In this document: positions 1 through 64,000 of the stretch, piece after piece
How the letters are laid out: every line of letters starts with the position of its first letter
Position numbering within the stretch: the stretch's first letter is position 1
Position numbers and translations under genes: made by a program
The notes under the pieces: model-generated
What the model saw: the letters and a program-made list of their open reading frames with translations, nothing else
Database searches by the model: none
What the model was told of the DNA's origin: nothing
Origin: Roseburia sp.
GTDB taxonomy: Bacteria; Bacillota; Clostridia; Lachnospirales; Lachnospiraceae
Length of the DNA: 64,000 nucleotides
Direction of reading: 5' to 3'
Assembly (NCBI GenBank): GCA_017937095.1
Contig: JAGBEG010000022.1
Location: 122,983 to 186,982 of the forward strand

Positions 1-45
1 TACCTTGACCGCTTTCCCCTTGCTACCTCTCTTGATTGTTGTCAT
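1..45 (-). CDS. Start of a possible peptidoglycan-binding (PGBD1) protein, cut by window edge
   Basis: Only the first 15 codons are present: MTTIKRGSKGKAVKV. A strong ribosome-binding site (GAGGAGGA, complement of 53-60) lies 7 bases before the ATG, so this is a real start. The pattern of a basic start, then G-S-x-G-x-A-V-x-x, is what the first helix of a PG_binding_1 domain looks like, as in phage endolysins and autolysins. Product is inferred from 15 residues and is weak; the start is solid. Confidence 0.4.
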   Translation of the reverse strand, partial: MTTIKRGSKGKAVKV

Positions 46-215
46 GTCGTATTCCTCCTCGCTCTTGTTTGATGTTCCTGTCGCCGTTGTTGCCGTGCTT
101 GTCCCGGCAACCGGTGTATTACCCGTCAGCAGCTTATATGGAAAATCGCGGGAAATCAAAGTTTTGTTAGAAAATCAATGGTTTCCGGCGATTATTTTTG
201 TCATAATTTTGTCAT

Positions 216-264
216 AAAAAAAAGCCGAATACATAAGATTTGCTATAATCTCATATATTCGGCT
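216..264 (-). terminator. Rho-independent terminator
   Basis: A 9-bp perfect stem (223-231 with 256-264, AGCCGAATA/TATTCGGCT) is followed in the minus direction by a run of eight U (216-223). It sits just after the minus-strand gene ending at 290, so it ends the DUF2442 operon. Confidence 0.8.
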
Positions 265-289
265 CACTATCATTCTTTTAACAACAATA

Positions 290-508
290 TTATACATCCA
301 AATGAACATTTTCGCGATTATTAATCTCATCAATAAACGCTCTCATCATCTTACTAATCTGCCCCGCCTGACTGACTCCGGCAATATCGCAGGCTGCTGC
401 AAATTCCTCTGTCAAATTTCTTTTCAGCTTATATGACTTGCTTATCAGCCCTGCCCTCTCGTTCCACCTATCCTGTGGTCTTCTCTTTTCTATACTCATA
501 CCCGTCAT
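290..508 (-). CDS. Small ribbon-helix-helix-like protein, partner of the DUF2442 gene
   Basis: A 72-residue protein, basic at the N-terminus, then a short predicted strand (SKSYKLKRNL) and two helices, the general layout of a ribbon-helix-helix or CopG-like DNA-binding fold. Its ATG overlaps the stop of the upstream DUF2442 gene (ATGA at 505-508), so the two are probably translationally coupled. A second ATG at 499 (MSIEKRR) is an alternative start. I do not recognise the family by name. Pairing with DUF2442 and the palindrome in the shared promoter suggest an autoregulated two-gene module, perhaps toxin-antitoxin-like; that is inference. Confidence 0.7.
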   Translation of the reverse strand: MTGMSIEKRRPQDRWNERAGLISKSYKLKRNLTEEFAAACDIAGVSQAGQISKMMRAFIDEINNRENVHLDV

Positions 509-753
509 CCCAATACCAGCGTTTTGCTCATCTCATATAACTCATCTGGGCATATATCCTGTCCATCTGGCCATACTATCGTAAATCCGTCGGTTTCAAC
601 CGCTTTGAAATAGCTGATATCCTGCAATTTACCATACCATTCTCCCTTAATATATGGTTTGACATCAAATTGCTTTCTCTCTCCATTATCAAACTCTATA
701 TCAAGCATATAATCATCTTTTGCAATAACTTTTTGGGCTGTAGGTCTTAACAT
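505..753 (-). CDS. DUF2442 domain protein
   Basis: 82 residues. The layout of an early strand with D-x-E-F-D-N-G-E, the F-D-x-K-P-Y-I-K-G segment, a middle F-K-A-V and a late V-x-W-P-D-G-x-D-I-C-P-D-E-L-Y is the DUF2442 pattern. Members are small, often next to DUF4160 genes or in toxin-antitoxin-like pairs; no biochemical function is established for this one. The start has a good site (TTTGGAGGTG) 7-8 bases upstream. It is the first gene of a two-gene operon read from the promoter at 785-814. Confidence 0.85.
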   Translation of the reverse strand: MLRPTAQKVIAKDDYMLDIEFDNGERKQFDVKPYIKGEWYGKLQDISYFKAVETDGFTIVWPDGQDICPDELYEMSKTLVLG

Positions 754-784
754 ATTTTACACCTCCAAATCAAGATCTATTAAT

Positions 785-814
785 AAGATATCGCTACGGT
801 ACACCGTATGTCAA
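785..814 (-). promoter_or_regulatory. Sigma-70-type promoter with operator palindrome in the spacer
   Basis: On the minus strand TTGACA (809-814) and TATCTT (785-790) are 18 bp apart. The spacer contains TACGGT-GT-ACCGTA (795-808), an inverted repeat with perfect 6-bp arms. A repressor bound there would block polymerase, as in autoregulated small operons. Downstream gene starts at 753. Confidence 0.6.
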
Positions 815-973
815 TGCAAATTCATATGCTTACATTTTTCCTCATTTTCTCCCACTTTTTTCATATGCCAAAATTTTTTCTCATTTTTTCTTTCATACTT
901 TTTTGAAGCTTAATGAAACAAATCTTGCTTAGAAAGGAAATACATATAATATATCGAGGTTGAACACCACAAA

Positions 974-1005
974 GCCCCCGCTGCACCGTTTGGTGCGGCG
1001 GGGGC
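974..1005 (-). terminator. Strong GC-rich hairpin after the PIN/NYN gene
   Basis: A 14-bp stem with one G-U pair (974-987 with 992-1005) and a 4-base loop, 30 bp after the stop of the minus-strand gene at 1035. Only a short U-run follows, so it may end transcription weakly or protect the 3' end. Between it and position 815 I see only AT-rich sequence with no gene. Confidence 0.7.
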
Positions 1006-1034
1006 TTGCTTCGTTCCAGCCAGCTTCTCCTTCA

Positions 1035-2318
1035 TTACATACGATTCATAATCTTAATATGTGACTTGAACAAAGAATAATACTTCATTCCCTTGTCCTT
1101 GCCATAGTGTCCCTGCAGTGCGGCGCGGAGTGAGTTGAGATTCTTGCGCTTACCGTTTGCCTGATAGAGAAATCCTGCAAAATCCTCCGGGGCTTCTTCG
1201 GCAAATTCGCTGTGGGCAAATACCAGACTGCAATACAGCTCGAACTTCTCCTTCTGGCTGCTTGCAGGAAGTGCAGACCAGTACAGCGTATACTCTGCAT
1301 TCCCTTTAATCTCCTGATAAAGCCTCTTTCCTTCCTCCTCGCCCAAAAGCGCTACAAGCGCATTGTGGAAATCCACGAGATTCTCCTTGCTGATACAGCA
1401 GGCAAGCGTTTTGACAAGCGTATCCGCATCCATGGCAGGCTGCGTGCCCGACGGCTTTCCTGCATCTTCCGCCTGCATCTCTGCTGCATCTGTCTGGTGC
1501 TCTCCCGCCCCCGGCTTCTCTGCTTTCACCTCTGCTTCCGCTTCTGCGGTCTGTCCTGCCGTCTTAAGCTCTGCTTCCGCTGCCTTCTGTCCTGCAAGCT
1601 TCGGCTTCTTCCCTGCTTCCGCTTCTGCGGTCTGTCCTGCAAGCTTCGGCTTCTTCCCTGCTTCCGCTTCTGCGGTCTGTCCTGCGAGCTCCGGCTTCTT
1701 CTCCGCTTCCGCTGCCTCTGGCTCTGCATCCGGCTGCGATTCCGCAACACCCGGCTGCACCTCTGCCACGTCAGCAGCCCTCTCAGTGGACGCCGCTTCC
1801 CGCTCCTTCGCATCTGCCGCGGTCATCTCCTGCGCCGCTGTCGTCTCCTGCGCCGCTGTCGTCTCCTGCGCTGCGGTCATCTCCTGTGCCGCTGTCGTTT
1901 CCTGCGACTCCTGCGGCTGCGCCTTTTCTCCTGCGCCCTTCTTCTTGCCGTTCAACTGTCTGTAGCAGTCCTTGCCGCTCAGACGGCTCACCGGCATCTT
2001 TCTTTGCGTCCAGTAGCGGACGACCGCATCGAATCCTGTATCATTGGATACGATAACGTAGTCGCACTCCTGGTTCTCATGCAGACGATAACCAAGCTCC
2101 GATACGAGCTGGAAATCGAGTGCATTGCTTCCCTCAAAACATTTGATAAAATCTGCTTCCTTGTCCGTCTCCTTTAACATCCTCACATTCTCATAATTCA
2201 TATGCGGACTTTTCTGCGTGTAAAACACGATCACCTCGTCCTCCGCCTGTGAGGCTGCCAGAAGCGGCACCCATATGTCTCCTACATTCTCACTGTCAAC
2301 TAAATATATTTTCTTCAT
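1035..2318 (-). CDS. PIN/NYN-like nuclease domain protein with long repeat linker
   Basis: 427 residues. Residues 1-120 look like a PIN-like NYN domain: VDSENV with Asp8 and Asn11, Asp68 (ALDF), and SNDTGFD with Asp93 and Asp97, matching the acidic metal-binding set of this RNase-type fold. Residues ~130-300 are low complexity: six-residue units of the type AQETTA, then 15-residue units of the type GQTAEAEAGKKPKLA. Residues ~315-427 form a separate helical C-terminal domain rich in K, L and Y (HNALVALLGEEEG, HYGKDKGMKYY) that I cannot name. Start is fixed by AAGGGATTGA before the ATG. Likely an RNA-processing or RNA-binding factor of the LabA/NYN group; the substrate is unknown. Confidence 0.75.
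   Translation of the reverse strand: MKKIYLVDSENVGDIWVPLLAASQAEDEVIVFYTQKSPHMNYENVRMLKETDKEADFIKCFEGSNALDFQLVSELGYRLHENQECDYVIVSNDTGFDAVVRYWTQRKMPVSRLSGKDCYRQLNGKKKGAGEKAQPQESQETTAAQEMTAAQETTAAQETTAAQEMTAADAKEREAASTERAADVAEVQPGVAESQPDAEPEAAEAEKKPELAGQTAEAEAGKKPKLAGQTAEAEAGKKPKLAGQKAAEAELKTAGQTAEAEAEVKAEKPGAGEHQTDAAEMQAEDAGKPSGTQPAMDADTLVKTLACCISKENLVDFHNALVALLGEEEGKRLYQEIKGNAEYTLYWSALPASSQKEKFELYCSLVFAHSEFAEEAPEDFAGFLYQANGKRKNLNSLRAALQGHYGKDKGMKYYSLFKSHIKIMNRM
1587..1716. repeat. 45-bp tandem repeats inside the PIN/NYN gene
   Basis: A 45-bp unit starting CTGTCCTGCAAGC begins at 1587, 1632 and 1677. The first two copies are identical and the third is diverged. They encode the GQTAEAEAGKKPKLA units. 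A second tract at about 1820-1905 repeats an 18-bp unit (GTCGTCTCCTGCGCCGCT type) that encodes AQETTA/AQEMTA. Confidence 0.9.
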
Positions 2319-2521
2319 TCAATCCCTTAGCTGGCTGGAACCTTTTTTATTTTATCACATCTGTCCCAGGAAAGCCACATCCACATTTTCCCCATACCAT
2401 ACCATCATTGCTTCCTTCACTGCCTCTGCCATTTTCTTCATCATATTCTTCATCATAATCTTTCTTTCCTTCCTTTCCAAAAACGGTTGTGTTTCGTCTA
2501 CGCTGTGAATCATAAGTGCAC

Positions 2522-2577
2522 AAAGTAAACTGATTGTAAACAGACTGCACTTTTTTCGTTTACGGTAAGTTTACTTT
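2522..2577. promoter_or_regulatory. Nested inverted repeat between divergent genes
   Basis: GTAAAC occurs at 2525 and 2536, and its complement GTTTAC at 2558 and 2569, each pair with the same 5-bp gap. The outer arms are 10-bp perfect (AAAGTAAACT 2522-2531 with AGTTTACTTT 2568-2577). It lies in the 305-bp gap between the minus-strand PIN/NYN gene and the plus-strand SDR gene, 47 bp before the SDR start. It could be a cooperative operator or an RNA hairpin. Confidence 0.5.
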
Positions 2578-2623
2578 TCCGCCGTATCTTTCTTTCTATA
2601 AAAAAGAAATCGGAGGTACTTTT

Positions 2624-3448
2624 ATGAAAAATGTATGTGTCATCACCGGAGGCGGGAGCGGCATGGGACTTGCCACCGCACGCATTCTCGGAAAAACCCA
2701 TTTCATTATTATCTGTGGAAGAACTGTCTCAAAGCTCACGCACGCGATCGAGGAATTGCAAAAGGAAGGCATCGACTGTGAGGCGTTTCCATGTGACGTC
2801 TCAGACATCGGGTCTGTGAAAAAACTCGCGGAACATGCAGCCTCCCGCGGCAGGGTGCAGGCGCTGATCCACGCGGCAGGTTTAAGCCCGCACATGGGTG
2901 ACGCCGCCAGAATCATGGCGGTCAACGCACTTGGAACCATCTATATCAATACGGAATTTGCCAGAATCATGGAAAGCAAAAGCTGCATTTTAGATGTCTC
3001 CTCCATGTCCGCATACTTAACCCCTTCCATCGTCATGCCAAGACGTCTCTACCGGCTTGCCCTGACCGATACGGACCTCTTTTTTCAGAAAATGATGCGC
3101 CGTATCCGCCTTTTCCCAAAGAGCGTGCGTTCCGGCGTTGCCTATGGCATTTCCAAGGATTTCGTTATCTGGTACTCTAAACAGTCCGCTCTTTTATACG
3201 GTTCAAAAGACATCCGGGTTGTCTGCGTCTCCCCGGGTAACTTTGAGACGCCGATGGGAAGCCTTGAGCGTGAGGAAGCGGACAAATTTACAAAATACGC
3301 CGCGATAAAGCGCTTTGGAAAACCGGAAGAAATCGCATTCCTCTTCGCCGCGGTTGTCGATGAGCGAAACGGCTATCTGACCGGAGTCGACATCCTCTGT
3401 GACGGCGGACTGGTCGCCTCCGGCGTAAGCGCCATGTCGCGTTCGTGA
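2624..3448 (+). CDS. SDR-family NAD(P)-dependent oxidoreductase
   Basis: 274 residues, a classical short-chain dehydrogenase length. The glycine-rich cofactor loop is TGGGSGMG (8-15), the HAAG segment is at 83-86, and the catalytic set is Ser126/127 with Tyr174-x-x-x-Lys178 (YGISK). SPGNFETP (203-210) is the usual post-active-site turn. CGRT after beta-2 (31-34) favours NADP, tentatively. It probably reduces or oxidises a hydroxy/keto group, perhaps a hydroxysteroid as in gut Clostridia, but the substrate cannot be read from sequence. The start has CGGAGG 6 bases upstream. It is followed by a co-directional sensor kinase that has its own likely promoter. Confidence 0.88.
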   Translation: MKNVCVITGGGSGMGLATARILGKTHFIIICGRTVSKLTHAIEELQKEGIDCEAFPCDVSDIGSVKKLAEHAASRGRVQALIHAAGLSPHMGDAARIMAVNALGTIYINTEFARIMESKSCILDVSSMSAYLTPSIVMPRRLYRLALTDTDLFFQKMMRRIRLFPKSVRSGVAYGISKDFVIWYSKQSALLYGSKDIRVVCVSPGNFETPMGSLEREEADKFTKYAAIKRFGKPEEIAFLFAAVVDERNGYLTGVDILCDGGLVASGVSAMSRS

Positions 3449-3485
3449 CAGAAAAATGTTTCCTTAAAGAACCATGAAAAACACA

Positions 3486-3514
3486 TTGCGGATCTGCCGC
3501 AAATCCCGTATGAT
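3486..3514 (+). promoter_or_regulatory. Candidate promoter with palindrome for the sensor kinase
   Basis: TTGCGG (3486-3491) and TATGAT (3509-3514) are 17 bp apart. TTGCGG-ATCTG-CCGCAA (3486-3502) forms an inverted repeat covering the -35 element, a natural place for a repressor or the cognate response regulator. The kinase ATG is at 3546. Confidence 0.45.
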
Positions 3515-3545
3515 AAAATCAGAACACAGATTGGAGCATATTCCT

Positions 3546-4586
3546 ATGAAGAAAAACAAGCATCTCGACGACATCTATAAGCTTCCGAATTATTTTGCCA
3601 TATTTGCCATCGTCCCGGCGGTACTCTCCATTCTGGCATACGAACTCATCGAATATCTGGTAAATGCGGTCATACGTCCAAATCCCTATTATGATCCGCT
3701 TGTCGGGCTCGGAATGCTGATTCCGATGGCGTTTATGATGGAGCTGTTTACCTATTTCTTTTCGAAGGTCATCTATAAGAAGCTCAATCAGATTATTTCC
3801 GGCATTCATCAGGTGGCGGACGGCAATTACGACATCACGCTGAATGCAAAAAAGCTGTCGCCATTTACCGAGGTGGCGGAAAATTTTAACAAAATGACCG
3901 CAGAGCTTCGCAGCGTCGAGACTCTGCGCAATGATTTTATCAACGATTTTTCCCATGAGTTCAAGACCCCGATCACCTCGATCAACGGCTTTGCCAACCT
4001 GCTTTTGGACACGGAAGTGCCGGAGGCAGAAAAGCGGCAGTATCTGCAGATTATCGCCGATGAATCGGAACGCCTCGCCGCGCTCTCCCGCCAGACGCTT
4101 ATGATGTCGCGGCTCGACAACCAGCAGTCCATTCCCGACAAGTCGCCGTACGCACTTGACGAGCAGATCAAGCAGAATATTATCCTGCTCTCCCGCGAAT
4201 GGACGGATAAGAAAATTGATATGGGCGTCGATCTTATACCTGTGACATACTGCGGAAACGCCGATCTGATGTCCCACATCTGGATGAACCTGCTGAACAA
4301 CGCCATCAAGTTCACCCCGGAATGCGGTACGATCGACGTCGCGATGCGGCAGGAGGGAAACGAGATCCTTGTCTGTGTGTCGGACACCGGAAAAGGCATG
4401 ACCGAAGAGCAAATGGCGCATATTTTCAATAAATATTATCAGGCAGACCCCTCCCACGCCACGAAGGGCATGGGACTTGGACTTTCGATTGCCCACCGCA
4501 TCGTCGAGCTTTGCGGCGGCAGAATCGAGGTAAAGAGCACACCGGGCGCAGGCAGCACCTTTACCGTGCGTCTTCCAAATTCCTGA
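3546..4586 (+). CDS. HAMP-containing sensor histidine kinase
   Basis: 346 residues from the ATG at 3546, which has TTGGAG 9 bases upstream; an earlier in-frame ATG at 3474 lacks a site. Two membrane segments (about 15-38 and 53-73) flank a short outside loop, so most signal input must be through the membrane or a partner. HAMP follows (75-127), then HisKA with FSHEFKTP and phospho-acceptor His137, and a HATPase domain with the N box (LLNNAIKF, ~252), DTGKGM (280-285) and GMGLGLS (308-314). It is the partner of the response regulator that starts 89 bp downstream. Confidence 0.92.
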   Translation: MKKNKHLDDIYKLPNYFAIFAIVPAVLSILAYELIEYLVNAVIRPNPYYDPLVGLGMLIPMAFMMELFTYFFSKVIYKKLNQIISGIHQVADGNYDITLNAKKLSPFTEVAENFNKMTAELRSVETLRNDFINDFSHEFKTPITSINGFANLLLDTEVPEAEKRQYLQIIADESERLAALSRQTLMMSRLDNQQSIPDKSPYALDEQIKQNIILLSREWTDKKIDMGVDLIPVTYCGNADLMSHIWMNLLNNAIKFTPECGTIDVAMRQEGNEILVCVSDTGKGMTEEQMAHIFNKYYQADPSHATKGMGLGLSIAHRIVELCGGRIEVKSTPGAGSTFTVRLPNS

Positions 4587-4675
4587 TACCGTCTACAGCC
4601 CATCAAACGGCTTGCAGTATCTCTCCTGACTGTCTGCTTTTTGTTTTAACAATCTCTGTGAAAGGAAGGATTTCT

Positions 4676-5395
4676 ATGGCTACAATACTTGTGGTAGAGG
4701 ATGATAAAAATACAAGGCTTCTTTCGACCGCCCGCTTAAAGCCGTACTATGACGTGGTAACAGCGTGCGACGGCGAGGAGGCTCTCGACATCTTTTATAA
4801 ACAGCATATCGACCTGATCGTCGCTGACATCATGATGCCGAACATGGACGGCTATGAGCTGGTGCGCACGCTACGCGAATACCGGCAGGATGTTCCCGTT
4901 ATCATGCTCACGGCAAAGCAGACCTTTGAGGCAAAAAAGGAGGGCTTTAAGACCGGAACGGACGACTATATGACAAAGCCTGTGAATTACGAAGAGCTGC
5001 TCTGGCGCATCGAGGCGCTGCTCCGACGTGCCCGGATCAACACCGACCGCCAAATTGTCATCGGCACCGTCACCGTCAATGCAGAAAATTATACCGTAAG
5101 CCGCGCCCCATCCGCCGATGCGCCTACGGCAGCTTCCGGCTCTCCCGCTGGAGCATCCGAACAGCTTACCCTGCCTAAGAAAGAATTTGAGCTGCTCTAC
5201 AAGCTGCTCTCCTACCCCGACGTCATTTTCACCAAAGACCAGCTCTTAGAGGATATCTGGGGCTATGACACGGACAGCGACGAAAATACCATCAAGACAC
5301 ATATCAGCCGCCTGCGCGGCAAATTCGACGGCTGGAAGGAATTTGAGATCATCACGATCCGCGGACTTGGCTACAAAGCAGAGATTCACGCATGA
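4676..5395 (+). CDS. OmpR-type response regulator
   Basis: 239 residues. The receiver has acidic pocket Asp9-Asp10, phospho-acceptor Asp51 (VADIMMP), Thr79 and Lys101. A winged-helix DNA-binding domain fills the C-terminus (FTKDQLLEDIWG, ENTIKTHISRLRGK, IRGLGYK). Between them is an Ala/Ser/Pro-rich insertion (about 143-162) that most OmpR members lack. The start at 4676 has GAAAGGAAGG upstream and matches the usual receiver start. It is the partner of the kinase directly upstream. Confidence 0.93.
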   Translation: MATILVVEDDKNTRLLSTARLKPYYDVVTACDGEEALDIFYKQHIDLIVADIMMPNMDGYELVRTLREYRQDVPVIMLTAKQTFEAKKEGFKTGTDDYMTKPVNYEELLWRIEALLRRARINTDRQIVIGTVTVNAENYTVSRAPSADAPTAASGSPAGASEQLTLPKKEFELLYKLLSYPDVIFTKDQLLEDIWGYDTDSDENTIKTHISRLRGKFDGWKEFEIITIRGLGYKAEIHA

Positions 5396-5415
5396 ACCAT
5401 GCGCCATACACGAAA

Positions 5416-5461
5416 ACCCCGGCAGGGATAAACGGATTCTCTCCATATATCCCACCGGGGT
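5416..5461. terminator. Bidirectional terminator between convergent genes
   Basis: ACCCCGG (5416-5422) pairs with CCGGGGT (5455-5461), flanked by an A-run on one side and a T-rich stretch on the other. It separates the plus-strand response regulator from the minus-strand exonuclease. Confidence 0.6.
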
Positions 5462-5465
5462 CTTC

Positions 5466-6128
5466 TTATATATTTCTCGTATACCGGCATGCCGGATAAT
5501 TGCTGCACCCGAAAAACTCGCCGAACTTTCCGTTCCTTTTCCGCAGCTCGCCGCCGCATCTGGGACACAGGTCAAGCTTCTGATCCGCCTGAAGCTTTCC
5601 CAGCTCCTCAAAGCATTTCTGGTTCATGATACAGTCGTTTAACGCACGGTGCGCTCCCTCCACGCTGATGTGAAAATGCGACGCCACATCCACAAGCTTG
5701 TGATGTGACAGCTCCGGCAGGCAGCTTCGCGCCATATACAGCGTATCAATATAATCGTTTTCCACTGTTTTCCCAAAAAGGCTCTCTGCGGCATTCGACA
5801 CGAAGTTCAGATCGAACGACTGGATATTATGACCGACAAGCACCGCTTCCCCTGCAAACGCAAGGAAATCCGCAAGCGCCTCCCTGATATCCGGCACATC
5901 CTCCACCATCTCATCCGTGATGCCGTTTACCTGTGTGGCATAATACGGAATCGGTCTGCCGGGATTTACGAGTGTAGAAAAAGTGTCAGCGATTTGTCCG
6001 CCCAGAACCTTTACGGCTGATATTTCTATGATGTCATCCTTTATGACGCTGATGCCCGTTGTCTCGAGGTCAAAGACCACATAATCAGGCACGTATTTTA
6101 CGAGACGTTTTCCTTTGTGTGATGCCAT
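5466..6128 (-). CDS. DEDDh 3'-5' exonuclease fused to a topoisomerase-type zinc finger
   Basis: 220 residues. The N-terminal ~170 residues are an RNase T / PolC-epsilon-type exonuclease: Exo I FDLETTG (Asp20, Glu22), Exo II GHNIQSFD, Exo III HRALNDC. The C-terminal ~35 residues (CPRCGGEL ... FFGCSNYPAC) are a four-Cys zinc ribbon of the kind found at the end of bacterial topoisomerase I. The start at 6128 is chosen over 6149 because AAAGGAG lies 6 bases before it. Likely a nucleic-acid trimming or proofreading-type enzyme, with the zinc ribbon binding single-stranded DNA; that role is inference. Confidence 0.88.
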   Translation of the reverse strand: MASHKGKRLVKYVPDYVVFDLETTGISVIKDDIIEISAVKVLGGQIADTFSTLVNPGRPIPYYATQVNGITDEMVEDVPDIREALADFLAFAGEAVLVGHNIQSFDLNFVSNAAESLFGKTVENDYIDTLYMARSCLPELSHHKLVDVASHFHISVEGAHRALNDCIMNQKCFEELGKLQADQKLDLCPRCGGELRKRNGKFGEFFGCSNYPACRYTRNI

Positions 6129-6226
6129 TTGCCGCTCCTTTACCTTCATGAATATTCATAGTGTATCACAATAAAAGAAAATAGGAAAGCCGATTCGACT
6201 TTCCTACTTCAAACAACTTGCTTAGG

Positions 6227-6733
6227 TTATTCCAGTATTCCCCGAAGCACGCCGACCGCCTTCGACTGATACAGCGCGGCAAGCAGTATCGCCGCAAGCG
6301 CACTGCCGCCCAGCGTGCTGATAAAAAACGGCATGACATAGGTGAACAGCGCCGCCTCGGCATTTCCCATCAGAAACCGCGCCACCGGATAACAGAGCAT
6401 CCCGCCGATGATTCCCGTTCCGACGACTTCACCTGCGACTGCTACCGGAACCTTTTTCACATGCTGATAGAGCATCCCGCAGCAGAACGCTCCGACCATG
6501 CTCCCAGGAAATGCAAGCAGGCTTCCTGTTCCCATAAGGTTGCGGATCAGCGCCGTGCAGAATGAAAATCCGAGCGCATACCACGGTCCAAGGAAAATTC
6601 CCGCCAGCACGTTTAAAAGATGCTGTATCGGAAAGCACTTCGAGACGCCCACCGGTATGTAGAATGTGGAGAGCACGACGCCCAGCGCCGTCATCATGCC
6701 CGCCACCGCTAGCTTTCTTATATTTATCTTCAT
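6227..6733 (-). CDS. thiW: ThiW, S component of a thiazole/thiamin-precursor ECF transporter
   Basis: 168 residues, hydrophobic, with about five or six membrane segments and the typical S-component opening (RKLAVAGMMTALGVVLSTF). FPIQHLLNVLAGIFLGPWYA and GSMVGAFCCG match the ThiW family. ThiW is predicted to bind a thiazole precursor for energy-coupling-factor uptake. It starts 13 bp after thiC and shares its TPP riboswitch, which supports the assignment. The start at 6733 has AGAGGA upstream; the earlier in-frame ATG lies inside thiC. Confidence 0.88.
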   Translation of the reverse strand: MKINIRKLAVAGMMTALGVVLSTFYIPVGVSKCFPIQHLLNVLAGIFLGPWYALGFSFCTALIRNLMGTGSLLAFPGSMVGAFCCGMLYQHVKKVPVAVAGEVVGTGIIGGMLCYPVARFLMGNAEAALFTYVMPFFISTLGGSALAAILLAALYQSKAVGVLRGILE

Positions 6734-6746
6734 ATGTTTGTTCCTC

Positions 6747-8051
6747 TTACAAAATATCAATATACTCGCCGGAAAGCGCTTTATTCATACTGCGCACCGC
6801 GCAGAACTTTCCGCACATCGAACAGGTATCGTCGTGCTCCGGCTTTCTGTCGTCGCGAATCTGCTTTGCCGTCTCGGGATCGATCGCGCACTCCCACTGT
6901 GCGTCCCAGTCGAGCGCGCGTCTCGCGTCCGCCATCTTATCATCGATCTCTCTTGCCCCGCGGACTCCCTTTGCGATATCCGCCGCGTGCGCCGCAATCT
7001 TGGACGCAATGATGCCCTGCTTGACATCCTCCACATTCGGGAGCGCAAGATGCTCCGCCGGAGTCACATAGCACAGGAAAGCCGCACCGTTCTGTGCCGC
7101 GATCGCGCCGCCAATCGCAGAGGTGATATGGTCATAACCCGGCGCGATATCCGTCACGAGCGGTCCTAACACATAGAACGGCGCTCCCATGCAGATGGTC
7201 TGCTGAAGCTTCATATTCGCCGCGATCTGATCCATCGGCATGTGCCCCGGTCCCTCTACCATGACCTGTACATCACGCTCCCACGCGCGCTTCGTCAGCT
7301 CGCCGAGACGCACCAGCTCCTCGATCTGACACACATCGGACGCGTCCGCAAGACATCCCGGTCTGCAGGCATCGCCAAGTGAGATCGTCACGTCATGCTC
7401 GCGGCAGATTTCCAATATCTCATCGTAATACTCATAGAACGGATTCTCTTCGCCCGTCATGCACATCCATGCGAAAACAAGCGAACCGCCTCTGGAAACA
7501 ATGTTCATCTTCCGCTTGTGCTTTTTGATCTGCTCGATCGTCTTTCTTGTGATTCCGCAGTGCAATGTCACGAAATCAACGCCGTCCTCGGCATGCAGAC
7601 GTACCACGTCAATGAAATCCTTTGCGGTGAGCGTCGCTAAGTCTCTCTGATAATGAATCACGGAATCATATACCGGCACGGTTCCGATCATTGCAGGACA
7701 TTCCGCTACAAGCTTTCTGCGGAACGGAATCGTATCGCCGTGGGAGGAGAGATCCATAATGGCATGCGCGCCCATATTGACCGCCGCCATGACCTTTTCC
7801 ATCTCAATGTCATAGTCCTTGCAATCTCTCGAAACACCGAGATTCACGTTGATCTTCGTCCGAAGCATCGAGCCGACGCCCTCCGGATCGATACACTTAT
7901 GATTCTTATTGGCACAAATGGCAACCTTGCCCTCTGCCACGAGCGGCATCAGCTCTTCGACCGTCATTCGCTCCTTTGCCGCCACTTTCTTTAATTCCTC
8001 TGTTACAATCCCCTTGCGGGCTGCTTCCATCTGTGTTGCGTACTGTTCCAT
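6747..8051 (-). CDS. thiC: Phosphomethylpyrimidine synthase ThiC
   Basis: 434 residues, the usual short anaerobe length. ThiC is a radical SAM enzyme that turns aminoimidazole ribotide into hydroxymethylpyrimidine phosphate for thiamin synthesis. Visible marks are [12 protein letters not shown], the [20 protein letters not shown] segment (split here as conserved blocks) and the C-terminal iron-sulfur motif CSMCGKFC near the end. The ATG at 8051 (MEQYATQM) has a GGAGT site; longer in-frame starts run into the riboswitch terminator. It is controlled by the TPP riboswitch upstream and co-transcribed with thiW. Confidence 0.96.
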
Positions 8052-8166
8052 ACATACTCCATTTCTGCAGGGGCACGGTTTTAGGTATATTTCCATACTT
8101 CCAAAACGCAAATAACAGGCTTTCGGCCACATCTGCCTGTTCGCATAAAAAATTTCCTGTAGAACC

Positions 8167-8200
8167 AAAAAGGATTCAACGCCGTAGTCGCGCCGAATCC
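8167..8200 (-). terminator. TPP riboswitch expression platform (intrinsic terminator)
   Basis: GGATTC (8195-8200) pairs with GAATCC (8172-8177), extended by G-U and G-C pairs around a short loop, and is followed by five U (8167-8171). It lies between the TPP aptamer and the thiC start, so ligand binding would favour this hairpin and stop transcription. Confidence 0.85.
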
Positions 8201-8217
8201 CTTCAAATTCATTTTCC

Positions 8218-8303
8218 GCTCCCTACGACAGTATTAACTGACAGGTTCAAAGAGTCAGGTTCCACCTTCTCAACCGTTTGTGTCCGACACGCACAGTCCC
8301 TCT
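8218..8303 (-). promoter_or_regulatory. TPP riboswitch (THI element)
   Basis: The minus strand shows the thi-box pieces in order: GGGACTG ... GTTGAGA ... CTTTGAACCTG ... GTCGTAGGGAG, ending near 8219. It lies upstream of thiC with a terminator in between. The consensus CTGAGA appears as TTGAGA here. It should shut off thiC-thiW when thiamin pyrophosphate is plentiful. Confidence 0.9.
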
Positions 8304-8423
8304 GCGATCATTATTCTATTCCTGCGTGTCCCAGTTCATAGACCAACACGCTTTGTACGTTACTACCTTATCCTAATTTCATGCTCCTGTCAATCCCAAA
8401 AACGGATGAGCAAAACGGATGAG

Positions 8424-8452
8424 CAAAAAAAGAACAGCCAATCACTTGGCTG
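8424..8452 (-). terminator. Terminator at the end of the cysE-sigH operon
   Basis: CAGCCAA (8435-8441) and TTGGCTG (8446-8452) form a stem with a 4-base loop, followed in the minus direction by UUCUUUUUUU. It sits about 165 bp after the sigH stop. The rest of 8304-8616 contains no gene that I can support; it includes a 13-bp direct repeat (AACGGATGAGCAA) at 8401-8426. Confidence 0.75.
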
Positions 8453-8616
8453 CCTTTTAGGAGAAGGTATTTTTACTATGGGGTATAGCAAAAACTATAT
8501 ATAATGTATTGGGGGGTTTTTACAGTTATTATAATAGCACGCCTTTTCAAATAAGTGTGCACAAACTTCACAAAAATTCAATCCAAAAATTGTACAAATT
8601 GTACAGTACCTTGGGA

Positions 8617-9207
8617 CTATTTTATCTTTGCCTTGATGCGGGAAAGCGCATTGTCGATCGCCTTTGGGCTTTTGCCCATCGCATCCGCAATCTGCCTGTA
8701 GTTCTGCCCCGAGAGATAGGCGTCGAGCACCTCCCGTTCCATCGGGCTTAGTCTCCCCTTCAGATCCTCCCAGAACTGCGCCAGATTTTCCTGCGCAATC
8801 ACAAGCTGCTCGGGATTATCCATACTGTCTGTCGCAAGCGTCTCCGCTAAGGATTTCCCCTCTTCCCCCATATGGGAGTAGAACGACACATATGTGTTGA
8901 GCGGCACATGCTTTTTCCGGTTGGACGCCTCCACCGCACTGTAAAGCTGTCTTGCAATGCACATCTGGGCAAAATGGAAAAAGGATGCTTCCCGGTCCTC
9001 CCTGTAATCGCGAATTGCTTTAAACAGACCGATCATCCCCTCCTGTATCAGATCGTCAGTGTCTCCGCCAATCAAAAACATGGCATTCGCTTTGCCGAGC
9101 ACCAACGGCTTATACTTGTCCAGAATATAGTCCATAATCCGGTCATCCCCGTCCCTGAGCCGCTCTATGAGCTGCTCGTCCGTCAAGTTCTGATATTCCT
9201 CTGCCAT
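8617..9207 (-). CDS. sigH: RNA polymerase sigma-H-type factor
   Basis: 196 residues. Region 2 reads DDLIQEGMIGLFKAIRDY, and region 4 reads LSGQNYRQIADAMGKSPKAIDNALSRIKAK, close to Bacillus Spo0H/SigH and as long as that protein without its extreme ends. The position downstream of rlmB in the cysS-mrnC-rlmB cluster is the classical one; the usual yacP gene between them is missing. The start at 9207 (MAEEYQNL) aligns with family members; a longer in-frame start at 9288 is possible. SigH directs early sporulation or post-exponential genes. Confidence 0.92.
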   Translation of the reverse strand: MAEEYQNLTDEQLIERLRDGDDRIMDYILDKYKPLVLGKANAMFLIGGDTDDLIQEGMIGLFKAIRDYREDREASFFHFAQMCIARQLYSAVEASNRKKHVPLNTYVSFYSHMGEEGKSLAETLATDSMDNPEQLVIAQENLAQFWEDLKGRLSPMEREVLDAYLSGQNYRQIADAMGKSPKAIDNALSRIKAKIK

Positions 9208-9316
9208 CCTGCCGCCTTTCCCGTCTCTCGTTTCGGAATCTGACGCTTTTCCATGCGCCTCGTCCTTAAAGCCTTCTCTTCCCGGCATTATCTCCCGCTT
9301 CCTGCGCTCCGTGCGC

Positions 9317-10057
9317 CTATGACATGCGCTGTCTTACGATTTCATAGGCGAGCACGCCTGCCGCCACCGAAGCGTTGAGGGAATCGATATCTCCCTTCAT
9401 CGGAATCGACGCCACAAAATCACAGTTCTCGCGCACCAGCTTGCTCACACCGTCACCCTCGCTGCCGATGACAAGTCCGATCGGTCCCTTTAAGTCCAGG
9501 TCATACATCGTAGTACCGCCCATGTCCGCGCATACGAACCAGATGCCGCGTTCCTTTAACTCCTTGATCGTCGCACTCAGGTTCGTGACCTTTGCGACCG
9601 GCGTATAATTGATTGCGCCCGCGGAGGTCTTTGCCACCGTGGCTGTCAGTCCCACCGCGCGTCTCTTCGGAATAATGACGCCGTGCGCACCGCAGAGATT
9701 CGCGGTACGGATGATCGCGCCCAGATTATGCGGATCCTCGATATTGTCAAGAAGGAACAGAAACGGCGGCTCTCCTTTTTCCTCTGCCGCCGCAAGAATG
9801 TCCTCAACTTCGGCGTACTCATATGCTGCCGCAAGCGCAATGACTCCCTGATGCTTCTTCGTCTCGGAAAGCTGGTCGAGACGTTCCCTGTCCACAAAAT
9901 TTAAAATCGTATCATGCTTCCTCGCCTCTCTGACGATCGTGCGCACAGGTCCATCCTGGCATCCGTCAAGCACGTATAATTTATCGATCGTCTTACCGGA
10001 ACGAAACGCCTCAAGTACCGCGTTGCGCCCCTCGATTTTTAATTCCTCGTATCCCAT
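9317..10057 (-). CDS. rlmB: 23S rRNA (guanosine-2'-O-)-methyltransferase RlmB
   Basis: 246 residues. The N-terminal substrate-binding part (IEGRNAVLEAF) is followed by the SPOUT knot with motif 1 DNIEDPHNLGAIIRTA, motif 2 LVIGSEGDGVS and motif 3 SLNASVAAGVLAYE. This TrmH-family enzyme methylates the 2'-OH of G2251 (E. coli numbering) of 23S rRNA. The start at 10057 has AGGAGAATGT before it. It is in the operon between mrnC and sigH. Confidence 0.93.
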   Translation of the reverse strand: MGYEELKIEGRNAVLEAFRSGKTIDKLYVLDGCQDGPVRTIVREARKHDTILNFVDRERLDQLSETKKHQGVIALAAAYEYAEVEDILAAAEEKGEPPFLFLLDNIEDPHNLGAIIRTANLCGAHGVIIPKRRAVGLTATVAKTSAGAINYTPVAKVTNLSATIKELKERGIWFVCADMGGTTMYDLDLKGPIGLVIGSEGDGVSKLVRENCDFVASIPMKGDIDSLNASVAAGVLAYEIVRQRMS

Positions 10058-10146
10058 ACATTCTCCTTTTTTCCGCCCGGAAATTGCCTTTTCCCTTTCG
10101 GACGGAATGATTTTTTTCTTCCGGCTTACCCAAAAAAGCATCCGTC

Positions 10147-10581
10147 CTATAATTTCAACTGTAGTCCGTCCACACCGGCTTTCACAAGTTCTACCAGACG
10201 CGGAAATTCATCCTTTAGGTACAGCCAGCCCATCAGCGCCTCAAACCCGGTCGCCTTGCGGTAATCGGACATCGTCGCATTCTTTGCCATCGTCGGCGAC
10301 TTGGCATTCCTGCCGCGCCGGTACACGTCCGCCTCCTCCTCGGTGAGCAGCGGAAGCAGCACCTCCATCATCTCTGCCTGCGTATGCGCCTTTACGATCT
10401 GGCTCGTCCTTTTATGTAGCTCTCCTGCCCGCGTGTTGCCCTTCGCCACGACCACAGACCGGATGACGAGATCATAGATCCCGTCCCCGATATATGCCAG
10501 CGTCAATGGCGAATAGGTACGGATATCAACGTCAGGAATGTGAAATTGTTCCTTCAGATATGAATCGATTCCTTTTTCCAT
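10147..10581 (-). CDS. mrnC: Mini-ribonuclease 3
   Basis: 144 residues, an RNase III catalytic domain without a double-stranded-RNA-binding domain. The active-site block is LAYIGDGIYDLVIRS near residues 28-42, with a later KNATMSDYRKATGFEALMGW helix pair. In Firmicutes this enzyme finishes 23S rRNA ends. It begins 2 bp after the cysS stop and precedes rlmB, the standard order. Confidence 0.95.
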   Translation of the reverse strand: MEKGIDSYLKEQFHIPDVDIRTYSPLTLAYIGDGIYDLVIRSVVVAKGNTRAGELHKRTSQIVKAHTQAEMMEVLLPLLTEEEADVYRRGRNAKSPTMAKNATMSDYRKATGFEALMGWLYLKDEFPRLVELVKAGVDGLQLKL

Positions 10582-10583
10582 GC

Positions 10584-12023
10584 CTACTCCTTATGCCAGA
10601 TGACGCCCTCTCTCGTATCTTTAAGCACAATTCCCTTCGCGGCAAGCTCGTCGCGGATTGCATCTGCCTTCGCAAAATCCTTCGCCTTCTTTGCTTCCTT
10701 ACGCTCCTCGATCTTTGCGAGAATGTACGCCTCCAGCTCCGCGTCCACTTCTTTGTTCTCCTCCGGCTTTACGGCTTTTGCCGTCGTAAGGTTCAAAGAC
10801 AGAACTCTGTCAAAATCCTCAATCAACGCAAGTTTTGTTGCATCATTCATATCATCCTTCAGCAGATCATACACGATCGTAATTGCCATGGAGGTATTTA
10901 AGTCATTGGAGAGCGCCTCGGAAAACTTCTCCTTGTATGCCGCAAAACGCGCCTCGTCCATACTGCCCTCGTTCTTCAGCTCCGCAATCTTCTTCACCAG
11001 CTTATTATATGCCGCGCTCATGTTGTCAAGCACCTCATAGGAAAATTCCAGCGGCTTTCTGTAGTGGGACTGCAGACAGAACATGCGGTAAACGACCGGG
11101 TCATAGCCCTTTTCCTGCAGCAGCGACACCGTGAGGAAATCACCCTTGGACTTGCTCATCTTGCCTGATTTGTCATTGAGGTGGTTCACATGGAACCAGT
11201 ACGGACACCACTTGTGTCCGGTGTAGCTCTCGGACTGCGCAATCTCATTCGTATGGTGCGGGAAAATATTGTCCACGCCGCCGCAGTGAATATCCATATA
11301 TTCCCCAAGGTGCTTCATGCTGATGCAGGAGCACTCGATATGCCATCCCGGATAGCCTACGCCCCACGGGCTATCCCATTTGAGCGCCTGATCCTCGAAC
11401 TTGGACTTCGTGAACCAGAGCACAAAATCATTCTTATTCCGCTTGTTGACGTCTTCCTCGACATCGTCGCGCACACCGACCAACAGTTCCTTTTCGCTCT
11501 GGGAGGAAAATACATAATAATCGTCCAGCTTCGACGTATCAAAATAGACATTGCCGCCCGCTACATACGCATAGCCCTTTTCTAAAAGTACCTCGATCAT
11601 GTGGATAAATTCCGGAATACAGTTCGTCGCCGGTTCCACCACATCCGGGCGCTTGATATTTAACTTCTTGCAGTCGTCAAAAAAAGCATCCGTGTAGAAC
11701 TGTGCGATCTCCATGACCGTCTTGTGCTCTCTTCTGGCGCCCTTTAGCATTTTGTCCTCTCCGGTATCCGCATCGGAGGAAAGATGTCCTACATCTGTGA
11801 TATTCATGACGCGCTTCACGTCATAGCCCACGTAGCGCAGCGCCTTCTCGAGCACATCCTCCATGATATAGCTGCGCAGATTGCCGATATGCGCATAATG
11901 GTACACGGTCGGTCCGCAGGTATACATTGCAATCTTTCCGTCCTCGTGCGGAATCACGGTATCAATCTTTCTTGTCAGCGTATTGTAAAATTTAAATTTG
12001 TTCTCCACTTTGGTATTCTCCAT
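10584..12023 (-). CDS. cysS: Cysteinyl-tRNA synthetase
   Basis: 479 residues, class I synthetase. CGPTVYHYAHIGN near residues 32-44 holds the zinc Cys and the HIGH-type signature, and GKMSKSKG near 271-278 is the KMSKS loop. The zinc ligands of the second set are in CSCISMKHLG and the H-T-N-E of HHTNEIAQ. It charges tRNA-Cys. It lies 47 bp after cysE under the same T-box leader, so charging capacity and cysteine synthesis respond to the same signal. Confidence 0.97.
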   Translation of the reverse strand: MENTKVENKFKFYNTLTRKIDTVIPHEDGKIAMYTCGPTVYHYAHIGNLRSYIMEDVLEKALRYVGYDVKRVMNITDVGHLSSDADTGEDKMLKGARREHKTVMEIAQFYTDAFFDDCKKLNIKRPDVVEPATNCIPEFIHMIEVLLEKGYAYVAGGNVYFDTSKLDDYYVFSSQSEKELLVGVRDDVEEDVNKRNKNDFVLWFTKSKFEDQALKWDSPWGVGYPGWHIECSCISMKHLGEYMDIHCGGVDNIFPHHTNEIAQSESYTGHKWCPYWFHVNHLNDKSGKMSKSKGDFLTVSLLQEKGYDPVVYRMFCLQSHYRKPLEFSYEVLDNMSAAYNKLVKKIAELKNEGSMDEARFAAYKEKFSEALSNDLNTSMAITIVYDLLKDDMNDATKLALIEDFDRVLSLNLTTAKAVKPEENKEVDAELEAYILAKIEERKEAKKAKDFAKADAIRDELAAKGIVLKDTREGVIWHKE

Positions 12024-12070
12024 TCTCTCTTATAATCTTTTCCATAATCTCTTCCATCTCTGCCGCGTGC

Positions 12071-12742
12071 TTACCGCACTTTGGCTGCAAGCGTCCGCAG
12101 CGCCTGTTCCAGATCGAGCACACGGTTGACGATCTCCGCGTTCTCATGCTGCAGTATGGTAAGGTCTTCCTTGACCGGATCGGGCAGATGCACCTGATCC
12201 ATGTCGTCGCGCGGAATCTTGATATTGTCTCTCTTGACGATGCGCCCCGGCACGCCGACCACCGTACAGTTCGGCGGAACCTCTTCTAAGACAACGCTTC
12301 CAGCGCCGATCTTGGAATTTTCGCCCACGGTAAACGAGCCGATGATCTTCGCTCCGGCGCTGATCATCACATTATCGCCGATCGTCGGATGGCGCTTTCC
12401 GGTCTCCTTTCCCGTACCGCCTAAGGTCACGCCCTGATACAGCGTCACGTTATCGCCGACGACGGCTGTCTCTCCGATAATCACACCGCTCCCGTGATCG
12501 ATGAAAAAACCCTTTCCGATCGTCGCCCCGGGATGAATCTCGATTCCCGTCCTGCGCGCGGCGCGCTGTGAAATCAGCCTCGCCCAGAAATAATGACCTT
12601 TTAAGTACAGCTTATGAGCCCGCCTGTAACTAAGCATAACATGAAATGTCGGATAAAGCAAAACCTCCATCGGAGATTTTATTGCGGGATCACGCTCCTT
12701 TATGACTGCGAACTCTTCCTTTATATATTGAATAATGCCCAT
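12071..12742 (-). CDS. cysE: Serine O-acetyltransferase
   Basis: 223 residues, the short form usual in Firmicutes. An N-terminal helical region ([21 protein letters not shown]) is followed by a left-handed beta-helix of hexapeptide repeats ([36 protein letters not shown]) carrying the catalytic His in HGSG and the [12 protein letters not shown] loop. It makes O-acetylserine from serine and acetyl-CoA for cysteine synthesis. It is the first gene after a T-box leader, in an operon with cysS. Confidence 0.95.
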
Positions 12743-12795
12743 TTTCCACTTCCTTCTTTCTTCCAGCCAGGCAAATGCCGCCTTTCCTTCCAGAG

Positions 12796-13105
12796 AAAAA
12801 ACCGCGGATTATTTCCTCTCCAAGAGACGAAATAATCCGCGGTTCCACTCTATTAAAAATCAACTGATTTTCACTCAATGCACGTAACGTATGCAGCACG
12901 TATCCGGCTACCAAAATGCGCATGGCTCTGACGCTTCGGCTTCGAAGCGTATGCCGCTGCCCTTCACCGGATCAGCTCCCGGAGGCACTTGGGGACTCTC
13001 TTTCCTGAGACTGCTTGCAGCCGATGACAGTCTCTCTCTGTCGGATTTCTGAATCCTTACTCTTTCCGTTCTTCGCTTTTCCATCAATATGCTTCGGCAG
13101 AAAAG
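12796..13105 (-). promoter_or_regulatory. T-box leader, probably sensing tRNA-Cys
   Basis: The minus strand carries the T-box signature AGAGTGGAACCGCGG (complement of 12836-12850). It overlaps a terminator of two 14-bp arms (12802-12815 with 12829-12842) followed by six U. Upstream, GGATTCAG and CTGATCC can close stem I, and a TGC triplet at 12985-12987 is a plausible Cys specifier. Uncharged tRNA-Cys would open the terminator and let cysE-cysS and the genes after them be read. The T-box itself is clear; the specifier assignment is less sure. Confidence 0.9.
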
Positions 13106-13248
13106 TGTTTTCTTTTCCTGCTTACTATAGTTTATGCACTTCCTGAAAATTTGTCAATCATTTTCCGGCGGAATTTCACCGGCGGGATTTCACCGGAACG
13201 CGGACGCCGCTTTCTCTGCGCCCGCGCTGCCATCCCCACACGATTCCG

Positions 13249-13794
13249 CTACGCATCCCGTCTGCAGCCCGCACAACCGCTGCAGCCTGCCTCTGAATCC
13301 GCCACGGCGACGCTGCTCTCGTAAATCGAAGAAAGCGCACAGATTGCCTGCGCCGAAATGCCCTGCTCCGTTCCGGTAAAGCCAAGCCCTTCCTCCGTCG
13401 TCGCCTTGATATTGATCTGCTCCTCACTGATTCCGAGCGCGCGCGCAATGTTTGCCTCCATCTGGGCGATATGCGGACGCATTTTCGGCTTCTGCGCGAT
13501 GATCGTCGCGTCGATGTTCTCCACCACATAGCCCTTTTCTGCGATCAGCTCTGCCACGCGCTCCATCAGTCTGATACTGGAAATCCCTTTGTACTGCATA
13601 TCCGTGTCCGGGAAATGCTTGCCGATATCGCCGAGCCCTGCCGCGCCGAGCAGCGCGTCCATGATTGCATGCAGGAGCACATCCGCATCGGAATGTCCCA
13701 GAAGCCCGAGTGTATGCGGAATCTTCACGCCTCCGATGATCAGATCCCTTCCCTCGACTAATTTATGCACGTCATATCCCATTCCTACTCTCAT
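13249..13794 (-). CDS. ispF: 2-C-methyl-D-erythritol 2,4-cyclodiphosphate synthase
   Basis: 181 residues; the family usually has about 157. Metal ligands are in GYDVH (Asp8, His10) and the [20 protein letters not shown] block, with FPDTD and [12 protein letters not shown] following. It catalyses the fifth step of the MEP isoprenoid pathway. The extra ~25 C-terminal residues are Ala/Ser-rich and end in a small Cys cluster (GCSGCAGC), which the family does not need. The start at 13794 has GGAGAGATGGA upstream. Confidence 0.95.
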
Positions 13795-13956
13795 TCCATC
13801 TCTCCCATGCCGCCGCAATTTCCGCAGCGTTCCTTCTTACTTATTCTGCCCGGGCAGCCGGCATTTCAATCGTACCCGCTGCCCCGGTGTTCTGTCATGT
13901 AAGAAGAATAACATTCGCGCCCCCTGTCTGTCAATTTTTACCGGAGAGATTTCACG

Positions 13957-13998
13957 GCTTCGTAACAGTTCTGCCGGAAAACGGAACTGTTATGAAGC
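13957..13998. repeat. Inverted repeat between ispF and the XRE gene
   Basis: GCTTCGTAACAGTTC (13957-13971) and GAACTGTTATGAAGC (13984-13998) form 15-bp arms with one G-U pair. There is no U-run after it in either direction, so it could be a weak terminator or a binding site. Confidence 0.5.
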
Positions 13999-14009
13999 TT
14001 ATACGCGAA

Positions 14010-14294
14010 TCACGAATAGTTCGCCACCCGGTTGAGCCAAGCGTGATGCTCAAATTCGCCCTGTACATCCTCCGGCACCGCATCGTACACGTCAACCTCC
14101 CCAAACAGCTCTTCCATCGGCATTCCATACAAATTTCCCAGCATCATCCCCTGTGTCACGGTCGGCTCGCTTTTTCCTGCCTCCCAGTCCGCTATCACAG
14201 TTTCATCCACTCCCAGAAAATCCGCAAGCTTTTCTGTTGTATACATTGCCTTTTCCCGAATGCTCTTAAGAATATTTCCAATGCTTTTACTCAT
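14010..14294 (-). CDS. XRE-family helix-turn-helix regulator
   Basis: 94 residues. The first 65 form a Cro/CI-type helix-turn-helix (TEKLADFLGVDETVIADWEAGKS with the DNA-reading helix centred there), and the rest is an acidic tail that I cannot assign. It starts 11 bp after gltA, with AGGAGG in the gap, so it is likely co-transcribed with citrate synthase and may report on the same metabolic signal. Confidence 0.85.
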   Translation of the reverse strand: MSKSIGNILKSIREKAMYTTEKLADFLGVDETVIADWEAGKSEPTVTQGMMLGNLYGMPMEELFGEVDVYDAVPEDVQGEFEHHAWLNRVANYS

Positions 14295-14305
14295 ATGCTT
14301 TCCTC

Positions 14306-15652
14306 CTATCGCTTTTCTCTCTCTACATAATCCCGCTTCGTTACCAGACTCTTATAGGACGGCCGGATAATCCGGTCAGTCGTTATCAGTTCTTCCATAC
14401 GGTGCGCGCTCCATCCCACAATTCTCGCGATTGCAAACAGCGGTGTAAACAGCTCTCTCGGAATCCCCAGCATATCATAGACAAATCCGCTGTAGAAATC
14501 CACATTCGGGCTCACACCTTTATAAATCTTCCGCTCCCTTGCGATTACCTTCGGCGCGATCTCCTCGATATTATTGTAAAGCACCATATCCGCCTGTCTG
14601 TTCTTCTCCTTTGCAAGCTGCTCCACGAAATTCTTGAACACGACCTCTCTGGGATCAGAGAGTGCATATACTGCGTGTCCCATTCCATAAATCAGCCCTT
14701 TCCTGTCAAATGCTTCTTTGTTCAAAATCTTCAGCAGATAAGCTTCGATCTGCTCTTTGTCAGAGTAATCCGTCACATGCGCTCTGATATCATCCATCAT
14801 GTTCATGACCATGAGGTTTGCCCCGCCGTGTTTCTTTCCCTTCAGAGACGACATGGCAGCGGCAACCGTCGCGTAAGTGTCCGAACCGGAAGATGTGACT
14901 ACTCTCGTCGTGAACGTCGAGTTATTTCCTCCGCCATGCTCCATATGCAGCAGCAGCGCAATATCCAGAACGCGGGCTTCCAGCTCGGAATACTGCATAT
15001 CCGGACGCAGCATCCGCAGGAAATTTTCCGCAATGGACAGCTCCTGTTTCGGTCTGTGGATGTACATACTGCCGCCTTTTTCATAATGGTTATATGCATG
15101 GTAACCATAAACCGCAAGCATCGGAAACGTGCCGATCAACTGCATACACTGCCGCAGGACGTTGCTGATTTCCAGATTATTTGCATCCGGGTCGTAAGAC
15201 GCCAGTGTGAGAATACTCCGGATCATGGAATTCATAATATCCTCACTGGGCGCTTTCATAATCACGTCTCTCGTAAAATTGGTCGGCAGCGTCATGCATT
15301 CGGAAAGTACCGTCTTAAACTCGCCGAGCTGTTTTTCATCCGGCAGGTCGCCAAACAGCAGCAGATATGCCCCCTCCTCAAAAATGTAGCGCCTGCCGAT
15401 TCCTCCGAGCGCAAGCTTCTTTATATCATATCCGCGATACAGCAGTTCCCCGTCGCACGGAATCTCTTCTCCGTTCTCTTTTCGAAAAGATATGATCTGC
15501 GATATATTGGTAAGTCCCGTCAGAACTCCCTTGCCGTTTTCGTCGCGCAGCCCGCGTTTTACACCATATTCGTCAAATAGCTGACGGTCTATACTGTCAT
15601 TTCTGAGACACAATTCCGATTGCCTCTGTGCATACTTTCCTGCCTCTTCCAT
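14306..15652 (-). CDS. gltA: Citrate synthase
   Basis: 448 residues. Active-site blocks are visible: LLLHMEHGGGNNSTF with the first His, GMGHAVYALSDPR with the second His, and an Asp in the NVDFYSGFVYDMLGIP segment. It condenses oxaloacetate and acetyl-CoA to citrate. In Clostridia it usually serves the incomplete TCA branch toward glutamate. The gene has AAGGAAGGAGACG before its ATG. The palindrome AGTTCG-N4-CGAACT lies directly in front of that site and matches the one in front of the upstream marR gene. Confidence 0.95.
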   Translation of the reverse strand: MEEAGKYAQRQSELCLRNDSIDRQLFDEYGVKRGLRDENGKGVLTGLTNISQIISFRKENGEEIPCDGELLYRGYDIKKLALGGIGRRYIFEEGAYLLLFGDLPDEKQLGEFKTVLSECMTLPTNFTRDVIMKAPSEDIMNSMIRSILTLASYDPDANNLEISNVLRQCMQLIGTFPMLAVYGYHAYNHYEKGGSMYIHRPKQELSIAENFLRMLRPDMQYSELEARVLDIALLLHMEHGGGNNSTFTTRVVTSSGSDTYATVAAAMSSLKGKKHGGANLMVMNMMDDIRAHVTDYSDKEQIEAYLLKILNKEAFDRKGLIYGMGHAVYALSDPREVVFKNFVEQLAKEKNRQADMVLYNNIEEIAPKVIARERKIYKGVSPNVDFYSGFVYDMLGIPRELFTPLFAIARIVGWSAHRMEELITTDRIIRPSYKSLVTKRDYVEREKR

Positions 15653-15673
15653 CTTCCTCGTCTCCTTCCTTTT

Positions 15674-15689
15674 AGTTCGTCAGCGAACT
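15674..15689. promoter_or_regulatory. Operator palindrome before gltA
   Basis: AGTTCG-TCAG-CGAACT is a 16-bp inverted repeat with perfect arms, ending 22 bp before the gltA ATG. The same element, with one arm base changed, sits before marR at 16192-16207, so both are probably bound by that MarR protein. Confidence 0.65.
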
Positions 15690-15738
15690 TATTGGTGAAA
15701 TAAAAACCTGCCGCTATTCTCTGTTCTTCGGAACGCCC

Positions 15739-16176
15739 TCATATTTCCCCCAGTTCCCGGTTCACATTTTCCGTCATCTTCTGGATGACCCGGTTCATAA
15801 CGGCAAATTCTTCTTCCTGGATTCCCTCCTGCAATATCTGTTTGCACTCGGTATATACGCTCGTGACCTTCCAAACGACCTCCTCCGACTTATCTGTCAG
15901 CCGGATATGCAAGAGTCTGTGATCCTCTTCATCCTCGGTTATGCGTATAAACCCGCGTGTATGGAGGTTCTCAATCGATTTTGAGACATGCGCCTTCGAC
16001 AAATGCTTCTTCTGCATGATTCCCCGCGCCGTGTCAATTTCTTTCTCTTTTTTCAGAAATACAAGAATATCCAGTTCCACAGGCCGCAGATCATATTCCC
16101 GCATGACCGGCTCCGCTTTTCTTGCAATCAGCTTCTTTAATTGCAGTCCCGACATTATAAGCTCACTTGTTTCCAT
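15739..16176 (-). CDS. MarR-family transcriptional regulator
   Basis: 145 residues. A winged helix-turn-helix is visible: DLRPVELDILVFLKKE, the recognition region KKHLSKAHVSKSIENLHTRG, and the wing ITEDEEDHRLLHIRLT with the D-x-R-type tip. The start at 16176 is preceded by GGAGACGGA. MarR proteins are dimeric repressors relieved by small ligands. It is read from a consensus promoter whose start region carries the shared palindrome, so autoregulation is likely, with gltA as the next target. The ligand is unknown. Confidence 0.9.
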   Translation of the reverse strand: METSELIMSGLQLKKLIARKAEPVMREYDLRPVELDILVFLKKEKEIDTARGIMQKKHLSKAHVSKSIENLHTRGFIRITEDEEDHRLLHIRLTDKSEEVVWKVTSVYTECKQILQEGIQEEEFAVMNRVIQKMTENVNRELGEI

Positions 16177-16191
16177 ATTCCGTCTCCATTT

Positions 16192-16244
16192 AGTTCGCTG
16201 ATGAACTTTTTTATTAGTATAACTTCTCCGCTGCTCTCTGTCAA
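16192..16244 (-). promoter_or_regulatory. Consensus promoter and operator of marR
   Basis: TTGACA (16239-16244) and TATACT (16216-16221) are 17 bp apart on the minus strand. Just downstream, at the expected transcription start, is the palindrome AGTTCATCAGCGAACT (16192-16207), overlapping the leader of marR. Confidence 0.75.
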
Positions 16245-16297
16245 ATAAAATAATTCTAAACAAAATAACTGAAAATAAACCACGTTTTTACATCTTG

Positions 16298-16430
16298 TGA
16301 TATACTACCTAATCAAATGGCTAGACAGTGACGATAAGAGCAACAAATAGCCTACTGGGTGCTTTGCCAGTATAAAAGTAAAGAAGAATCCCTCAACTGT
16401 GTTGCCGCACGGTTGAGGGATTCATTTCTT
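16298..16430 (+). ncRNA. Candidate small RNA
   Basis: An extended -10 promoter (TGA-TATACT, 16298-16306) is followed about 80 bp later by a strong hairpin (16386-16397 with 16412-16423, GAATCCCTCAAC/GTTGAGGGATTC) and a U-rich tail. No protein of credible size is encoded in between. This would give a transcript of about 115-120 nt in an otherwise empty gap. The hairpin could equally serve as a terminator for the opposite strand. Confidence 0.35.
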
Positions 16431-16521
16431 TTGTTCACATGGAACTACCACATCTTTTTGCCTATTGGCATTATAACATATGCAGTTTGGGATTGCAATA
16501 TACAGATTAGTCTTCTTACAA

Positions 16522-16562
16522 CAAAGAGCCTCTTGAACGTATACAACGCTCTCGAGACTCTT
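16522..16562 (-). terminator. Terminator after the tRNA pair
   Basis: AAAGAG...CTCTTT arms with an imperfect stem around ACGTATACAACG lie just after tRNA-Met in the minus direction, followed by a short U-rich stretch. Confidence 0.5.
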
Positions 16563-16570
16563 TTAAGCAG

Positions 16571-16644
16571 TAGCGGAAGGGAGATTTGAACTCTCGACAC
16601 CACGGGTATGAACCGTGTGCTCTAGCCAACTGAGCTATTCCGCC
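16571..16644 (-). tRNA. tRNA-Met (CAT)
   Basis: 74 nt without CCA. The acceptor GGCGGAA pairs with TTCCGCT, the D-arm has GCTCAGTTGGCTAGAGC, the anticodon loop is TTCATAC (CAT), and the T-arm has GAGTTCAAATC. The 5' GGCGGAATA start and D-loop look like an elongator, but initiator versus elongator status was not tested. Confidence 0.95.
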
Positions 16645-16659
16645 ATATTCAGATGAATA

Positions 16660-16732
16660 TGGGACCTATAGGGCTCGAACCTATGACCCTCTGCTTGTAA
16701 GGCAGATGCTCTCCCAGCTGAGCTAAGATCCC
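16660..16732 (-). tRNA. tRNA-Val (TAC)
   Basis: 73 nt without CCA. The acceptor GGGATCT pairs with AGGTCCC, the D-arm is GCTCAGCTGGGAGAGC, the anticodon loop is CTTACAA (TAC), and the T-arm carries GGTTCGAGCC. It is first in a two-tRNA unit with tRNA-Met, 15 bp apart. Confidence 0.96.
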
Positions 16733-16766
16733 ATGTTCGTCGGCTGCTAACGCAACCGACTTGATT

Positions 16767-16795
16767 AGTATACTATCCGATGTCCAAAATGTCAA
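16767..16795 (-). promoter_or_regulatory. Consensus promoter of the tRNA operon
   Basis: TTGACA (16790-16795) and TATACT (16767-16772) are 17 bp apart on the minus strand. A small hairpin (GTCGGTTGC/GCAGCCGAC, 16739-16760) follows in the leader before tRNA-Val. Confidence 0.8.
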
Positions 16796-16837
16796 CACTT
16801 TTTTTGATATTTTTTTGTCGTATTTTTTTGTCGTATT

Positions 16838-19318
16838 TTATGCTTCCTCCAGCAGACGGTCGACCAGCTTGACGCATTCCGCCGCATCCTTTGAGTAGCC
16901 GTCCGCTCCGATTTCCTCAGCGAAGCTCTCCGTGATCGCCGCGCCTCCGATGACCACCTTCGCCGTACAGCCCCGCTCCTTTACAAGCTCGACGACGTCC
17001 TTCATCCGCATCATCGTTGTCGTCATAAGTGCAGAAAGTCCGATGACCTTCGCATTCTCCTTCATGGCGGTATCGACGATCACATCCGCCGGGACATCCT
17101 TGCCGAGATCAATGACATGATAGCCGTAATTCTTTAACATCAGCACGACCAGATTCTTGCCGATGTCGTGGATATCTCCCTCGACAGTTGCCACGACAAG
17201 TGTCGCCTTCGGTTCCCTGTCGTCGCGCGCAAGCATCGGCTCTAAATACTCGATTGCGACCTTCATTGCATTTGCAGAGGAAATGAGCTGCGGCAGGAAA
17301 TATTTCTGCTTGTCAAACAGATCGCCCACCTCGTTGATGGCAGGAATCAGATGACCGTTGATGATGTCTTCTGGGCCTACTCCATCTGCAAGCACCTTCT
17401 TTACCTCATCCAGAATCGTGTTCTTATTCCCCTTTAAAACAGCCTCATAGACGCTGCTCTTCGCCGCCTTATCCGCAGCGCCGCCCGACGCCGTCTTCTT
17501 TCCTTCCGGCGCGCTCTTTGCCGCCACGGGCTTCGTTCCCGCCGGAACCCAGACATGCTCCATCCCCTCATACTTATCTGCAAGGAAATTCATCCGGTTG
17601 ATATAGCGGATATCGCTCTCCTCCTTGTTCAGGAGCATGTCCGACGCGAACGCCGCATTCATCAGAAGTTCCTGCGACGGATTCGCAATCGCCATCGTAA
17701 GCCCGTTCGCAATCGCCATCGTAAGAAACGCCGTATTCACGTAAGAGCGCTCCGGGAGTCCGAAAGAAATATTGGAAAGCCCGCAGACCGTCGGAAGCCC
17801 CAGTTCATTCTTACAATAGGAAAAGGTTTCAAAGCACTCGAGCGCAGCCCTGGGATTCGCTCCGATTGTCGCCACAAGTCCGTCCACAATGATGTCCCCG
17901 GCGCTCATACCGATCGCCTCCGCGCGTTTTACGATCTCGCGGATGATTCCATGCTTCTCGGCGGAATCCTTCGGCAGTCCTTCATCGGAAAGCGGAAGCA
18001 GGATGAACATCGCACCGTATTTCTTTGCAATCGGAAGCAGATACTCAATCTTCTCCTGCTCCATGGAAATCGAGTTCACCAGCGCGCGCCCCGGATAAAT
18101 CCGCAGGGCAGCCTCAATGATATCCACATGGCTCGAATCGATGCAAAGCGGCAAGTCTACCGTTGAAGTCACTTCATAGATGGCGTTGAGCATCATTTCC
18201 TTTTCATCAATTCCGTTCATGCCCATATTGATGTCAAGAATCTGCGCGCCGTTCTCCTCCTGCTCCGTCGCCATCTTTCGCACACGGTTTAAGCTTCCTT
18301 CCTTAAGCTCCGCCTGCAAAAGCTTCTTCCCGGTCGGATTGATGCGCTCTCCGATCACCATAAAATTGCCGTCTAGCTTCACCTCGACATGCTTCCGCTC
18401 AGAAGTAAGCATACGTCGTGCCTGCTTAAGCGGCGTGCGCACCGTCATCCCGCCAACCGCCGTCTTTAGCGCCGCAATATGCGCAGGCGTCGTACCGCAG
18501 CAGCCGCCCAAAATCGCAGCGCCCGCCTCCACGAGCTTCGCACCGACTGCCGCAAATTCCTCCGGGGTCGTCCGGTAGACGGTCACGCCGTCCACAAGCT
18601 CCGGCATCCCGGCGTTCGGTTTCGCGAGAACCGGAACCGTCGCATATTCCGCCATCTGCGCCACCGGCGCAAGCATCGCCTCCGGTCCTGTAGAACAGTT
18701 TAACCCTACCGCATCCGCGCCAAGGCTCTGCAGCACGATTACCGCCGTCGCAGGGTCCGTTCCGTAGAGCGTGCGCCCATCCTCATTATACGTAAGCGAT
18801 ACCATAATCGGAAGATCGCAGACCTCGCGGATTGCAATGACTGCGGCGCGGCTCTCCTGAAGACTCATCATCGTCTCCACCACAAAGAGATCCGCTCCCG
18901 CCTCATAGATGACCTTCGCCTGCTCGCGGTATACCCCGACAAGCTCCTCAAACATCAGTTCACCAAGCGGATATAACTGCTGCCCGGTCATCGTAAGGTC
19001 GCCCGCCACATAAGCATGTCCGCCCGCGGCGCGCTTCGAGAGCGCTACAAGCTCCCGGTTCATGGACACAAGCTTCTCCGAAAGCCCATACTCATCAAGC
19101 TTGATTCTGTTCGCCGTAAAGGTCGGTGCAAACAGGATATCCGTTCCCGCTTCGACATACGCCTTCTGCAATTCTACCAAAACCTCGGGATTCTCTAAAA
19201 TCCACTGCTCGGGGCATACGCCGACCGGCATTCCCGCTTTCTGCAAATTTGTTCCCGTCGCCCCGTCCAAGATGATCGGTCTGCTCTGTACAAGTGTCTT
19301 AAATTCTTCTCTGGTCAT
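16838..19318 (-). CDS. metH: Cobalamin-dependent methionine synthase, short form
   Basis: 826 residues. In order: a homocysteine-binding domain (~1-290) with zinc Cys ligands in GLNCSTG and LGGCCGTTP; a pterin-binding domain (~325-585) with GERINPTGKK and DINMGMNG; an Ala/Gly/Lys linker (~600-625); and a B12 cap and Rossmann domain (~630-826) with the axial-His motif EGDIHDIGKN. The C-terminal AdoMet reactivation domain of E. coli MetH (about 1227 residues) is absent. This short form is common in Clostridia, where a separate activation protein repairs oxidised cobalamin; none is in the window. The start at 19318 has AAGGA upstream. Confidence 0.95.
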   Translation of the reverse strand: MTREEFKTLVQSRPIILDGATGTNLQKAGMPVGVCPEQWILENPEVLVELQKAYVEAGTDILFAPTFTANRIKLDEYGLSEKLVSMNRELVALSKRAAGGHAYVAGDLTMTGQQLYPLGELMFEELVGVYREQAKVIYEAGADLFVVETMMSLQESRAAVIAIREVCDLPIMVSLTYNEDGRTLYGTDPATAVIVLQSLGADAVGLNCSTGPEAMLAPVAQMAEYATVPVLAKPNAGMPELVDGVTVYRTTPEEFAAVGAKLVEAGAAILGGCCGTTPAHIAALKTAVGGMTVRTPLKQARRMLTSERKHVEVKLDGNFMVIGERINPTGKKLLQAELKEGSLNRVRKMATEQEENGAQILDINMGMNGIDEKEMMLNAIYEVTSTVDLPLCIDSSHVDIIEAALRIYPGRALVNSISMEQEKIEYLLPIAKKYGAMFILLPLSDEGLPKDSAEKHGIIREIVKRAEAIGMSAGDIIVDGLVATIGANPRAALECFETFSYCKNELGLPTVCGLSNISFGLPERSYVNTAFLTMAIANGLTMAIANPSQELLMNAAFASDMLLNKEESDIRYINRMNFLADKYEGMEHVWVPAGTKPVAAKSAPEGKKTASGGAADKAAKSSVYEAVLKGNKNTILDEVKKVLADGVGPEDIINGHLIPAINEVGDLFDKQKYFLPQLISSANAMKVAIEYLEPMLARDDREPKATLVVATVEGDIHDIGKNLVVLMLKNYGYHVIDLGKDVPADVIVDTAMKENAKVIGLSALMTTTMMRMKDVVELVKERGCTAKVVIGGAAITESFAEEIGADGYSKDAAECVKLVDRLLEEA

Positions 19319-19390
19319 CGCTTTATCCTTCTTCTGGTTCGCCCTATCTTTCCGCAATCATACCATTTTCGAGGGGCAGGCGCAAGCCCT

Positions 19391-19468
19391 ATCTTTTTCC
19401 GACATTTTCTTCACAGATCTTTTCCCGACATTTTTTTCACATATCTTTTCCTGACGCTTTCTTCACCT
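19391..19468. repeat. Three 26-bp tandem repeats upstream of metH
   Basis: Units starting ATCTTTT(T/C)CC(G/T)GAC begin at 19391, 19417 and 19443, each exactly 26 bp and differing at a few positions. They sit 73-150 bp upstream of the metH start, in the 237-bp gap between the alcohol dehydrogenase stop and metH. No gene is seen in that gap. Confidence 0.8.
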
Positions 19469-19555
19469 CCCGATGACTTTTCTCCTTCCCGGTCAATCTT
19501 AAAATCCCCTTCGAACCATAATGCGCCAGAAAGATAAACAGCAAAGACCTCTCCC

Positions 19556-20701
19556 TTACATACATTCCATCAGAATCTCATAAATTTCATCCCGGTCAAG
19601 CTCGCGGGGACCCGTTTTAATAATATTGCAGCTATCCGCCACCTGCCGCAGCACTTCCGGCGTGATTTCCACCGTGGATTTAAGCTGGCTCATTTTTACA
19701 GGAAGTCCGCACTCCTTAATAAAGTTTTCCAGTGCATCCACACCCGCCTCTGCGGTATCTGCGCCAAATACGACCTTTGCAAACCGCGTAAATTTCTCCG
19801 GCGCATCCTTCACGATATGGCGGTAATAAGCGGGATGAATGACAGCAAGTCCCTGTCCGTGGTTGCAGTCGGTATAAGCTCCCAACTGATGTTCCATCTG
19901 GTGCGCCTGAAAATCGGTCAGACGGCCGCATTTCAAAATCCCGTTTTCCGCCATGGCGGAATCCCACATCAGGTTGCTCCTTGCCTGCATATCATTGATA
20001 TCCGCAAGCAGGCGGCGCATATTGACAACGGTGTTGCGCATGACTGCCAGCGCCACATCATCCGACACATTATCTTCATCCGAGCTGCCGAGGTAGGTTT
20101 CCATTGCATGGCTTAAGGTATCAAAAGCACCGGAAAGCACCTGCACAGGCGGTACCGACATCGTATAGGCAGGGTCGAGAACCGCAAAGGATGCCGCCGT
20201 TCCAAAAACAGGGCCTTTCCATTTCTTCTCTTCATAAGTGATGACCGCCCCTGCGTTCATTTCCGCTCCGGTGCCGGACGCGGTGACGACTGCGCCCATC
20301 GGAATCCCTGCCGCCGGAAATCTGCCAGCGCCATATTCCATATTCCAGATATCCTCGTCGAGTACCGCCTGCGCGGAAATCACCTTACAACAGTCAATCA
20401 CGCTGCCGCCGCCGACAGCCAGAATGAAGTCCACCTGCTGTTCACGGGCAAGCGCCGCACCCTCCTGTACCTTCGCATACGTAGGATTTGGCATGATTCC
20501 GGAGAAATCAACCACCTTTTTGCCTGCCTGTTCCAGCAGTGTTTTCATCTCGTCATAAACGCCGTTCTTTTTGACAGAACCGCCGCCATAGGCGAGCATC
20601 ACGGTTTCGCCGACCTTGCCAAGCTCTGCGCCGAAAGCCTGCGCCGCGCTTCCTTCACCGAAATATACCTTTGTGGGATAAGAAAATGTAAATTTTTGCA
20701 T
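19556..20701 (-). CDS. Iron-containing alcohol dehydrogenase (NADP-butanol dehydrogenase type)
   Basis: 381 residues. GGGSVIDCCK is the cofactor loop, and the metal site is spread over FDTLSHAMETYLG, AHQMEHQLGAY and CNHGQGLAVIHP with the expected His residues. It resembles YqhD/BdhB-type enzymes that reduce aldehydes with NADPH. The start at 20701 has AAAGGAGG. It follows the EFR1 gene by 82 bp and is probably read from the same MerR-type promoter, which suggests aldehyde or redox stress as the signal. The physiological aldehyde is not determined. Confidence 0.93.
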   Translation of the reverse strand: MQKFTFSYPTKVYFGEGSAAQAFGAELGKVGETVMLAYGGGSVKKNGVYDEMKTLLEQAGKKVVDFSGIMPNPTYAKVQEGAALAREQQVDFILAVGGGSVIDCCKVISAQAVLDEDIWNMEYGAGRFPAAGIPMGAVVTASGTGAEMNAGAVITYEEKKWKGPVFGTAASFAVLDPAYTMSVPPVQVLSGAFDTLSHAMETYLGSSDEDNVSDDVALAVMRNTVVNMRRLLADINDMQARSNLMWDSAMAENGILKCGRLTDFQAHQMEHQLGAYTDCNHGQGLAVIHPAYYRHIVKDAPEKFTRFAKVVFGADTAEAGVDALENFIKECGLPVKMSQLKSTVEITPEVLRQVADSCNIIKTGPRELDRDEIYEILMECM

Positions 20702-20783
20702 CGTAACTTCCTCCTTTATTATTTTCATTTTTGATGCTTCTTTTGTGCTGTTCATCGCGTTTGTACTACATTAACAGTAACAA

Positions 20784-21548
20784 TCAGACCTGACAATTTG
20801 CCTCTATAATCTCCTGCAGCGAAATGTGTTCATTGCGATAACGCGCGTCGGGATTTACTTCCGGGATTGTGAGCCGGATCGCCTTCTGCGGACATGCATG
20901 GGCGCATGCCAGACAGGTCTGGCAGTTTTCCGGGATATGCACCGCTCTTTTCTCCACTACATGAACGCAGCCAGCCGGACATACCTTTTCGCAAATACCG
21001 CAGCCGACGCAGGCATCTGTGACCCGAAGGAGATGCTGCCACACATTCGGCGGCATCTGGCTCATGCGGGCTAGGAACTCCCGGTGTGCGGTGCGGTCTG
21101 TATCTGTGACCTCTGCAATCCAATTCTTGCGCGCCGCAAGATCAGTCAGAATTGCCGCCATATTTTCTTCCACCTTCTTATCCATGCTCCGCTGCTCGTT
21201 CATATCAAACCCCGGCAGCCAGTTGTCCGCCATTACAATCACGTTGATATAATTGACAGCAACGCCGCACTCGTCGCAGAGCTTCTTCGCCAGCTCCGCA
21301 GCCCCGCCATGCCTGTTTCCATAGGTCAGAATCATGTAGAAATATTCCGTGTGAAAAACGGCTTTTTTCAGAAAATCCTTCACCATAGTCGGCACTTCAT
21401 GTCCATAGACAGGCGCGACAATGCCGATGCTGTCCGCAGCAAATTCCAGATGCTCCTGACGCATGATCTGCGGAATGCTGACTGGAATTTCTTCTATCTT
21501 TTTTGCAATGTACAGGCTGTTGCCCGTACCGGTAAAGTAAAATACCAT
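20784..21548 (-). CDS. EFR1-type flavodoxin-ferredoxin fusion
   Basis: 254 residues. The N-terminal half is a flavodoxin-like domain with the FMN phosphate loop FTGTGNSLYIA. The C-terminal half has two [4Fe-4S] clusters: CVGCGICEKVCPAGC and CQTCLACAHACPQ. Such proteins move electrons between flavin and iron-sulfur partners in anaerobes. The start has AGGAGGGTGA before it. It is first in an operon with the alcohol dehydrogenase, so it may feed or drain electrons for that enzyme; this link is inference. Confidence 0.9.
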   Translation of the reverse strand: MVFYFTGTGNSLYIAKKIEEIPVSIPQIMRQEHLEFAADSIGIVAPVYGHEVPTMVKDFLKKAVFHTEYFYMILTYGNRHGGAAELAKKLCDECGVAVNYINVIVMADNWLPGFDMNEQRSMDKKVEENMAAILTDLAARKNWIAEVTDTDRTAHREFLARMSQMPPNVWQHLLRVTDACVGCGICEKVCPAGCVHVVEKRAVHIPENCQTCLACAHACPQKAIRLTIPEVNPDARYRNEHISLQEIIEANCQV

Positions 21549-21600
21549 AACAAATCACCCTCCTGCCTTTCTTGCATCTTTGCTTATAACATGCTACAAT

Positions 21601-21652
21601 TCGATTGTTTCTTCCGATTGATACTACCGATTATATTCTCCGGTTGTTACAA
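21601..21652. repeat. Four 13-bp direct repeats over the same promoter
   Basis: TCGATTGTTTCTT, CCGATTGATACTA, CCGATTATATTCT and CCGGTTGTTACAA follow each other at exact 13-bp steps. They cover the -10 region and operator. Confidence 0.65.
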
Positions 21653-21660
21653 CCGGTCAA
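21630..21660 (-). promoter_or_regulatory. MerR-type promoter of the EFR1-alcohol dehydrogenase operon
   Basis: TTGACC (21655-21660) and TATAAT (21630-21635) are 19 bp apart, too long for normal use. The spacer is filled by the palindrome CCGGTTGT-T-ACAACCGG (21640-21656). A 19-bp spacer with a central palindrome is the hallmark of promoters twisted open by MerR-family activators. No merR gene is within the window. Confidence 0.75.
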
Positions 21661-21714
21661 GAGGATTTTTCAAATAAATGGTGAATTTTTGTAAAAAATA
21701 AGGAGAAGATGAAC

Positions 21715-22644
21715 ATGTATACCAAGAAACAGGTCTGTGATGATGTGCTTTCCGGCAAACGGCCGTATGTCAGCAATTTAATCCAGACGGAGGATGTCTC
21801 CGATAAGAAAAAGGCAATCCGGCTCGTCGCCCTCGACATGGACGGCACGCTCTTTAACAATCAAAGTCAGATTTCCGCGGAGGATCAGAATGCGATCCGC
21901 TCCGCCGCCGCGCAGGGCGTCACCGTCGTCATCTCGACCGGGCGCCCTTACATCGGGCTTCCCGTGCCGCTTCTCACCCGGCTTGGCATACGCTATGCCA
22001 TCACATCAGGCGGCGCAGCGATCTACCGTCTGCCCGAACGCGAATGTATCTATGAATGCTGCATGGAGCCTGAGCTTGTATGTCCGATCATTGAAGAACT
22101 GCAAAAAAAAGACATCCACATGGATGCCTTTATTGACGGCAACGGCTACAGTAAGCGCTCCTGCGAGCCAAATATCAGCAGACTCGTCATGCCGGAGTCG
22201 ATACGCCGCTATATCCGGGAGACGCGCACCTTCACAGACGACCTCGCCGCCTATATAAAAGACAATCATCTCGCCGTGCAGAAGATGACGCTCAATTTCT
22301 ATCCGCTTCCCGACGGCACCTTCCAAAGCCGCGAGGAGGTCAGGGCGTTTCTCGCCTCTCACCCGGAAATCACATTTCTCTCCGGCGGTTATCACAATCT
22401 GGAATTTACCAGGGCAGGAACTACCAAGGGAAAAGGCCTGCGTTTTCTCTGTGAATATCTCGGCATTCCACTTGAAGAGACGATGGCCTGCGGCGACACG
22501 CAGAACGACATCGACATTCTAAAGACCGCCGCCATCGGCGTTGCCATGGGAAATGCAATCGACGAGGTAAAAGCAGTTGCAGACTTCGTCACGCGCTCCA
22601 ACGAGGAGAGCGGCGTCGCATATGCCATCCACACTTTCATCTGA
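21715..22644 (+). CDS. Cof-type HAD-IIB family phosphatase
   Basis: 309 residues. After ~33 extra N-terminal residues, HAD motif I is LDMDGTLFN, motif II VISTGRP, motif III Lys in the TKGKGL region and motif IV CGDTQNDIDILKTA. The type IIB cap lies between. These enzymes dephosphorylate sugar phosphates, pyridoxal phosphate or similar small molecules. AAGGAG lies 9 bases before the ATG at 21715 but only 3 before the ATG at 21709, so 21715 is preferred. It is divergent from the EFR1 operon. Confidence 0.9.
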   Translation: MYTKKQVCDDVLSGKRPYVSNLIQTEDVSDKKKAIRLVALDMDGTLFNNQSQISAEDQNAIRSAAAQGVTVVISTGRPYIGLPVPLLTRLGIRYAITSGGAAIYRLPERECIYECCMEPELVCPIIEELQKKDIHMDAFIDGNGYSKRSCEPNISRLVMPESIRRYIRETRTFTDDLAAYIKDNHLAVQKMTLNFYPLPDGTFQSREEVRAFLASHPEITFLSGGYHNLEFTRAGTTKGKGLRFLCEYLGIPLEETMACGDTQNDIDILKTAAIGVAMGNAIDEVKAVADFVTRSNEESGVAYAIHTFI

Positions 22645-22708
22645 CAATACTACCGCCGCCCACGGCAGCTTCCTTTGACAGGCAATGTTCCCGCCGCCTG
22701 CGGCAGCT

Positions 22709-23791
22709 TCACCTGACAATGCTCCCGCCGCCCGCGACGTACTCGCCGTCATAGAGCACGACCGCCTGTCCCGGCGTCACTGCGCGCACCGGCTCCGGAA
22801 ATTCGCAGCAAATCTCATCCTTCCCTGTGCGCACGACGCGGCAGGGACTTCCCGCATGGGAGTAGCGGATTTTCGCGTTCAGCATCACCGGCTCCGTGAT
22901 ATCGGCAAGCGCCATAAAATTGAGCTTATTTGCATACAGCCGATCCGTGTATACATCACGATCCTCTCCGAGCACGACCTCGTTCGTTTCCGGTCGTATC
23001 TCCACGACAAAGACCGGATGTCCAAACGCGATTCCAAGTCCCTTTCTCTGCCCGATCGTATAGTGTGTAATCCCCTTATGCTGTCCAAGCACCGTACCGT
23101 CCACAGCTACAAAATTGCCCGGCGGCGGCACACATTCCCCGCACTCCCTGTCGATAAAGCCCGCGTAATCGTTATCCGGGATAAAACAAATTTCCTGACT
23201 GTCCTTTTTGTGTGCGACCGACAGCCCGATCTGTTCCGCTATCGCGCGAATCTCATCCTTCGTATAATCGCCTACCGGCATCAGCGTGTGCGCAAGCTGA
23301 TCCTGTGTCAGATTGTAAAGCGCATAGGTCTGATCCTTCACCGCCGTGACCGAATTGCGAATCGCATATCTCCCGTTTGAAAGCTGTTCTACCCTTGCAT
23401 AATGTCCGGTCGCGATATAATCCGCACCGATTTCAAGACTTCTCTGCAAAAGTGACTCCCACTTTACATAGCGGTTGCACGCAATACAGGGATTCGGCGT
23501 CCTTCCGCACAGATATTCCGCAGTAAAATAATCCATGACATGCGTTTTAAACTCACGCTTAAAATTCATCACATAGTACGGGATCTCAAGACGTTCCGCC
23601 ACCCTGCGCGCATCGTCAACCGCGCTTAAGCCGCAGCAGCCGCCGTTCTCCGCCTGTTCAAATGAATCCTCGTCCTGCCAGATCTGCATCGTGACCCCGA
23701 TCACTTCATATCCCTGCTCTTTCAGCAGATACGCTGCAACGGACGAATCCACGCCGCCTGACATACCGACTACTACCTTTTTTCCAGCCAT
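22709..23791 (-). CDS. mnmA: tRNA-specific 2-thiouridylase MnmA
   Basis: 360 residues. The PP-loop GMSGGVDSSVAAYLL binds ATP. The two catalytic Cys lie in NPCIACNRYVKW and near SQEICFIPDNDY, and the C-terminal beta-barrel carries TIGQRKGLGI. It puts sulfur on U34 of tRNA-Lys, -Glu and -Gln, with a cysteine desulfurase as sulfur donor (not in the window). Confidence 0.96.
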   Translation of the reverse strand: MAGKKVVVGMSGGVDSSVAAYLLKEQGYEVIGVTMQIWQDEDSFEQAENGGCCGLSAVDDARRVAERLEIPYYVMNFKREFKTHVMDYFTAEYLCGRTPNPCIACNRYVKWESLLQRSLEIGADYIATGHYARVEQLSNGRYAIRNSVTAVKDQTYALYNLTQDQLAHTLMPVGDYTKDEIRAIAEQIGLSVAHKKDSQEICFIPDNDYAGFIDRECGECVPPPGNFVAVDGTVLGQHKGITHYTIGQRKGLGIAFGHPVFVVEIRPETNEVVLGEDRDVYTDRLYANKLNFMALADITEPVMLNAKIRYSHAGSPCRVVRTGKDEICCEFPEPVRAVTPGQAVVLYDGEYVAGGGSIVR

Positions 23792-23903
23792 ATTCCTAAT
23801 CCGTCTCCTTAAAATAGAATCCGGCTTTGCCGGATTCTCCGCGCCCGAGCGGTGCTGTTTACAACAACTTCTCTCCGCGAGGTGCGCATCCTGCCCGGCA
23901 GGG

Positions 23904-23975
23904 CCTTTTTACTCTATAGGGCTCATTACTTTCACGCTTTACAGCAACATGGTATTTTCTATAGAGTAAAAAAGG
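23904..23975. repeat. Long inverted repeat between mnmA and the FliD-like gene
   Basis: CCTTTTTACTCTATAG (23904-23919) pairs with CTATAGAGTAAAAAAGG (23959-23975), with one extra A, enclosing 39 bases. It directly abuts the terminator stem at 23974-24002. Confidence 0.7.
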
Positions 23976-24002
23976 ACGTCCCGCAAAAACTTGGGGGACG
24001 CC
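23968..24002 (-). terminator. Terminator after the FliD-like gene
   Basis: GGACGTCCC (23974-23982) pairs with GGGGACGCC (23994-24002), followed by six U in the minus direction. It lies 64 bp after the stop at 24067. Confidence 0.75.
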
Positions 24003-24066
24003 CTCATCATTACATGCCTATCATCGCATGTCTGACTCATTTTGGCAAGCCTTTCGGCTCAATATC

Positions 24067-25329
24067 CTACATAAATGAACTGTACAGATCGCCGCTGTTG
24101 TAGTTGTATGTATAGGAACCACTGTCGTTGTACGTGTTGGACTTCGACGCTTCCTTCTCTGCATAGCTGTTGATCTTGGTAATCTGGCTCTCTACATCCT
24201 CACCGAGACTGTTTGCTCCCTGGAACAGAGACTTCACCTTGTTCATATCCGCATCCTTGAACTTCGTCTCATCGATGGAAAGGTTATTGTCAGAATCAAT
24301 CGTGATTCCCACAGCGGAAAGAGCCGTCTTATTTGCCGAAACATAATTCATCATCGTCTTTCTCGCCTGAATGATGTTCTTTGTGTCGGAATCCTCGGTC
24401 TTATCCAACAGGGTATTGTAATCCTTGATAAAGCTCTTCACAGCCTTGTAGATGCCGTCCTTGTCGTAATCCGTAGTCGTCACGCCGTCTTCGCCTGTCT
24501 GCGTCACCTTATTGAACAAGGACTTGGTTCCTGTCTCACGCAGCTTGGAAAGGGAGTTCTTCGCTGCCTCCGCCGCATCTTCAATCGCCGCCAGCGTCTT
24601 GCTGGTGTCCTTGGAGGTCGAAGTGGAGGTCGTGCTGGTATCTTTATGCGTGCTGCTTTCGCTCACTCTCTTCGCCATATCCGAAGCATAGTTCGCAACC
24701 GTGGACGCCTTTGCCTTGACCTGATAAACAAACCCGCCTGTCGACTGGAACACCGACTGCACTCTTGCCTTGCTCGCATCCTTGAACTTTTCCTCATCTA
24801 CAGAAAGCTTATTGTCCGATCCGATCGTAACGCCCACTGCCTTAAGAGCGCTCTCATTCGCCTTGGCATAAGAAACCATATTCTTCGCCGCACGAAGAAG
24901 CGTCGTCGTGTCCGCTTCCGATGCACTGTCAAGAAAATCGTTGTAATCGTTAATGAAATCCTTCACAGCCTTATAGACCTCGTCCGTATCATAGTCCACA
25001 TAGCTGTGACCGGCTCCGTCCACCTTGGTCTTAAAGAGAGAGTTCTTCCCCTTGTCAAGAAGCACAGACGCCGAGTCGTTCAGCCGGGATGCCGCATCAT
25101 TGATAGAAGTCAGCTTCTCCTTGCTGTCCTTAATGGTCGAGGAAGCGGATGCCGTCCCGTCCTCGCTCTCCATATTCCTATAGTATGCGGAAACCAGCTT
25201 GCCATAGCTTCCGTTCTTAATGCTCGCGTAATCCGTATAACTGATCCCAAGCATATCCGAGGAACCGGAACTGCTGTTCGCGCTCCCCAGACTGGAAAAC
25301 AATGTGTTCATCGAATCATATCCTGCCAT
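24067..25329 (-). CDS. Duplicated FliD-C-like repeat protein, probable flagellar or surface protein
   Basis: 420 residues, Ser/Thr/Lys/Asp-rich, without a signal peptide or membrane segment. Two tandem copies of a ~130-residue unit are obvious: each has SLFxxKV, VDYDTDEVYKAVKDFINDYN (or TTDYDKDGIYKAVKSF), LSVDEEKFKDA (or LSIDETKFKDA) and VKSLFQ. The LSVDEEKFK-x(n)-V-x-x-x-F motif is shared with the C-terminal part of FliD and similar flagellar cap or hook proteins. The start at 25329 has AAAGGAG. A sigma-D-like promoter lies 80 bp upstream. The exact role is unknown. Confidence 0.7.
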   Translation of the reverse strand: MAGYDSMNTLFSSLGSANSSSGSSDMLGISYTDYASIKNGSYGKLVSAYYRNMESEDGTASASSTIKDSKEKLTSINDAASRLNDSASVLLDKGKNSLFKTKVDGAGHSYVDYDTDEVYKAVKDFINDYNDFLDSASEADTTTLLRAAKNMVSYAKANESALKAVGVTIGSDNKLSVDEEKFKDASKARVQSVFQSTGGFVYQVKAKASTVANYASDMAKRVSESSTHKDTSTTSTSTSKDTSKTLAAIEDAAEAAKNSLSKLRETGTKSLFNKVTQTGEDGVTTTDYDKDGIYKAVKSFIKDYNTLLDKTEDSDTKNIIQARKTMMNYVSANKTALSAVGITIDSDNNLSIDETKFKDADMNKVKSLFQGANSLGEDVESQITKINSYAEKEASKSNTYNDSGSYTYNYNSGDLYSSFM

Positions 25330-25409
25330 AATATCACTCCTTTGAATAAAAAATGTTGACTTCCATGTCATAACTACACCGCAGCCCCTGCGGTACTTCT
25401 CTATCATCT

Positions 25410-25436
25410 ATATCGTCATTTTATCGCAAATTTTTA
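25410..25436 (-). promoter_or_regulatory. Sigma-D (sigma-28)-like flagellar promoter
   Basis: The minus strand reads TAAA (25433-25436), 15 bases, then GACGATAT (25410-25417), against the consensus TAAA-N15-GCCGATAT: one mismatch. It lies 81 bp before the FliD-like gene. Confidence 0.6.
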
Positions 25437-25655
25437 CATTTTTCAAGGGAACTTATGACAGTTTAACGTCAATTCATAACGTTTTCTGCCCGTACAAAGC
25501 ATTTGTAAAATGTTTAACTATTGTTCATAGTTTATTCATAACTTATTGCTACAATAATTTTATCAACAAATGGTAAAACGTTATAAAATACTTGATAAAT
25601 TTTTTCATAATAGCCCGGGCGCTTCGGTGTCCGGGCACTCCTCATTTTAAAGACA

Positions 25656-25697
25656 AGAATCCGGCTGAAAGAGCGCTTCACTCCTTAAGCCGGATTC
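25656..25697 (-). terminator. Terminator after the CBS-ACT gene
   Basis: AGAATCCGGCT and AGCCGGATTCT arms flank a 20-base loop. A second GC-rich hairpin (GCCCGGGC/GTCCGGGC) lies at about 25613-25637. The rest of 25437-25655 is AT-rich without genes. Confidence 0.65.
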
Positions 25698-25720
25698 TTT
25701 TACCCATTCAGGGTCGTTCC

Positions 25721-26359
25721 TCATTTCTGATCGTTATATTTTACGTCTCTCACGTCATAGCCATGACGTTCCAGTGCACGCACGACACGTTCAAAATCCG
25801 GCGCCTCCACCCGCAGGAAAATCTCCGCAAGATCGAGCACATCCGTCGGAATCACCATCATATTGCAGATGTCACCGCCCTCCTTTGCGATCAGCTCACA
25901 GATTTTGCCGAGCACACCGCGGATATCGTAGGTGTAAATCGCCATGGAATTATGCTTGTTTCCGAAAATCTTCTGGTACTCCTTGAACACCGCCTGCTGC
26001 GTGACGATTCCAAGAAGGATATTCCGGTCGTTCGTAATCGGAATAAAACGCACCTTCGAGGTAATGAACATCGCCGCAGCTTCCTCAATTCTTGTATTCT
26101 CACCGATCGTGTCGATCTTCGCCTTCATGAACTCCCCGACCCTGCGCTGCATAAACGCTTCCTTCGTTCCGGTATAGTTCTTGAAATACTCCTCGAACAA
26201 ATACTGCTTAGACAACACGCCGATGAACTCCCGCTCTCTCACCACCGGAAGCGAGAGAAGTCCCTGCTCGTCGATAATCTTCATCGCCTCTTCGACCGTG
26301 TTGTCAAGGTTGATGCACGTCAGCTTGTGATAAGGCATCATAATCGCTTTTACACGCAT
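25721..26359 (-). CDS. CBS-pair plus ACT domain protein (AcuB-like)
   Basis: 212 residues. Two CBS motifs cover about 1-130 (LLSLPVVREREFIGVLSKQYL; VRFIPITNDRNILLGIVTQQ), and an ACT-like ligand-binding domain covers 140-212 (YTYDIRGVLGKICELIAKEGG). CBS pairs bind adenine nucleotides and ACT domains bind amino acids, so this is probably a soluble sensor. It stands alone with its own AGGAGG site. Confidence 0.88.
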   Translation of the reverse strand: MRVKAIMMPYHKLTCINLDNTVEEAMKIIDEQGLLSLPVVREREFIGVLSKQYLFEEYFKNYTGTKEAFMQRRVGEFMKAKIDTIGENTRIEEAAAMFITSKVRFIPITNDRNILLGIVTQQAVFKEYQKIFGNKHNSMAIYTYDIRGVLGKICELIAKEGGDICNMMVIPTDVLDLAEIFLRVEAPDFERVVRALERHGYDVRDVKYNDQK

Positions 26360-26401
26360 AACAAATACCTCCTGTCTGCAATTTTATATATTTATTATAC
26401 C

Positions 26402-26448
26402 ATAAAACGGCTGCTAAATGAACGATTATGTTCATTCGACAGCCGTCA
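26402..26448 (-). terminator. Terminator after ung
   Basis: A two-part stem ACGGCTG/CAGCCGT plus AATGAAC/GTTCATT closes on a 6-base loop and is followed by UUUUAU in the minus direction, just after the ung stop. Confidence 0.7.
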
Positions 26449-26454
26449 TTCATG

Positions 26455-27132
26455 CTAAATATCTTCAATTTGCCAGTCGATCGGCTCGATTCCGTTCGCG
26501 ATAAGAAACTCGTTCGCCTTGCTGAAATGCTTACAGCCGAAAAATCCCCGATATGCTGACAATGGGCTTGGATGAGGCGCTTTTAAAATCAGATGCTTCG
26601 GATTCGTGAGCATCGGCTCCTTCGCCTGCGCCGGTCTCCCCCACAGGAAATAGACGATCGGACGGTCCTGTGCATTTACCGCCTGAATCACCGCATCCGT
26701 GAACTGCTCCCAGCCCCTGCCCTGATGTGAGTTCGCCTGATGCGCACGCACGGTGAGCACGGTATTCAGGAGCAGCACGCCCTGATCCGCCCACTTTTTC
26801 AGATAGCCGTTATTCGGAATCGCGCAGCCTAAGTCGTCGTGCAGCTCCTGATAAATGTTCTGCAGCGACGGCGGTATCTCCTTCTGCTCCGGCAGCACCG
26901 AAAAAGAAAGTCCGTGCGCCTGGTTCACATTGTGGTAGGGATCCTGTCCCAGCAAAAGCACCTTCACCTTGCTAAGCGGCGTAAAATGAAACGCGTTAAA
27001 AATATCATCCGCCGGCGGATAGACCACCGTCTTACTGTATTCTTCCCTCACAAAGGTATATAATTCACGATAATAAGGCTTTCGAAACTCCCCCTCGATT
27101 GCCGGAAGCCAGTCATTGTCTATCATTGCCAT
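26455..27132 (-). CDS. ung: Uracil-DNA glycosylase
   Basis: 225 residues, family 1. The water-activating loop is LLGQDPYHN (Asp64), the uracil pocket follows in AHGLSFSV, and the DNA-intercalation loop is HPSPLSAYRGFFGCKHF. It removes uracil from DNA as the first step of base-excision repair. AAAGGAG precedes the start; an ATG two codons later is an alternative. Confidence 0.96.
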   Translation of the reverse strand: MAMIDNDWLPAIEGEFRKPYYRELYTFVREEYSKTVVYPPADDIFNAFHFTPLSKVKVLLLGQDPYHNVNQAHGLSFSVLPEQKEIPPSLQNIYQELHDDLGCAIPNNGYLKKWADQGVLLLNTVLTVRAHQANSHQGRGWEQFTDAVIQAVNAQDRPIVYFLWGRPAQAKEPMLTNPKHLILKAPHPSPLSAYRGFFGCKHFSKANEFLIANGIEPIDWQIEDI

Positions 27133-27202
27133 AATGCTCGTCTCCTTTTGTATACCGCATATGACGCGGCGCGATCTGCCGCCGTCATACTACCGCTGCC
27201 CG

Positions 27203-27964
27203 CTAACGCCGCACCGACACGCCGCGTTCTGCGAGATAATTCTTAAGATCCATAATCTCCAGCTCTTTATAGTGAAACAGCGAGGCGGCAAGCGCAGCAT
27301 CCGCTTTTCCCGCCGTCAGCGCATCATAAAAATGCTCCTTCGTCCCCGCTCCGCCCGACGCGATCACAGGAATCGACACATTCTCTGCAATCTGTCTCGT
27401 CAGTTCAATATCATAGCCTGCCTTCGTCCCATCACAGTCCATACTTGTCAGCAGAATCTCACCGGCTCCAAGGCGGTCTGCCCGCATTGCCCATTCCACC
27501 GCATCCATTCCGGTGTCGATGCGTCCGCCGTTCTTGTATACGTTCCAACCCGAGCCATCCGCCCGTCTGCGCGCGTCAATCGCGACCACAACACACTGGC
27601 TTCCGAACTTCTCCGCCGCCTCGGAAATCAGTTCCGGGCGGTTGATTGCCGATGAATTGATGGAAATCTTATCTGCACCCTCACGCAGCAACGCTTTAAA
27701 ATCATCTACCGTGCGGATTCCGCCGCCTACCGTAAACGGAATAAATACCTTCTCCGCCACCTGACGCACCATATCAACGACTGTGTTCCTCGCATCCGAA
27801 GTCGCCGTAATATCCAGAAAAACCAGTTCGTCCGCGCCTGCCTTATCGTAAGCGGCTGCAATCTCGACCGGATCTCCCGCATCCCTTAGATTTACAAAAT
27901 TCACGCCCTTGACTACACGTCCGTTATTCACATCCAGACACGGAATAATTCTCTTTGTAAACAT
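27203..27964 (-). CDS. hisF: Imidazole glycerol phosphate synthase, cyclase subunit
   Basis: 253 residues, a (beta/alpha)8 barrel. [18 protein letters not shown] carries catalytic Asp11, and the second acid is in VAIDARR near residue 130. It joins ammonia from HisH with PRFAR to give IGP and AICAR in histidine synthesis. It follows hisH by 12 bp. The rest of the his operon is not nearby. Confidence 0.97.
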
Positions 27965-27976
27965 CGTATGCCTCCA

Positions 27977-28582
27977 TCATATCTTCGCAAAGTTCCTAAG
28001 TATCTGCAATCCAACCGCACTGCTCTTCTCCGGGTGGAACTGACATGCAAAAATATTCCCCTGCTCTACCGAAGCATGAATGTCCACACTGTACTCTGTC
28101 TGCGCCTTCACAATCGACGCATCCGCTGCTTTCAGATAATAGGAATGCACAAAATAGACATACGGCTGCCCGGAAAGCCCTGCAAAAAGCCTGCCCCCGT
28201 TCTTAAGCGTAAGCGAGTTCCAACCAATGTGCGGAATCTTAAGTCCCTCCTTGTCTGGAATCCGAAGAATCCTTCCGTCCAGCAGATGCAGTCCCTCGAC
28301 GCCCTCGCTCTCCTCGCTTCCCTCAAAGAGAAGCTGCAGCCCCAGGCAAATTCCCAGAAATGGCTTCTGCTCCTGCGTCACCTCCCGGATGACCTTATCC
28401 AGTTCGTATTTCTTAAGCTGCTCCATCGCCATTCCAAAAGAACCGACCCCCGGCAGAACGACCTTGTCAGCCCTGCGGATCTCATCGTGATCCCTTGTCA
28501 CGACACACGCCTGCCCCAACGCTCCAAACGCTTTTTCCACACTCTTTATATTGCCCGCATCGTAGTCAATAATCGCTATCAT
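27977..28582 (-). CDS. hisH: Imidazole glycerol phosphate synthase, glutaminase subunit
   Basis: 201 residues, class I glutamine amidotransferase. The nucleophile is Cys79 in FLGICLGLQ, and the triad is completed by His183 and Glu185 in CQFHPEKS. The oxyanion loop is in PGVGSFG. It supplies ammonia to HisF, encoded next in the same operon. Confidence 0.97.
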   Translation of the reverse strand: MIAIIDYDAGNIKSVEKAFGALGQACVVTRDHDEIRRADKVVLPGVGSFGMAMEQLKKYELDKVIREVTQEQKPFLGICLGLQLLFEGSEESEGVEGLHLLDGRILRIPDKEGLKIPHIGWNSLTLKNGGRLFAGLSGQPYVYFVHSYYLKAADASIVKAQTEYSVDIHASVEQGNIFACQFHPEKSSAVGLQILRNFAKI

Positions 28583-28672
28583 TCACTATCTCCATTCCGT
28601 CTGTCTGAAAACTTCTGCTGCCATCTTCTATCTGCCCAGTGATCAAATAAATCATCACATTCTGCACCGCAA

Positions 28673-30223
28673 TTATTCTACGCTAAGTCCTGCCGCCGCT
28701 AACACCGCGTAAAGCTCTGCGGAATACTCCTCCCGCTCGTCCACCGCGTACAGCTCCTTCGCGCGCTCCTCCGTCAGCCCGAAGCCTGCCAGTGCGCCGA
28801 CTGCCTGATTTCTCACATTCATAAGCTCATTCGCACAGCCATAGCTCTCCGCCTCTGCGCTGTACTTGTCGCATCTTCCGATCGTCCGGATCAGAGAATC
28901 TAACGCCATATCGTAAATTCCCTGTGCCATGAAGGTCTGGTATGCGCTGTACTCACCGCCTGCGTTTGCCATAATGCGGTACTTCTCATATGTATCTGTA
29001 TCTGTTTCCTTGATCTCCATACCGGAAACCTGTGCATATGCAAGCTCATAATCGCCGAGCTGATATGCCTGCTTCGCCTGCTCCATACTGTTCGAATATC
29101 CGAAAAGGTTCGTTCCGACCAGAACAAGCGCCAAAAAGGACGCCGCCATCACAAAAATCAGAACCACCGGCTTCTTCGGCAGCGGCGGTGTGTTGTCCGG
29201 CTCCTTCGGAGGCTTCGGCTTCTTGACCTTTTGCGCCTTCTTCTGTTCCTTCTCTTTCTTCGCCTGCGCCTTCTTCTCCGCCTTTTCCTTCTTCGCCTGC
29301 GCCTTCTTCTCTGCTTTCTCGCGCTTTATCCTTTCCTTCTTCTCCTCTTCGGTCTCAACCGGAGTCTCCGGCTCGGCGGCAGCTTCCGGCGTACCCTCCA
29401 ATGCCTGCAGGATCTGAAGATTCTCGTCAGAGAGATCCTCGATGCTCGGCGCTGCGGGCGCCGCCGTCACAGGCTGGGGCTGCTTCTCCTCTTCCTCCTC
29501 ATCATCCCCGAACAAAAACGACGATACCTTCCCAAAGAAGCCCTTGCCGGATTCCTGACCCGTGCTGTTCTTTGGCTTCTTCTCCTTCTTCCCGCGCTTC
29601 CTGCCTTCCGTCTTTTCTTCCGCCCCGGCGGCTTCGGCTTCCTCCGTCCCTGCCATCTGCACCCCGGCATCCGGCGCATCGCTCTCGTCCGCAAGCGCTG
29701 TGTTCTCTTCATCCGCCTTTAGCATATCTCCGATATCGGAAAAATCTCCTTCGGACGACAAAAGATCCATCAGGTCTGCATCATCATCCACAAAATCGGC
29801 TTCACCGGAAGAAGACGCCGTCGTCTCTGCGGCATCACCGGACACATCCAGCGCAAAATCTCCCAGCGTATCCACCATCATATCATCCAGTCCGTTATCC
29901 GCCTGCATTTCCTGCTTTGCATTGTTGACGATTCCATCCAGGCTCTCGAAGAACTTATCGTCCTTCGCGCCGGATTCCCCGCTGCCGGACTCTGTCCCGT
30001 CGTTCAATTCCTTTTCAAACTGGCGGATAAACTCGTCATCCCCGCCATCTGAAAGGATCTCCTTCTCAAAGGAGTCTAAAAATTCATCTTCCGAACCCAT
30101 ATGCTCTCCCTCTGTATCAATCTCCATATCCTCTATCTGCCGCTCTGTCTCCGTGGTCTCAGGCGTCTTATTTCCCTCCAGCGAATTTAATAATCCATCC
30201 AGATAGTCCTCTGTCCCGCTCAT
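28673..30223 (-). CDS. Acidic single-pass membrane protein of unknown function
   Basis: 516 residues. Residues 1-200 are very acidic (Asp/Glu/Gly) and probably disordered. Residues ~290-345 are Lys/Ala/Glu repeats of the EKAEKKAQAKK type. One membrane helix (VVLIFVMAASFLALVLVGTNLFG, split as conserved hydrophobic run) is near 352-373. A helical C-terminal domain of ~140 residues follows, with TPR-like pairs (AYQLGDYELAYAQVSG, GIYDMALDSLIRTI). It has no signal peptide, so the long acidic part should be cytoplasmic. It is between hisH and cheV, 72 bp after cheV's upstream neighbour in reading order is cheV itself. I do not recognise the family. Confidence 0.7.
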   Translation of the reverse strand: MSGTEDYLDGLLNSLEGNKTPETTETERQIEDMEIDTEGEHMGSEDEFLDSFEKEILSDGGDDEFIRQFEKELNDGTESGSGESGAKDDKFFESLDGIVNNAKQEMQADNGLDDMMVDTLGDFALDVSGDAAETTASSSGEADFVDDDADLMDLLSSEGDFSDIGDMLKADEENTALADESDAPDAGVQMAGTEEAEAAGAEEKTEGRKRGKKEKKPKNSTGQESGKGFFGKVSSFLFGDDEEEEEKQPQPVTAAPAAPSIEDLSDENLQILQALEGTPEAAAEPETPVETEEEKKERIKREKAEKKAQAKKEKAEKKAQAKKEKEQKKAQKVKKPKPPKEPDNTPPLPKKPVVLIFVMAASFLALVLVGTNLFGYSNSMEQAKQAYQLGDYELAYAQVSGMEIKETDTDTYEKYRIMANAGGEYSAYQTFMAQGIYDMALDSLIRTIGRCDKYSAEAESYGCANELMNVRNQAVGALAGFGLTEERAKELYAVDEREEYSAELYAVLAAAGLSVE

Positions 30224-30252
30224 CCGATCCCTCCACTGACCTATAACTTAAT

Positions 30253-30282
30253 TGGGGGATGTGATCCTGTATCACACCCCCT
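30253..30282. terminator. Hairpin between cheV and the acidic membrane protein
   Basis: GGGGGATGTGA pairs with TCACACCCCCT around a 7-base loop. There is almost no U-run in the minus direction (CAAUUAAG), so it may be only a partial terminator. Confidence 0.45.
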
Positions 30283-30295
30283 CTTCGCTTCAATC

Positions 30296-31204
30296 TCAAT
30301 CCGTACTCTTATCAATTAAACGATCGATTGCATCCACAAGATTGCCGATTTCAGGTTTCGTCAACTGCGCATCCGCTCCCAACTGTTCGCCCTTGATACG
30401 CATCTCCTCATTCACAAGCGATGAGAAAATGATAAGCGGTATCTTCTTTATCATATCATCTGACTTTGCCAGCTTCGTCAGGCGGTGTCCGTCCATAAGC
30501 GGCATCTCTATGTCCGTGATGATACAGTGTACCTTATCATATAGCGTGCCTGCCTTCTTGAACTCAACAAGCTTATCCCATGCCTCCTGTCCGTTCATCG
30601 TGACAATCAGATTCGTATAACCCGCTTTTCTTAAGCAGTCCGTAATCAATCTGCTAAGAAGCGGTGAATCCTCCGCAATCAGAATCGGCGAATCACATCT
30701 CTCGCGCTCCGTCATTCTGTCCACATCCGATACCTTAAGCCCTGTCTCCGGACTGATCTCCGACACAATCTGCTCAAAATCAAGAATAATGATCAGCTTG
30801 TCATCCATCTTGATGACTCCGGTAGAAGCACTGCCTCCTTCGGTGTTAATGGTCGAATCCGGCTTGATGATCGACTCCCACGACACACGATGAATCCCAA
30901 TCACCGTGTCAACATGAAACGCGATATTGAGCTTGTTAAAATTGGTGATAATGAACAGCCCGCCGTCCTGCTTGCCATCTGTCATACCCAGACACTTCTT
31001 GAGGTTCACGACCGTGATCATTTCATCACGCGGCATAAAAATACCTTCGATGCTCGGATGCGAATTCGGCACCGGCGTAATCGGCTGATATGTCAAAATC
31101 TCCTTGATCTTCGCAACATTAATTCCGTAATGATTATTGCCCAATGTAAATTCGAGCACTTCCATCTCGTTCGTTCCTGACTCTAAAAGAATATTTGTGT
31201 CCAT
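30296..31204 (-). CDS. cheV: Chemotaxis coupling protein CheV
   Basis: 302 residues. An N-terminal CheW domain (~1-150; LEFTLGNNHYGINVAKIKEI, PSIEGIFMPRDE) is followed by a receiver domain (~165-302) with PILIAEDSPLL, phospho-acceptor Asp in IITDIEMPLMDG, and the late Lys in LTKPEIG. It couples receptors to CheA and can be phosphorylated to adapt signalling. Its start has GGGAGGAGAG upstream and an extended -10 (TGC-TATAAT) lies about 50 bp before it. No other che gene is in the window. Confidence 0.93.
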   Translation of the reverse strand: MDTNILLESGTNEMEVLEFTLGNNHYGINVAKIKEILTYQPITPVPNSHPSIEGIFMPRDEMITVVNLKKCLGMTDGKQDGGLFIITNFNKLNIAFHVDTVIGIHRVSWESIIKPDSTINTEGGSASTGVIKMDDKLIIILDFEQIVSEISPETGLKVSDVDRMTERERCDSPILIAEDSPLLSRLITDCLRKAGYTNLIVTMNGQEAWDKLVEFKKAGTLYDKVHCIITDIEMPLMDGHRLTKLAKSDDMIKKIPLIIFSSLVNEEMRIKGEQLGADAQLTKPEIGNLVDAIDRLIDKSTD

Positions 31205-31294
31205 TCTTCTCTCTCCTCCCGCGTAACCTTGTAGCGCATTCTCCGTAATACTTGGCTCTATTATAGCACAATAGTACTATCAATGCATTGTTTT

Positions 31295-32041
31295 TCACGC
31301 ATTTTCAAGAATAATTTGAATATTCTCATCCAGCTTCACATAAAGCTCCAGCGCATCCAGTGATACGACGGTATCCGGCACCTGAAAAATCAGCACCATC
31401 TCACGCGTCTCACCAGCCGTGAGCATCCCCTGAAACGTAGAAAAATCCGAATCCAGAAGCGTCATCTCCGCAGGGCTCTTAACGGTTCCGTTCACAACGG
31501 CGGTAAACTCCGGCTTTCTGGACAGATTATCCAGACTGACCGGCGCATCCGAGGTATTTGTCACATCGACGCCTAAAATCACATAGACATTTCCGGTATC
31601 CGGATACATTGCAAAATAATCCTTCTCCAGATAGCTGCTGTCGAGTCTTGCGCCCACATAGCTAAACTGCAGTGCAGCCGCACCGTCGCCGAACAATTCG
31701 GAAAACGTAGCCTGCGATGCGGCATTCACCGGCGGCGCTGTCTCTGCGGCAGCATCCGGCGTCTGTGCATCTGCGCCCTGCGCATCCGGCGTCTGTGTAT
31801 CCGCTCCCTGTGCCTGCGGCTCTGTGGTCTGCTCCGCCACAGTCTCTGTCTCCTCTTCCGGCAGGACATAGGTCAGTCCCTCGCTCTGATAGGTGTTGTA
31901 CTTCGTCACCACATGTGCAGCATAATTCACGATCACGTTCTTTTCATTCTCGGTCAGATCGTAGGGCTCTTCCCCGCATCCGCCCAACAGCATCGCCGCC
32001 AGAAGCGCCGCCGCTGTCATTTGCACTCTCGTTCTTCTCAT
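31295..32041 (-). CDS. Lipoprotein of unknown function (DUF4352-like C-terminus)
   Basis: 248 residues from the ATG at 32041. The signal peptide ends in a lipobox, MLLGGC. A Gln/Thr/Asp-rich tether (~60-110, units like AQTPDAQGAD) leads to a beta-rich C-terminal domain with VYVILGVDVTNTSDAPVSL and a late VLIFQVPDT, the layout of DUF4352-type surface domains. It is last in an operon with a response regulator and a histidine kinase, so it may be an extracytoplasmic accessory of that system. Confidence 0.75.
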   Translation of the reverse strand: MRRTRVQMTAAALLAAMLLGGCGEEPYDLTENEKNVIVNYAAHVVTKYNTYQSEGLTYVLPEEETETVAEQTTEPQAQGADTQTPDAQGADAQTPDAAAETAPPVNAASQATFSELFGDGAAALQFSYVGARLDSSYLEKDYFAMYPDTGNVYVILGVDVTNTSDAPVSLDNLSRKPEFTAVVNGTVKSPAEMTLLDSDFSTFQGMLTAGETREMVLIFQVPDTVVSLDALELYVKLDENIQIILENA

Positions 32042-32130
32042 AGGATTCCATTCCTCACACAATATACTATCTTTATGTTAGCATTTTAGGGAAAATATAG
32101 CAACAAAAAAATATTTTCCGTCGCATTTTA

Positions 32131-33645
32131 TCATCGGTTTCCTTTTTCCAGTTCGAACCAGAATTCAACGCCGTCCGCGTGATTTTCCACGCCGCACTGC
32201 CTGTGGAACGCCTCCATGATCGCCTTGACGATAGAGAGCCCGATTCCGCTTCCGCCGTACTCCCTGGTCCTCGCCTTGTCCACCTTGTAGAATTTGCCCC
32301 AGATCTTGTCCAGCTCCTCCTCCGGGATGGGATCGCCCGTATTGAAAACGCCGATCCTCACAATATCGCCGCGCTCCCTGCAGCGGATCGCAATGCTTCC
32401 CGGCTCTTTCGCATAATGGATCGCATTGCTCAGATAATTTGTCACGACTTCCTCCGTCATAAATTCATCCGCCCATACGTATACCGGCTCCGCAGGGCAT
32501 TCCGTGACCGTGAGATTGTTCTGCTCCAGAAGAATCTCCACGGAATGAAGCACGCCCTGTATCAGCTCCGTCAGATTGAAACGCTCCATCGTGACCGTCT
32601 CGTTCCCCGATTCAAGCTGGTTGAGCGTCAGAAGCTTTTTTACCATACGGTTCATCTTATCCGCCTCGTCCATGATGACCTCGCAGTAGAAATCCCTGCT
32701 CTCGGCGTCATCATTGATGCATTCCTTCAGCCCCTCCGCATAACCGGAAATCAGGGCAAGCGGCGTCTTTAATTCGTGCGAGACATTCGACAGAAATTCC
32801 CTGCGCTGCTTGTCGATCTGCGTCTTTTTCTCTATGTCGATCTGCAACTGGTTATTGGCGCTCTTAAGCTCGGAAATCGTCCTCTCGAGCGCCTGCGACA
32901 TCTCATTCATATGCGTTCCCAGCTCGTCAATCTCATTGCGCCTCCCGCTGTGCGGAACATAGCGCACCTCAAATTCGAGCTGCGTCATGTGCTTGGAAAT
33001 ATTCGTAAGTTCCACGATCGGATTCGTCACCCGCCTTGAGACGAACACCGAGACAATCGTACTTACAGCGATAGCAAGTATTCCGACATATAAAAGGAAC
33101 TGATTGGATATCTTTACGCTCTCGCGGATGCTCTCTAACGCCGAGCGCATCAATATCAGATTGCCGTTGGAAAGCGTGCCGTAGAGCACCAGGTACTCCG
33201 ATTCCAGACGCGTGTCCGTCCGCCTCTGGATCACATAATTATCCGCCTGCGCAAGCACCGTGACCTTGCTCTGCGCTTCACCGAAAATGATATCCATAAA
33301 TTCAACCAGCATACGCTGGGTATCATTGACGGACGATCTTACAATCGTGCGGTCGGGACTTATGATCATCACCGTGATATTTCCATTCGCACAGAGATTG
33401 TCAAATGTCACGTCAAACGCGCTGTCGTCAAGCGTTCCTCCGGCGCTCGCAGCGTCAATTGTCGTAAATCCGGACAACAGGATATTCTGTTTATTCATCA
33501 CGTAATAACGTTCCAGAAACACGGTATTGAGCAGCCAGCAGAGCATGACCGTAACCACGATCAGACCGATAATGATCCCTGCTATTTCTTTCATCAGAGA
33601 ACCGTGTTTCATCCTTACGTTTCTGTTCTTTCTCTTTTCCGACAT
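32131..33645 (-). CDS. HAMP sensor histidine kinase
   Basis: 504 residues from the ATG at 33645 (AAAGG upstream). TM1 is at about 18-40, an extracytoplasmic sensor region covers 40-170, TM2 170-195, then HAMP with FVSRRVTNPIVELTN, a coiled linker, HisKA with VSHELKTPLALISGYAEG (His ~287), and HATPase with NYLSNAIHYAKE and GSGIGLSIVKAI. It resembles the VanS/ResE group. It is the partner of the response regulator that ends 51 bp upstream. Confidence 0.93.
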   Translation of the reverse strand: MSEKRKNRNVRMKHGSLMKEIAGIIIGLIVVTVMLCWLLNTVFLERYYVMNKQNILLSGFTTIDAASAGGTLDDSAFDVTFDNLCANGNITVMIISPDRTIVRSSVNDTQRMLVEFMDIIFGEAQSKVTVLAQADNYVIQRRTDTRLESEYLVLYGTLSNGNLILMRSALESIRESVKISNQFLLYVGILAIAVSTIVSVFVSRRVTNPIVELTNISKHMTQLEFEVRYVPHSGRRNEIDELGTHMNEMSQALERTISELKSANNQLQIDIEKKTQIDKQRREFLSNVSHELKTPLALISGYAEGLKECINDDAESRDFYCEVIMDEADKMNRMVKKLLTLNQLESGNETVTMERFNLTELIQGVLHSVEILLEQNNLTVTECPAEPVYVWADEFMTEEVVTNYLSNAIHYAKEPGSIAIRCRERGDIVRIGVFNTGDPIPEEELDKIWGKFYKVDKARTREYGGSGIGLSIVKAIMEAFHRQCGVENHADGVEFWFELEKGNR

Positions 33646-33696
33646 GCCATACACCTTTTTCCAATTCTGATTTCAAAGCCGGATGCCGGCAGTGCG

Positions 33697-34383
33697 CTAC
33701 GAATCCGCGACCTCGAACTTGTAGCCCATTCCCCAAACCGTCGTGATATATTTCCCTTTCTCGCCGATCTTGGCGCGCAGCTTCTTGACATGCGTATCTA
33801 TCGTCCTCGCATCCCCAAAATAATCATAATTCCAGACATTGTTGAGAATCTTTTCCCGCGAGAGCGCAATCCCCGCATTCTCCATGAAATAGGCGAGCAG
33901 TTCAAATTCCTTGTAGCTTAGATCGATGCGCTCCCCGTTTACGGTCACCATATGCGCCGTCTTATCGAGCGTGATTCCGCCCATGGAAAGCTGCCCACCC
34001 TCCTCCGAAAGCTTCCCGCTTCTGCGCAGGATCGCACCGACGCGCGCCACCAGAATCTTCGGTGAGAACGGCTTGGAGATATACTCGTCCACGCCAAGCT
34101 CAAATCCGTTTAACTCGTCGCTCTCATCTCCCTTCGCCGTGAGCATGATCACCGGCACCTTCGACGTCTCCCTGATCTCGCGCAGCACTGCAAAGCCGTC
34201 CAGTCCCGGCATCATCACGTCCAGTATAATAAGCGCGATCTCCTTCTCCTGATAAAACAGATCAAGCGCCGTCTCACCGTCGCCGGCTTCCAGTACCTCA
34301 TAATTCTCACGCACCAGGAAATCGCGCACCAGCTTGCGCATCCTGCTCTCATCGTCCACTACCAGAATCTTAATCTTTTCCAT
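33697..34383 (-). CDS. OmpR-type response regulator
   Basis: 228 residues. The receiver has Asp10-Asp11, phospho-acceptor Asp55 (ILDVMMPG), Thr in MLTAKG and Lys in SKPFSPK. The winged helix has LSYKEFELLAYFMENAG, REKILNNVWNYDYFGDARTIDTH and VWGMGYKFE. It is co-transcribed with the kinase downstream. Confidence 0.95.
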   Translation of the reverse strand: MEKIKILVVDDESRMRKLVRDFLVRENYEVLEAGDGETALDLFYQEKEIALIILDVMMPGLDGFAVLREIRETSKVPVIMLTAKGDESDELNGFELGVDEYISKPFSPKILVARVGAILRRSGKLSEEGGQLSMGGITLDKTAHMVTVNGERIDLSYKEFELLAYFMENAGIALSREKILNNVWNYDYFGDARTIDTHVKKLRAKIGEKGKYITTVWGMGYKFEVADS

Positions 34384-34407
34384 GGTCTTCCTTCCCTTCT
34401 CGTTCTC

Positions 34408-34995
34408 TTACTCAGTTCCGGCAGGAAGAGAAAGCTCGCGCGCATCAAGCGCCGCCTCACGCTCGTTAAGCTCCTGCTCCCATGCCTCATATTTGTCGAT
34501 CAGTTCATTCTCATAATTAAGAATCGTGGTATTATTCGTCGTCGCCGTAATGGCAAACATTGCCACGACACAGATTCCAAGAATAATGGAAACCGCACGC
34601 GTCACCCGGTATTTCTGCTTGTAATTCACATGCTTCTCCACCGTCTGCGCCTTTGGCTTTTGCGCCGGTTTCTGGCGTTCCCTGCGCTTTATGCTCTGCA
34701 CCAGGCTCGGATGCTGCACCGGAATCGGCAGGATGTCCTCTTTTCTGATAAACGGAATCGACTGCAGATAGTCCTGCAGATCCTTCAGATAGGCATAGCC
34801 GACCGCCGTCTCGAAAAGCTTCTGCTGTATCATCTTATTGTAAATGTGCAGCACCATCTCAGGATTGTCCATATCCGTCTTGTTCTTGATATAGGCTACG
34901 CCCTGTGCCTCCTTCTTCGCCTGCTCCGCCTCCGCCTCATTGCCGAACACAAATCCCGCAATCAGCATGGTAGTTTCCGTTTTCTTCTCAGACAT
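34408..34995 (-). CDS. Single-pass membrane protein with C-terminal coiled coil, unknown
   Basis: 195 residues. The N-terminal ~70 residues have a ferredoxin-like look (AGFVFGNEAEAEQAKKEAQGVAYI); residues 75-130 are basic with QKPAQKPKAQ. One membrane helix lies at ~133-155 (AVSIILGICVVAMFAITATT), and a short acidic coiled coil ends the protein (NELIDKYEAWEQELNEREAAL). It is 24 bp upstream of the response regulator, probably first in that operon. I do not recognise the family; a role with the sensor system is inference. Confidence 0.7.
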   Translation of the reverse strand: MSEKKTETTMLIAGFVFGNEAEAEQAKKEAQGVAYIKNKTDMDNPEMVLHIYNKMIQQKLFETAVGYAYLKDLQDYLQSIPFIRKEDILPIPVQHPSLVQSIKRRERQKPAQKPKAQTVEKHVNYKQKYRVTRAVSIILGICVVAMFAITATTNNTTILNYENELIDKYEAWEQELNEREAALDARELSLPAGTE

Positions 34996-35189
34996 CGCTC
35001 TCTTCCCCGTTTTGTTAATCTGTAGTTTTTAGCATTCTTACCGCTTGTGCTTACTCCATCACAAATCCGCAGTGCGCCATTCGAGAGCCATAGGCTCTCT
35101 CGTTGCTTTTGTGCACATTTTATCATACACATTTTCGTCCTTCAAGGCACATTCACAGACATTTCACAAAGAGTGTCGTTCTATTGCGG

Positions 35190-35225
35190 AAAAAAAGATG
35201 CCCGGGAACTATTGTTCCCAGGCAT
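35190..35225 (-). terminator. Terminator at the left edge of the island
   Basis: TGCCCGGGAAC (35199-35209) pairs with GTTCCCAGGCA (35214-35224), one mismatch, 4-base loop, followed by UCUUUUUUU in the minus direction. The rest of 34996-35276 shows only a small GAGAGCC/GGCTCTC hairpin near 35080-35100. Confidence 0.8.
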
Positions 35226-35238
35226 TCCAAAGTGGAAA

Positions 35239-35274
35239 CGAAGCGGTACTAGACGAACTATGAAACGAACTGCC
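35239..35274 (+). repeat. Left partner of an inverted repeat that ends at the ssrA 3' end
   Basis: CGAAGCGG (35239-35246) and GAAACGAACTGCC (35262-35274) recur in the same order on the opposite strand at 38326-38333 and 38311-38323, directly past the tmRNA 3' end. The gap here contains ACTAGACGA, which also occurs at the tmRNA acceptor stem (38339-38347). It may be a remnant of an integration boundary. Confidence 0.5.
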
Positions 35275-35276
35275 AT

Positions 35277-35605
35277 TTAAAAAGACTCTTCGTCCTCGTC
35301 CTTAGCTATCATTGATTCCAACGTTTTCCTAAATTCTTCTGAAACATCTGTTATTTCCCTTGGAGCGTCAATAAACTCCATTATATTATCAAGGTTATCT
35401 AAATATTCGTTAAATTCTTTCTTTAACGCATACTTCTGCCGGTTTTTTTCAGCAGTTAATTCATCATTATACAATCGTTTGCGTTCCTCTAATTCTTGCA
35501 TCCTTTCCTGTGTTGTTTCATTAAATATTCCCATTTCTATTGCTTTAGCATCAGTTGATTGTGTATAACGAAATAGAGAAAGAAACGTAGGCTCTGATTC
35601 TCCCC
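35277..35605 (-). pseudogene. Gene remnant, 3' part of an unrecognised coiled-coil protein
   Basis: About 108 codons remain open to a stop at 35277. The upstream end runs straight into the terminator of the preceding lipoprotein gene, and there is no start with a ribosome-binding site; the first ATG lies inside that terminator and the next (35534) has no site. The peptide is highly charged (ERMQELEERKRLYNDELTAE ... FRKTLESMIAKDEDEE), like the tail of a helical recombinase or structural protein, but I cannot name it. Confidence 0.55.
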
Positions 35606-35644
35606 CCAAAAAAGGCATTGATGATTTTACTCACCAATGCCTTT
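35606..35644 (-). terminator. Terminator after the lipoprotein gene at 35656
   Basis: AAAGGCATTG pairs with CAATGCCTTT (35611-35620 with 35635-35644), extended by TGA/TCA, followed by UUUUUU in the minus direction. Confidence 0.85.
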
Positions 35645-35655
35645 AACAATGCTGT

Positions 35656-36678
35656 TTACTCGTATCTTACCATTACTTCTTCTCTGAAAAGCTCGTTGAT
35701 TTCATCTTTGCTCAAATCAACCAAAACATTCTTGCTGTCAATGGTGTCCGTCTCCATGGTCTCTCTGGTGCAGAACCGACCGCTTCCCGACAAAGCAATG
35801 CAGTTATATGTGGTATCGTAAATCTGCTGTTCAGTCGTCAATCCCAATGCGAAGCCCAAAGAATCATAAAATTTATCTATGTTTTCAATGTCATAAGAAT
35901 CTTTTAATGTCGGATAGATTAAAGATTCACTCTGCGCATTATTTCCACTTGAATCTGTTTCAACTGCAAACACAAATGGCAAGTCGAAAAATGGTCCTTT
36001 ATAAGACAATGATTCTTTTATCTGCGTCATTTCTTCAATAGTATTTTTCCAATATGCAATAACATCTGTATAAACTTCTGTTTTGCCCCAAAATCCTTCC
36101 AAAATTGCATCTGTGTCTTCAACGTTATTGTACAGTAAATAGCTCTGTATCATTTCCATTTCCATTTCTTCTGTAACTTCGTTATTAACTAAAGCAGTAT
36201 AAATTTCTTGAAAAGTATCGTACCTATCGGAAGACCAAGCAGGGTCATTTATTACTTCCATTATAGCTTTTGATTTTAGTTGCCCCTCTTTGTCTGCGTC
36301 AACATAATTTTCGATATAAGAAGTCTTTACTGCTTCTAACTTTTCCCAGATTTCTTCGTCTGTCATCTGTGCAAAATCGCCCATAGTCAGACCAAACTCT
36401 TTCCCCGGAATAACCGTCACTTTCCCGTTTTCAAAGAAATAGATGTTGTCTGGCGTTTCCGATTTGTCTACTGTATCAACCTCGTAAGCAATCACTTTCT
36501 CCGTGCTTAAGCATTCGCTTAACGTGCCGCCTGTTGAACTTGCGGTTTCCTTAGAGATTCCGCTTGAACTGTCGGATGTGGTTCCGCCTGTTGTTACTGT
36601 CTGCGAGCTGTTCCCACAGCCTGCAAGCATGGTAAACATAAGAACAACGGTCAATAAAGCTGTCATTTTTCTTTTCAT
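35656..36678 (-). CDS. Island lipoprotein, unknown function
   Basis: 340 residues from the ATG at 36678 (GAGGAAAAA upstream). The signal peptide ends in a lipobox MLAGC. After a Ser/Thr/Gly tether (to ~55) comes an acidic, mostly helical domain without a motif I recognise. It lies 51 bp after another lipoprotein gene whose signal peptide is very similar (LLTxxLxxTMLxGCGN), so the pair probably arose together and is co-transcribed. Base composition looks more AT-rich than the flanking housekeeping genes, in keeping with transfer. Confidence 0.75.
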   Translation of the reverse strand: MKRKMTALLTVVLMFTMLAGCGNSSQTVTTGGTTSDSSSGISKETASSTGGTLSECLSTEKVIAYEVDTVDKSETPDNIYFFENGKVTVIPGKEFGLTMGDFAQMTDEEIWEKLEAVKTSYIENYVDADKEGQLKSKAIMEVINDPAWSSDRYDTFQEIYTALVNNEVTEEMEMEMIQSYLLYNNVEDTDAILEGFWGKTEVYTDVIAYWKNTIEEMTQIKESLSYKGPFFDLPFVFAVETDSSGNNAQSESLIYPTLKDSYDIENIDKFYDSLGFALGLTTEQQIYDTTYNCIALSGSGRFCTRETMETDTIDSKNVLVDLSKDEINELFREEVMVRYE

Positions 36679-36729
36679 AGTTTTTTCCTCGTCTTTCTTT
36701 AAACTCAATGTTACCTATTCCTTATTCCT

Positions 36730-37662
36730 CTAATACGAAATAGGCATCTGTTTTATAACTCTCAATCCGTCAACATAATAGTCTGTCTTCTCTGAACTAG
36801 ACGCATTTCCGGTATCATTACCGCCATGTCTTTCATTTAAAATAGCAATGCAGGCATCATATGCTTCCCAAAAACCGGACATTAAACCAACATTGTTTAC
36901 ACCGTCTGATAAGCAATAAAAGTATACGTTGTCACCACCTTCATCAATGACTGTGTATAAGGCATACGGGCATTCTCCACTATTATTTGAAGCTGTTGTA
37001 CTTGTATCAGAAGCTGTTGCGCTTGTATCAGAAGCTGTCGTACCTGCGGTGCTTTCCGTCTGTGTTTCAATCTTATTATCCACTAAGTAGCTGTCGCTCA
37101 CATACGCTGTGTTTCCGTCAAACTCAATGCGAAACCACCCTGTTTCATTGCACTGTCCCGTGACAGCAACCTCTTGATTTAATGATAATGAACCGACCTT
37201 TTCCCCGTCTGTGTCGGGAAGATTTCTCACATTCACGGTGGACTTTGCGTACTTTGTAGCAGACATATCGTTAAAGGTGTATGTCAGCATTGTGCCCTCT
37301 GCGGTTCTGGTGTCTGTCTCGTCGCAGTTGTCACATTTGGCTGTCTCTGTTCCGTCCGCTGTGTAAGTTGCGTCCTCATTGTAAACATAGTTTGTGAAGC
37401 TGTGACCTGCCGCCGGAATGGCTTCGGTGTAGCTGTCTCCACACTCACAGCGAAAGGTCTTTACCCCGTCTGTCTCACAGGAAGCTTTAGTTGTAACTGC
37501 TTCGGTGTAGGTGTGTTCGTGTGGTGCTTCGGTAGGTTGTATTTCTGCAACGCTTGCTACTGCTTCTGTGCTTTCCGGTAAGTCAGCAGATGTGTTTCCA
37601 CAACCCCCAAGCATTGTAACCGTGAGAGCAAAGGTTAATAAGGTTACAAATTTTTTTCTCAT
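36730..37662 (-). CDS. Island lipoprotein with bacterial SH3 domain
   Basis: 310 residues from the ATG at 37662 (GAGGTAATAG upstream). The lipobox is MLGGC. Two short Cys-containing repeats follow (EAVTTKASCETDGVKTFRC and YVYNEDATYTADGTETAKC), the pattern often seen in surface proteins of gut Firmicutes. Then comes an SH3b domain (STVNVRNLPDTDGEKVGSL to NTAYVSDSYL), a Thr/Ser-rich linker and a C-terminal domain with YALYTVIDEGGDNVYFYC. SH3b domains bind peptidoglycan. It is first in a two-lipoprotein operon, divergent from the XRE gene. Confidence 0.8.
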   Translation of the reverse strand: MRKKFVTLLTFALTVTMLGGCGNTSADLPESTEAVASVAEIQPTEAPHEHTYTEAVTTKASCETDGVKTFRCECGDSYTEAIPAAGHSFTNYVYNEDATYTADGTETAKCDNCDETDTRTAEGTMLTYTFNDMSATKYAKSTVNVRNLPDTDGEKVGSLSLNQEVAVTGQCNETGWFRIEFDGNTAYVSDSYLVDNKIETQTESTAGTTASDTSATASDTSTTASNNSGECPYALYTVIDEGGDNVYFYCLSDGVNNVGLMSGFWEAYDACIAILNERHGGNDTGNASSSEKTDYYVDGLRVIKQMPISY

Positions 37663-37768
37663 AACTATTACCTCGTTTCCTTTATGTATCTTTATATGAG
37701 GAATATTCCACATATTATCCATTCTACATTATATGCAATAATAATAGAAAAGTAAAGGAGTTGTTTTT

Positions 37769-38005
37769 ATGATTTCCTTTGAGCCATTGCGTCACATATT
37801 AGAAGAAAGGGGAATAACTACATACTACTTAAGAAATAAATGCGGTATCAACAACTTGGATAGCAAAACCATACAAAGGCTAATGGCTGATGAATCCGTA
37901 TCGACAAACACACTTAATTCATTGTGTAATATTTTAGACTGTGATATTTCAGAAATTGCGAAATTTCTACCAGATGAAACCGATAAAAATACAGATAAAA
38001 CGTAA
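37769..38005 (+). CDS. Small XRE-type regulator
   Basis: 78 residues, essentially one Cro/CI helix-turn-helix: FEPLRHILEERGITTYYLR, LDSKTIQRLMADESVSTNTL, LCNILDCDISEIAKFLP. This is the small phage- or island-type regulator (YozG/DUF-like). AAAGGAG precedes the start. It is divergent from the island lipoprotein operon and probably represses it. Confidence 0.88.
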   Translation: MISFEPLRHILEERGITTYYLRNKCGINNLDSKTIQRLMADESVSTNTLNSLCNILDCDISEIAKFLPDETDKNTDKT

Positions 38006-38009
38006 TCAA

Positions 38010-38048
38010 GGGAATGTTCCAATAAAATGAATTGAAACATTCCCTTTT
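38010..38048 (+). terminator. Terminator after the small XRE gene
   Basis: GGGAATGTT (38010-38018) pairs with AACATTCCC (38036-38044), followed by UUUUCC. Confidence 0.75.
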
Positions 38049-38173
38049 CCTATGGTTCGGTGTATTGTTCTAATATACTTCCGCTTGTAAACCTCCACTT
38101 GCAAAGCAAGTGCCTGTCGGTAAAGGGGTTGACAAGCTATCCTCTGTGTCTTTTTATGTTTAATATGCGCTTT

Positions 38174-38334
38174 CTAAACAAGACCAAAATACTTAAACGC
38201 TTCAAACACAAGTCTTTCTTTTTCTGTTTTCAACTCTGGAACATCTTTAGATTTTGTCGGAACAATAATACTAAAGACATTCCGAAACACAGCTATTTGT
38301 GCGGTTGGACGGCAGTTCGTTTCTGCCGCTTCGA
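38174..38334 (-). pseudogene. 3' fragment of an unrecognised gene fused to the tmRNA 3' end
   Basis: An open stretch reads ...TAQIAVFRNVFSIIVPTK...TEKERLVFEAFKYFGLV-stop. There is no start: upstream it runs into ssrA. The YRNVF-like segment with a following basic patch is reminiscent of the C-terminus of AlbA/Schlafen-type ATP-binding regulators, but this is weak. It is the kind of residue left when an island inserts or is lost at ssrA. Confidence 0.45.
38311..38333 (-). repeat. Right partner of the island inverted repeat
   Basis: On the minus strand CGAAGCGG-CA-GAAACGAACTGCC follows three bases after the tmRNA discriminator base. The two blocks match 35239-35246 and 35262-35274 exactly; the spacer differs in length. 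Confidence 0.5.
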
Positions 38335-38335
38335 G

Positions 38336-38672
38336 TGGACTAGACGAGAGTCGAACTCGTGTCCGAAAGCTAATTCCCTGTCCTTCTACGAGCTTAGTCC
38401 GTCCTTTGACATTCCCTCTGCCGCCCGGGGACAGACACCCTTGCGGTTTTAGTAGCTTCATGATACGCCCGCAGGCTCAAAGCTTTGCCTGTGTCGTTTC
38501 CTACATCGTCGAAGCCCAGATCCTAATGTGTAGGTGCACTAGGTTGGACTGCCGCCCTTAGGCAGCGTATGCTAAATTATCTTCAGCGTTTAATTTTAGT
38601 TTTGCCATTTGACGCATTGCATGCGGCTCGCTTCTCCAGCTGCATAGCCCCCGTCGAAACCATTACTAGCCC
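38336..38672 (-). ncRNA. ssrA: tmRNA (ssrA)
   Basis: 337 nt without CCA. The 5' end GGGCTAG pairs with CTAGTCC at the 3' end, and GTAATGGTTTCGACGGGGG and the T-arm GAGTTCGACTC are typical. The tag frame on the minus strand (38587 down to 38558) reads AEDNLAYAA-stop, close to the clostridial tag AEDNFALAA. It rescues stalled ribosomes together with SmpB, encoded next to it upstream in the same direction. Confidence 0.96.
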
Positions 38673-38826
38673 ATATTTTATTGTATCAAAAACTGCTTCT
38701 GTCCGAAAATAACCGGACATACACGGTTTTCTCTCTTATTAGTATAACACGTTTTCGAAGCTCCAACAACCGGAACCCCGATTAAATTTCTGTAAAAATC
38801 TGCATACCAGTGTAGTAACACATTCA

Positions 38827-39294
38827 CTAGTACAGATTCTTCACCTTGAAATCACGCTCCGCCTCGCGGCGCATATCCTTTTTCGCAATATCCTGCCGCT
38901 TGTCGTAGAGCTTCTTGCCCTTTGCAAGCGCGATTTCCACCTTCACGAGGCTGCCCTTGAAATAGACCTCCACCGGAACCAGCGTGTAGCCCTGCTCTGC
39001 AAGCTTGCCGATGAGCTTGCGGATCTCAGACTTATGCATCAGAAGCTTCTTTGGCCTGAGCGGATCCTTATTAAAAATATTTCCCTTCTCATAAGGGCTT
39101 ATGTGCATACCGTAGACAATGACCTCGCCGTTCTCGATCCGGACAAATGCCTCCTTGATGCTGCACTTGCCCATGCGCAGGGATTTGACCTCCGTTCCGT
39201 GCAGCTCAACCCCTGCTTCAAAGCGCTCCTCGAGGAAATAGTCGTGGTAAGCTTTCTTGTTGTTTGCAATTAACTTTTTCTCTATCTTTGCCAT
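38827..39294 (-). CDS. smpB: SsrA-binding protein SmpB
   Basis: 155 residues. [29 protein letters not shown] is conserved at the N-terminus (shown in two overlapping blocks here), with [13 protein letters not shown] in the middle and a basic tail [15 protein letters not shown]. It brings tmRNA to stalled ribosomes. It begins 24 bp after rnr and precedes ssrA, a common order. The ATG at 39294 is chosen; an upstream GTG at 39312 overlaps the Shine-Dalgarno region. Confidence 0.96.
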
Positions 39295-39318
39295 ACGACC
39301 AGTATACCCCACAAAATT

Positions 39319-41496
39319 TTATTCTGCAATATCGTTGTCGCTCAAATTTTCATTTTCCTCATGCTCCGATCCGGTAACGACACGAAAATCAATCGTTCGC
39401 ATAAATGTGTCCGTTCCCGCGACAACTACCTTTACCTTCTGTCCGAGCTTATAGCGCCGCCCGGTCGCTTCCCCGATCAGCTCATAGGTACTCTCACTGT
39501 AGTGGAAATAATCATCCACAAGTGTCGTCACATGTACAAGTCCCTCTACCGTATTCGGCAGTTCCACATAAAAGCCCCACTCGGTCACGCCCGAGATCAC
39601 GCCCTCATAGACCTCGCCGATATGCCCGGACATATACTGCACCTTCTTAAGCTTCTCCGTCTCGCGCTCCGCCTCGTCGGCGCGGCGCTCCGTCTCGCTC
39701 GAATGCTTCGCCACCTCAGGAAGAATCTTCTCGTAGTGTTCGATGCGCTTTTCATTCATCCGCCCGCGCAGATTGTCCTTGATAATGCGGTGAATCTGCA
39801 GATCGGGATAACGGCGGATCGGCGAAGTAAAATGGCAATAATACGAGGTCGCCAGCCCGAAATGCCCGGTTCCTATCGTCGAATATTTCGCCTGCTTCAT
39901 GGAACGCAGGGTCAGACGGGCAATCAGCGCCTCCTCCGGCGTTCCGTCAATCTTCTGTAAAAGCTTCTGCAATTCCTTCGGGTGAACCTCGTCCTGCCCG
40001 ATGTGAATTGAGTAGCCGAAATTGTTGATAAAGGTCGCAAGCTTCTTTATCTTCTCCGCGTCGGGGGTGTCGTGCGTCCGGTAAACGAACGGAAGTTCCT
40101 GCCAGAAATAGTCCTGCGCCACCGTCTCATTTGCGATCAGCATGAAGTCCTCAATGATCTTCGTCGCGACATTTCTCTCATACGGCATGACCGAAACCGG
40201 CTTGCCGCTCTCATCCAGAATGATTTTCGTCTCCGGGAAATCAAAGTCGATCGAACCGCGCTTCATCCGCTTTTTCCGCAGGATCGCGGCAAGCTCGCGC
40301 ATCCGCTCGAACATCGGGACAAGCTCTTTGTACTCCCTGATTTCTGCTTCGTCCTTATCCTCAAGAATCTTCTTCACGCTGGTATAACTCATGCGGCGGT
40401 CTACGTTGATGACCGTCTCCGCAATCACGTGGTCGATGACATTTCCTTTTGCATCGATCGTCATGATACAGCTTAACGCAAGCCGGTCTTCCCCTGCATT
40501 CAACGAACAGATACCGTTCGAGAGCTTATGCGGCAGCATCGGTATCACGCGATCCACCAGATAAACGGACGTACCACGCTTTTGTGCCTCCACGTCCAGC
40601 GCGCTGCGCTCCTGCACATAGTTGCTGACGTCCGCGATATGGACGCCAAGCTTATAATGCTCTCCCTCCATCGTCAGCGTAATCGCATCGTCGAGATCCT
40701 TTGCGTCCTCGCCGTCGATCGTCACGGTCTGCCAGTCTCTTACATCCATGCGCCCCGCCATATCCGCAGGAGAAACCTCATTTGCCACGCGCTCTACCTG
40801 ATTCATGATCTTCTCCGAGAACTCTGCCGGAAGATCGTAAGCGCGCACAATGGAAAGGATGTCCGTTCCCGGATCGTTGATATGCCCTAAAATCTCAATG
40901 ACCTTTCCCTCCGGCTTTTTGCCCTCTCCGCCGAAATCCGTCAGCTCCACGACGACCTTATGACCGCTCACTGCGCCCTTTGAGCGCTCCTGCGGAATAA
41001 AAATGTCCTTGCCAAAGCGCGGATTGTCCGGTATAGCGAATCCGAAGGTCCTGCTCTTCTCGTAGGTACACACGATATGGTTCGTTCCGCGCGCAAGCAC
41101 CTTCGTAATCTTGCCTTCCCTGCGGCGTCCGTGCCCGCCGTCTTTTAACAGGGATACCTGTACGGTATCCCCATGAAAAGCACCGCCGGTCTGCGTTTCC
41201 CCGATGAAGATGTCCTCGTCTTCCCCCTCCACAGAGACAAAGCCAAAGCCCTTGGGATGCGCCGTAAAGACGCCCGTTAAGAACTTTCCTTCGGACTTTG
41301 TGTACTTGCCGCGGGAGGAGACCTCAATCTTTCCGTCGGCAATCAGCGCGTCGAGAACCGCCTGAAGCTCCTGCCTCTGGTTTTTGGGCACGCCAAGCAC
41401 CATCGCCATTTCTTTCGCCTTCATCGGCACATAGAGTTCATCGCAGATGAACTCATATATCATCTTCTTTCTTTCCTGTAAAATCTCCTGATCCAT
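39319..41496 (-). CDS. rnr: Ribonuclease R
   Basis: 725 residues. N-terminal helix-turn-helix and cold-shock domains are followed by the RNB catalytic domain with DGEDAKDLDDAITL (metal-binding Asp cluster, ~270-283) and SPIRRYPDLQIHR, then an S1 domain (IGEVYEGVISGVTEWGFYVE). It degrades structured RNA 3' to 5' and works with tmRNA-SmpB on non-stop messages, which fits the rnr-smpB-ssrA order. GGGGAG lies before the ATG at 41496. Confidence 0.97.
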   Translation of the reverse strand: MDQEILQERKKMIYEFICDELYVPMKAKEMAMVLGVPKNQRQELQAVLDALIADGKIEVSSRGKYTKSEGKFLTGVFTAHPKGFGFVSVEGEDEDIFIGETQTGGAFHGDTVQVSLLKDGGHGRRREGKITKVLARGTNHIVCTYEKSRTFGFAIPDNPRFGKDIFIPQERSKGAVSGHKVVVELTDFGGEGKKPEGKVIEILGHINDPGTDILSIVRAYDLPAEFSEKIMNQVERVANEVSPADMAGRMDVRDWQTVTIDGEDAKDLDDAITLTMEGEHYKLGVHIADVSNYVQERSALDVEAQKRGTSVYLVDRVIPMLPHKLSNGICSLNAGEDRLALSCIMTIDAKGNVIDHVIAETVINVDRRMSYTSVKKILEDKDEAEIREYKELVPMFERMRELAAILRKKRMKRGSIDFDFPETKIILDESGKPVSVMPYERNVATKIIEDFMLIANETVAQDYFWQELPFVYRTHDTPDAEKIKKLATFINNFGYSIHIGQDEVHPKELQKLLQKIDGTPEEALIARLTLRSMKQAKYSTIGTGHFGLATSYYCHFTSPIRRYPDLQIHRIIKDNLRGRMNEKRIEHYEKILPEVAKHSSETERRADEAERETEKLKKVQYMSGHIGEVYEGVISGVTEWGFYVELPNTVEGLVHVTTLVDDYFHYSESTYELIGEATGRRYKLGQKVKVVVAGTDTFMRTIDFRVVTGSEHEENENLSDNDIAE

Positions 41497-41547
41497 ATTA
41501 CTCCCCACACAAAGTGAAAGGACTGCCGCATCCGCGACAGTCCCGCT

Positions 41548-41787
41548 TTAGAATACTCCCAAATTCAACACAACAGCAAGAATGATAAACAGCGCAACCA
41601 GAATCTTCGTTCCGGTCACCAGCCTTCCCTCCATGGAGCGTCCCTTATTCTTGCCCCAGTAGGTGTCTGCGGCGCCTGCAATCGCGCCGAGTCCTGCCGA
41701 CTTGCCTTCCTGCAGCAAAATAATGACTGTCAACAACAAACAAACAATTATGAAAACAACGGTCAAGATCGTCTTTAAAATCTCCAA
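41548..41787 (-). CDS. secG: Preprotein translocase subunit SecG
   Basis: 79 residues with two membrane helices (TVVFIIVCLLLTVIILL and LVALFIILAVVLNLGVF) and the linking GKSAGLGAIAGAADTYWGKNKGRS, the SecG signature. It is upstream of rnr, 51 bp apart, as in many Firmicutes. Confidence 0.95.
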   Translation of the reverse strand: MEILKTILTVVFIIVCLLLTVIILLQEGKSAGLGAIAGAADTYWGKNKGRSMEGRLVTGTKILVALFIILAVVLNLGVF

Positions 41788-41863
41788 AACAATTCCCTCC
41801 TACGGTCATCAACTCACAACTTATGACATTATAGCATATGACCTTTTGGTTTTCAACTGTTTT

Positions 41864-41905
41864 TTTCGCGCCATAGCCTGCTGCCTTTCGCGCCATAGCC
41901 TGCTG
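41864..41905. repeat. 22-bp direct duplication between eno and secG
   Basis: TTTCGCGCCATAGCCTGCTG occurs at 41864-41883 and again at 41886-41905, separated by CC. Confidence 0.85.
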
Positions 41906-41945
41906 TCCGCGACAACTGCCTCACAACTGCTGTTATCGGAAGTTG

Positions 41946-43253
41946 TTACCGGCAGAAATTTTCGAGCGGTGAAAACTTCGCCATATCGCCAAGCTCCTCC
42001 TCGATGCGCAGAAGCTGGTTGTACTTTGCCGTCCGCTCCGCGCGGCACGGAGCGCCTGTCTTGATCTGTCCGGCGTTTACCGCTACCGCAAGATCGGAGA
42101 TAAAGGCGTCCTCCGTCTCCCCGGAGCGATGGGAAATGACCGTGTGATATCCCGCATTCTTTGCCATCTCAATTGCATCGAGCGCCTCTGTCAGCGTACC
42201 GATCTGGTTGACCTTGACAAGGACTGCATTCGCCGCGTCAAGGTTAATGCCGCACTTGATCCGCTTCGGATTCGTGACAAAGAGATCGTCCCCGACAAGC
42301 TGCAGTTTCTCTCCAAGCCGGGCGGTAAGCTTCTGCCAGCCCTCCCAGTCGTCCTCGAAAAGTCCGTCCTCAATGGATACGATTGGAAATTCCTCCGTCA
42401 GTTCCTCATAGAGTGCGATCATCTCGTCGGAATCACGCTCCAGGCCGTCCTCTCCCGGGAAAATATAGACACCCGCCGCCTCGTCATAAAGCTCGCTCGC
42501 AGCGGCATCCATCGCGTAGACAACGTCCGTTCCGACCTGATACCCCGCCAGTTCCACCGCTCTGCCGAGATACCGGAAGACCTCCTTTGCATCGTTAAGC
42601 TCCGGGGCAAAGCCGCCCTCGTCTCCGACAGCCGTCGCAAGTCCGTCCTCGTGCAGAATCTGACGCAGGAAATGATAGATCTCCGCTCCCATGCGCAGCG
42701 CATCCCGGTAATTCTTCGCCCCTACCGGCATAATCATAAATTCCTGAAAATCGAGCGGATTCTTTGCATGCGCGCCGCCGTTTACGACATTCATCATCGG
42801 TACCGGAAGCTCCTTTGCATTCGCACCTCCGATATACCGGTAAAGCGGCATATCAAGCGCCTTTGCCGCCGTTTTCGCACACGCTAACGATACGCCGAGG
42901 ATCGCGTTCGCGCCAAGGCTGCCCTTATTGTCCGTGCCGTCGAGCTCGACCATCCTGCGGTCAATGAGCGCCTGCTGTAGCACATTCATGCCTAAGAGAG
43001 CCTCCCTGATCTTCGTGTTGACATGATCGACGACCTTCTGCACGCCAAGCCCGAAGTATTCCCGGTCTCCATCCCGCAGTTCGATCGCCTCGAACTTTCC
43101 TGTGCTTGCTCCGGACGGAACCGACTCGCGCGCCGAAGTCTTTCTCCCCGTCGTCTCCGTCTGCGCCGTCACCTCGACCTCCACGGTCGGATTTCCTCTG
43201 GAATCTAAAATCTCCCTCGCATGTACATCTATAATCGTGATAACCAGTGACAT
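41946..43253 (-). CDS. eno: Enolase
   Basis: 435 residues. [12 protein letters not shown] is at the N-terminus; metal ligands are in [19 protein letters not shown] and [11 protein letters not shown], and the catalytic Lys in [12 protein letters not shown] and SHRSGETED. It converts 2-phosphoglycerate to phosphoenolpyruvate. The start at 43253 has AAAGGGG, but this site is buried in a long hairpin (43257-43312). A segment after TAQTE (TTGRKTSAR) is slightly longer than usual. Confidence 0.97.
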
Positions 43254-43256
43254 AAC

Positions 43257-43312
43257 AAATCCCCTTTCGCATACTACTTGTTTGTTGTAGTATGTCACCA
43301 AAAAGGGGATTT
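43257..43312 (-). promoter_or_regulatory. Leader hairpin covering the eno ribosome-binding site
   Basis: AAATCCCCTTT and CATACTAC pair with GTAGTATG and AAAGGGGATTT around a 9-base AACAAACAA loop, with a small internal loop. The eno Shine-Dalgarno (complement of 43261-43267) is inside the stem 7 bases from the ATG. It could be a terminator of the upstream kinase gene or a translational switch. Confidence 0.6.
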
Positions 43313-43335
43313 ATACCTGTGCTTCCACCAGAAAA

Positions 43336-46296
43336 CTATTCTTTTATAAATTGATCCAGCGCCGCAAACAAAAGCTTCGGCTCAATCGGCTTCGCCAGAT
43401 GCGCATTCATCCCGGCATTCTCCGTCCTTCTGCGGTCCTCCTCATATGCATTCGCCGTCATCGCAATGATTGGAATTGTCTTTGCATCCTCGCGCTCCAG
43501 CCCGCGAATACGCACTGTCGCTTCGATTCCGTCCATCACCGGCATACGGATATCCATCAGAATCGCATCAAAGCTGCCTTCCCCGCTCTCCGAGAAGATG
43601 CGCAGTGCCTCCTCCCCGTCCCCCGCATGCGTCACCTCGATTCCCCGCTTTGTGAGCAGGTTCTGCGCTACAAGTGTATTGAGCGGATGATCCTCCACCA
43701 GAAGCACTTTCTTTCCGGTAAAATCACGCTCGGTCTCCTCCGCAACGCTCTGCGGTACAGCCGGTTCCTCCTCGCCGATATCAAGCCTTACCTCCACGGT
43801 AAAAGTCGTCCCTGCGCCCTCGGTGCTCTCTACGGTAATATCCCCGTCCATCATCCGCGCGAAATTGCGCGCAATCGAAAGTCCAAGTCCGCTTCCCTTA
43901 TAGGTCGTCGTACTCTGCGAATACTGCTGCGTAAACATATCAAATACCTTCGGCAGAAATTCCTTCGCAATTCCGATCCCGGTGTCCGCTACCGCAGCGC
44001 GGACTAAAGCGCGGCCGTCCGCCTCCCTGTGCTCTGAGACCTCAACCCTGACCTCTCCTTCCCCGGGCGTAAACTTTACTGCGTTATTGATCAGGTTGAT
44101 CATGATCTGCTGTAAGCGCGTCGCATCGCCCACATATACCCCGGACGCCCTGCTCTTACGCTCGAACACATAATTCACAGACGCAAGATCCGCCTGCGTT
44201 TTTGCCAGAATGTTGACATTCTCCCAGAACTTGTCACTGTCGAACGGCTGGTGCAAAAGCTGCATACTGCCGCTCTCGATCTGCGACATATCCAGGACAT
44301 CGTTTAGCAGTGCGAGCAGATACTTTGACGCGGAATCGAGCTTCTCCGTACAGTCGAGCACCTGCGCGCGGTTGTCGATTTCTTCCCTGATAATCGTATT
44401 CAATCCTATGATCGCATTCATCGGCGTGCGGATTTCATGGCTCATTCTGGCAAGGAATCTGCTCTTCGCCTGATTCGCCTCCCGCGCCAGCAGAAGCGCC
44501 TTCGACAACTGTTCCTGCTTCTCCTTTTCCTGCTTTACCATGTCCTCAATATCCGTGATTGTAATAAGAAAAATCCCGACCTCACGGTTCAGGTACTGAT
44601 ACCGGAGCTGTTTGCGCCTTGGCTTTCCGTTTCTCGAGAGCAGCGTCACCTCAAGCACACGCGTGCGCTCTAAAATAAGCTGCCGCTCCATTGCAGGAAT
44701 GCTGATTTCCTGTTCAAGCTTCTCCTTATCCTCCTTAGAAACTGCGCGTTCTTTCAGGCAGGCAAGCTCCTCACTGTAGTCTCCGCCCGCAAGCTGCTCT
44801 TCCATCGCGTACTGCCCGATCGCCATCGCCGAAAATCTGCCGTTCACGCGGTCTACGACATAGATTTCATCATATTCATACGACATGATGCACTCCAGCA
44901 CATGACGCTGAAGGTTCTCCTTTGTGATATCACGGTTGTAAATAAAAGCCATGACCTCAGACGTCTCAGGACGGCGGACAAGCCTCACCTCCGTCTTGAT
45001 CCACACATGTCTTCCTTCCAGCAGCTCCGCTATGTATTCCTCGCTAAGCCCCGTCTCCCCCTTCTCATACAGCTCGCGCAGATACTCCGCCGACAGCCTC
45101 CGGTTCTGTTCATCCGTCAGCCAGTTCTTCCGTGCAAACGCTTGCGCTCTTACCCGAAAATCCATCTCGTGCCGGTACTGCTTCTCATAGCCGTCCGTCC
45201 TGCCGACGCGCATCTCCTCGACAATCCCCTGCGTCAGGTTCAGCCGGCTGGTCGCGTATACATCTTCCGAAGATGCCTTTTCACGGTACAAAAGCTCTTC
45301 CTCATACTTCTTCTGGAGCTTCTCATGCGCCGCGCGCATCTGCTCGCCCGCAAGCTTTGTCTCTGTGATATCCGTCAGATATTCCACATAGGCTTCCCGC
45401 CCGCACCAGTCGATGATTCTGCCCTTGACCGCATAATAATGTCCGCCGAGCAGCACCTCCCTCGGCGCGACCTGATCCATATTCCGGTACTTCGCCGGAC
45501 ATTCCGGACACGCCACTTCCTGATGGTAGAACAGACGGTAACACTTTTCCCCGGTCGCATCCGTTTCCGCCACCCCGAAAATCTCCCGCGCCTTCCGGTT
45601 GAGGTAACGAAGCTCATAGCTTCCGAGTTCCCGCACATAGACGCCGGTCTGCGTCTCGTCGATAATGCTCTGGTAAAGTGACGCGACATTGATCGTGTGC
45701 TCCCGTTCCTCGAATTTCCGCAGCGAAAGCATCCTGTAATACAGCGTGCCGCAGCTTGCGAACAGTCCAAGGATAAACATGGCGACCGCATTCACCGTAT
45801 CCGTCAGCACATACTCCGGCTGCTTACACACACAGATACAGGCAATGATAAGACCGCAGGAAACCGCCTGCAGTAAAATACTGTAAACGGGCTTGATAAG
45901 GAAACACATCACGATTCCGATGAGCACATAGTAAGAAGTGATATAGATATCGGAACGACACAGAATATTTTCAACTACAAAATAACATACCCACAACAGA
46001 TAGCTGATTGTAATCAGCCACGGCAGCGTCCCAGGGTGCGAACGTGCAACCTTATGCGTAAAGAAAAACAGGCAAAGGGCAGCCAGAAAGAACAGGGCAT
46101 ATGCCCACTCTCCCGCATAGTCCGTGCGCTCGGCGGCAAATGTGTAAATCCACAGCACCGCCGAGAAACACATTGCAATCAGATCCAGAACGCAAAGCAT
46201 CCTGATATTTTCCGCTTCTACCGTCTTCTCACATTCCCGCAGCACATCCGCCCGAAAAAAAGTTTTTAACGTATCTTTCCAACTGCTCTGCTTCAT
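43336..46296 (-). CDS. Large hybrid sensor histidine kinase / response regulator
   Basis: 986 residues. Residues ~25-200 hold about six membrane helices in an integral sensor region. A PAS-like domain follows (~205-315), with an unusual CPECPAKYR Cys pair near 270. A second sensory segment (~375-560) precedes HisKA with MSHEIRTPMNAIIG (His ~619), HATPase with INLINNAVKFTPGEG and GSGLGLSIARNFA, and a C-terminal receiver with LLVEDHPLN and phospho-acceptor Asp in ILMDIRMPVMDG (~913). It ends 82 bp upstream of eno in the same direction. The stimulus and output partner are unknown. Confidence 0.92.
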   Translation of the reverse strand: MKQSSWKDTLKTFFRADVLRECEKTVEAENIRMLCVLDLIAMCFSAVLWIYTFAAERTDYAGEWAYALFFLAALCLFFFTHKVARSHPGTLPWLITISYLLWVCYFVVENILCRSDIYITSYYVLIGIVMCFLIKPVYSILLQAVSCGLIIACICVCKQPEYVLTDTVNAVAMFILGLFASCGTLYYRMLSLRKFEEREHTINVASLYQSIIDETQTGVYVRELGSYELRYLNRKAREIFGVAETDATGEKCYRLFYHQEVACPECPAKYRNMDQVAPREVLLGGHYYAVKGRIIDWCGREAYVEYLTDITETKLAGEQMRAAHEKLQKKYEEELLYREKASSEDVYATSRLNLTQGIVEEMRVGRTDGYEKQYRHEMDFRVRAQAFARKNWLTDEQNRRLSAEYLRELYEKGETGLSEEYIAELLEGRHVWIKTEVRLVRRPETSEVMAFIYNRDITKENLQRHVLECIMSYEYDEIYVVDRVNGRFSAMAIGQYAMEEQLAGGDYSEELACLKERAVSKEDKEKLEQEISIPAMERQLILERTRVLEVTLLSRNGKPRRKQLRYQYLNREVGIFLITITDIEDMVKQEKEKQEQLSKALLLAREANQAKSRFLARMSHEIRTPMNAIIGLNTIIREEIDNRAQVLDCTEKLDSASKYLLALLNDVLDMSQIESGSMQLLHQPFDSDKFWENVNILAKTQADLASVNYVFERKSRASGVYVGDATRLQQIMINLINNAVKFTPGEGEVRVEVSEHREADGRALVRAAVADTGIGIAKEFLPKVFDMFTQQYSQSTTTYKGSGLGLSIARNFARMMDGDITVESTEGAGTTFTVEVRLDIGEEEPAVPQSVAEETERDFTGKKVLLVEDHPLNTLVAQNLLTKRGIEVTHAGDGEEALRIFSESGEGSFDAILMDIRMPVMDGIEATVRIRGLEREDAKTIPIIAMTANAYEEDRRRTENAGMNAHLAKPIEPKLLFAALDQFIKE

Positions 46297-46380
46297 CGTT
46301 CATCACCGCTTTGCATTATACTTGTACATATAGTAAGTATAGCAACCGGAATACAAACAATCAAGCCAATTGTCTGAAAA

Positions 46381-47316
46381 TTATTCCTGCGGTCTAATCC
46401 CTTTCGTCTTCAGAAAATCCACCCAGATTCCGTATTTGGAACCGAGCAGATGCAGATCGTCAAATGTCAGATCATCCCGCAGATTTCCCTGCCCGTCGCA
46501 GACGACGTCGTTCATGTCGATGTAGAACACCGTCTGACCATCCGCAAGCTGCGCAATCCTGTCATTGCGCGCACAGATTCCTTCATTATTAAAAATCTTA
46601 TCCGCATCAGACTTTTCTTTTGTCACGCGCATAATTCCCTGCACATAAATAATGGCGTCCGGCTGAAGCTGCCGGAACTTCTGCACGCTCATCGCATACT
46701 GCTGCATGAAGCTTTCCAGATTTCCTCTTCCCATCTCGTTGATTCCGATCTGGAAATAGACCTTTCCGAACTGCCGCTGCCCTAAGGCTTCCTCAAGCGT
46801 CACTTTCTCCCCATCCACTTCGCAGAACTTTTCCGTCCACATATCATAAATGTTAAGTCCGACCGTCGCGTAGAAGGTCGCCTTGTCAAGACCGCCGTAG
46901 TCGCGCAGTCCGACCGTCCTTGAATCCCCGATAAAGACCGCATCGTCAAAGTAGCTCTCGTCGACCTCGCAAAACTCCCGTACCGCAGGTGCTTCCTCCG
47001 TCGCCTGCGTCTCTTGTGGCATATTCTCCCCCGGTTCCTTCGCTTCGCCGTCCGCCTGCTGCATCTCCTCTCCCTCTCCGGTCAGAAAAGAAAGAATCTC
47101 ATAGTCGTCCCACAATTCATCCAGATTCCCCTGACCGCTCCACGGATAGATTCCGTCGTGGATTCCCTCAAAGACCAGAACAAAATACGGCGTTTTGGCG
47201 GGGTCTGTTTTATAATTTTTATATATGGTATCTTTTCCCAGATATCCAACTGCCGATAACGCCGCCCACGTCAGAAGCACAAGCAGCGTTACCCGGTATT
47301 TCAGCAACTTCTTCAA
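46381..47316 (-). CDS. SGNH-type esterase, membrane-anchored
   Basis: 311 residues. One N-terminal membrane anchor (~9-24) is followed by an outside domain. After an acidic low-complexity stretch (~80-112) comes an SGNH hydrolase: GDSRTVG with nucleophile Ser132, the Asn block QIGINEMGRGN, and a late DDLHL with the Asp-x-x-His pair. Its neighbour, the MBOAT acyltransferase, starts the same operon 18 bp upstream, so the two probably add and transfer or remove O-acetyl groups on a surface polymer. Confidence 0.85.
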   Translation of the reverse strand: MKKLLKYRVTLLVLLTWAALSAVGYLGKDTIYKNYKTDPAKTPYFVLVFEGIHDGIYPWSGQGNLDELWDDYEILSFLTGEGEEMQQADGEAKEPGENMPQETQATEEAPAVREFCEVDESYFDDAVFIGDSRTVGLRDYGGLDKATFYATVGLNIYDMWTEKFCEVDGEKVTLEEALGQRQFGKVYFQIGINEMGRGNLESFMQQYAMSVQKFRQLQPDAIIYVQGIMRVTKEKSDADKIFNNEGICARNDRIAQLADGQTVFYIDMNDVVCDGQGNLRDDLTFDDLHLLGSKYGIWVDFLKTKGIRPQE

Positions 47317-47334
47317 TTCTCATTTCACCACGCA

Positions 47335-48687
47335 TCAAAAATTAAAATATAAGAACGGATTGTTTACAGACACAGACAGATAATACATGCTGAGTCCGAA
47401 AATTACGAGCACGACAACACTTCCAAACCATTTCTTCTCAAACATCCTGTAAAGCGCAGCCGGAAGCGGTGTAGAAAACAGAATCCCGAGCAGAAACAGC
47501 GGTACATAGTCGTCCAGGTACTGCACATAATCAAGCGGATTGATCGTGCCTCCCGTCGTTCCGAAAAACGGGAACAGCCGCATAAAATAAACGGCAAGCT
47601 GCTGCACATCCTCCACCGCAAACGCCACCCAGGTGAGCGGCACGACAAACAGCAGGTACACATGCCCTATGACCCTGCTCTTCTCAAGAAACGGCAGCAA
47701 AACCAGCTTCTCAAGGAACAAAAGGAACAAAAGCGACGCGCCCCAGATCAGATAGTTATAATCCGCTCCGTGCCACAGCGCGGTAAGCGCCCACACCACA
47801 AAGAGGTTCAAAAGCGTGCGGGCTTTCCCCTTGCGGTTGCCCCCAAGCGGAATATATACGTACTCTCTGAACCATTTTCCAAGCGTGATGTGCCATCTTC
47901 TCCAAAATTCCGTCACCGACTTCGCTATATACGGATACCGGAAATTGACCGGAATCTCAAAGCCGAGCATCGCACCAAGCCCCCGCGCCATCAGCGAATA
48001 GCCCGAAAAATCAAAATACAGCTCCAGCGAATACGCAAACGCACCCATCCACGCAAGCGGCGTGGAAATACTCGCAAACCCGATGGTCTGAATATTGTTC
48101 CAGAGCATTCCGATGCGGTCCGCAACGATGACCTTCGCCGCCAGACCGAGCACCAGAAGCCTGATGCCCTCCTCGAACTGCTCCGCCGACACCGTGCGGT
48201 CACGAAGCGCGCCGCGCACATCCGCGTAGTTGATAATCGGTCCTGCCACAAGCTGCGGAAACATCGTAAGATAGGTTCCCAGCCTGACAAACGCCTTTTC
48301 TGCAGGCACTTTTCCGCGATAGACGTCGATGACATAAGCCGCGATCTGAAACGTATAAAAGCTGATGCCAAGCGGCAGTTCCTCTGCAAATCCGCTGTAT
48401 TTGTAGAAAAAAAGCACGCCGAAATCATAGCAGAGCGCCAGAATCAGCAAAAGTTTCTGCCTCGTACCGCGCCCCTCCGTATCATGCCTGTACATCAGCC
48501 TTGCAAGCACATAATTAATGACAACGCAGCCGAGCAGAAGAATGATATATTCTGCCTCCCCGATTGTATAAAAAGCGATACTTCCCGCAAATAATGTCAG
48601 ATTCTTGTATTTCTTCGGTGTAAGATAATATATAATCAAAAAAACCGGCAAAAACCGGAATAAAAATTCAAAACTACTGAATACCAT
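47335..48687 (-). CDS. MBOAT family O-acyltransferase (AlgI/DltB-like)
   Basis: 450 residues with about ten membrane helices. LGISFYTFQIAAYVIDVYRGK, EFWRRWHITLGKWFREYVYIPLGGNRKG (two overlapping blocks) and ALWHGADYNYLIWG with the conserved His (~304) are typical. It passes acyl groups across the membrane to a surface glycan or teichoic acid. It is paired with the SGNH protein downstream, the same arrangement as in alginate or peptidoglycan acetylation systems. The polymer is not identifiable. Confidence 0.92.
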   Translation of the reverse strand: MVFSSFEFLFRFLPVFLIIYYLTPKKYKNLTLFAGSIAFYTIGEAEYIILLLGCVVINYVLARLMYRHDTEGRGTRQKLLLILALCYDFGVLFFYKYSGFAEELPLGISFYTFQIAAYVIDVYRGKVPAEKAFVRLGTYLTMFPQLVAGPIINYADVRGALRDRTVSAEQFEEGIRLLVLGLAAKVIVADRIGMLWNNIQTIGFASISTPLAWMGAFAYSLELYFDFSGYSLMARGLGAMLGFEIPVNFRYPYIAKSVTEFWRRWHITLGKWFREYVYIPLGGNRKGKARTLLNLFVVWALTALWHGADYNYLIWGASLLFLLFLEKLVLLPFLEKSRVIGHVYLLFVVPLTWVAFAVEDVQQLAVYFMRLFPFFGTTGGTINPLDYVQYLDDYVPLFLLGILFSTPLPAALYRMFEKKWFGSVVVLVIFGLSMYYLSVSVNNPFLYFNF

Positions 48688-48834
48688 CCCTCAGGCTCTT
48701 TCTAAAATAATACATCTCTGATTTCATACTATTTCATTATAGGCGAAATAATCCCAAATGACGAACTATTAAGCAAAATTCGTGAAAATGTATTATTTCT
48801 GTCATAATCCCATGAATCTGTAATGATTCTGTAA

Positions 48835-50112
48835 TTATTCCGCGGCAAAAAGCGCCTCGATCTCCCCTATAAAATATAATGAGCCGAACGCAACGGTTTT
48901 ATGCTCCCGCGGCAGATTCTCCGGCGCAAAACATGCGCGGTAATCTTCTGCTGCAAACGCACGGACGCCCTTTTTCTCAATGCACGCGGCAAGCTCTTTT
49001 GCCGTAAGCGCCCGCTCGCTCTCCACCGTACAGGTCACAAAATCATACGCAAACGGCAGCAGCAGCTCCACCATTTCCTCATAATCCTTATCCGCCATAA
49101 CACCCATGATAAAGCAGAACTTTTCTCCCGGGAACAGCGCCGCAAGGCTGTCGCGCAGGGCACACACGCCGCTGCTGTTATGCGCGCCGTCCACAAGAAG
49201 GAACGGCTCTTTCGATAAAATCTCCATCCGTCCCTGCCACCTCGTTCGCCTGATTCCGCGGTAAATACTCTCTCTCTCCCGCGCCTTCCCCGGCGCACAC
49301 TCCTTCGCCCTCTCAAAAAAAGCCTCCGCCGCAAGCAGTGCAGCGGCTGCATTCTCGTACTGGTGAACGCCGAGCATCTGCATACAGATTTTCTCATAAG
49401 CGCCGTAAGAAAACTCCTGCATACCGTTTTTATAGCCGGTATCGCGTATCTGCTCCGGGTCAACGATCCGGCAATCCGCAACGTTCTCGCGCTCTGCGGC
49501 AGCCAAAAGCGGCGCAAGCGCTTCCTCCTCCTGGCTTTCCATAATAAGTGCGGTTCCGTGCTTGATAATGCCCGCTTTCTCCGATGCAATCTCACCAAGC
49601 GTGTTTCCAAGGATTGCCATATGGTCAAAACCGATTTTCGTGATGACGGAAACATCCGGCACGCCGACGGCATTTGTCGAATCGCATCTTCCGCCAAGTC
49701 CGGTCTCTAAAATCACGACTTCGCATTGCTGCTCCTTAAAATATAACAACGCCATCGCAAGGCATAAATCAAACATCGTCGGCTGCACGCCAAAATCAGC
49801 CGCAAGAAGCTCTTCCCCGAGCACACGCACCCGTTCTTTCGGAATCATCCCGCCGTTTACCGTGATGCGTTCCCTGAAATCGACAAGATGCGGAGACGTA
49901 AACATCCCTACCCTGCACCCGGCTTCCCTTAAAATTTCGCATAGAAAAGCAGAGACGGAGCCTTTGCCGTTCGTCCCTGCTATATGAATCACCCTCATCC
50001 CGGTCTGCGGCTCCCCAAGCGCCGGAAGCATGCGCCCCATGATCTCCGCCCCGGTAAGGTTCCCAAACCTTCTGATATTGTTGATCTTCTCTACAACTTC
50101 CTCGTAAGTCAT
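48835..50112 (-). CDS. folC: Folylpolyglutamate synthase / dihydrofolate synthase
   Basis: 425 residues, a Mur-ligase-fold enzyme. The P-loop is GTNGKGS (46-52), and ETGLGGRCDSTNA and SVITKIGFDHMAILGNTL are conserved, with DGAHNSSGV later. It adds glutamate to folates. It has its own AGAATATAAGAATG start region and is followed by an unrelated membrane pair. Confidence 0.95.
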   Translation of the reverse strand: MTYEEVVEKINNIRRFGNLTGAEIMGRMLPALGEPQTGMRVIHIAGTNGKGSVSAFLCEILREAGCRVGMFTSPHLVDFRERITVNGGMIPKERVRVLGEELLAADFGVQPTMFDLCLAMALLYFKEQQCEVVILETGLGGRCDSTNAVGVPDVSVITKIGFDHMAILGNTLGEIASEKAGIIKHGTALIMESQEEEALAPLLAAAERENVADCRIVDPEQIRDTGYKNGMQEFSYGAYEKICMQMLGVHQYENAAAALLAAEAFFERAKECAPGKARERESIYRGIRRTRWQGRMEILSKEPFLLVDGAHNSSGVCALRDSLAALFPGEKFCFIMGVMADKDYEEMVELLLPFAYDFVTCTVESERALTAKELAACIEKKGVRAFAAEDYRACFAPENLPREHKTVAFGSLYFIGEIEALFAAE

Positions 50113-50171
50113 TCTTATATTCTTCTTTCACGACTTTTTCGATATCCGTCTGAAAGAAGCCGTTGTCGCTT

Positions 50172-51011
50172 TCAGACTGCGATGATCACGCCGCCGTCAT
50201 TTGCATACATACTGCTGACACCGGCAGTATTAATAATAATGATTTTCTTGAAATTTGCAAGCTTTTCTATTTTCTCTTTGACAACACGCGCGCGGTCCGG
50301 GCAATTGCAATGCGAAATCGCAAGAATCCGGCTCTCGCAGTCCTTTGTCTTCTCGATGACGTTCTGTACCATTTTCTCAAGCGCCTTATTCATGCCGCGC
50401 GCCTGACCGAGCTGACAGATCGAGCCTTCTCTGGTCGATCCCATGACCGGCTTGATATTGAGCGTATTGGCGATAAACGCCTTTAAATTCGTAAGTCTTC
50501 CGTTCTTGCGCAGTGTTTCCAGCGTCTCTAACACGAAAAACGTATTCATGGAGTCGATATAAGCCTCTGTCTTCTCAACGACCTCCTCAAAGGAGCAGCC
50601 CGCTTCCTCGTACTCCTGCACCTTAAGACCGATCAGCGTCTCTCCAATCGACGCCGATCTGGAATTGAACACATAAATCTGCTTACCGTCCGCGTGCTCC
50701 TCCTCGTAAAGATTCCTGCCGAGCACTGCACTGTTATAAGAGCCGCTCAGTTTCTCGGAAAGCGTCACGACATATACGCGCTCTGCCTCTCCCATATAAG
50801 ACGCCATGTACTCCTCCGGCGACGGACAGGAGGATTTCGGACAATTCGGACTTTCCTTCACCCTGCGCAGAAAATCAAGCTGATCGAACGTCTCGTCATC
50901 CCTGATCCGGTAACCGTCCACCTCCAGTTCCAGAGAGACCGTCTCATAATGTCCGTCCTGCTTTAATTCTTCTGTCAGTTCCCCACAACTGTCAATTACG
51001 ATCTTATACAT
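50172..51011 (-). CDS. DegV family fatty-acid-binding protein
   Basis: 279 residues. IVIDSCGELTEEL at the start, SCPSPEEYMASY, TLSEKLSGSYNSA and NSRSASIGETLIG are DegV signatures. DegV (FakB-like) proteins bind a fatty acid and present it to FakA for phosphorylation. A palindrome GTTAC-TAT-GTAAC lies upstream at about 51110-51124. There is no fakA in the window. Confidence 0.9.
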   Translation of the reverse strand: MYKIVIDSCGELTEELKQDGHYETVSLELEVDGYRIRDDETFDQLDFLRRVKESPNCPKSSCPSPEEYMASYMGEAERVYVVTLSEKLSGSYNSAVLGRNLYEEEHADGKQIYVFNSRSASIGETLIGLKVQEYEEAGCSFEEVVEKTEAYIDSMNTFFVLETLETLRKNGRLTNLKAFIANTLNIKPVMGSTREGSICQLGQARGMNKALEKMVQNVIEKTKDCESRILAISHCNCPDRARVVKEKIEKLANFKKIIIINTAGVSSMYANDGGVIIAV

Positions 51012-51181
51012 GCTGTTACCTCCATCTCAAATCACTGATTATTATATGAATTCTCTGATTTGTTATCCAAAATCGGTTGATGCAATTTTGATTTCCTTTA
51101 TACGTAGTATTTGTTACTATGTAACATTATCACAAAAACCATATTTTGTATAGAGGTGTTTTCTATATTTTCTATAAATTA

Positions 51182-52414
51182 TCACGAAAAACGGAAGATA
51201 AACACGTTCTGCTGCTCATCCACGAGATAATACAGGGAAGTAAGCCCGGGGCAGTAGTCTGCAATATGCTGCTCGTCGATAAAATATTGCCGTACCTGCG
51301 CAAGCAGTTCGGGCGTTGCCAGCTTTACCGAGACAGCCGTATTCCCCGTCTCATATCCGCCCGCACAGAGCGCGCCAATCGCATCCGGGTTCCACTCAGA
51401 AAAATAGCAGTTCTGCCGAACGTAGTAATTATCCTGCTTCGCAGTGCAGTACGGCAGCACAAAGTTGTTGTCCGGCTCATGCGTCACCGAAATCTCCTCC
51501 GTCGTCACGCCAAAATAGTTGTAATTCACAAAGCGTTCTTCCTCCTGCGTGTCGACAGTGTAACTGGAATTGCCCCATGTCGTGTCAACGTAGTAATATT
51601 CTCCGTCCATCCGCACCAGATTCCATGCGTGCGGCTCGCCGTTCGCCCTTCCGGTCACAATCGCAGACTGAACACCAAGCCGCTCCAAAAGATACTGTGT
51701 GGCGCACGCATAGCCCTGACAGACCGTCCTGCCATTGATGAACACACTGATAATATTCTGATTATCGTCCGCGTCTTCGTCATACGCTATGTTGGACGCC
51801 AGATAGTCGTAGACATAGCGCACCTTTTCGTAATCCGAAGCCTCCATGGAAATCCCGGCGGTGATTTCTTCTGCCCTCGCGTCAATCTGTGCCTGCAATT
51901 CCTCCCTCTCCTGCTGCTCCATCGTATAATTCGGTGAAAAATCAATTCCGATCCGTTCCTCTCCTCTGGTATACTGCGTGTACACGTAGCCGGACGCCCA
52001 GAAGATTCCTCCATGATCCGCATTCACTGCCTTATAAGCCGCATCTAAGACCTCTTCCTCCAACGTACTCACCCGCACGGATTCTTTGTGCTCTTGCATC
52101 GTCTGGTAAATCTCATCGTACACGCGCTGTGTCTCCCCGTCCAGCGTGGCATAGACATAGCAGCCGTCGGAGACGCACTCCACTATCATCTGCGGCTCAT
52201 CAGAACTTCCCTCCGATGATACGGAAGCTTCTGCTGTCTGATTCCGACTTCCCTCCGACGATGCTTCGTCCGATATTCCGGTTTCCGGGAACTGTGTCTG
52301 TAGTTCTTCCGCAATGGATTGCCGGATCTCTTCTGCAAAGCCGCATCCGCCGAGCAGCAGGATGACGGAAAGACTCACAGCGCATAAAAATCTTTTCTTT
52401 CTCCGTTTCACCAT
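51182..52414 (-). CDS. Lipoprotein with transglutaminase-like domain
   Basis: 410 residues. The signal peptide ends in the lipobox LLGGC, followed by a Ser/Glu-rich tether. The transglutaminase-like core (~205-330) has the nucleophile in RTVCQGYACATQYLL, the His in EPHAWNLVRMD and the Asp in YYYVDTTWGN. Such domains act as cysteine peptidases or isopeptide-forming enzymes on the cell surface. It is 18 bp upstream of nothing shared; the M18 gene reads into it from 19 bp upstream, so they may be co-transcribed. Confidence 0.88.
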   Translation of the reverse strand: MVKRRKKRFLCAVSLSVILLLGGCGFAEEIRQSIAEELQTQFPETGISDEASSEGSRNQTAEASVSSEGSSDEPQMIVECVSDGCYVYATLDGETQRVYDEIYQTMQEHKESVRVSTLEEEVLDAAYKAVNADHGGIFWASGYVYTQYTRGEERIGIDFSPNYTMEQQEREELQAQIDARAEEITAGISMEASDYEKVRYVYDYLASNIAYDEDADDNQNIISVFINGRTVCQGYACATQYLLERLGVQSAIVTGRANGEPHAWNLVRMDGEYYYVDTTWGNSSYTVDTQEEERFVNYNYFGVTTEEISVTHEPDNNFVLPYCTAKQDNYYVRQNCYFSEWNPDAIGALCAGGYETGNTAVSVKLATPELLAQVRQYFIDEQHIADYCPGLTSLYYLVDEQQNVFIFRFS

Positions 52415-52432
52415 CTACCTCCGACGTCGCCC

Positions 52433-53722
52433 CTACAGGGTAAAATATGCCTCCGCCAGCTCCTTAAGCGCCTGCTGATCCGCCGTTCCCATCAGTTCTC
52501 TCGCCGAGTGCATTGCAAGCAGCGGGATTCCGATATCCACCGTCCGCACCGGAAGCAGCGCGGATGCAATCGACCCGAGTGTGCCACCGCCCGGCATATC
52601 GGAGCGGTTGACGAACTTCTGATAAGGAATCTTCTTTTCCTCGCAGATCTGCTGGATAATGGCAATCGCTTCACAATCCGTCGCATAGGACTGGGAACAT
52701 GCCTCCTTGATGCAGAAGCCCTTTCCGAGAACCGGCTTATTCGTGATATCCATTTTGCCCGCCTGGTTCGGGTGCACGCCGTGCGCCACATCAACAGAGA
52801 GAAGCATACCATCATAAAGCTCCTGCTCTGCCGTCTCCTCCCTTCCAAGCTCTCTTAAGATACGAAGCAGCATATCGTGAAGAAGAATCGATCCCGCGCC
52901 CTGCTTCGAGCGGCTTCCGATCTCCTCATGGTCAAAAAGCGCGATCAGATTCACGCCCTTCTGGCGTGTTCCGTCAATAATTGCAGACACGAGCGCCGCG
53001 CACGAGGTCAGATTATCGAGACGCGGACTGGAAATGAAATCGTCGTGCAGCCCGATATACTGCGGTTCTTCCCTGCAGTAGACGGTCAGCTCAAAGTCGA
53101 GGATATCCTCCTTCTTCACAGACAGCTCCTCTGCAAGGAAGGTCAGAAAATAGTCCTTCTTCTTCTCCTCCTCCGTAAGCAGCGCCATCACCGGAAGCAT
53201 ATCCACCTGCTTATTCAGTTCAACGCCCTTATTCACCTCACGGTTCATATGAATCGCAAGATTTGGGATCGTGAGCAGACTCTTATCCGACGCGAAGGTA
53301 CGAATCTCCGGTGCAAACGGCTCACTGCCGCGCACAGCCACACGTCCGGCGACGCCGAGCGGGCGATCCAGCCATGTATTTAAGATCGCGCCGCCATAGA
53401 CCTCGACGTTGACCTGCGCATAGCCATTTGACACAACATCCGCCGACGGCTTGATGCGCAGGCACGGGAAATCCGTGTGCGCCGCCGCGATGCGGATCTG
53501 CGGTGCGCTTGTCTTCGCAAAGTCCTCTCCCACGGTGAATGCGAACAGCGTCGTGCGGTGATGGTTCACATAATATTTCCCATTTTTCTTAAGATTCCAC
53601 GGAGCAGAATAAGAAAGCTCCTCAAATCCGGCTGCCGCAAGGCGCTCGCTGCAGCTATCTACCACCTGAACCGGCGATACGCCTTTTTTTAATAACTCAA
53701 ATAAAATTTCTGTCTCTGTCAT
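52433..53722 (-). CDS. M18-family aminopeptidase
   Basis: 429 residues. Zinc ligands and catalytic residues of the M18 family are in AAHTDFPCLRIKP, FDHEEIGSRSKQGAGS, SVDVAHGVHPNQ, and a late MHSARELMG. It removes N-terminal residues, often Asp or Glu, from peptides in the cytoplasm. The ATG at 53722 has GAGGAAACG before it; the earlier in-frame ATG (53746) has no site. Confidence 0.95.
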   Translation of the reverse strand: MTETEILFELLKKGVSPVQVVDSCSERLAAAGFEELSYSAPWNLKKNGKYYVNHHRTTLFAFTVGEDFAKTSAPQIRIAAAHTDFPCLRIKPSADVVSNGYAQVNVEVYGGAILNTWLDRPLGVAGRVAVRGSEPFAPEIRTFASDKSLLTIPNLAIHMNREVNKGVELNKQVDMLPVMALLTEEEKKKDYFLTFLAEELSVKKEDILDFELTVYCREEPQYIGLHDDFISSPRLDNLTSCAALVSAIIDGTRQKGVNLIALFDHEEIGSRSKQGAGSILLHDMLLRILRELGREETAEQELYDGMLLSVDVAHGVHPNQAGKMDITNKPVLGKGFCIKEACSQSYATDCEAIAIIQQICEEKKIPYQKFVNRSDMPGGGTLGSIASALLPVRTVDIGIPLLAMHSARELMGTADQQALKELAEAYFTL

Positions 53723-53849
53723 GTTCGTTTCCTCTTTTCCTGTCATTTGTTTCTTATTATATACGAGTCGGTTGATTATTCCAAGAGGCGGCTTTCACCC
53801 TTTACAACACGCTATTTCCCATGAAAACGTGCGCCGCCAGGCGCACGTC

Positions 53850-53877
53850 AAAAAGGAGCCGGATTGCTCCGGCTCCT
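53850..53877 (-). terminator. Terminator after the C11 peptidase gene
   Basis: AGGAGCCGG pairs with CCGGCTCCT around ATTGCT, followed by UUUUU in the minus direction. A second hairpin (GTGCGCC/GGCGCAC) follows at about 53829-53846. Confidence 0.8.
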
Positions 53878-53911
53878 GACCTCCCCGCCTTTACTGCTTT
53901 GGGGCGTGGTA

Positions 53912-55948
53912 TTAATATTCAATGTAGATCGGGTTTGTCATGTAAAGATTCCCCTGCGTATCGTGTACGTTGAACAGGAAACAATATTTTGTCCCCGGCT
54001 CTGTATCCTGCATGGTTACCGTAAGCTCTCCCTCAAGCAGGAAATATTCAATCGCACCGGAAGAGACCTCCCACTCCTCAAAAGGCGCTACGCTTCCATC
54101 CTCCCGGAACACAATATCCCTGGCAAAAATAAACGGCATAATGGAATCGCCTTCCTGTAATTCTATCACCTGCTTATCCGGGAAGAGACTGCTGTCCGTA
54201 TCCATCGACTCATAAACCCCGATGATGATACCGTCCGGATGCTCTTCGTCAACCTTCACATGGATATACGCGTTCTGGTAGTCGAAATGCGGTATTCCAT
54301 CCGTCTCCTCCGTCTGTCGCTCAATGATAATCGGAATGGCGTATTTCGCATATTCCTCATTCCGTTCAAGCTCCGTTGCACAGCAGACATGCAGCTCACC
54401 CGATGCATCGCCAAGGAAGAATTGCTTGCCGTCAAAATCTGCGCTCAAAGTACCGTCGTCGCTTAAGTTTACGTCGGAGGAATCCATCCAGCAAATATAA
54501 GTTTCCTCATCCTCGCCATCCTGTTCCCATACAGAATATTTCGCATGTCCGAAGTTGGCCGTCTGCTCTGCGGAAAGCTGTACGTAGTATTCCCCGACCG
54601 TCTCTTCGCTTTCCACCGGCTCAGCCTCTGCAATATCCCATTGCGCAAGCTGTTCCCCGGAAAGCGTATCGGAAAATGACGTCAAAAACGATGTGTAAGT
54701 CTCGCTGAATCCGATTTCGCTGTATGCCGCCATAAACATTTCTGCGTATTCCTTATTGCTATACGGAAAATAGACTGCTACCCCATGCGCATCCCGCACA
54801 TTTGATTTCTGGCATACGACCATTTCCTGCACAGCGCTCTGTACCTGCTCCGCCTCCTGTGGGTACAGGTGCATCATCTGGTCCGCAAGGTCGTATAAAT
54901 CGACCGTATCATAAAAGCTGTCCTGACTGACTTTTCCGAACGTCTTCGTCCGGTCGCGCATCCTTGCAATCTTAGAATATCCGCCGTCCTGCAGTTCCAC
55001 AGACGCCGTATTCACGAACTGCTCCAGACTTTCCACAACGGCGTCCGTCTTCGATAAGTCCAGACAGGATAAGGTATAATCCGGCGTATACTGCTGCTGT
55101 TCCTCGTAAAATTTACTGTAAGCGGTAATAATTACATCTGCAGCCTCTTCTCCCTCGAAGTGCTCTCCGTCACTGAGCGTCTTAAGGCAGGCATAATCCC
55201 AGCCGGTTCCGGCTTCCACTTCCTCTGACGCAATCAGATAATCGGCATAATCCGCCGTCATATCTGCAACCTCAAGCATTCCCATCAGGCAGGCATCAAA
55301 CCCGATCCACTCGAACTTTTCCCCTTCCGCCGCCAGCTTTGTTCCCTTTAAGGCGTCATTTATCTCTGCCACGGACAACGTATCATACTCATAGTTTTCA
55401 TCTGCGCCGTAGCCTAACACCGCGCCGCCGCCATGATTCCAGAGCACCAGATCATAATAGCCCGCATCGTAATTCATGTAGCCGTAATTGATGAACTCGC
55501 GGAGCGTTGCCGCATCCGCCATATTTTTGTTGCTCAGCGTATATACCGGATCGATCGTACCGTCCGTCACCTCAAAGACCGTGCATTCATCGCTCGGAAT
55601 CCCTTCAATCCACCACTGGCTCGCGCCTCCGGTGCAGATCAGGACGTCCATGTTCTCTTCATCAAATCCGCTTCCCGCAATTTCCATAATGTCGAGGCTC
55701 GCCATTCCTCCCTCAGATTCCAGATTGGAACCGACCATATAGATCATCAGTACTGCATTCTGCGAAACAGGCTCCTGCCTGATGCTTTCTGCGTCCGCTC
55801 CCTGTCTGTCCTCTGTCTGTCCCTGCGCCTCCGCCGCTGGCTCATCTGCCGGCTGTTCGCCCGACGCCTGTCTCGTATCCGTACCGCACGCCGTAAGCGT
55901 AAGTGCGGCGCACAGACTCCATACCGCTGCCCCTTTTAACCGCTTCAT
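53912..55948 (-). CDS. C11 (clostripain-type) cysteine peptidase lipoprotein
   Basis: 678 residues. The lipobox LTLTAC gives a lipid anchor, then a Glu/Gln/Ala tether. The C11 fold shows the catalytic His in VLWNHGGGAVLGYG and the Cys in GFDACLMGMLEVAD. After the protease domain (~60-440) comes a beta-rich C-terminal region (~450-678) with ISP-like strands. Clostripain-type enzymes cut after Arg or Lys and may be self-activated. A surface protease of a gut anaerobe is the likely role. Confidence 0.92.
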   Translation of the reverse strand: MKRLKGAAVWSLCAALTLTACGTDTRQASGEQPADEPAAEAQGQTEDRQGADAESIRQEPVSQNAVLMIYMVGSNLESEGGMASLDIMEIAGSGFDEENMDVLICTGGASQWWIEGIPSDECTVFEVTDGTIDPVYTLSNKNMADAATLREFINYGYMNYDAGYYDLVLWNHGGGAVLGYGADENYEYDTLSVAEINDALKGTKLAAEGEKFEWIGFDACLMGMLEVADMTADYADYLIASEEVEAGTGWDYACLKTLSDGEHFEGEEAADVIITAYSKFYEEQQQYTPDYTLSCLDLSKTDAVVESLEQFVNTASVELQDGGYSKIARMRDRTKTFGKVSQDSFYDTVDLYDLADQMMHLYPQEAEQVQSAVQEMVVCQKSNVRDAHGVAVYFPYSNKEYAEMFMAAYSEIGFSETYTSFLTSFSDTLSGEQLAQWDIAEAEPVESEETVGEYYVQLSAEQTANFGHAKYSVWEQDGEDEETYICWMDSSDVNLSDDGTLSADFDGKQFFLGDASGELHVCCATELERNEEYAKYAIPIIIERQTEETDGIPHFDYQNAYIHVKVDEEHPDGIIIGVYESMDTDSSLFPDKQVIELQEGDSIMPFIFARDIVFREDGSVAPFEEWEVSSGAIEYFLLEGELTVTMQDTEPGTKYCFLFNVHDTQGNLYMTNPIYIEY

Positions 55949-56038
55949 TTCATCTTCCTCCTCTATCCTGCTATTAGTAATTTACACCAATAATACCGGA
56001 AAGAACAGACGGAGGTTTCATTTTTTTCCAAAAAAAAG

Positions 56039-56061
56039 AACCGGTTTCAGTGAAACCGGTT
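56039..56061. terminator. Bidirectional terminator
   Basis: AACCGGTTTC pairs with GAAACCGGTT around AGT, flanked by U-runs on both strands. It ends the small membrane protein gene. Confidence 0.8.
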
Positions 56062-56075
56062 AAAACATCTGCGAT

Positions 56076-56261
56076 TTACGCAATACTTCCCAAAGCTGTC
56101 AGAAGCAGCAATCCTGCTGCAATTCCCACTATGTAGAGAATCCTTCTCCCCATTCCCATCTCACTGCCGTGCTTTTTCTGATAGCTCTTTGCGATTGGCA
56201 GATTCGTGAGCAGCACAGCTATAATTACCGGCAGTGCCAGATACCCAATAATGTACGCCAT
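56076..56261 (-). CDS. Small two-helix membrane protein
   Basis: 61 residues with two hydrophobic segments (IIGYLALPVIIAVLLTNL and ILYIVGIAAGLLLLTALG) around a basic middle. The start has GTAGGAGG. It follows the toxin-immunity unit but has no obvious link to it; it may be the end of that operon. The family is not recognised. Confidence 0.65.
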   Translation of the reverse strand: MAYIIGYLALPVIIAVLLTNLPIAKSYQKKHGSEMGMGRRILYIVGIAAGLLLLTALGSIA

Positions 56262-56332
56262 TTTCTTTCCTCCTACTTTTATAAGTCCTAACGGGAGTGA
56301 TTATAGCATATTGTAGTTTGATGGTCAATGGG

Positions 56333-56779
56333 TTAAATATACTGCTCTATTTTTTCTATTTCTTCCGGCAACATTTTTTGCACCGAAAACCATTTCGATT
56401 TTTTATAATTCTCAATCCAGTCTGTTTCTCCCTCTAAAACATTTTTCCATTTATTTGCCAACCCATTCGCAATAATAATGATATTATTGCGAACCATGTT
56501 TTCTGCCCCCTCTCCGCCAAGAAGATTGACTCTGTCGTCTGCATCATACTTTTCTGCAAAGAAATTATCACAGGAATACAGTTTTGTCTCTTTACCATCC
56601 TTACATAAATAAGAAACCGTCGCCTCAAATCTGTCTATCGCGATAATTAACGCATATTTCTCACCTACTAATGCGGTTTTTAACGGTGATATCTTAATAC
56701 AAGCCAATTTGTACTTTTCACAAATTCCTTCCATATATAAAGGTATATCTTCGTTGATTTTCGTCCATATGTTTTCCAC
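56333..56779 (-). CDS. Probable immunity protein of the first LXG-type toxin
   Basis: 148 residues, acidic, soluble, with no signal peptide. It begins 11 bp after the toxin gene stop, the standard place of a cognate immunity gene. Visible text such as SPLKTALVGEKYALIIAIDRFEATVSYLC and ENMVRNNIIIIANGLANKWK (each split blocks) suggests an alpha/beta fold, but I do not recognise the family. Immunity is inferred from position only. Confidence 0.65.
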   Translation of the reverse strand: MENIWTKINEDIPLYMEGICEKYKLACIKISPLKTALVGEKYALIIAIDRFEATVSYLCKDGKETKLYSCDNFFAEKYDADDRVNLLGGEGAENMVRNNIIIIANGLANKWKNVLEGETDWIENYKKSKWFSVQKMLPEEIEKIEQYI

Positions 56780-56790
56780 TGTTTCAACTC

Positions 56791-58515
56791 CTATTTGCTC
56801 ATTGTTTTTGTTATTGGATCATATTTATATCCATGCTGCCTTAAATAGTTATATTCCCTGCCAAATCCTGTCAGTTCTGTTTTTCCTGTAATCTTATTGA
56901 TCCGGGTAAGATTATCCCATGTTGGTTCGGTTGCAATTTTAATGATATCATCTCTCGCAATGACATTGTCCAGCCATGGTTTATTATACTCGTTCCAGAA
57001 TTGGTCGGGCGTAACATATAACTCATCCGGCGTGTTCAATAAATTAAATCCGCCGTCCCGCGGTCCAAAATCCAAAGACTTCACATTTCCAAGCTCATCG
57101 AGTATCGCCCCGGTATCTTTGTTATATGTTCCTAATACGGTCGTTGTCTTCCCCGGTGTTGCTTCCAGTTCCAGACCGTTTGACGTTATATAATCTAACT
57201 TTGTCTTTACACCTGCCGCATCTGTTGCTATATCCGCCTTTTTTGCCGCTTCTGCTGCATCCGTTACCGCATCCGTCGCCTTATCGACCTGCTTGACCGC
57301 TTCCGCTGCATCCGCCGCCCTATCTGCCGTCCTTGCTGCATCGGACGCCGTGTCTGCCGCATCCGCAAGCTTCTCCACATTTTTGACTGCTCCCGCTGCA
57401 TCCGCCGCCCTTGCCGCATCAGACGCCGTGTCTGCCGCATCCGCAAGCTTCTCCACATTTTTGACTGCTCCCGCTGCATCGGATGCCGTGTCCGCCGCTT
57501 TGGCTGCTCCCTTTGCGCTGCCAAGTCCCTTTGTTGCAACCACCTCTACGATGATATCCAGGCTGATGTAGCCTACCGCATATGCCATGCCTTCCTCTTC
57601 ATAGGTATCGGTCATGCTCTGCCCCATCGCCTCTATGACGCCCATCGGATCTGTGACTATGGCTTCTATTCCTGCCTCCATTCCGGTGACCCGCGCTTCA
57701 AGCGGCGCCGGCAGCGGAATGAACCGGGCGCCGGGCGTACTCTCATAGAGAAGGAACAATGCCAGCGAAAACACACCGTCCAGCAGATCTACTGTCGCAT
57801 CCCATAGACCTCGTCCAAAATCTTTGATTCCTTCTCCGAGATCCTCAAGCTTGTTCAAAAACGTTCCCCATGTGTCATAGTAAAAACGCGCCTGACATGC
57901 ATAATCATCGTCCGTGTTCTCGAAAGGTACAATCGCCTGATTATAAATATCCCAGATTGCAGATACCTCATCACAAAAGACCTCATATGCCGCATTTACA
58001 CTGACGGTGCGAAAATTCGCCAGCTTATCATAGTTCCGCTCTCTCCTTCTTTGCTCCGCCTCCTCCTGCGCCCTTATGGCTCTTGTTTCCTCCGACCACC
58101 AGTCCAGCCTAAAATGCTTATAATCCGGGAAAGAACTTCCCGTATCCCACATGAAGTCAAAGACTTTCGTGACTCCGCTCTCAATCTGTGTGATATTCCA
58201 CCAGATATCATTCCGGTCCACACGCATCATCACGCTTTCGCTCTCAGGAGCCACATACGCTTTCATATCAGCAATGTAGCCGGACAACATCGTCTTCACA
58301 AGTCCGAGACGTTCCCCGATTTCTCCTATGTATCCTATGACATCTTCTTCCCATTCCTCTGACAAGGTCTGATAAGACACACTGTCCTGTTTTTTCAGTA
58401 CCGAGAGGAATGTCGTACATGCTGCTTCCAGACGATTGACCCGATCGAGATATCCTTGTATGGAGTCTAACGTATCGGACAAATGCCCCATGTTAAGCTT
58501 CAGGTCTCTTTTCAT
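56791..58515 (-). CDS. LXG/T7SS-type polymorphic toxin 1
   Basis: 574 residues. Residues 1-170 are helical, an Esx/LXG-like secretion region (GHLSDTLDSIQGYLDRVN, later WWSEETRAIR). 175-345 is the scaffold shared with the second toxin: RRRERNYDKLA, IVPFENTDDDY, LGEGIKDFGRGLWDATVDLL, RVTGMEAGI, DPMGVIEAMGQSM, DTYEEEGMAY and TKGLGSAKGA. 345-450 is an Ala-rich repeat region of A-A-D-T-A-S-D-A units. The last ~100 residues are unique (TPDELYVTPDQFWNEYNKPW ... TELTGFGREYNYLRQHGYKY) and should be the toxin, perhaps a nuclease, but that is not shown. It starts 14 bp after its partner gene. Confidence 0.8.
   Translation of the reverse strand: MKRDLKLNMGHLSDTLDSIQGYLDRVNRLEAACTTFLSVLKKQDSVSYQTLSEEWEEDVIGYIGEIGERLGLVKTMLSGYIADMKAYVAPESESVMMRVDRNDIWWNITQIESGVTKVFDFMWDTGSSFPDYKHFRLDWWSEETRAIRAQEEAEQRRRERNYDKLANFRTVSVNAAYEVFCDEVSAIWDIYNQAIVPFENTDDDYACQARFYYDTWGTFLNKLEDLGEGIKDFGRGLWDATVDLLDGVFSLALFLLYESTPGARFIPLPAPLEARVTGMEAGIEAIVTDPMGVIEAMGQSMTDTYEEEGMAYAVGYISLDIIVEVVATKGLGSAKGAAKAADTASDAAGAVKNVEKLADAADTASDAARAADAAGAVKNVEKLADAADTASDAARTADRAADAAEAVKQVDKATDAVTDAAEAAKKADIATDAAGVKTKLDYITSNGLELEATPGKTTTVLGTYNKDTGAILDELGNVKSLDFGPRDGGFNLLNTPDELYVTPDQFWNEYNKPWLDNVIARDDIIKIATEPTWDNLTRINKITGKTELTGFGREYNYLRQHGYKYDPITKTMSK
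57344..57480. repeat. 78-bp tandem repeat in the Ala-rich region of toxin 1
   Basis: A 59-bp block starting GACGCCGTGTCTGCCGC is identical at 57344-57402 and 57422-57480, one 78-bp period apart (26 codons). Confidence 0.85.
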
Positions 58516-58529
58516 GATTTCTCCTGCCT

Positions 58530-58739
58530 CTATTCAAATGATAAGCCATCCAGCTCCGAAATCTTAGCAGCACACTCCGCCTTTATAGCATCCACGTGTT
58601 CCTGCACCTTCGTTCTCTTATCAGCATTTTCGAAATCCATGTCGGAAAACTCTTTCTCTGCCATCTTCTCTATATCTGTAAAAACCTGTTTATATTTTTC
58701 TCTTTTTGCGCAGGCATCCGATTGGCTTAACTCACCCAT
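58530..58739 (-). CDS. Small helical partner of the LXG-type toxin
   Basis: 69 residues, all predicted helix (KREKYKQVFTDIEKMAEKEF). The ATG at 58739 has GGAGGGAGGA before it and overlaps the end of the upstream Esx-like gene by 8 bp; the toxin starts 14 bp after it. This is the position of small alpha-helical chaperone or co-secretion partners of LXG toxins (Lap-type). Family assignment is by position and fold only. Confidence 0.7.
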   Translation of the reverse strand: MGELSQSDACAKREKYKQVFTDIEKMAEKEFSDMDFENADKRTKVQEHVDAIKAECAAKISELDGLSFE

Positions 58740-59046
58740 TTCCTCCCTCCAGTCTGTTCTGGTCATGCGCCTCGTCCGTTGCCTTAAGGCGCTTCATAAT
58801 TGTCTCGGCATCGCCGCAAAATCCCTCCAAATGCTCCATCATATCTTTGGAATACCATCCCGGAAAACGTTTCAGAATGTCGGAAAGCGGACCGATAAAA
58901 TCGGAATTCATCGGCTCCATATTCTCACAATCCACCTGAAACGCGCTGCTGCCCGCATCGCCAAAGTCCTTTGCCGCGCTTCTCATCTCAGAGAGCGCTT
59001 CTTCCACTTCCGTATAATCCACGTCAAGTTTATCGCCTTCTGCCAT
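58732..59046 (-). CDS. WXG100/Esx-like partner protein
   Basis: 104 residues, helical hairpin type: VDYTEVEEALSEMRSAAKDF, a turn, then DAETIMKRLKATDEAHDQNR. The W-x-G turn is not exact (GWYSKD). It heads the toxin 1 operon, and T7SS toxins need such a protein for export. No secretion-machine gene (EssC, YukD) is in the window. Confidence 0.75.
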   Translation of the reverse strand: MAEGDKLDVDYTEVEEALSEMRSAAKDFGDAGSSAFQVDCENMEPMNSDFIGPLSDILKRFPGWYSKDMMEHLEGFCGDAETIMKRLKATDEAHDQNRLEGGNG

Positions 59047-59242
59047 TCACTCCTCCTTCTTCTTTTATGCTCTATGATATCCTTTTCTCATTTCTATGAC
59101 AATTAAATGCCACTTCCCACATATCATAGCAGAAGTACGAAAGCTAACAACGTCGAAATTTGTAGGAAAGTTCTATAAATGTATACCTGCTGCTTACACC
59201 TGCCCATACGCAGGCGAGAAGCTGTCTGGTTCTTTGATTTTC

Positions 59243-59929
59243 TTACTGCATTGAGTAATGAGCCAGATCGTATGGATAATATGACACATCTTTCAAACTA
59301 CTGTCATCCAGATTTAATATTTTAGCAATTGCGCCTGCTTCAAAGCTCCAATATCCATAGTATATATTTTGTTTACTTTTATGAGCTTCATAACATCCGC
59401 AATCTTCATTATACCAATCATCCGATAGATATTTCTTCAATGCCTGTAATTTATTTTCCTGATACACTACTTTCTGCAGATTGGAAAACGACTTAGGAAA
59501 AAGCATTTCTTTTCTCTCTTCGATCGGTTCATCGCCCAACGCATCCAGCAAATAATATAATAGTCCGTCGTATATTTCTGATTTTTCCAACATGTCTTTC
59601 ACTTTTTTCGCAAAATCTTTATCTGCTCCGAAAAGAACTCCCAAAGAAACCATCTTAAGATTCTTATTATAATATTCCGGTTCCCATACTTCCTCCCATC
59701 CGGACGCCAGCTCAAAGTATTCCTTCTTCAATTCGGCTAATTCATCCCCTCTTGAATACTTCGCTATCAGTATTCCGAGTTTTAAATCATGCACTTTAGA
59801 CTTTACAGGAAATATTCTTTCTGCCTTTACCTCTCCGCTTTCCAGTTTTGACGAAAACTTTTTTATTCTTTCTGAATCTTCATGTATAAATTGATTAAAA
59901 TATTCTACATTTTTTAAATGATCTCTCAT
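59243..59929 (-). CDS. PoNi-type immunity protein (DUF1910/DUF1911)
   Basis: 228 residues from the ATG at 59929 (AAAGG upstream; earlier ATGs at 59962 and 59935 are possible). The C-terminal FEAGAIAKILNLDDSSLKDV and YYPYDLAHY pattern is DUF1911, and the N-terminal helical half fits DUF1910. These proteins neutralise PoNe-type DNase toxins. No PoNe toxin is next to it, so it is an orphan immunity gene in this array. Confidence 0.82.
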   Translation of the reverse strand: MRDHLKNVEYFNQFIHEDSERIKKFSSKLESGEVKAERIFPVKSKVHDLKLGILIAKYSRGDELAELKKEYFELASGWEEVWEPEYYNKNLKMVSLGVLFGADKDFAKKVKDMLEKSEIYDGLLYYLLDALGDEPIEERKEMLFPKSFSNLQKVVYQENKLQALKKYLSDDWYNEDCGCYEAHKSKQNIYYGYWSFEAGAIAKILNLDDSSLKDVSYYPYDLAHYSMQ

Positions 59930-60020
59930 ATCCATGCCTTTCATAATTTGAGACACATGCATCGCACCGACATTGCTCCAAGGTCAATTTCGCCTATTAC
60001 ACACAGCTCACAATCTGCTC

Positions 60021-60377
60021 CTAATAACTGATCTGACGCTTTTCCATATCATAATATCCTCTACCCATGATAATATTTAAATCTGCAATATATTTTGTAT
60101 ATTCATTTCCCAACTCAATTTTTACTTCATTTTCAACTTCTTCTGTCATTAACTGTTTTAGTTTCTCTATTATTTTATTAAAATCTAATTCCTTTTCTGC
60201 ATAACTCAGTGACAAAAAAATATGAATACAAATATTTTCTATCTGACAAAAATCTTCTCCATGTTCATATTCGTTTAAAACGGCAGGAAAAATCTGTTTC
60301 TCATTAAATCCCATTTTATAAAACCGTTCAAAATCTTCCTCCACACATTCTTTTAATTCATCATATTTAAAAACCAT
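60021..60377 (-). CDS. Imm3-family-like immunity protein
   Basis: 118 residues. The N-terminus with ELKECVEEDFERFYKMGFNE, then FPAVLNEYEHGEDFCQIENI and the late GRGYYDME fits the Imm3 family as I know it. It follows a 3' toxin remnant (60431-60553) by 53 bp, which is the expected layout toxin-then-immunity. Its toxin is now only that remnant. Confidence 0.7.
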   Translation of the reverse strand: MVFKYDELKECVEEDFERFYKMGFNEKQIFPAVLNEYEHGEDFCQIENICIHIFLSLSYAEKELDFNKIIEKLKQLMTEEVENEVKIELGNEYTKYIADLNIIMGRGYYDMEKRQISY

Positions 60378-60430
60378 TTTTCCCTCTCTATTCTACAAAT
60401 ACATTTATTCTATATAAATTATAACTACAA

Positions 60431-60553
60431 TTAATGTTCTGAATATTTTTCTTCTGATGTTGTACCACCCGCTTCACCTTCCACTTCTGGTTCACTTGCT
60501 TTTTTGCCGCATAGGAGATCCCTATCACCGGATATTTTAAAATGTGTTGTGAC
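60431..60553 (-). pseudogene. 3' end of a lost toxin gene
   Basis: An open stretch of 41 codons ends VEGEAGGTTSEEKYSEH-stop and starts directly after the stop of the preceding immunity gene (60557), with no start codon or ribosome-binding site. Its 3' part lies upstream of the Imm3-like gene, so it is probably the tail of the toxin that Imm3-like protein once served. Confidence 0.5.
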
Positions 60554-60556
60554 CTT

Positions 60557-60973
60557 CTACCCCTTTATTTCTGAAATCCATTCTAAAAATACTTCTCCCG
60601 CATTCTTTCCCGTTTTTGCTGAGCACACTTCCTCATATTTGTATTTTGCATCATACTTTCCTGATTCTACATCATAATACAACTTCATCTCAGTTGGAAT
60701 CGGCATATTATGTTTTGTACAAATAGCGTTGACTTTCTCTAAATCTTCTGTACCAATCTTTAAAAATTGAAATGCCAACTTATTCGGCACTCCTAATTGG
60801 TTTAATGTCTTTATTTCTCCATTCACATCAAAAAAAGCATTAAACATTTTACTCTTTTCTTCATTAGAACAGTATGCATAAACTTTGCTGATTTTTTGTC
60901 CCGCTACTTCTATACATAGTGATATGAATGCTGATTGCAAATCCATAAACTCATCTTCAAATACTTTATTCAT
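60557..60973 (-). CDS. YezG/DUF600-like immunity protein
   Basis: 138 residues. AAAAGGAG lies 9 bases before the ATG at 60973. The text VYAYCSNEEKSKMFNAFFDV, then PTEMKLYYDVESGKYDAKYKYE fits the YezG/DUF600 immunity family of LXG toxins. The reading frame is open further upstream into a toxin stump, so a longer fusion protein is possible, but the internal start has the strong site. Confidence 0.75.
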   Translation of the reverse strand: MNKVFEDEFMDLQSAFISLCIEVAGQKISKVYAYCSNEEKSKMFNAFFDVNGEIKTLNQLGVPNKLAFQFLKIGTEDLEKVNAICTKHNMPIPTEMKLYYDVESGKYDAKYKYEEVCSAKTGKNAGEVFLEWISEIKG

Positions 60974-61202
60974 TCCTTTACTCCTTTTTACTACATCCGG
61001 CAGCGATACGGTTCCCGAAAACACAAAACCGCCAAACATAAGATACAACGCCAGCGAAAACACTCTGTCCACCAGATCGACTATCACATCCCAAAGACCT
61101 CTTCCCAAGTTCTTGATTCCTTCCCCAAGGTCTCCAAGCTTATTACCGGTCGTCGCCCACATATCATACCAGAAACGCGCTTCCTGTGAATAATCATCCG
61201 TC
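60974..61202 (-). pseudogene. Toxin stump A
   Basis: About 77 codons of the shared toxin scaffold (DDYSQEARFWYDMWATTGNK ... FGGFVFSGTVSLPDVV) end in the immunity gene leader without a stop, at the same codon as stump B. Upstream of 61202 the similarity to the intact toxin 2 stops at once. No start codon with a site is present. Everything beyond LPDVV, including the toxin domain, is missing. Confidence 0.75.
61086..61178 (-). repeat. 93-bp scaffold repeat, copy A
   Basis: By eye it differs from copy C (63644-63736) at 2 of 93 positions and from copy B (61799-61891) at about 6. It codes for WYDMWATTGNKLGDLGEG and following residues. Confidence 0.85.
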
Positions 61203-61211
61203 AATGGATAA

Positions 61212-61352
61212 TTACCCCCGAATAAACTTATACCATGGCGGTACGTCGCCTAGTAATACAGCACTATTTAAAGTGACAAATCGAAAGTCGGCGATATTCC
61301 AAAAACTTTTAGGTTTAAGAAATATCGCCAATACTATATTTTTTCTAGTCAT
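61212..61352 (-). CDS. 46-codon ORF, probably the end of an immunity gene
   Basis: MTRKNIVLAIFLKPK ... FVTLNSAVLLGDVPPWYKF, then stop 10 bp before stump A. Only a weak AAGGGA lies 15 bases before the ATG. The aromatic, hydrophobic C-terminus looks like part of a folded immunity protein, so it may be a broken gene rather than a true small protein. Confidence 0.4.
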   Translation of the reverse strand: MTRKNIVLAIFLKPKSFWNIADFRFVTLNSAVLLGDVPPWYKFIRG

Positions 61353-61474
61353 CAAGAGAATTTATTTCCCTTATACCCTCTGGCAAGTGCCATTATAACA
61401 TGCACTATGTAAATCGTCGCTAGAATTATTAAAAAATATTTTCAATACCAGAATTGCTACTTCTCTGCTATCAA

Positions 61475-61687
61475 TTAAACATCACTATATGCTTGATTTA
61501 TGTTATCATATACTTTATTCCCATTTTCCAGCATCTTACTTATTATTTTCTGTTCTAATTCCTCATCCGATATTAATAACATAGATTGTTCTTTTTTATC
61601 TACAATACCATATCCAAAATCTGTTTTCACAAGAACAAAATCTGCTTTCTTTTCATTCCATAAATATGAATAATTCTCTATGCTCAT
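61475..61687 (-). CDS. Small putative immunity protein fused behind stump B
   Basis: 70 residues (NEKKADFVLVKTDFGYGIVD ... SDEELEQKIISKMLENGNK). Its ATG overlaps the stop of the stump (ATGA) and GGAG lies 10 bases before it. It occupies the immunity position. The family is not recognised; function by position. Confidence 0.6.
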   Translation of the reverse strand: MSIENYSYLWNEKKADFVLVKTDFGYGIVDKKEQSMLLISDEELEQKIISKMLENGNKVYDNINQAYSDV

Positions 61688-61893
61688 ACTTTTCTATCTC
61701 CTACTACATCCAGGCGCGATACGGTTCCCGAAAACACAAAACCGCCAAATATAAAATACAACGCCAACGAAAACACTCCGTTCAACAGATCAACCACCGC
61801 ATCCCAAAGACCTCTTCCCAAATTCTTGATTCCTTCCCCGAAGTCTCCTAGCTTATTACCGGTCATCGCCCACATATCATACCAGAAACGCTT
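61684..61893 (-). pseudogene. Toxin stump B
   Basis: About 69 codons of scaffold (WYDMWAMTGNKLGDFGEGIK ... FGGFVFSGTVSRLDVV), then stop. It breaks off at the same codon (DVV) as stump A, and its other edge lies at about 61893, where unrelated sequence begins. There is no usable start. Confidence 0.75.
61799..61891 (-). repeat. 93-bp scaffold repeat, copy B
   Basis: Direct repeat of 61086-61178 and 63644-63736 with about 6 differences from copy A. A and B additionally share roughly 95 bp on the side of the immunity gene (60991-61085 and 61704-61798), which toxin 2 does not share. Confidence 0.85.
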
Positions 61894-61916
61894 TAGTGGA
61901 AAGCTGGACTGTTACC

Positions 61917-62390
61917 TTAAAATAGCTTTATTCCATATTCTTCTTGACATACATGATTGAATCTCTGTATTTCATCCCATGCGCTTTTTTTTAAAAATCC
62001 ATCTGGATACACTATTCCTTCCTTTATTTTATCTGCTCTATTGTTTATTTCATTTCTTAATCTCGGTAAGATATGTGACATATCCATCTTGAACGGTGAT
62101 ATTTCGTTCTTTTCTTTAAACAACTCACTCATGATGTATAATATTACTATGTATACGTCATAATCTGTTTTTCCAAGCATAACCAGTAATGTTTCTTCAA
62201 TTTTTTCTTTTATGCTTAAATCTTTCTTATATGCTTTATACACCACTTTTGATAACATTTTACCAACATCTGTAGGTTCTGCGCTTGGTACATATTGTGA
62301 TGTTTCCAATTTATATTTTCCCTCACCCTTCAACAACCTTTCTAACTCATGCTTTTTTATTGCTTCAAATATCATATCTGTATATTCCAT
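61917..62390 (-). CDS. Probable immunity protein of toxin 2
   Basis: 157 residues, helical, charged, no signal peptide (YKAYKKDLSIKEKIEETLLV, ILYIMSELFKEKNEIS). It starts 13 bp after toxin 2, so it is the likely cognate immunity protein. The family is not recognised. Confidence 0.65.
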   Translation of the reverse strand: MEYTDMIFEAIKKHELERLLKGEGKYKLETSQYVPSAEPTDVGKMLSKVVYKAYKKDLSIKEKIEETLLVMLGKTDYDVYIVILYIMSELFKEKNEISPFKMDMSHILPRLRNEINNRADKIKEGIVYPDGFLKKSAWDEIQRFNHVCQEEYGIKLF

Positions 62391-62403
62391 AATATTCTCC
62401 CAT

Positions 62404-64000
62404 CTAATTTATTTCTGTTATTGTAATATTGTCAGATATATTAGGTATTAAATCTGTTACCGCTTCTGGAATCCCTCCATCAGTTTTTCCGCCAGGAATC
62501 CAATGACTATTTGCACCATATTCATTCCCAGATGGCATTCTTAGTTCTAATCCACTCAAATCATCAATATCTATTCTTACAAGTCCACCACCATCATCGA
62601 AATGTCCTATATCAAATCCCAGCTTAGATTCATATATGCTAATATCTCCATTTGCTATGTTAGCAATCTCATCGCAGTAATTCTTTGGCATAACAAATTG
62701 TGTGCCATCATCAGGTATTCCAATATAACTATTTCCTTTAACATATTGCACATATTGTTCTTTTGTCATAATAATCGATGCACCATCATCAAATTGTGCC
62801 AAATGTGCATCAATATATTCTTGTGTCAAATACATTAACGGATCTGGTCTACTTCCTTTGGGCATAGAAACAATTTGATCTATTAATTCTTGTGTCAATC
62901 CTGATTTTAAACTGCTCTCAACCTTCGGCACATCTATATCCACATTCTGTAGATCATCAAGAAATTCCTCATACTCCACGTCCACATATCTTTGCTGTTC
63001 ATATATATCGTCATAAAACTTTTCAATTTCATCCAACACATCATCTACATGGTTCGGTGGCATATTATTTACAACCGTATCAGCCTTTTTCGCCGCACTC
63101 GCCGTATCTGTTACCGTATCTACTTTCTTCGCCGCTCCCGTTGCATCCGAAACCTTATCTGCTGTCTTTGCTGCATCTGTCACCTTATCCGCAGTTTTCG
63201 CCGCATCCGTTACTGTATCCACTTTCTTTGCTGCGCTCGCCGCATCGGTTACTGTATCTACCTTCTTCGCTGCTCCTGCAACATCGGTTACCGTATCTAC
63301 CTTCTTTGCTACACTCGCCGCATCGGACGCCGTATCTGCCACTTTGGTTGCTCCCTTCACGCTTCCGAGTCCCTTTGTACCCACAACCTCTATGGCGATA
63401 TCCGGAACAAGATAGCCTGCCGCATAAGCAATCCCTTCCTCTTCGTAGGTGTCCATCATGCTCTGTCCCATCGCCTCGACGACAGCCACCGGATCGGTAA
63501 ATATAGCTACTATTCCATCCTCCATGCCAGTCACGCGCTCTTCCGCCCAGTCTGGCAGAACTACATGCTCATTCCGCGGAATACACCCGTCCACCACGAG
63601 GAACACCGCCAATGAAAACACTCCGTCCAACAAATCGACCGCCGCATCCCAAAGACCTCTTCCCAAGTTCTTGATTCCTTCCCCAAGGTCTCCAAGCTTA
63701 TTACCAGTCGTCGCCCACATATCATACCAGAAACGCGCATCCTGTGAATAATCATCATCCGTATTCTCGAAAGGCACGATTGCATTATTATAAATGCTCC
63801 ATATCTCATCTACCTCATCACTGAATATTCGAAATGCACTGCTGACACTGCCGCTGCGAAAGCCTGCCAGTTTGTCGTAATTCCGCTCACGCCTCCCTCT
63901 CTCCTGCTCTTCTGCCAGACGGATTGCCGCTGCATCCTTGGAAAACCAGTTGATAAAAGGATGCTTATAATCCGGGAATGAGCTTCCCGAATCGCAGCAG
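62404..64000 (-). CDS. LXG/T7SS-type polymorphic toxin 2, 5' end beyond the window
   Basis: At least 531 codons; the frame is open to the edge. The visible start (DSGSSFPDYKHPFINWFSKD, then RRERNYDKLAGF and IVPFENTDDDYSQ) aligns with toxin 1 from about residue 125 on. The scaffold continues with RVTGMEDGI, DPVAVVEAMGQSMMDTYEEE and TKGLGSVKGA, then 12-13-residue repeats (TDAASAAKKVDTV type), and a unique ~220-residue C-terminal domain ending LRMPSGNEYGANSHWIPGGK and GGIPEAVTDLIP. That domain should be the toxin; the activity is not known to me. Confidence 0.82.
   Translation of the reverse strand, partial: CCDSGSSFPDYKHPFINWFSKDAAAIRLAEEQERGRRERNYDKLAGFRSGSVSSAFRIFSDEVDEIWSIYNNAIVPFENTDDDYSQDARFWYDMWATTGNKLGDLGEGIKNLGRGLWDAAVDLLDGVFSLAVFLVVDGCIPRNEHVVLPDWAEERVTGMEDGIVAIFTDPVAVVEAMGQSMMDTYEEEGIAYAAGYLVPDIAIEVVGTKGLGSVKGATKVADTASDAASVAKKVDTVTDVAGAAKKVDTVTDAASAAKKVDTVTDAAKTADKVTDAAKTADKVSDATGAAKKVDTVTDTASAAKKADTVVNNMPPNHVDDVLDEIEKFYDDIYEQQRYVDVEYEEFLDDLQNVDIDVPKVESSLKSGLTQELIDQIVSMPKGSRPDPLMYLTQEYIDAHLAQFDDGASIIMTKEQYVQYVKGNSYIGIPDDGTQFVMPKNYCDEIANIANGDISIYESKLGFDIGHFDDGGGLVRIDIDDLSGLELRMPSGNEYGANSHWIPGGKTDGGIPEAVTDLIPNISDNITITEIN
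63080..63330. repeat. ~39-bp tandem repeats in toxin 2
   Basis: Units like GTTACTGTATCTACCTTCTT plus CGCTGC recur about six times with variation, encoding TDAASAAKKVDTV and TDAAKTADKV units. Confidence 0.75.
63644..63736 (-). repeat. 93-bp scaffold repeat, copy C (inside intact toxin 2)
   Basis: Nearly identical to copy A (2 differences) and close to copy B. The matching part of toxin 1 (about 57806-57900) is clearly more diverged, so A, B and C share a recent history. Confidence 0.85.

What the first reader, a model, noticed from the sequence alone, without database searches (positions are those of the whole stretch)
59243..64000. Array of immunity-only cassettes built by recombination on a toxin scaffold
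Beside an intact LXG-type toxin lie two toxin stumps. Each is cut at the same codon (…LPDVV / …RLDVV) and joined directly to a different immunity gene. Both carry a 93-bp scaffold segment nearly identical to the intact toxin. Further along are an orphan PoNi-like gene, an Imm3-like gene with a toxin tail, and a 46-codon remnant. Orphan immunity arrays are known for polymorphic toxins; what looks new is the fixed joint that deletes the toxin domain but keeps scaffold homology, which would let cassettes be swapped with the expressed toxin.
Basis: partly seen in the sequence, partly recalled or inferred. Interest (0 to 1): 0.8.

Follow-up and report, generated by a model that had tools for sequence, protein, structure and literature searches.

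The report
Orphan immunity genes on toxin stubs
In a gut bacterium two unrelated antitoxin-like genes each sit right behind the same leftover piece of a toxin gene, a variant of the known habit of keeping old antitoxins, and between them lies an unnamed RNA-like element that also turns up behind antitoxin genes in related bacteria.

Summary
The core observation holds. Two truncated pieces of an LXG-like toxin scaffold (60989-61198, 61702-61890) are 90.5% identical over 190 bp. They lose homology at the same GTAGTA codons and meet the start codons of two unrelated small genes 14-15 nt later. An orphan PoNi is real. The Imm3 call is weak; 'toxin tail' and '46-codon remnant' have no support. In Roseburia hominis a toxin with the same hinge (FGGFVFSGVVSLPDEV) continues uninterrupted to its C-terminus beside PoNi, so the stumps look like deleted scaffolds. 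A 112-bp tract of stump 1 is 98% identical to the neighbouring toxin, then breaks, which fits recombination. Crossing over there would delete the toxin, not swap it. No second strain was available, so 'fixed joint' rests on two copies in one genome; one deletion, duplicated, with the immunity gene replaced, is the best reading. This is a variant of known displaced-module arrays. Newer is element E between the cassettes (61272-61425): a conserved, partly promoter-like sequence plus a covarying hairpin, with no Rfam family. It recurs in other Lachnospiraceae, starting within 58 bp of the end of an upstream gene, often an immunity gene, in 17 of 20 placeable strong copies.

The parts
62404..64000 (-). 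Toxin A: LXG-like scaffold plus unknown C-terminal domain; 5' end missing because the contig ends here
   Evidence: ORF of 531 aa open at 5'; contig C19 is 186,982 bases and ends at window base 64000; 62% identical to toxin B residues 124-431
61917..62390 (-). immA, presumed cognate immunity gene of toxin A (157 aa)
   Evidence: position directly after toxin A; a 3'-end fragment of a homolog lies 10 bp after the immB homolog in another genus, L035:13217-13339; no credible Pfam family
61702..61890 (-). Stump 2: scaffold fragment, 5' truncated, homology ends at GTAGTA; its ORF ends at 61684 overlapping the imm2 start codon (ATGA)
61475..61687 (-). imm2, presumed orphan immunity gene (70 aa) by position, 14 nt after the joint
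   Evidence: no Pfam; found in 1 of 62 genomes of the genus, its own
61272..61425 (-). Element E: conserved, partly promoter-like sequence, then a covarying hairpin and T-rich tail; 15 copies aligned from Lachnospiraceae
   Evidence: no Rfam family
60989..61201 (-). Stump 1: scaffold fragment, 5' truncated, homology ends at GTAGTA; reading frame runs on into imm1
61163..61190 (-). Promoter-like site in stump 1 (TTCACA-16-TATGAT with TG), also in toxin A at 63721-63748
   Evidence: at least one such site in 10.5% and two in 2% of 200 shuffles; the two sites are homologous copies, so weak
60557..60973 (-). imm1, orphan immunity gene of the YezG/EsaG-like kind by homology (138 aa), 15 nt after the joint
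   Evidence: 42% identical to the protein directly after a full toxin with an Endonuclea_NS_2 domain in L032; that protein matches YezG-like PF04634 at its cut-off; imm1 itself has no Pfam hit
60388..60528 (-).
   Evidence: no match
60021..60377 (-). Imm3-like ORF (118 aa), weak assignment
   Evidence: PF14425 E 0.0031, 18 bits, cut-off 25
59243..59962 (-). Orphan PoNi immunity gene; a 115-bp stretch near its 3' end (59256-59370) is 83% identical to the R. hominis PoNi
58530..59046 (-). Two small ORFs (104 and 78 aa) in front of toxin B, in the position of LXG partner genes; no credible family match
   Evidence: the partner role is recalled
56791..58515 (-). Toxin B, complete LXG-like toxin (574 aa)
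   Evidence: the same C-terminal domain occurs on another scaffold in another genus
56333..56779 (-). immB, cognate immunity gene of toxin B by conserved pairing
   Evidence: 60% aa identity to the gene after the same C-terminal domain in L035

Best explanation
This is an array of retained (orphan) immunity genes downstream of an LXG-like toxin gene, built by successive displacement of toxin-immunity modules. An older toxin with the R. hominis-type hinge lost the rest of its scaffold and its toxin domain in one deletion that ended just before the ribosome-binding site of its immunity gene. The stub plus RBS was then copied and its immunity gene replaced, so two diverged stubs now precede two unrelated immunity genes. 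The stubs are not under strong protein selection. They act as short untranslated or translationally coupled leaders and are incidental recombination tracts with the neighbouring toxin gene. The immunity proteins protect against toxins of kin: probably an EsaD-type nuclease for imm1 and a PoNe-type nuclease for PoNi. Shown: the anatomy, the common joint, the mosaic with toxin A, and a hinge toxin that runs on in R. hominis. Inferred: order of events, copying plus replacement, expression, and protection.
For: s1-s2 identity runs up to the joint and stops there. A hinge toxin uninterrupted to its C-terminus, next to PoNi, in R. hominis. The closest imm1 relative sits directly after a full nuclease toxin in L032; others follow an LXG toxin in L077/L078 and a scrambled toxin fragment in L033. 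Relaxed coding constraint: dN 0.077, dS 0.163 for s1-s2 against dN 0.18, dS 1.37 for toxin A-toxin B. Identity break between s1 and toxin A. Module exchange in this family: toxin B's C-terminal domain and immB on a different scaffold in another genus. Orphan modules with scaffold fragments in 3 of 25 Lachnospiraceae LXG regions. A published displacement model (PMC5361080, passages).
Against: No strain comparison was possible. A simple duplication predicts equal 5' ends, but the stumps start 21 bp apart with unrelated flanks, so a further truncation is needed. No source is known for the replacing immunity gene, and imm2 is immunity by position only. One search's counts are small (15 differences between s1 and s2), and over sites 22-112 the excess identity of s1 over s2 to toxin A is not significant (1 against 6 of 91, P 0.12).
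Confidence: 0.6

Rival explanations
1. The joint is a recurrent, sequence-directed breakpoint: immunity cassettes are inserted or toxins excised at the LPDxV codon of this scaffold, making swappable immunity-only cassettes.
For: Two of two stumps here break at the same codon. The break lies where scaffold variants rejoin after the variable hinge (alignment).
Against: n = 2 in one genome; the two stumps are paralogs, so they are not independent. The 5' ends differ. Fragments in L029, L032, L033, L089, L097 and L098 break elsewhere. None of the array ORFs scanned matches a recombinase.
Confidence: 0.12
2. The stumps are kept as promoter-bearing leaders: an extended -10 site inside the scaffold (WYD codons) drives the immunity genes independently of the toxin operon, which matters because element E would end read-through before stump 1.
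For: Of three minus-strand sites at 10 of 12 in 5.6 kb, the only two with TG before the -10 are this site in stump 1 and its copy in toxin A. Stump 2 keeps TGGTATGAT although truncated. Element E has a terminator-like hairpin.
Against: Promoter-like sites as a whole are not in excess (25 found, 18.0 +/- 4.2 in shuffles). 10.5% of 200 shuffles hold at least one TG site of this score. The site is fixed by codons in toxin A. The T-run after the E hairpin in the window is weak (sequence).
Confidence: 0.2
3. Plain decay: two independently truncated orphan modules whose joints coincide by chance.
For: Decayed scaffold fragments occur in other such loci. One of the two R. hominis hinge toxins is broken.
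Against: A coincidence to the codon, in a scaffold of more than 300 codons, with both breaks ending within 15 nt of a start codon is unlikely (inference).
Confidence: 0.15
4. Assembly artefact: repeated scaffold copies were mis-joined in this draft genome.
For: Contigs break inside the LXG-like N-terminus here and in R. hominis.
Against: The array is internal to a contig, the two stumps differ at about 10% of sites, and each junction runs into different sequence. Reads were not available.
Confidence: 0.05

Closest known systems
Orphan toxin/immunity modules of Rhs, CDI and LXG loci (Koskiniemi 2014, PMC3967940; Chatterjee 2021, PMC7790226)
   Same: Displaced 3' modules downstream of the main toxin gene, 5' truncated, keeping a scaffold stretch homologous to the main gene (passages)
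   Different: Those keep the toxin domain, so recombination can activate it; here the toxin domain is gone and the break is inside the scaffold, not at the toxin boundary
T6SS immunity gene arrays made by sequential effector displacement in Vibrio cholerae (Kirchberger 2017, PMC5361080)
   Same: Old effector lost, immunity gene kept and pushed downstream; arrays of unrelated immunity genes (passages)
   Different: Different secretion system; a shared codon joint between a scaffold stub and unrelated immunity genes was not in the passages seen
Tandem EsaG/TsaI immunity paralogs in Staphylococcus aureus (Garrett 2022, PMC9484751)
   Same: Immunity arrays beside a T7SS toxin; recombination reshapes the EsaG ones (passages)
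   Different: There one immunity family is duplicated and recombines; here unrelated genes share an upstream stub

Membership tests
LXG polymorphic toxins of T7SSb | LXG domain (PF04740) | tested here: not met
   No PF04740 match for toxins A and B; 1 of 9 scaffold relatives at E 0.035. Called LXG-like only
LXG polymorphic toxins of T7SSb | EssC of T7SSb in the genome | tested here: not met
   TIGR03928: best 102.6 bits against cut-off 778.4 in a 94.6% complete draft; absence not proven
LXG polymorphic toxins of T7SSb | Constant scaffold, exchangeable C-terminal domain with adjacent immunity gene | tested here: met
   Toxin B's C-terminal domain and immB on another scaffold in L035
LXG polymorphic toxins of T7SSb | Secretion and toxicity | not testable with these tools
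   -
Orphan immunity gene array | Immunity-family genes without a cognate toxin beside them | tested here: met
   PoNi and imm1 with no cognate toxin domain found next to them; imm2 and the Imm3-like ORF are not established as immunity genes
Orphan toxin/immunity module (Rhs type) | Toxin domain retained behind a scaffold fragment | tested here: not met
   14-15 nt between stump and next ATG
YezG/EsaG-like immunity (PF04634), imm1 | Family profile match | tested here: inconclusive
   imm1 none; its 42% homolog in L032 at the cut-off, 21.7 bits; the L033, L077 and L078 relatives do not match PF04634
YezG/EsaG-like immunity (PF04634), imm1 | Homolog sits beside an EsaD-type nuclease toxin | tested here: met
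   L032 toxin carries Endonuclea_NS_2, E 8.6e-29; one locus tested
Imm3 (PF14425), 60021-60377 | Score above curated cut-off | tested here: not met
   18 bits against 25
PoNi (PF08928/PF08929), 59243-59962 | Score above curated cut-offs | tested here: met
   117.4 and 111.3 bits
Element E as a known RNA family | Match in Rfam 15 | tested here: not met
   0 at gathering score for window 56000-64000; best sub-threshold E 1.1 in L037 and 0.13 in the window

The most novel reading that the evidence does not exclude
Element E is an undescribed cassette-punctuating RNA gene of Lachnospiraceae polymorphic toxin loci: its own promoter (best copies TTGAC[AG]-18-TGTTACAAT), a transcript of about 100 nt with a conserved 5' part (GGCACTCACCAGGGGGTATAAGGGGGAA) and a covarying terminator hairpin. 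It sits directly after immunity genes of unrelated families and is repeated after successive cassettes. It ends the immunity operon, and by giving unrelated cassettes a shared 3' flank, with the scaffold as the 5' flank, it could let modules be exchanged by ordinary homologous recombination and serve as a landing site for IS110 elements. In this window it separates the imm2 cassette from the stump1-imm1 cassette.
Probability: 0.3. Interest if true: 0.75.

Novelty: new variant of a known kind. Interest (0 to 1): 0.5.

Why it matters
It shows a way in which the dangerous half of a toxin module can be shed while its protection is kept and re-equipped. If element E marks the 3' end of immunity cassettes in many genera, it would give a sequence handle for finding orphan immunity genes with no known family, and a testable answer to how unrelated toxin-immunity modules in gut Lachnospiraceae come to be swapped at the same place.

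Tried and rejected
Same-joint copies elsewhere: of 62 genomes of the genus only the own one and R. hominis carry the scaffold at E <= 0.001; in wider samples 3 of 397 and 2 of 392, own genome included. Viral contigs: 5 scans, no relative or match. Plasmids: no DNA match, one 34% protein relative of imm1 in Kingella. Genome contigs: first scan nothing, second 9 loci, two of them the R. hominis ones.

A high-copy repeat as the source of E was rejected: one copy in the own genome. Rfam was rejected as a name for E. Chance nearness of E to gene ends was tested: 841 of 10,000 random positions on the same strands of the same loci lie within -5 to 60 bp of the end of an ORF of 70 aa or more, against 17 of 20 copies. 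A repeated block beside orphan genes in L032/L033 looked like a Bacillaceae intergenic repeat (recalled) and was left aside. Solved-structure searches gave nothing credible.
Full report
Where it is. The window is contig C19:122983-186982 of a 3.89 Mb draft genome (94.6% complete, 24 contigs). A genome of the same genus (G004) has two contigs of the same lengths and matches as a Roseburia hominis MAG, so the host is taken to be a Roseburia. The contig ends at window base 64000, inside toxin A. Two R. hominis contigs also end inside the same N-terminal region, probably an assembly collapse at shared sequence.

Anatomy on the minus strand, 5' to 3': toxin A (5' open), immA, stump 2, imm2, element E, stump 1, imm1, a 46-codon ORF, an Imm3-like ORF, PoNi. 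Then come two small ORFs, toxin B and immB. Pfam names only PoNi with confidence; Imm3 is below its cut-off. NCBIfam adds nothing useful.

The stumps. s1 and s2 align over 190 bp at 90.5%, and homology stops at GTAGTA in both. After it come AAAAGGAGTAAAGGA-ATG (imm1) and GGAGATAGAAAAGT-ATG (imm2). The stumps keep 70 and 63 scaffold codons, from around the TDDDY motif to the hinge. Both lack the N-terminal part, the second half of the pretoxin region, and the toxin domain. Their 5' ends differ: stump 2 starts 21 bp later in the scaffold, about 25 bp after the immA stop codon. In toxins A and B the hinge differs from the stumps. In R. hominis two toxins carry it: 'ALYLAFGGFVFSGVVSLPDEVEERVRG...' and 'ALYLVFGGFVFSGVVSLPDEVEERVKD...'. 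The first runs uninterrupted to its C-terminus and is followed by PoNi, but its 5' end lies beyond the contig and its C-terminal domain has no Pfam name; the second is broken. So the stumps look like pieces of a third scaffold allele with toxin-A-like sequence before the hinge.

Recombination. Stump 1 and toxin A differ at 2 of 112 sites and then at 9 of the next 38 (Fisher P = 7e-5); the longest exact runs are 61 and 32 bp. Over sites 22-112, stump 2 differs from toxin A at 6 of 91 and stump 1 at 1 of 91 (P = 0.12), so the tract is not decisive against stump 2. Coding constraint on the stumps is relaxed (s1-s2 dS 0.163, dN 0.077; toxin A-toxin B dS 1.37, dN 0.18). A crossover between toxin A and stump 1 would remove toxin A's C-terminal domain, immA, stump 2 and imm2. 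It would leave the secretion end fused to imm1, i.e. a disarmed locus (inference).

What the immunity genes are. imm1 is 42% identical to the protein encoded directly after a full toxin in Bacillus sp. RAR_GA_16 (L032), and 30% to one behind a scrambled toxin fragment in Pseudalkalibacillus hwajinpoensis (L033). The L032 toxin has an Endonuclea_NS_2 domain and its neighbour matches YezG-like at the cut-off; the L033, L077 and L078 relatives do not match that family. Relatives also follow LXG toxins in two Lachnospiraceae (L077, L078). Toxin B's C-terminal domain and immB are found together on a different scaffold in a third genus, where a 3' fragment of an immA homolog follows directly. imm2 has no relative among the loci compared; loci fetched later were not compared.

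How unusual is it. In 25 regions covering the 29 LXG matches found in 14 of 397 Lachnospiraceae genomes, and in 11 comparison loci that include the window's own (L006), I looked for scaffold fragments of the resident toxins; 27 of the 29 LXG matches served as queries. Fragments turned up in 6 of the 25 regions; one fragment each in L077 and L078 is the other LXG match there and not a stump. L089, L097 and L098 hold orphan fragments, most of them running on into a C-terminal domain. L029, L031, L032 and L033 hold fragments with other endpoints; L031's runs to the end of its contig. Of those that I read (L029, L032, L033; L078, L087, L089, L097, L098) none is joined to an immunity start codon as here. 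The search was at tblastn E 1e-4 with resident scaffolds only, so weak cases are missed.

Element E. The spacer before stump 1 matched intergenic DNA in loci of two other genera. A profile of the three found further copies, and a covariance model R1 from 6 copies found matches at E <= 1e-3 in 15 of 397 Lachnospiraceae genomes. A second model R2 from 15 copies was run on 219 genomes of the order: 4 had matches at E <= 1e-4, two of them not seen before. At E <= 1e-6 the two genome searches give 21 distinct copies. One (G312) has no readable gene upstream. Of the 20 others, 17 begin between 4 bp before and 58 bp after the end of an upstream ORF on the same strand; the rest are at 75, 133 and 185 bp. 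One of the 17 (G647) is only the hairpin half. Gaps were measured with the ends of whichever model found the copy, which differ by about 10 bp. Of 10,000 random positions on the same strands of the same loci, 841 lie that close to the end of an ORF of 70 aa or more. For copies not used to build the model that found them the count is 11 of 14. Weaker matches (E 1e-6 to 1e-3) were placed in only two cases: the second G282 copy (263 bp from the nearest ORF counted) and one more in G656 (17 bp); the rest were not examined.

The upstream proteins of 15 of the 17 were scanned. Nine match Pfam at E < 0.1: Imm26, SUKH-3 and SUKH_6 above cut-off, Imm59 twice below cut-off, DUF2247, DUF1871, ADP_ribosyl_GH and Tpt1/KptA. 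Six match nothing. That DUF2247, DUF1871 and ADP-ribosylglycohydrolases act as immunity proteins is recalled; Tpt1/KptA is not an immunity family that I can name. The two not scanned are in L143. L130 has three copies and L035 two, each after its own gene. The 185-bp case (L133) follows a gene that does not look like immunity.

On the 15-copy alignment, TTGAC[AG] is present in 6, TTGA in 10 and TGTTA[CT]AAT in 8; both boxes at 18 bp stand in 5 (L037, L127, L128, L129, L133), and the window copy keeps only the -10. So the promoter is a reading of the consensus. The hairpin is firmer: 10 of 12 pairs have changes on both sides, 89.8% of cells pair, no shuffle of 500 reaches these values, and slid versions pair at 35-49%; the structure was derived from the same alignment, which favours it in the slid control. 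Single-sequence fold z-scores for five copies are -3.6, -5.5, -1.9, -1.6 and -2.7. Downstream of E, eight copies share DNA that in the clearest cases (L130, L128) reads as the end of a convergent small gene (weakly DUF6809-like, E 0.033, in one of two tested). In L127, the second L083 copy and L143_9433 the DNA downstream is instead related to that in front of an IS110 transposase gene (IS110 named by Pfam in L127 only). The hairpin half of E occurs alone in L083, L099, L128 and L017, so a link of that half to IS110 ends is not excluded. Three literature searches listed nothing like E (listings only); subscription papers are not in that library.

Literature on the stumps. Listings of searches, and the passages seen, hold no description of toxin-less scaffold stubs sharing one joint. 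Seven papers were seen as passages only: PMC7790226, PMC10327511, PMC10765036, PMC9484751, PMC3967940, PMC5361080, PMC10539506.

Verdict. The stump array is real and a variant of known displaced-module immunity arrays; the 'fixed joint' is suggestive but rests on two paralogous copies. The toxin-swap function is not supported. Element E is the part most worth following.

Noticed in passing
window 61272-61425 (-); copies in L037, L035, L083, L089, L127-L134, L143-L146: Element E: uncatalogued, partly promoter-like sequence plus covarying hairpin, placed right after genes that are often immunity genes in Lachnospiraceae toxin loci.
   Followed up: yes
L127:9199-9356, L083:12579-12674, L143:9433-9589: DNA related to that in front of an IS110 transposase gene abuts the hairpin of E at the same place in three loci; E may be an IS110 target, or its hairpin half may belong to the IS end.
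   Followed up: partly
L130, L131, L132, L128, L143, L037, L035 downstream of E: Conserved DNA that in the clearest copies reads as the 3' end of a convergent small gene (..RMGMQCCFSLLMQLADL) about 20 bp past the E hairpin; it may form a shared 3' flank.
   Followed up: partly
window 59256-59370: A 115-bp stretch near the 3' end of PoNi is 83% identical to the R. hominis PoNi, while an earlier aligned stretch is only 30% identical in protein: the 3' ends look homogenised.
   Followed up: no
own genome G000: No EssC over cut-off in a 94.6% complete draft that carries two LXG-like toxin genes, so how they would be secreted is open.
   Followed up: partly
L035:13217-13339: A 41-codon 3' fragment of an immA homolog lies 10 bp after the immB homolog in another genus.
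   Followed up: no
L032, L033: Bacillaceae loci with orphan toxin and immunity fragments; L032 has a 171-bp block repeated three times among them.
   Followed up: no
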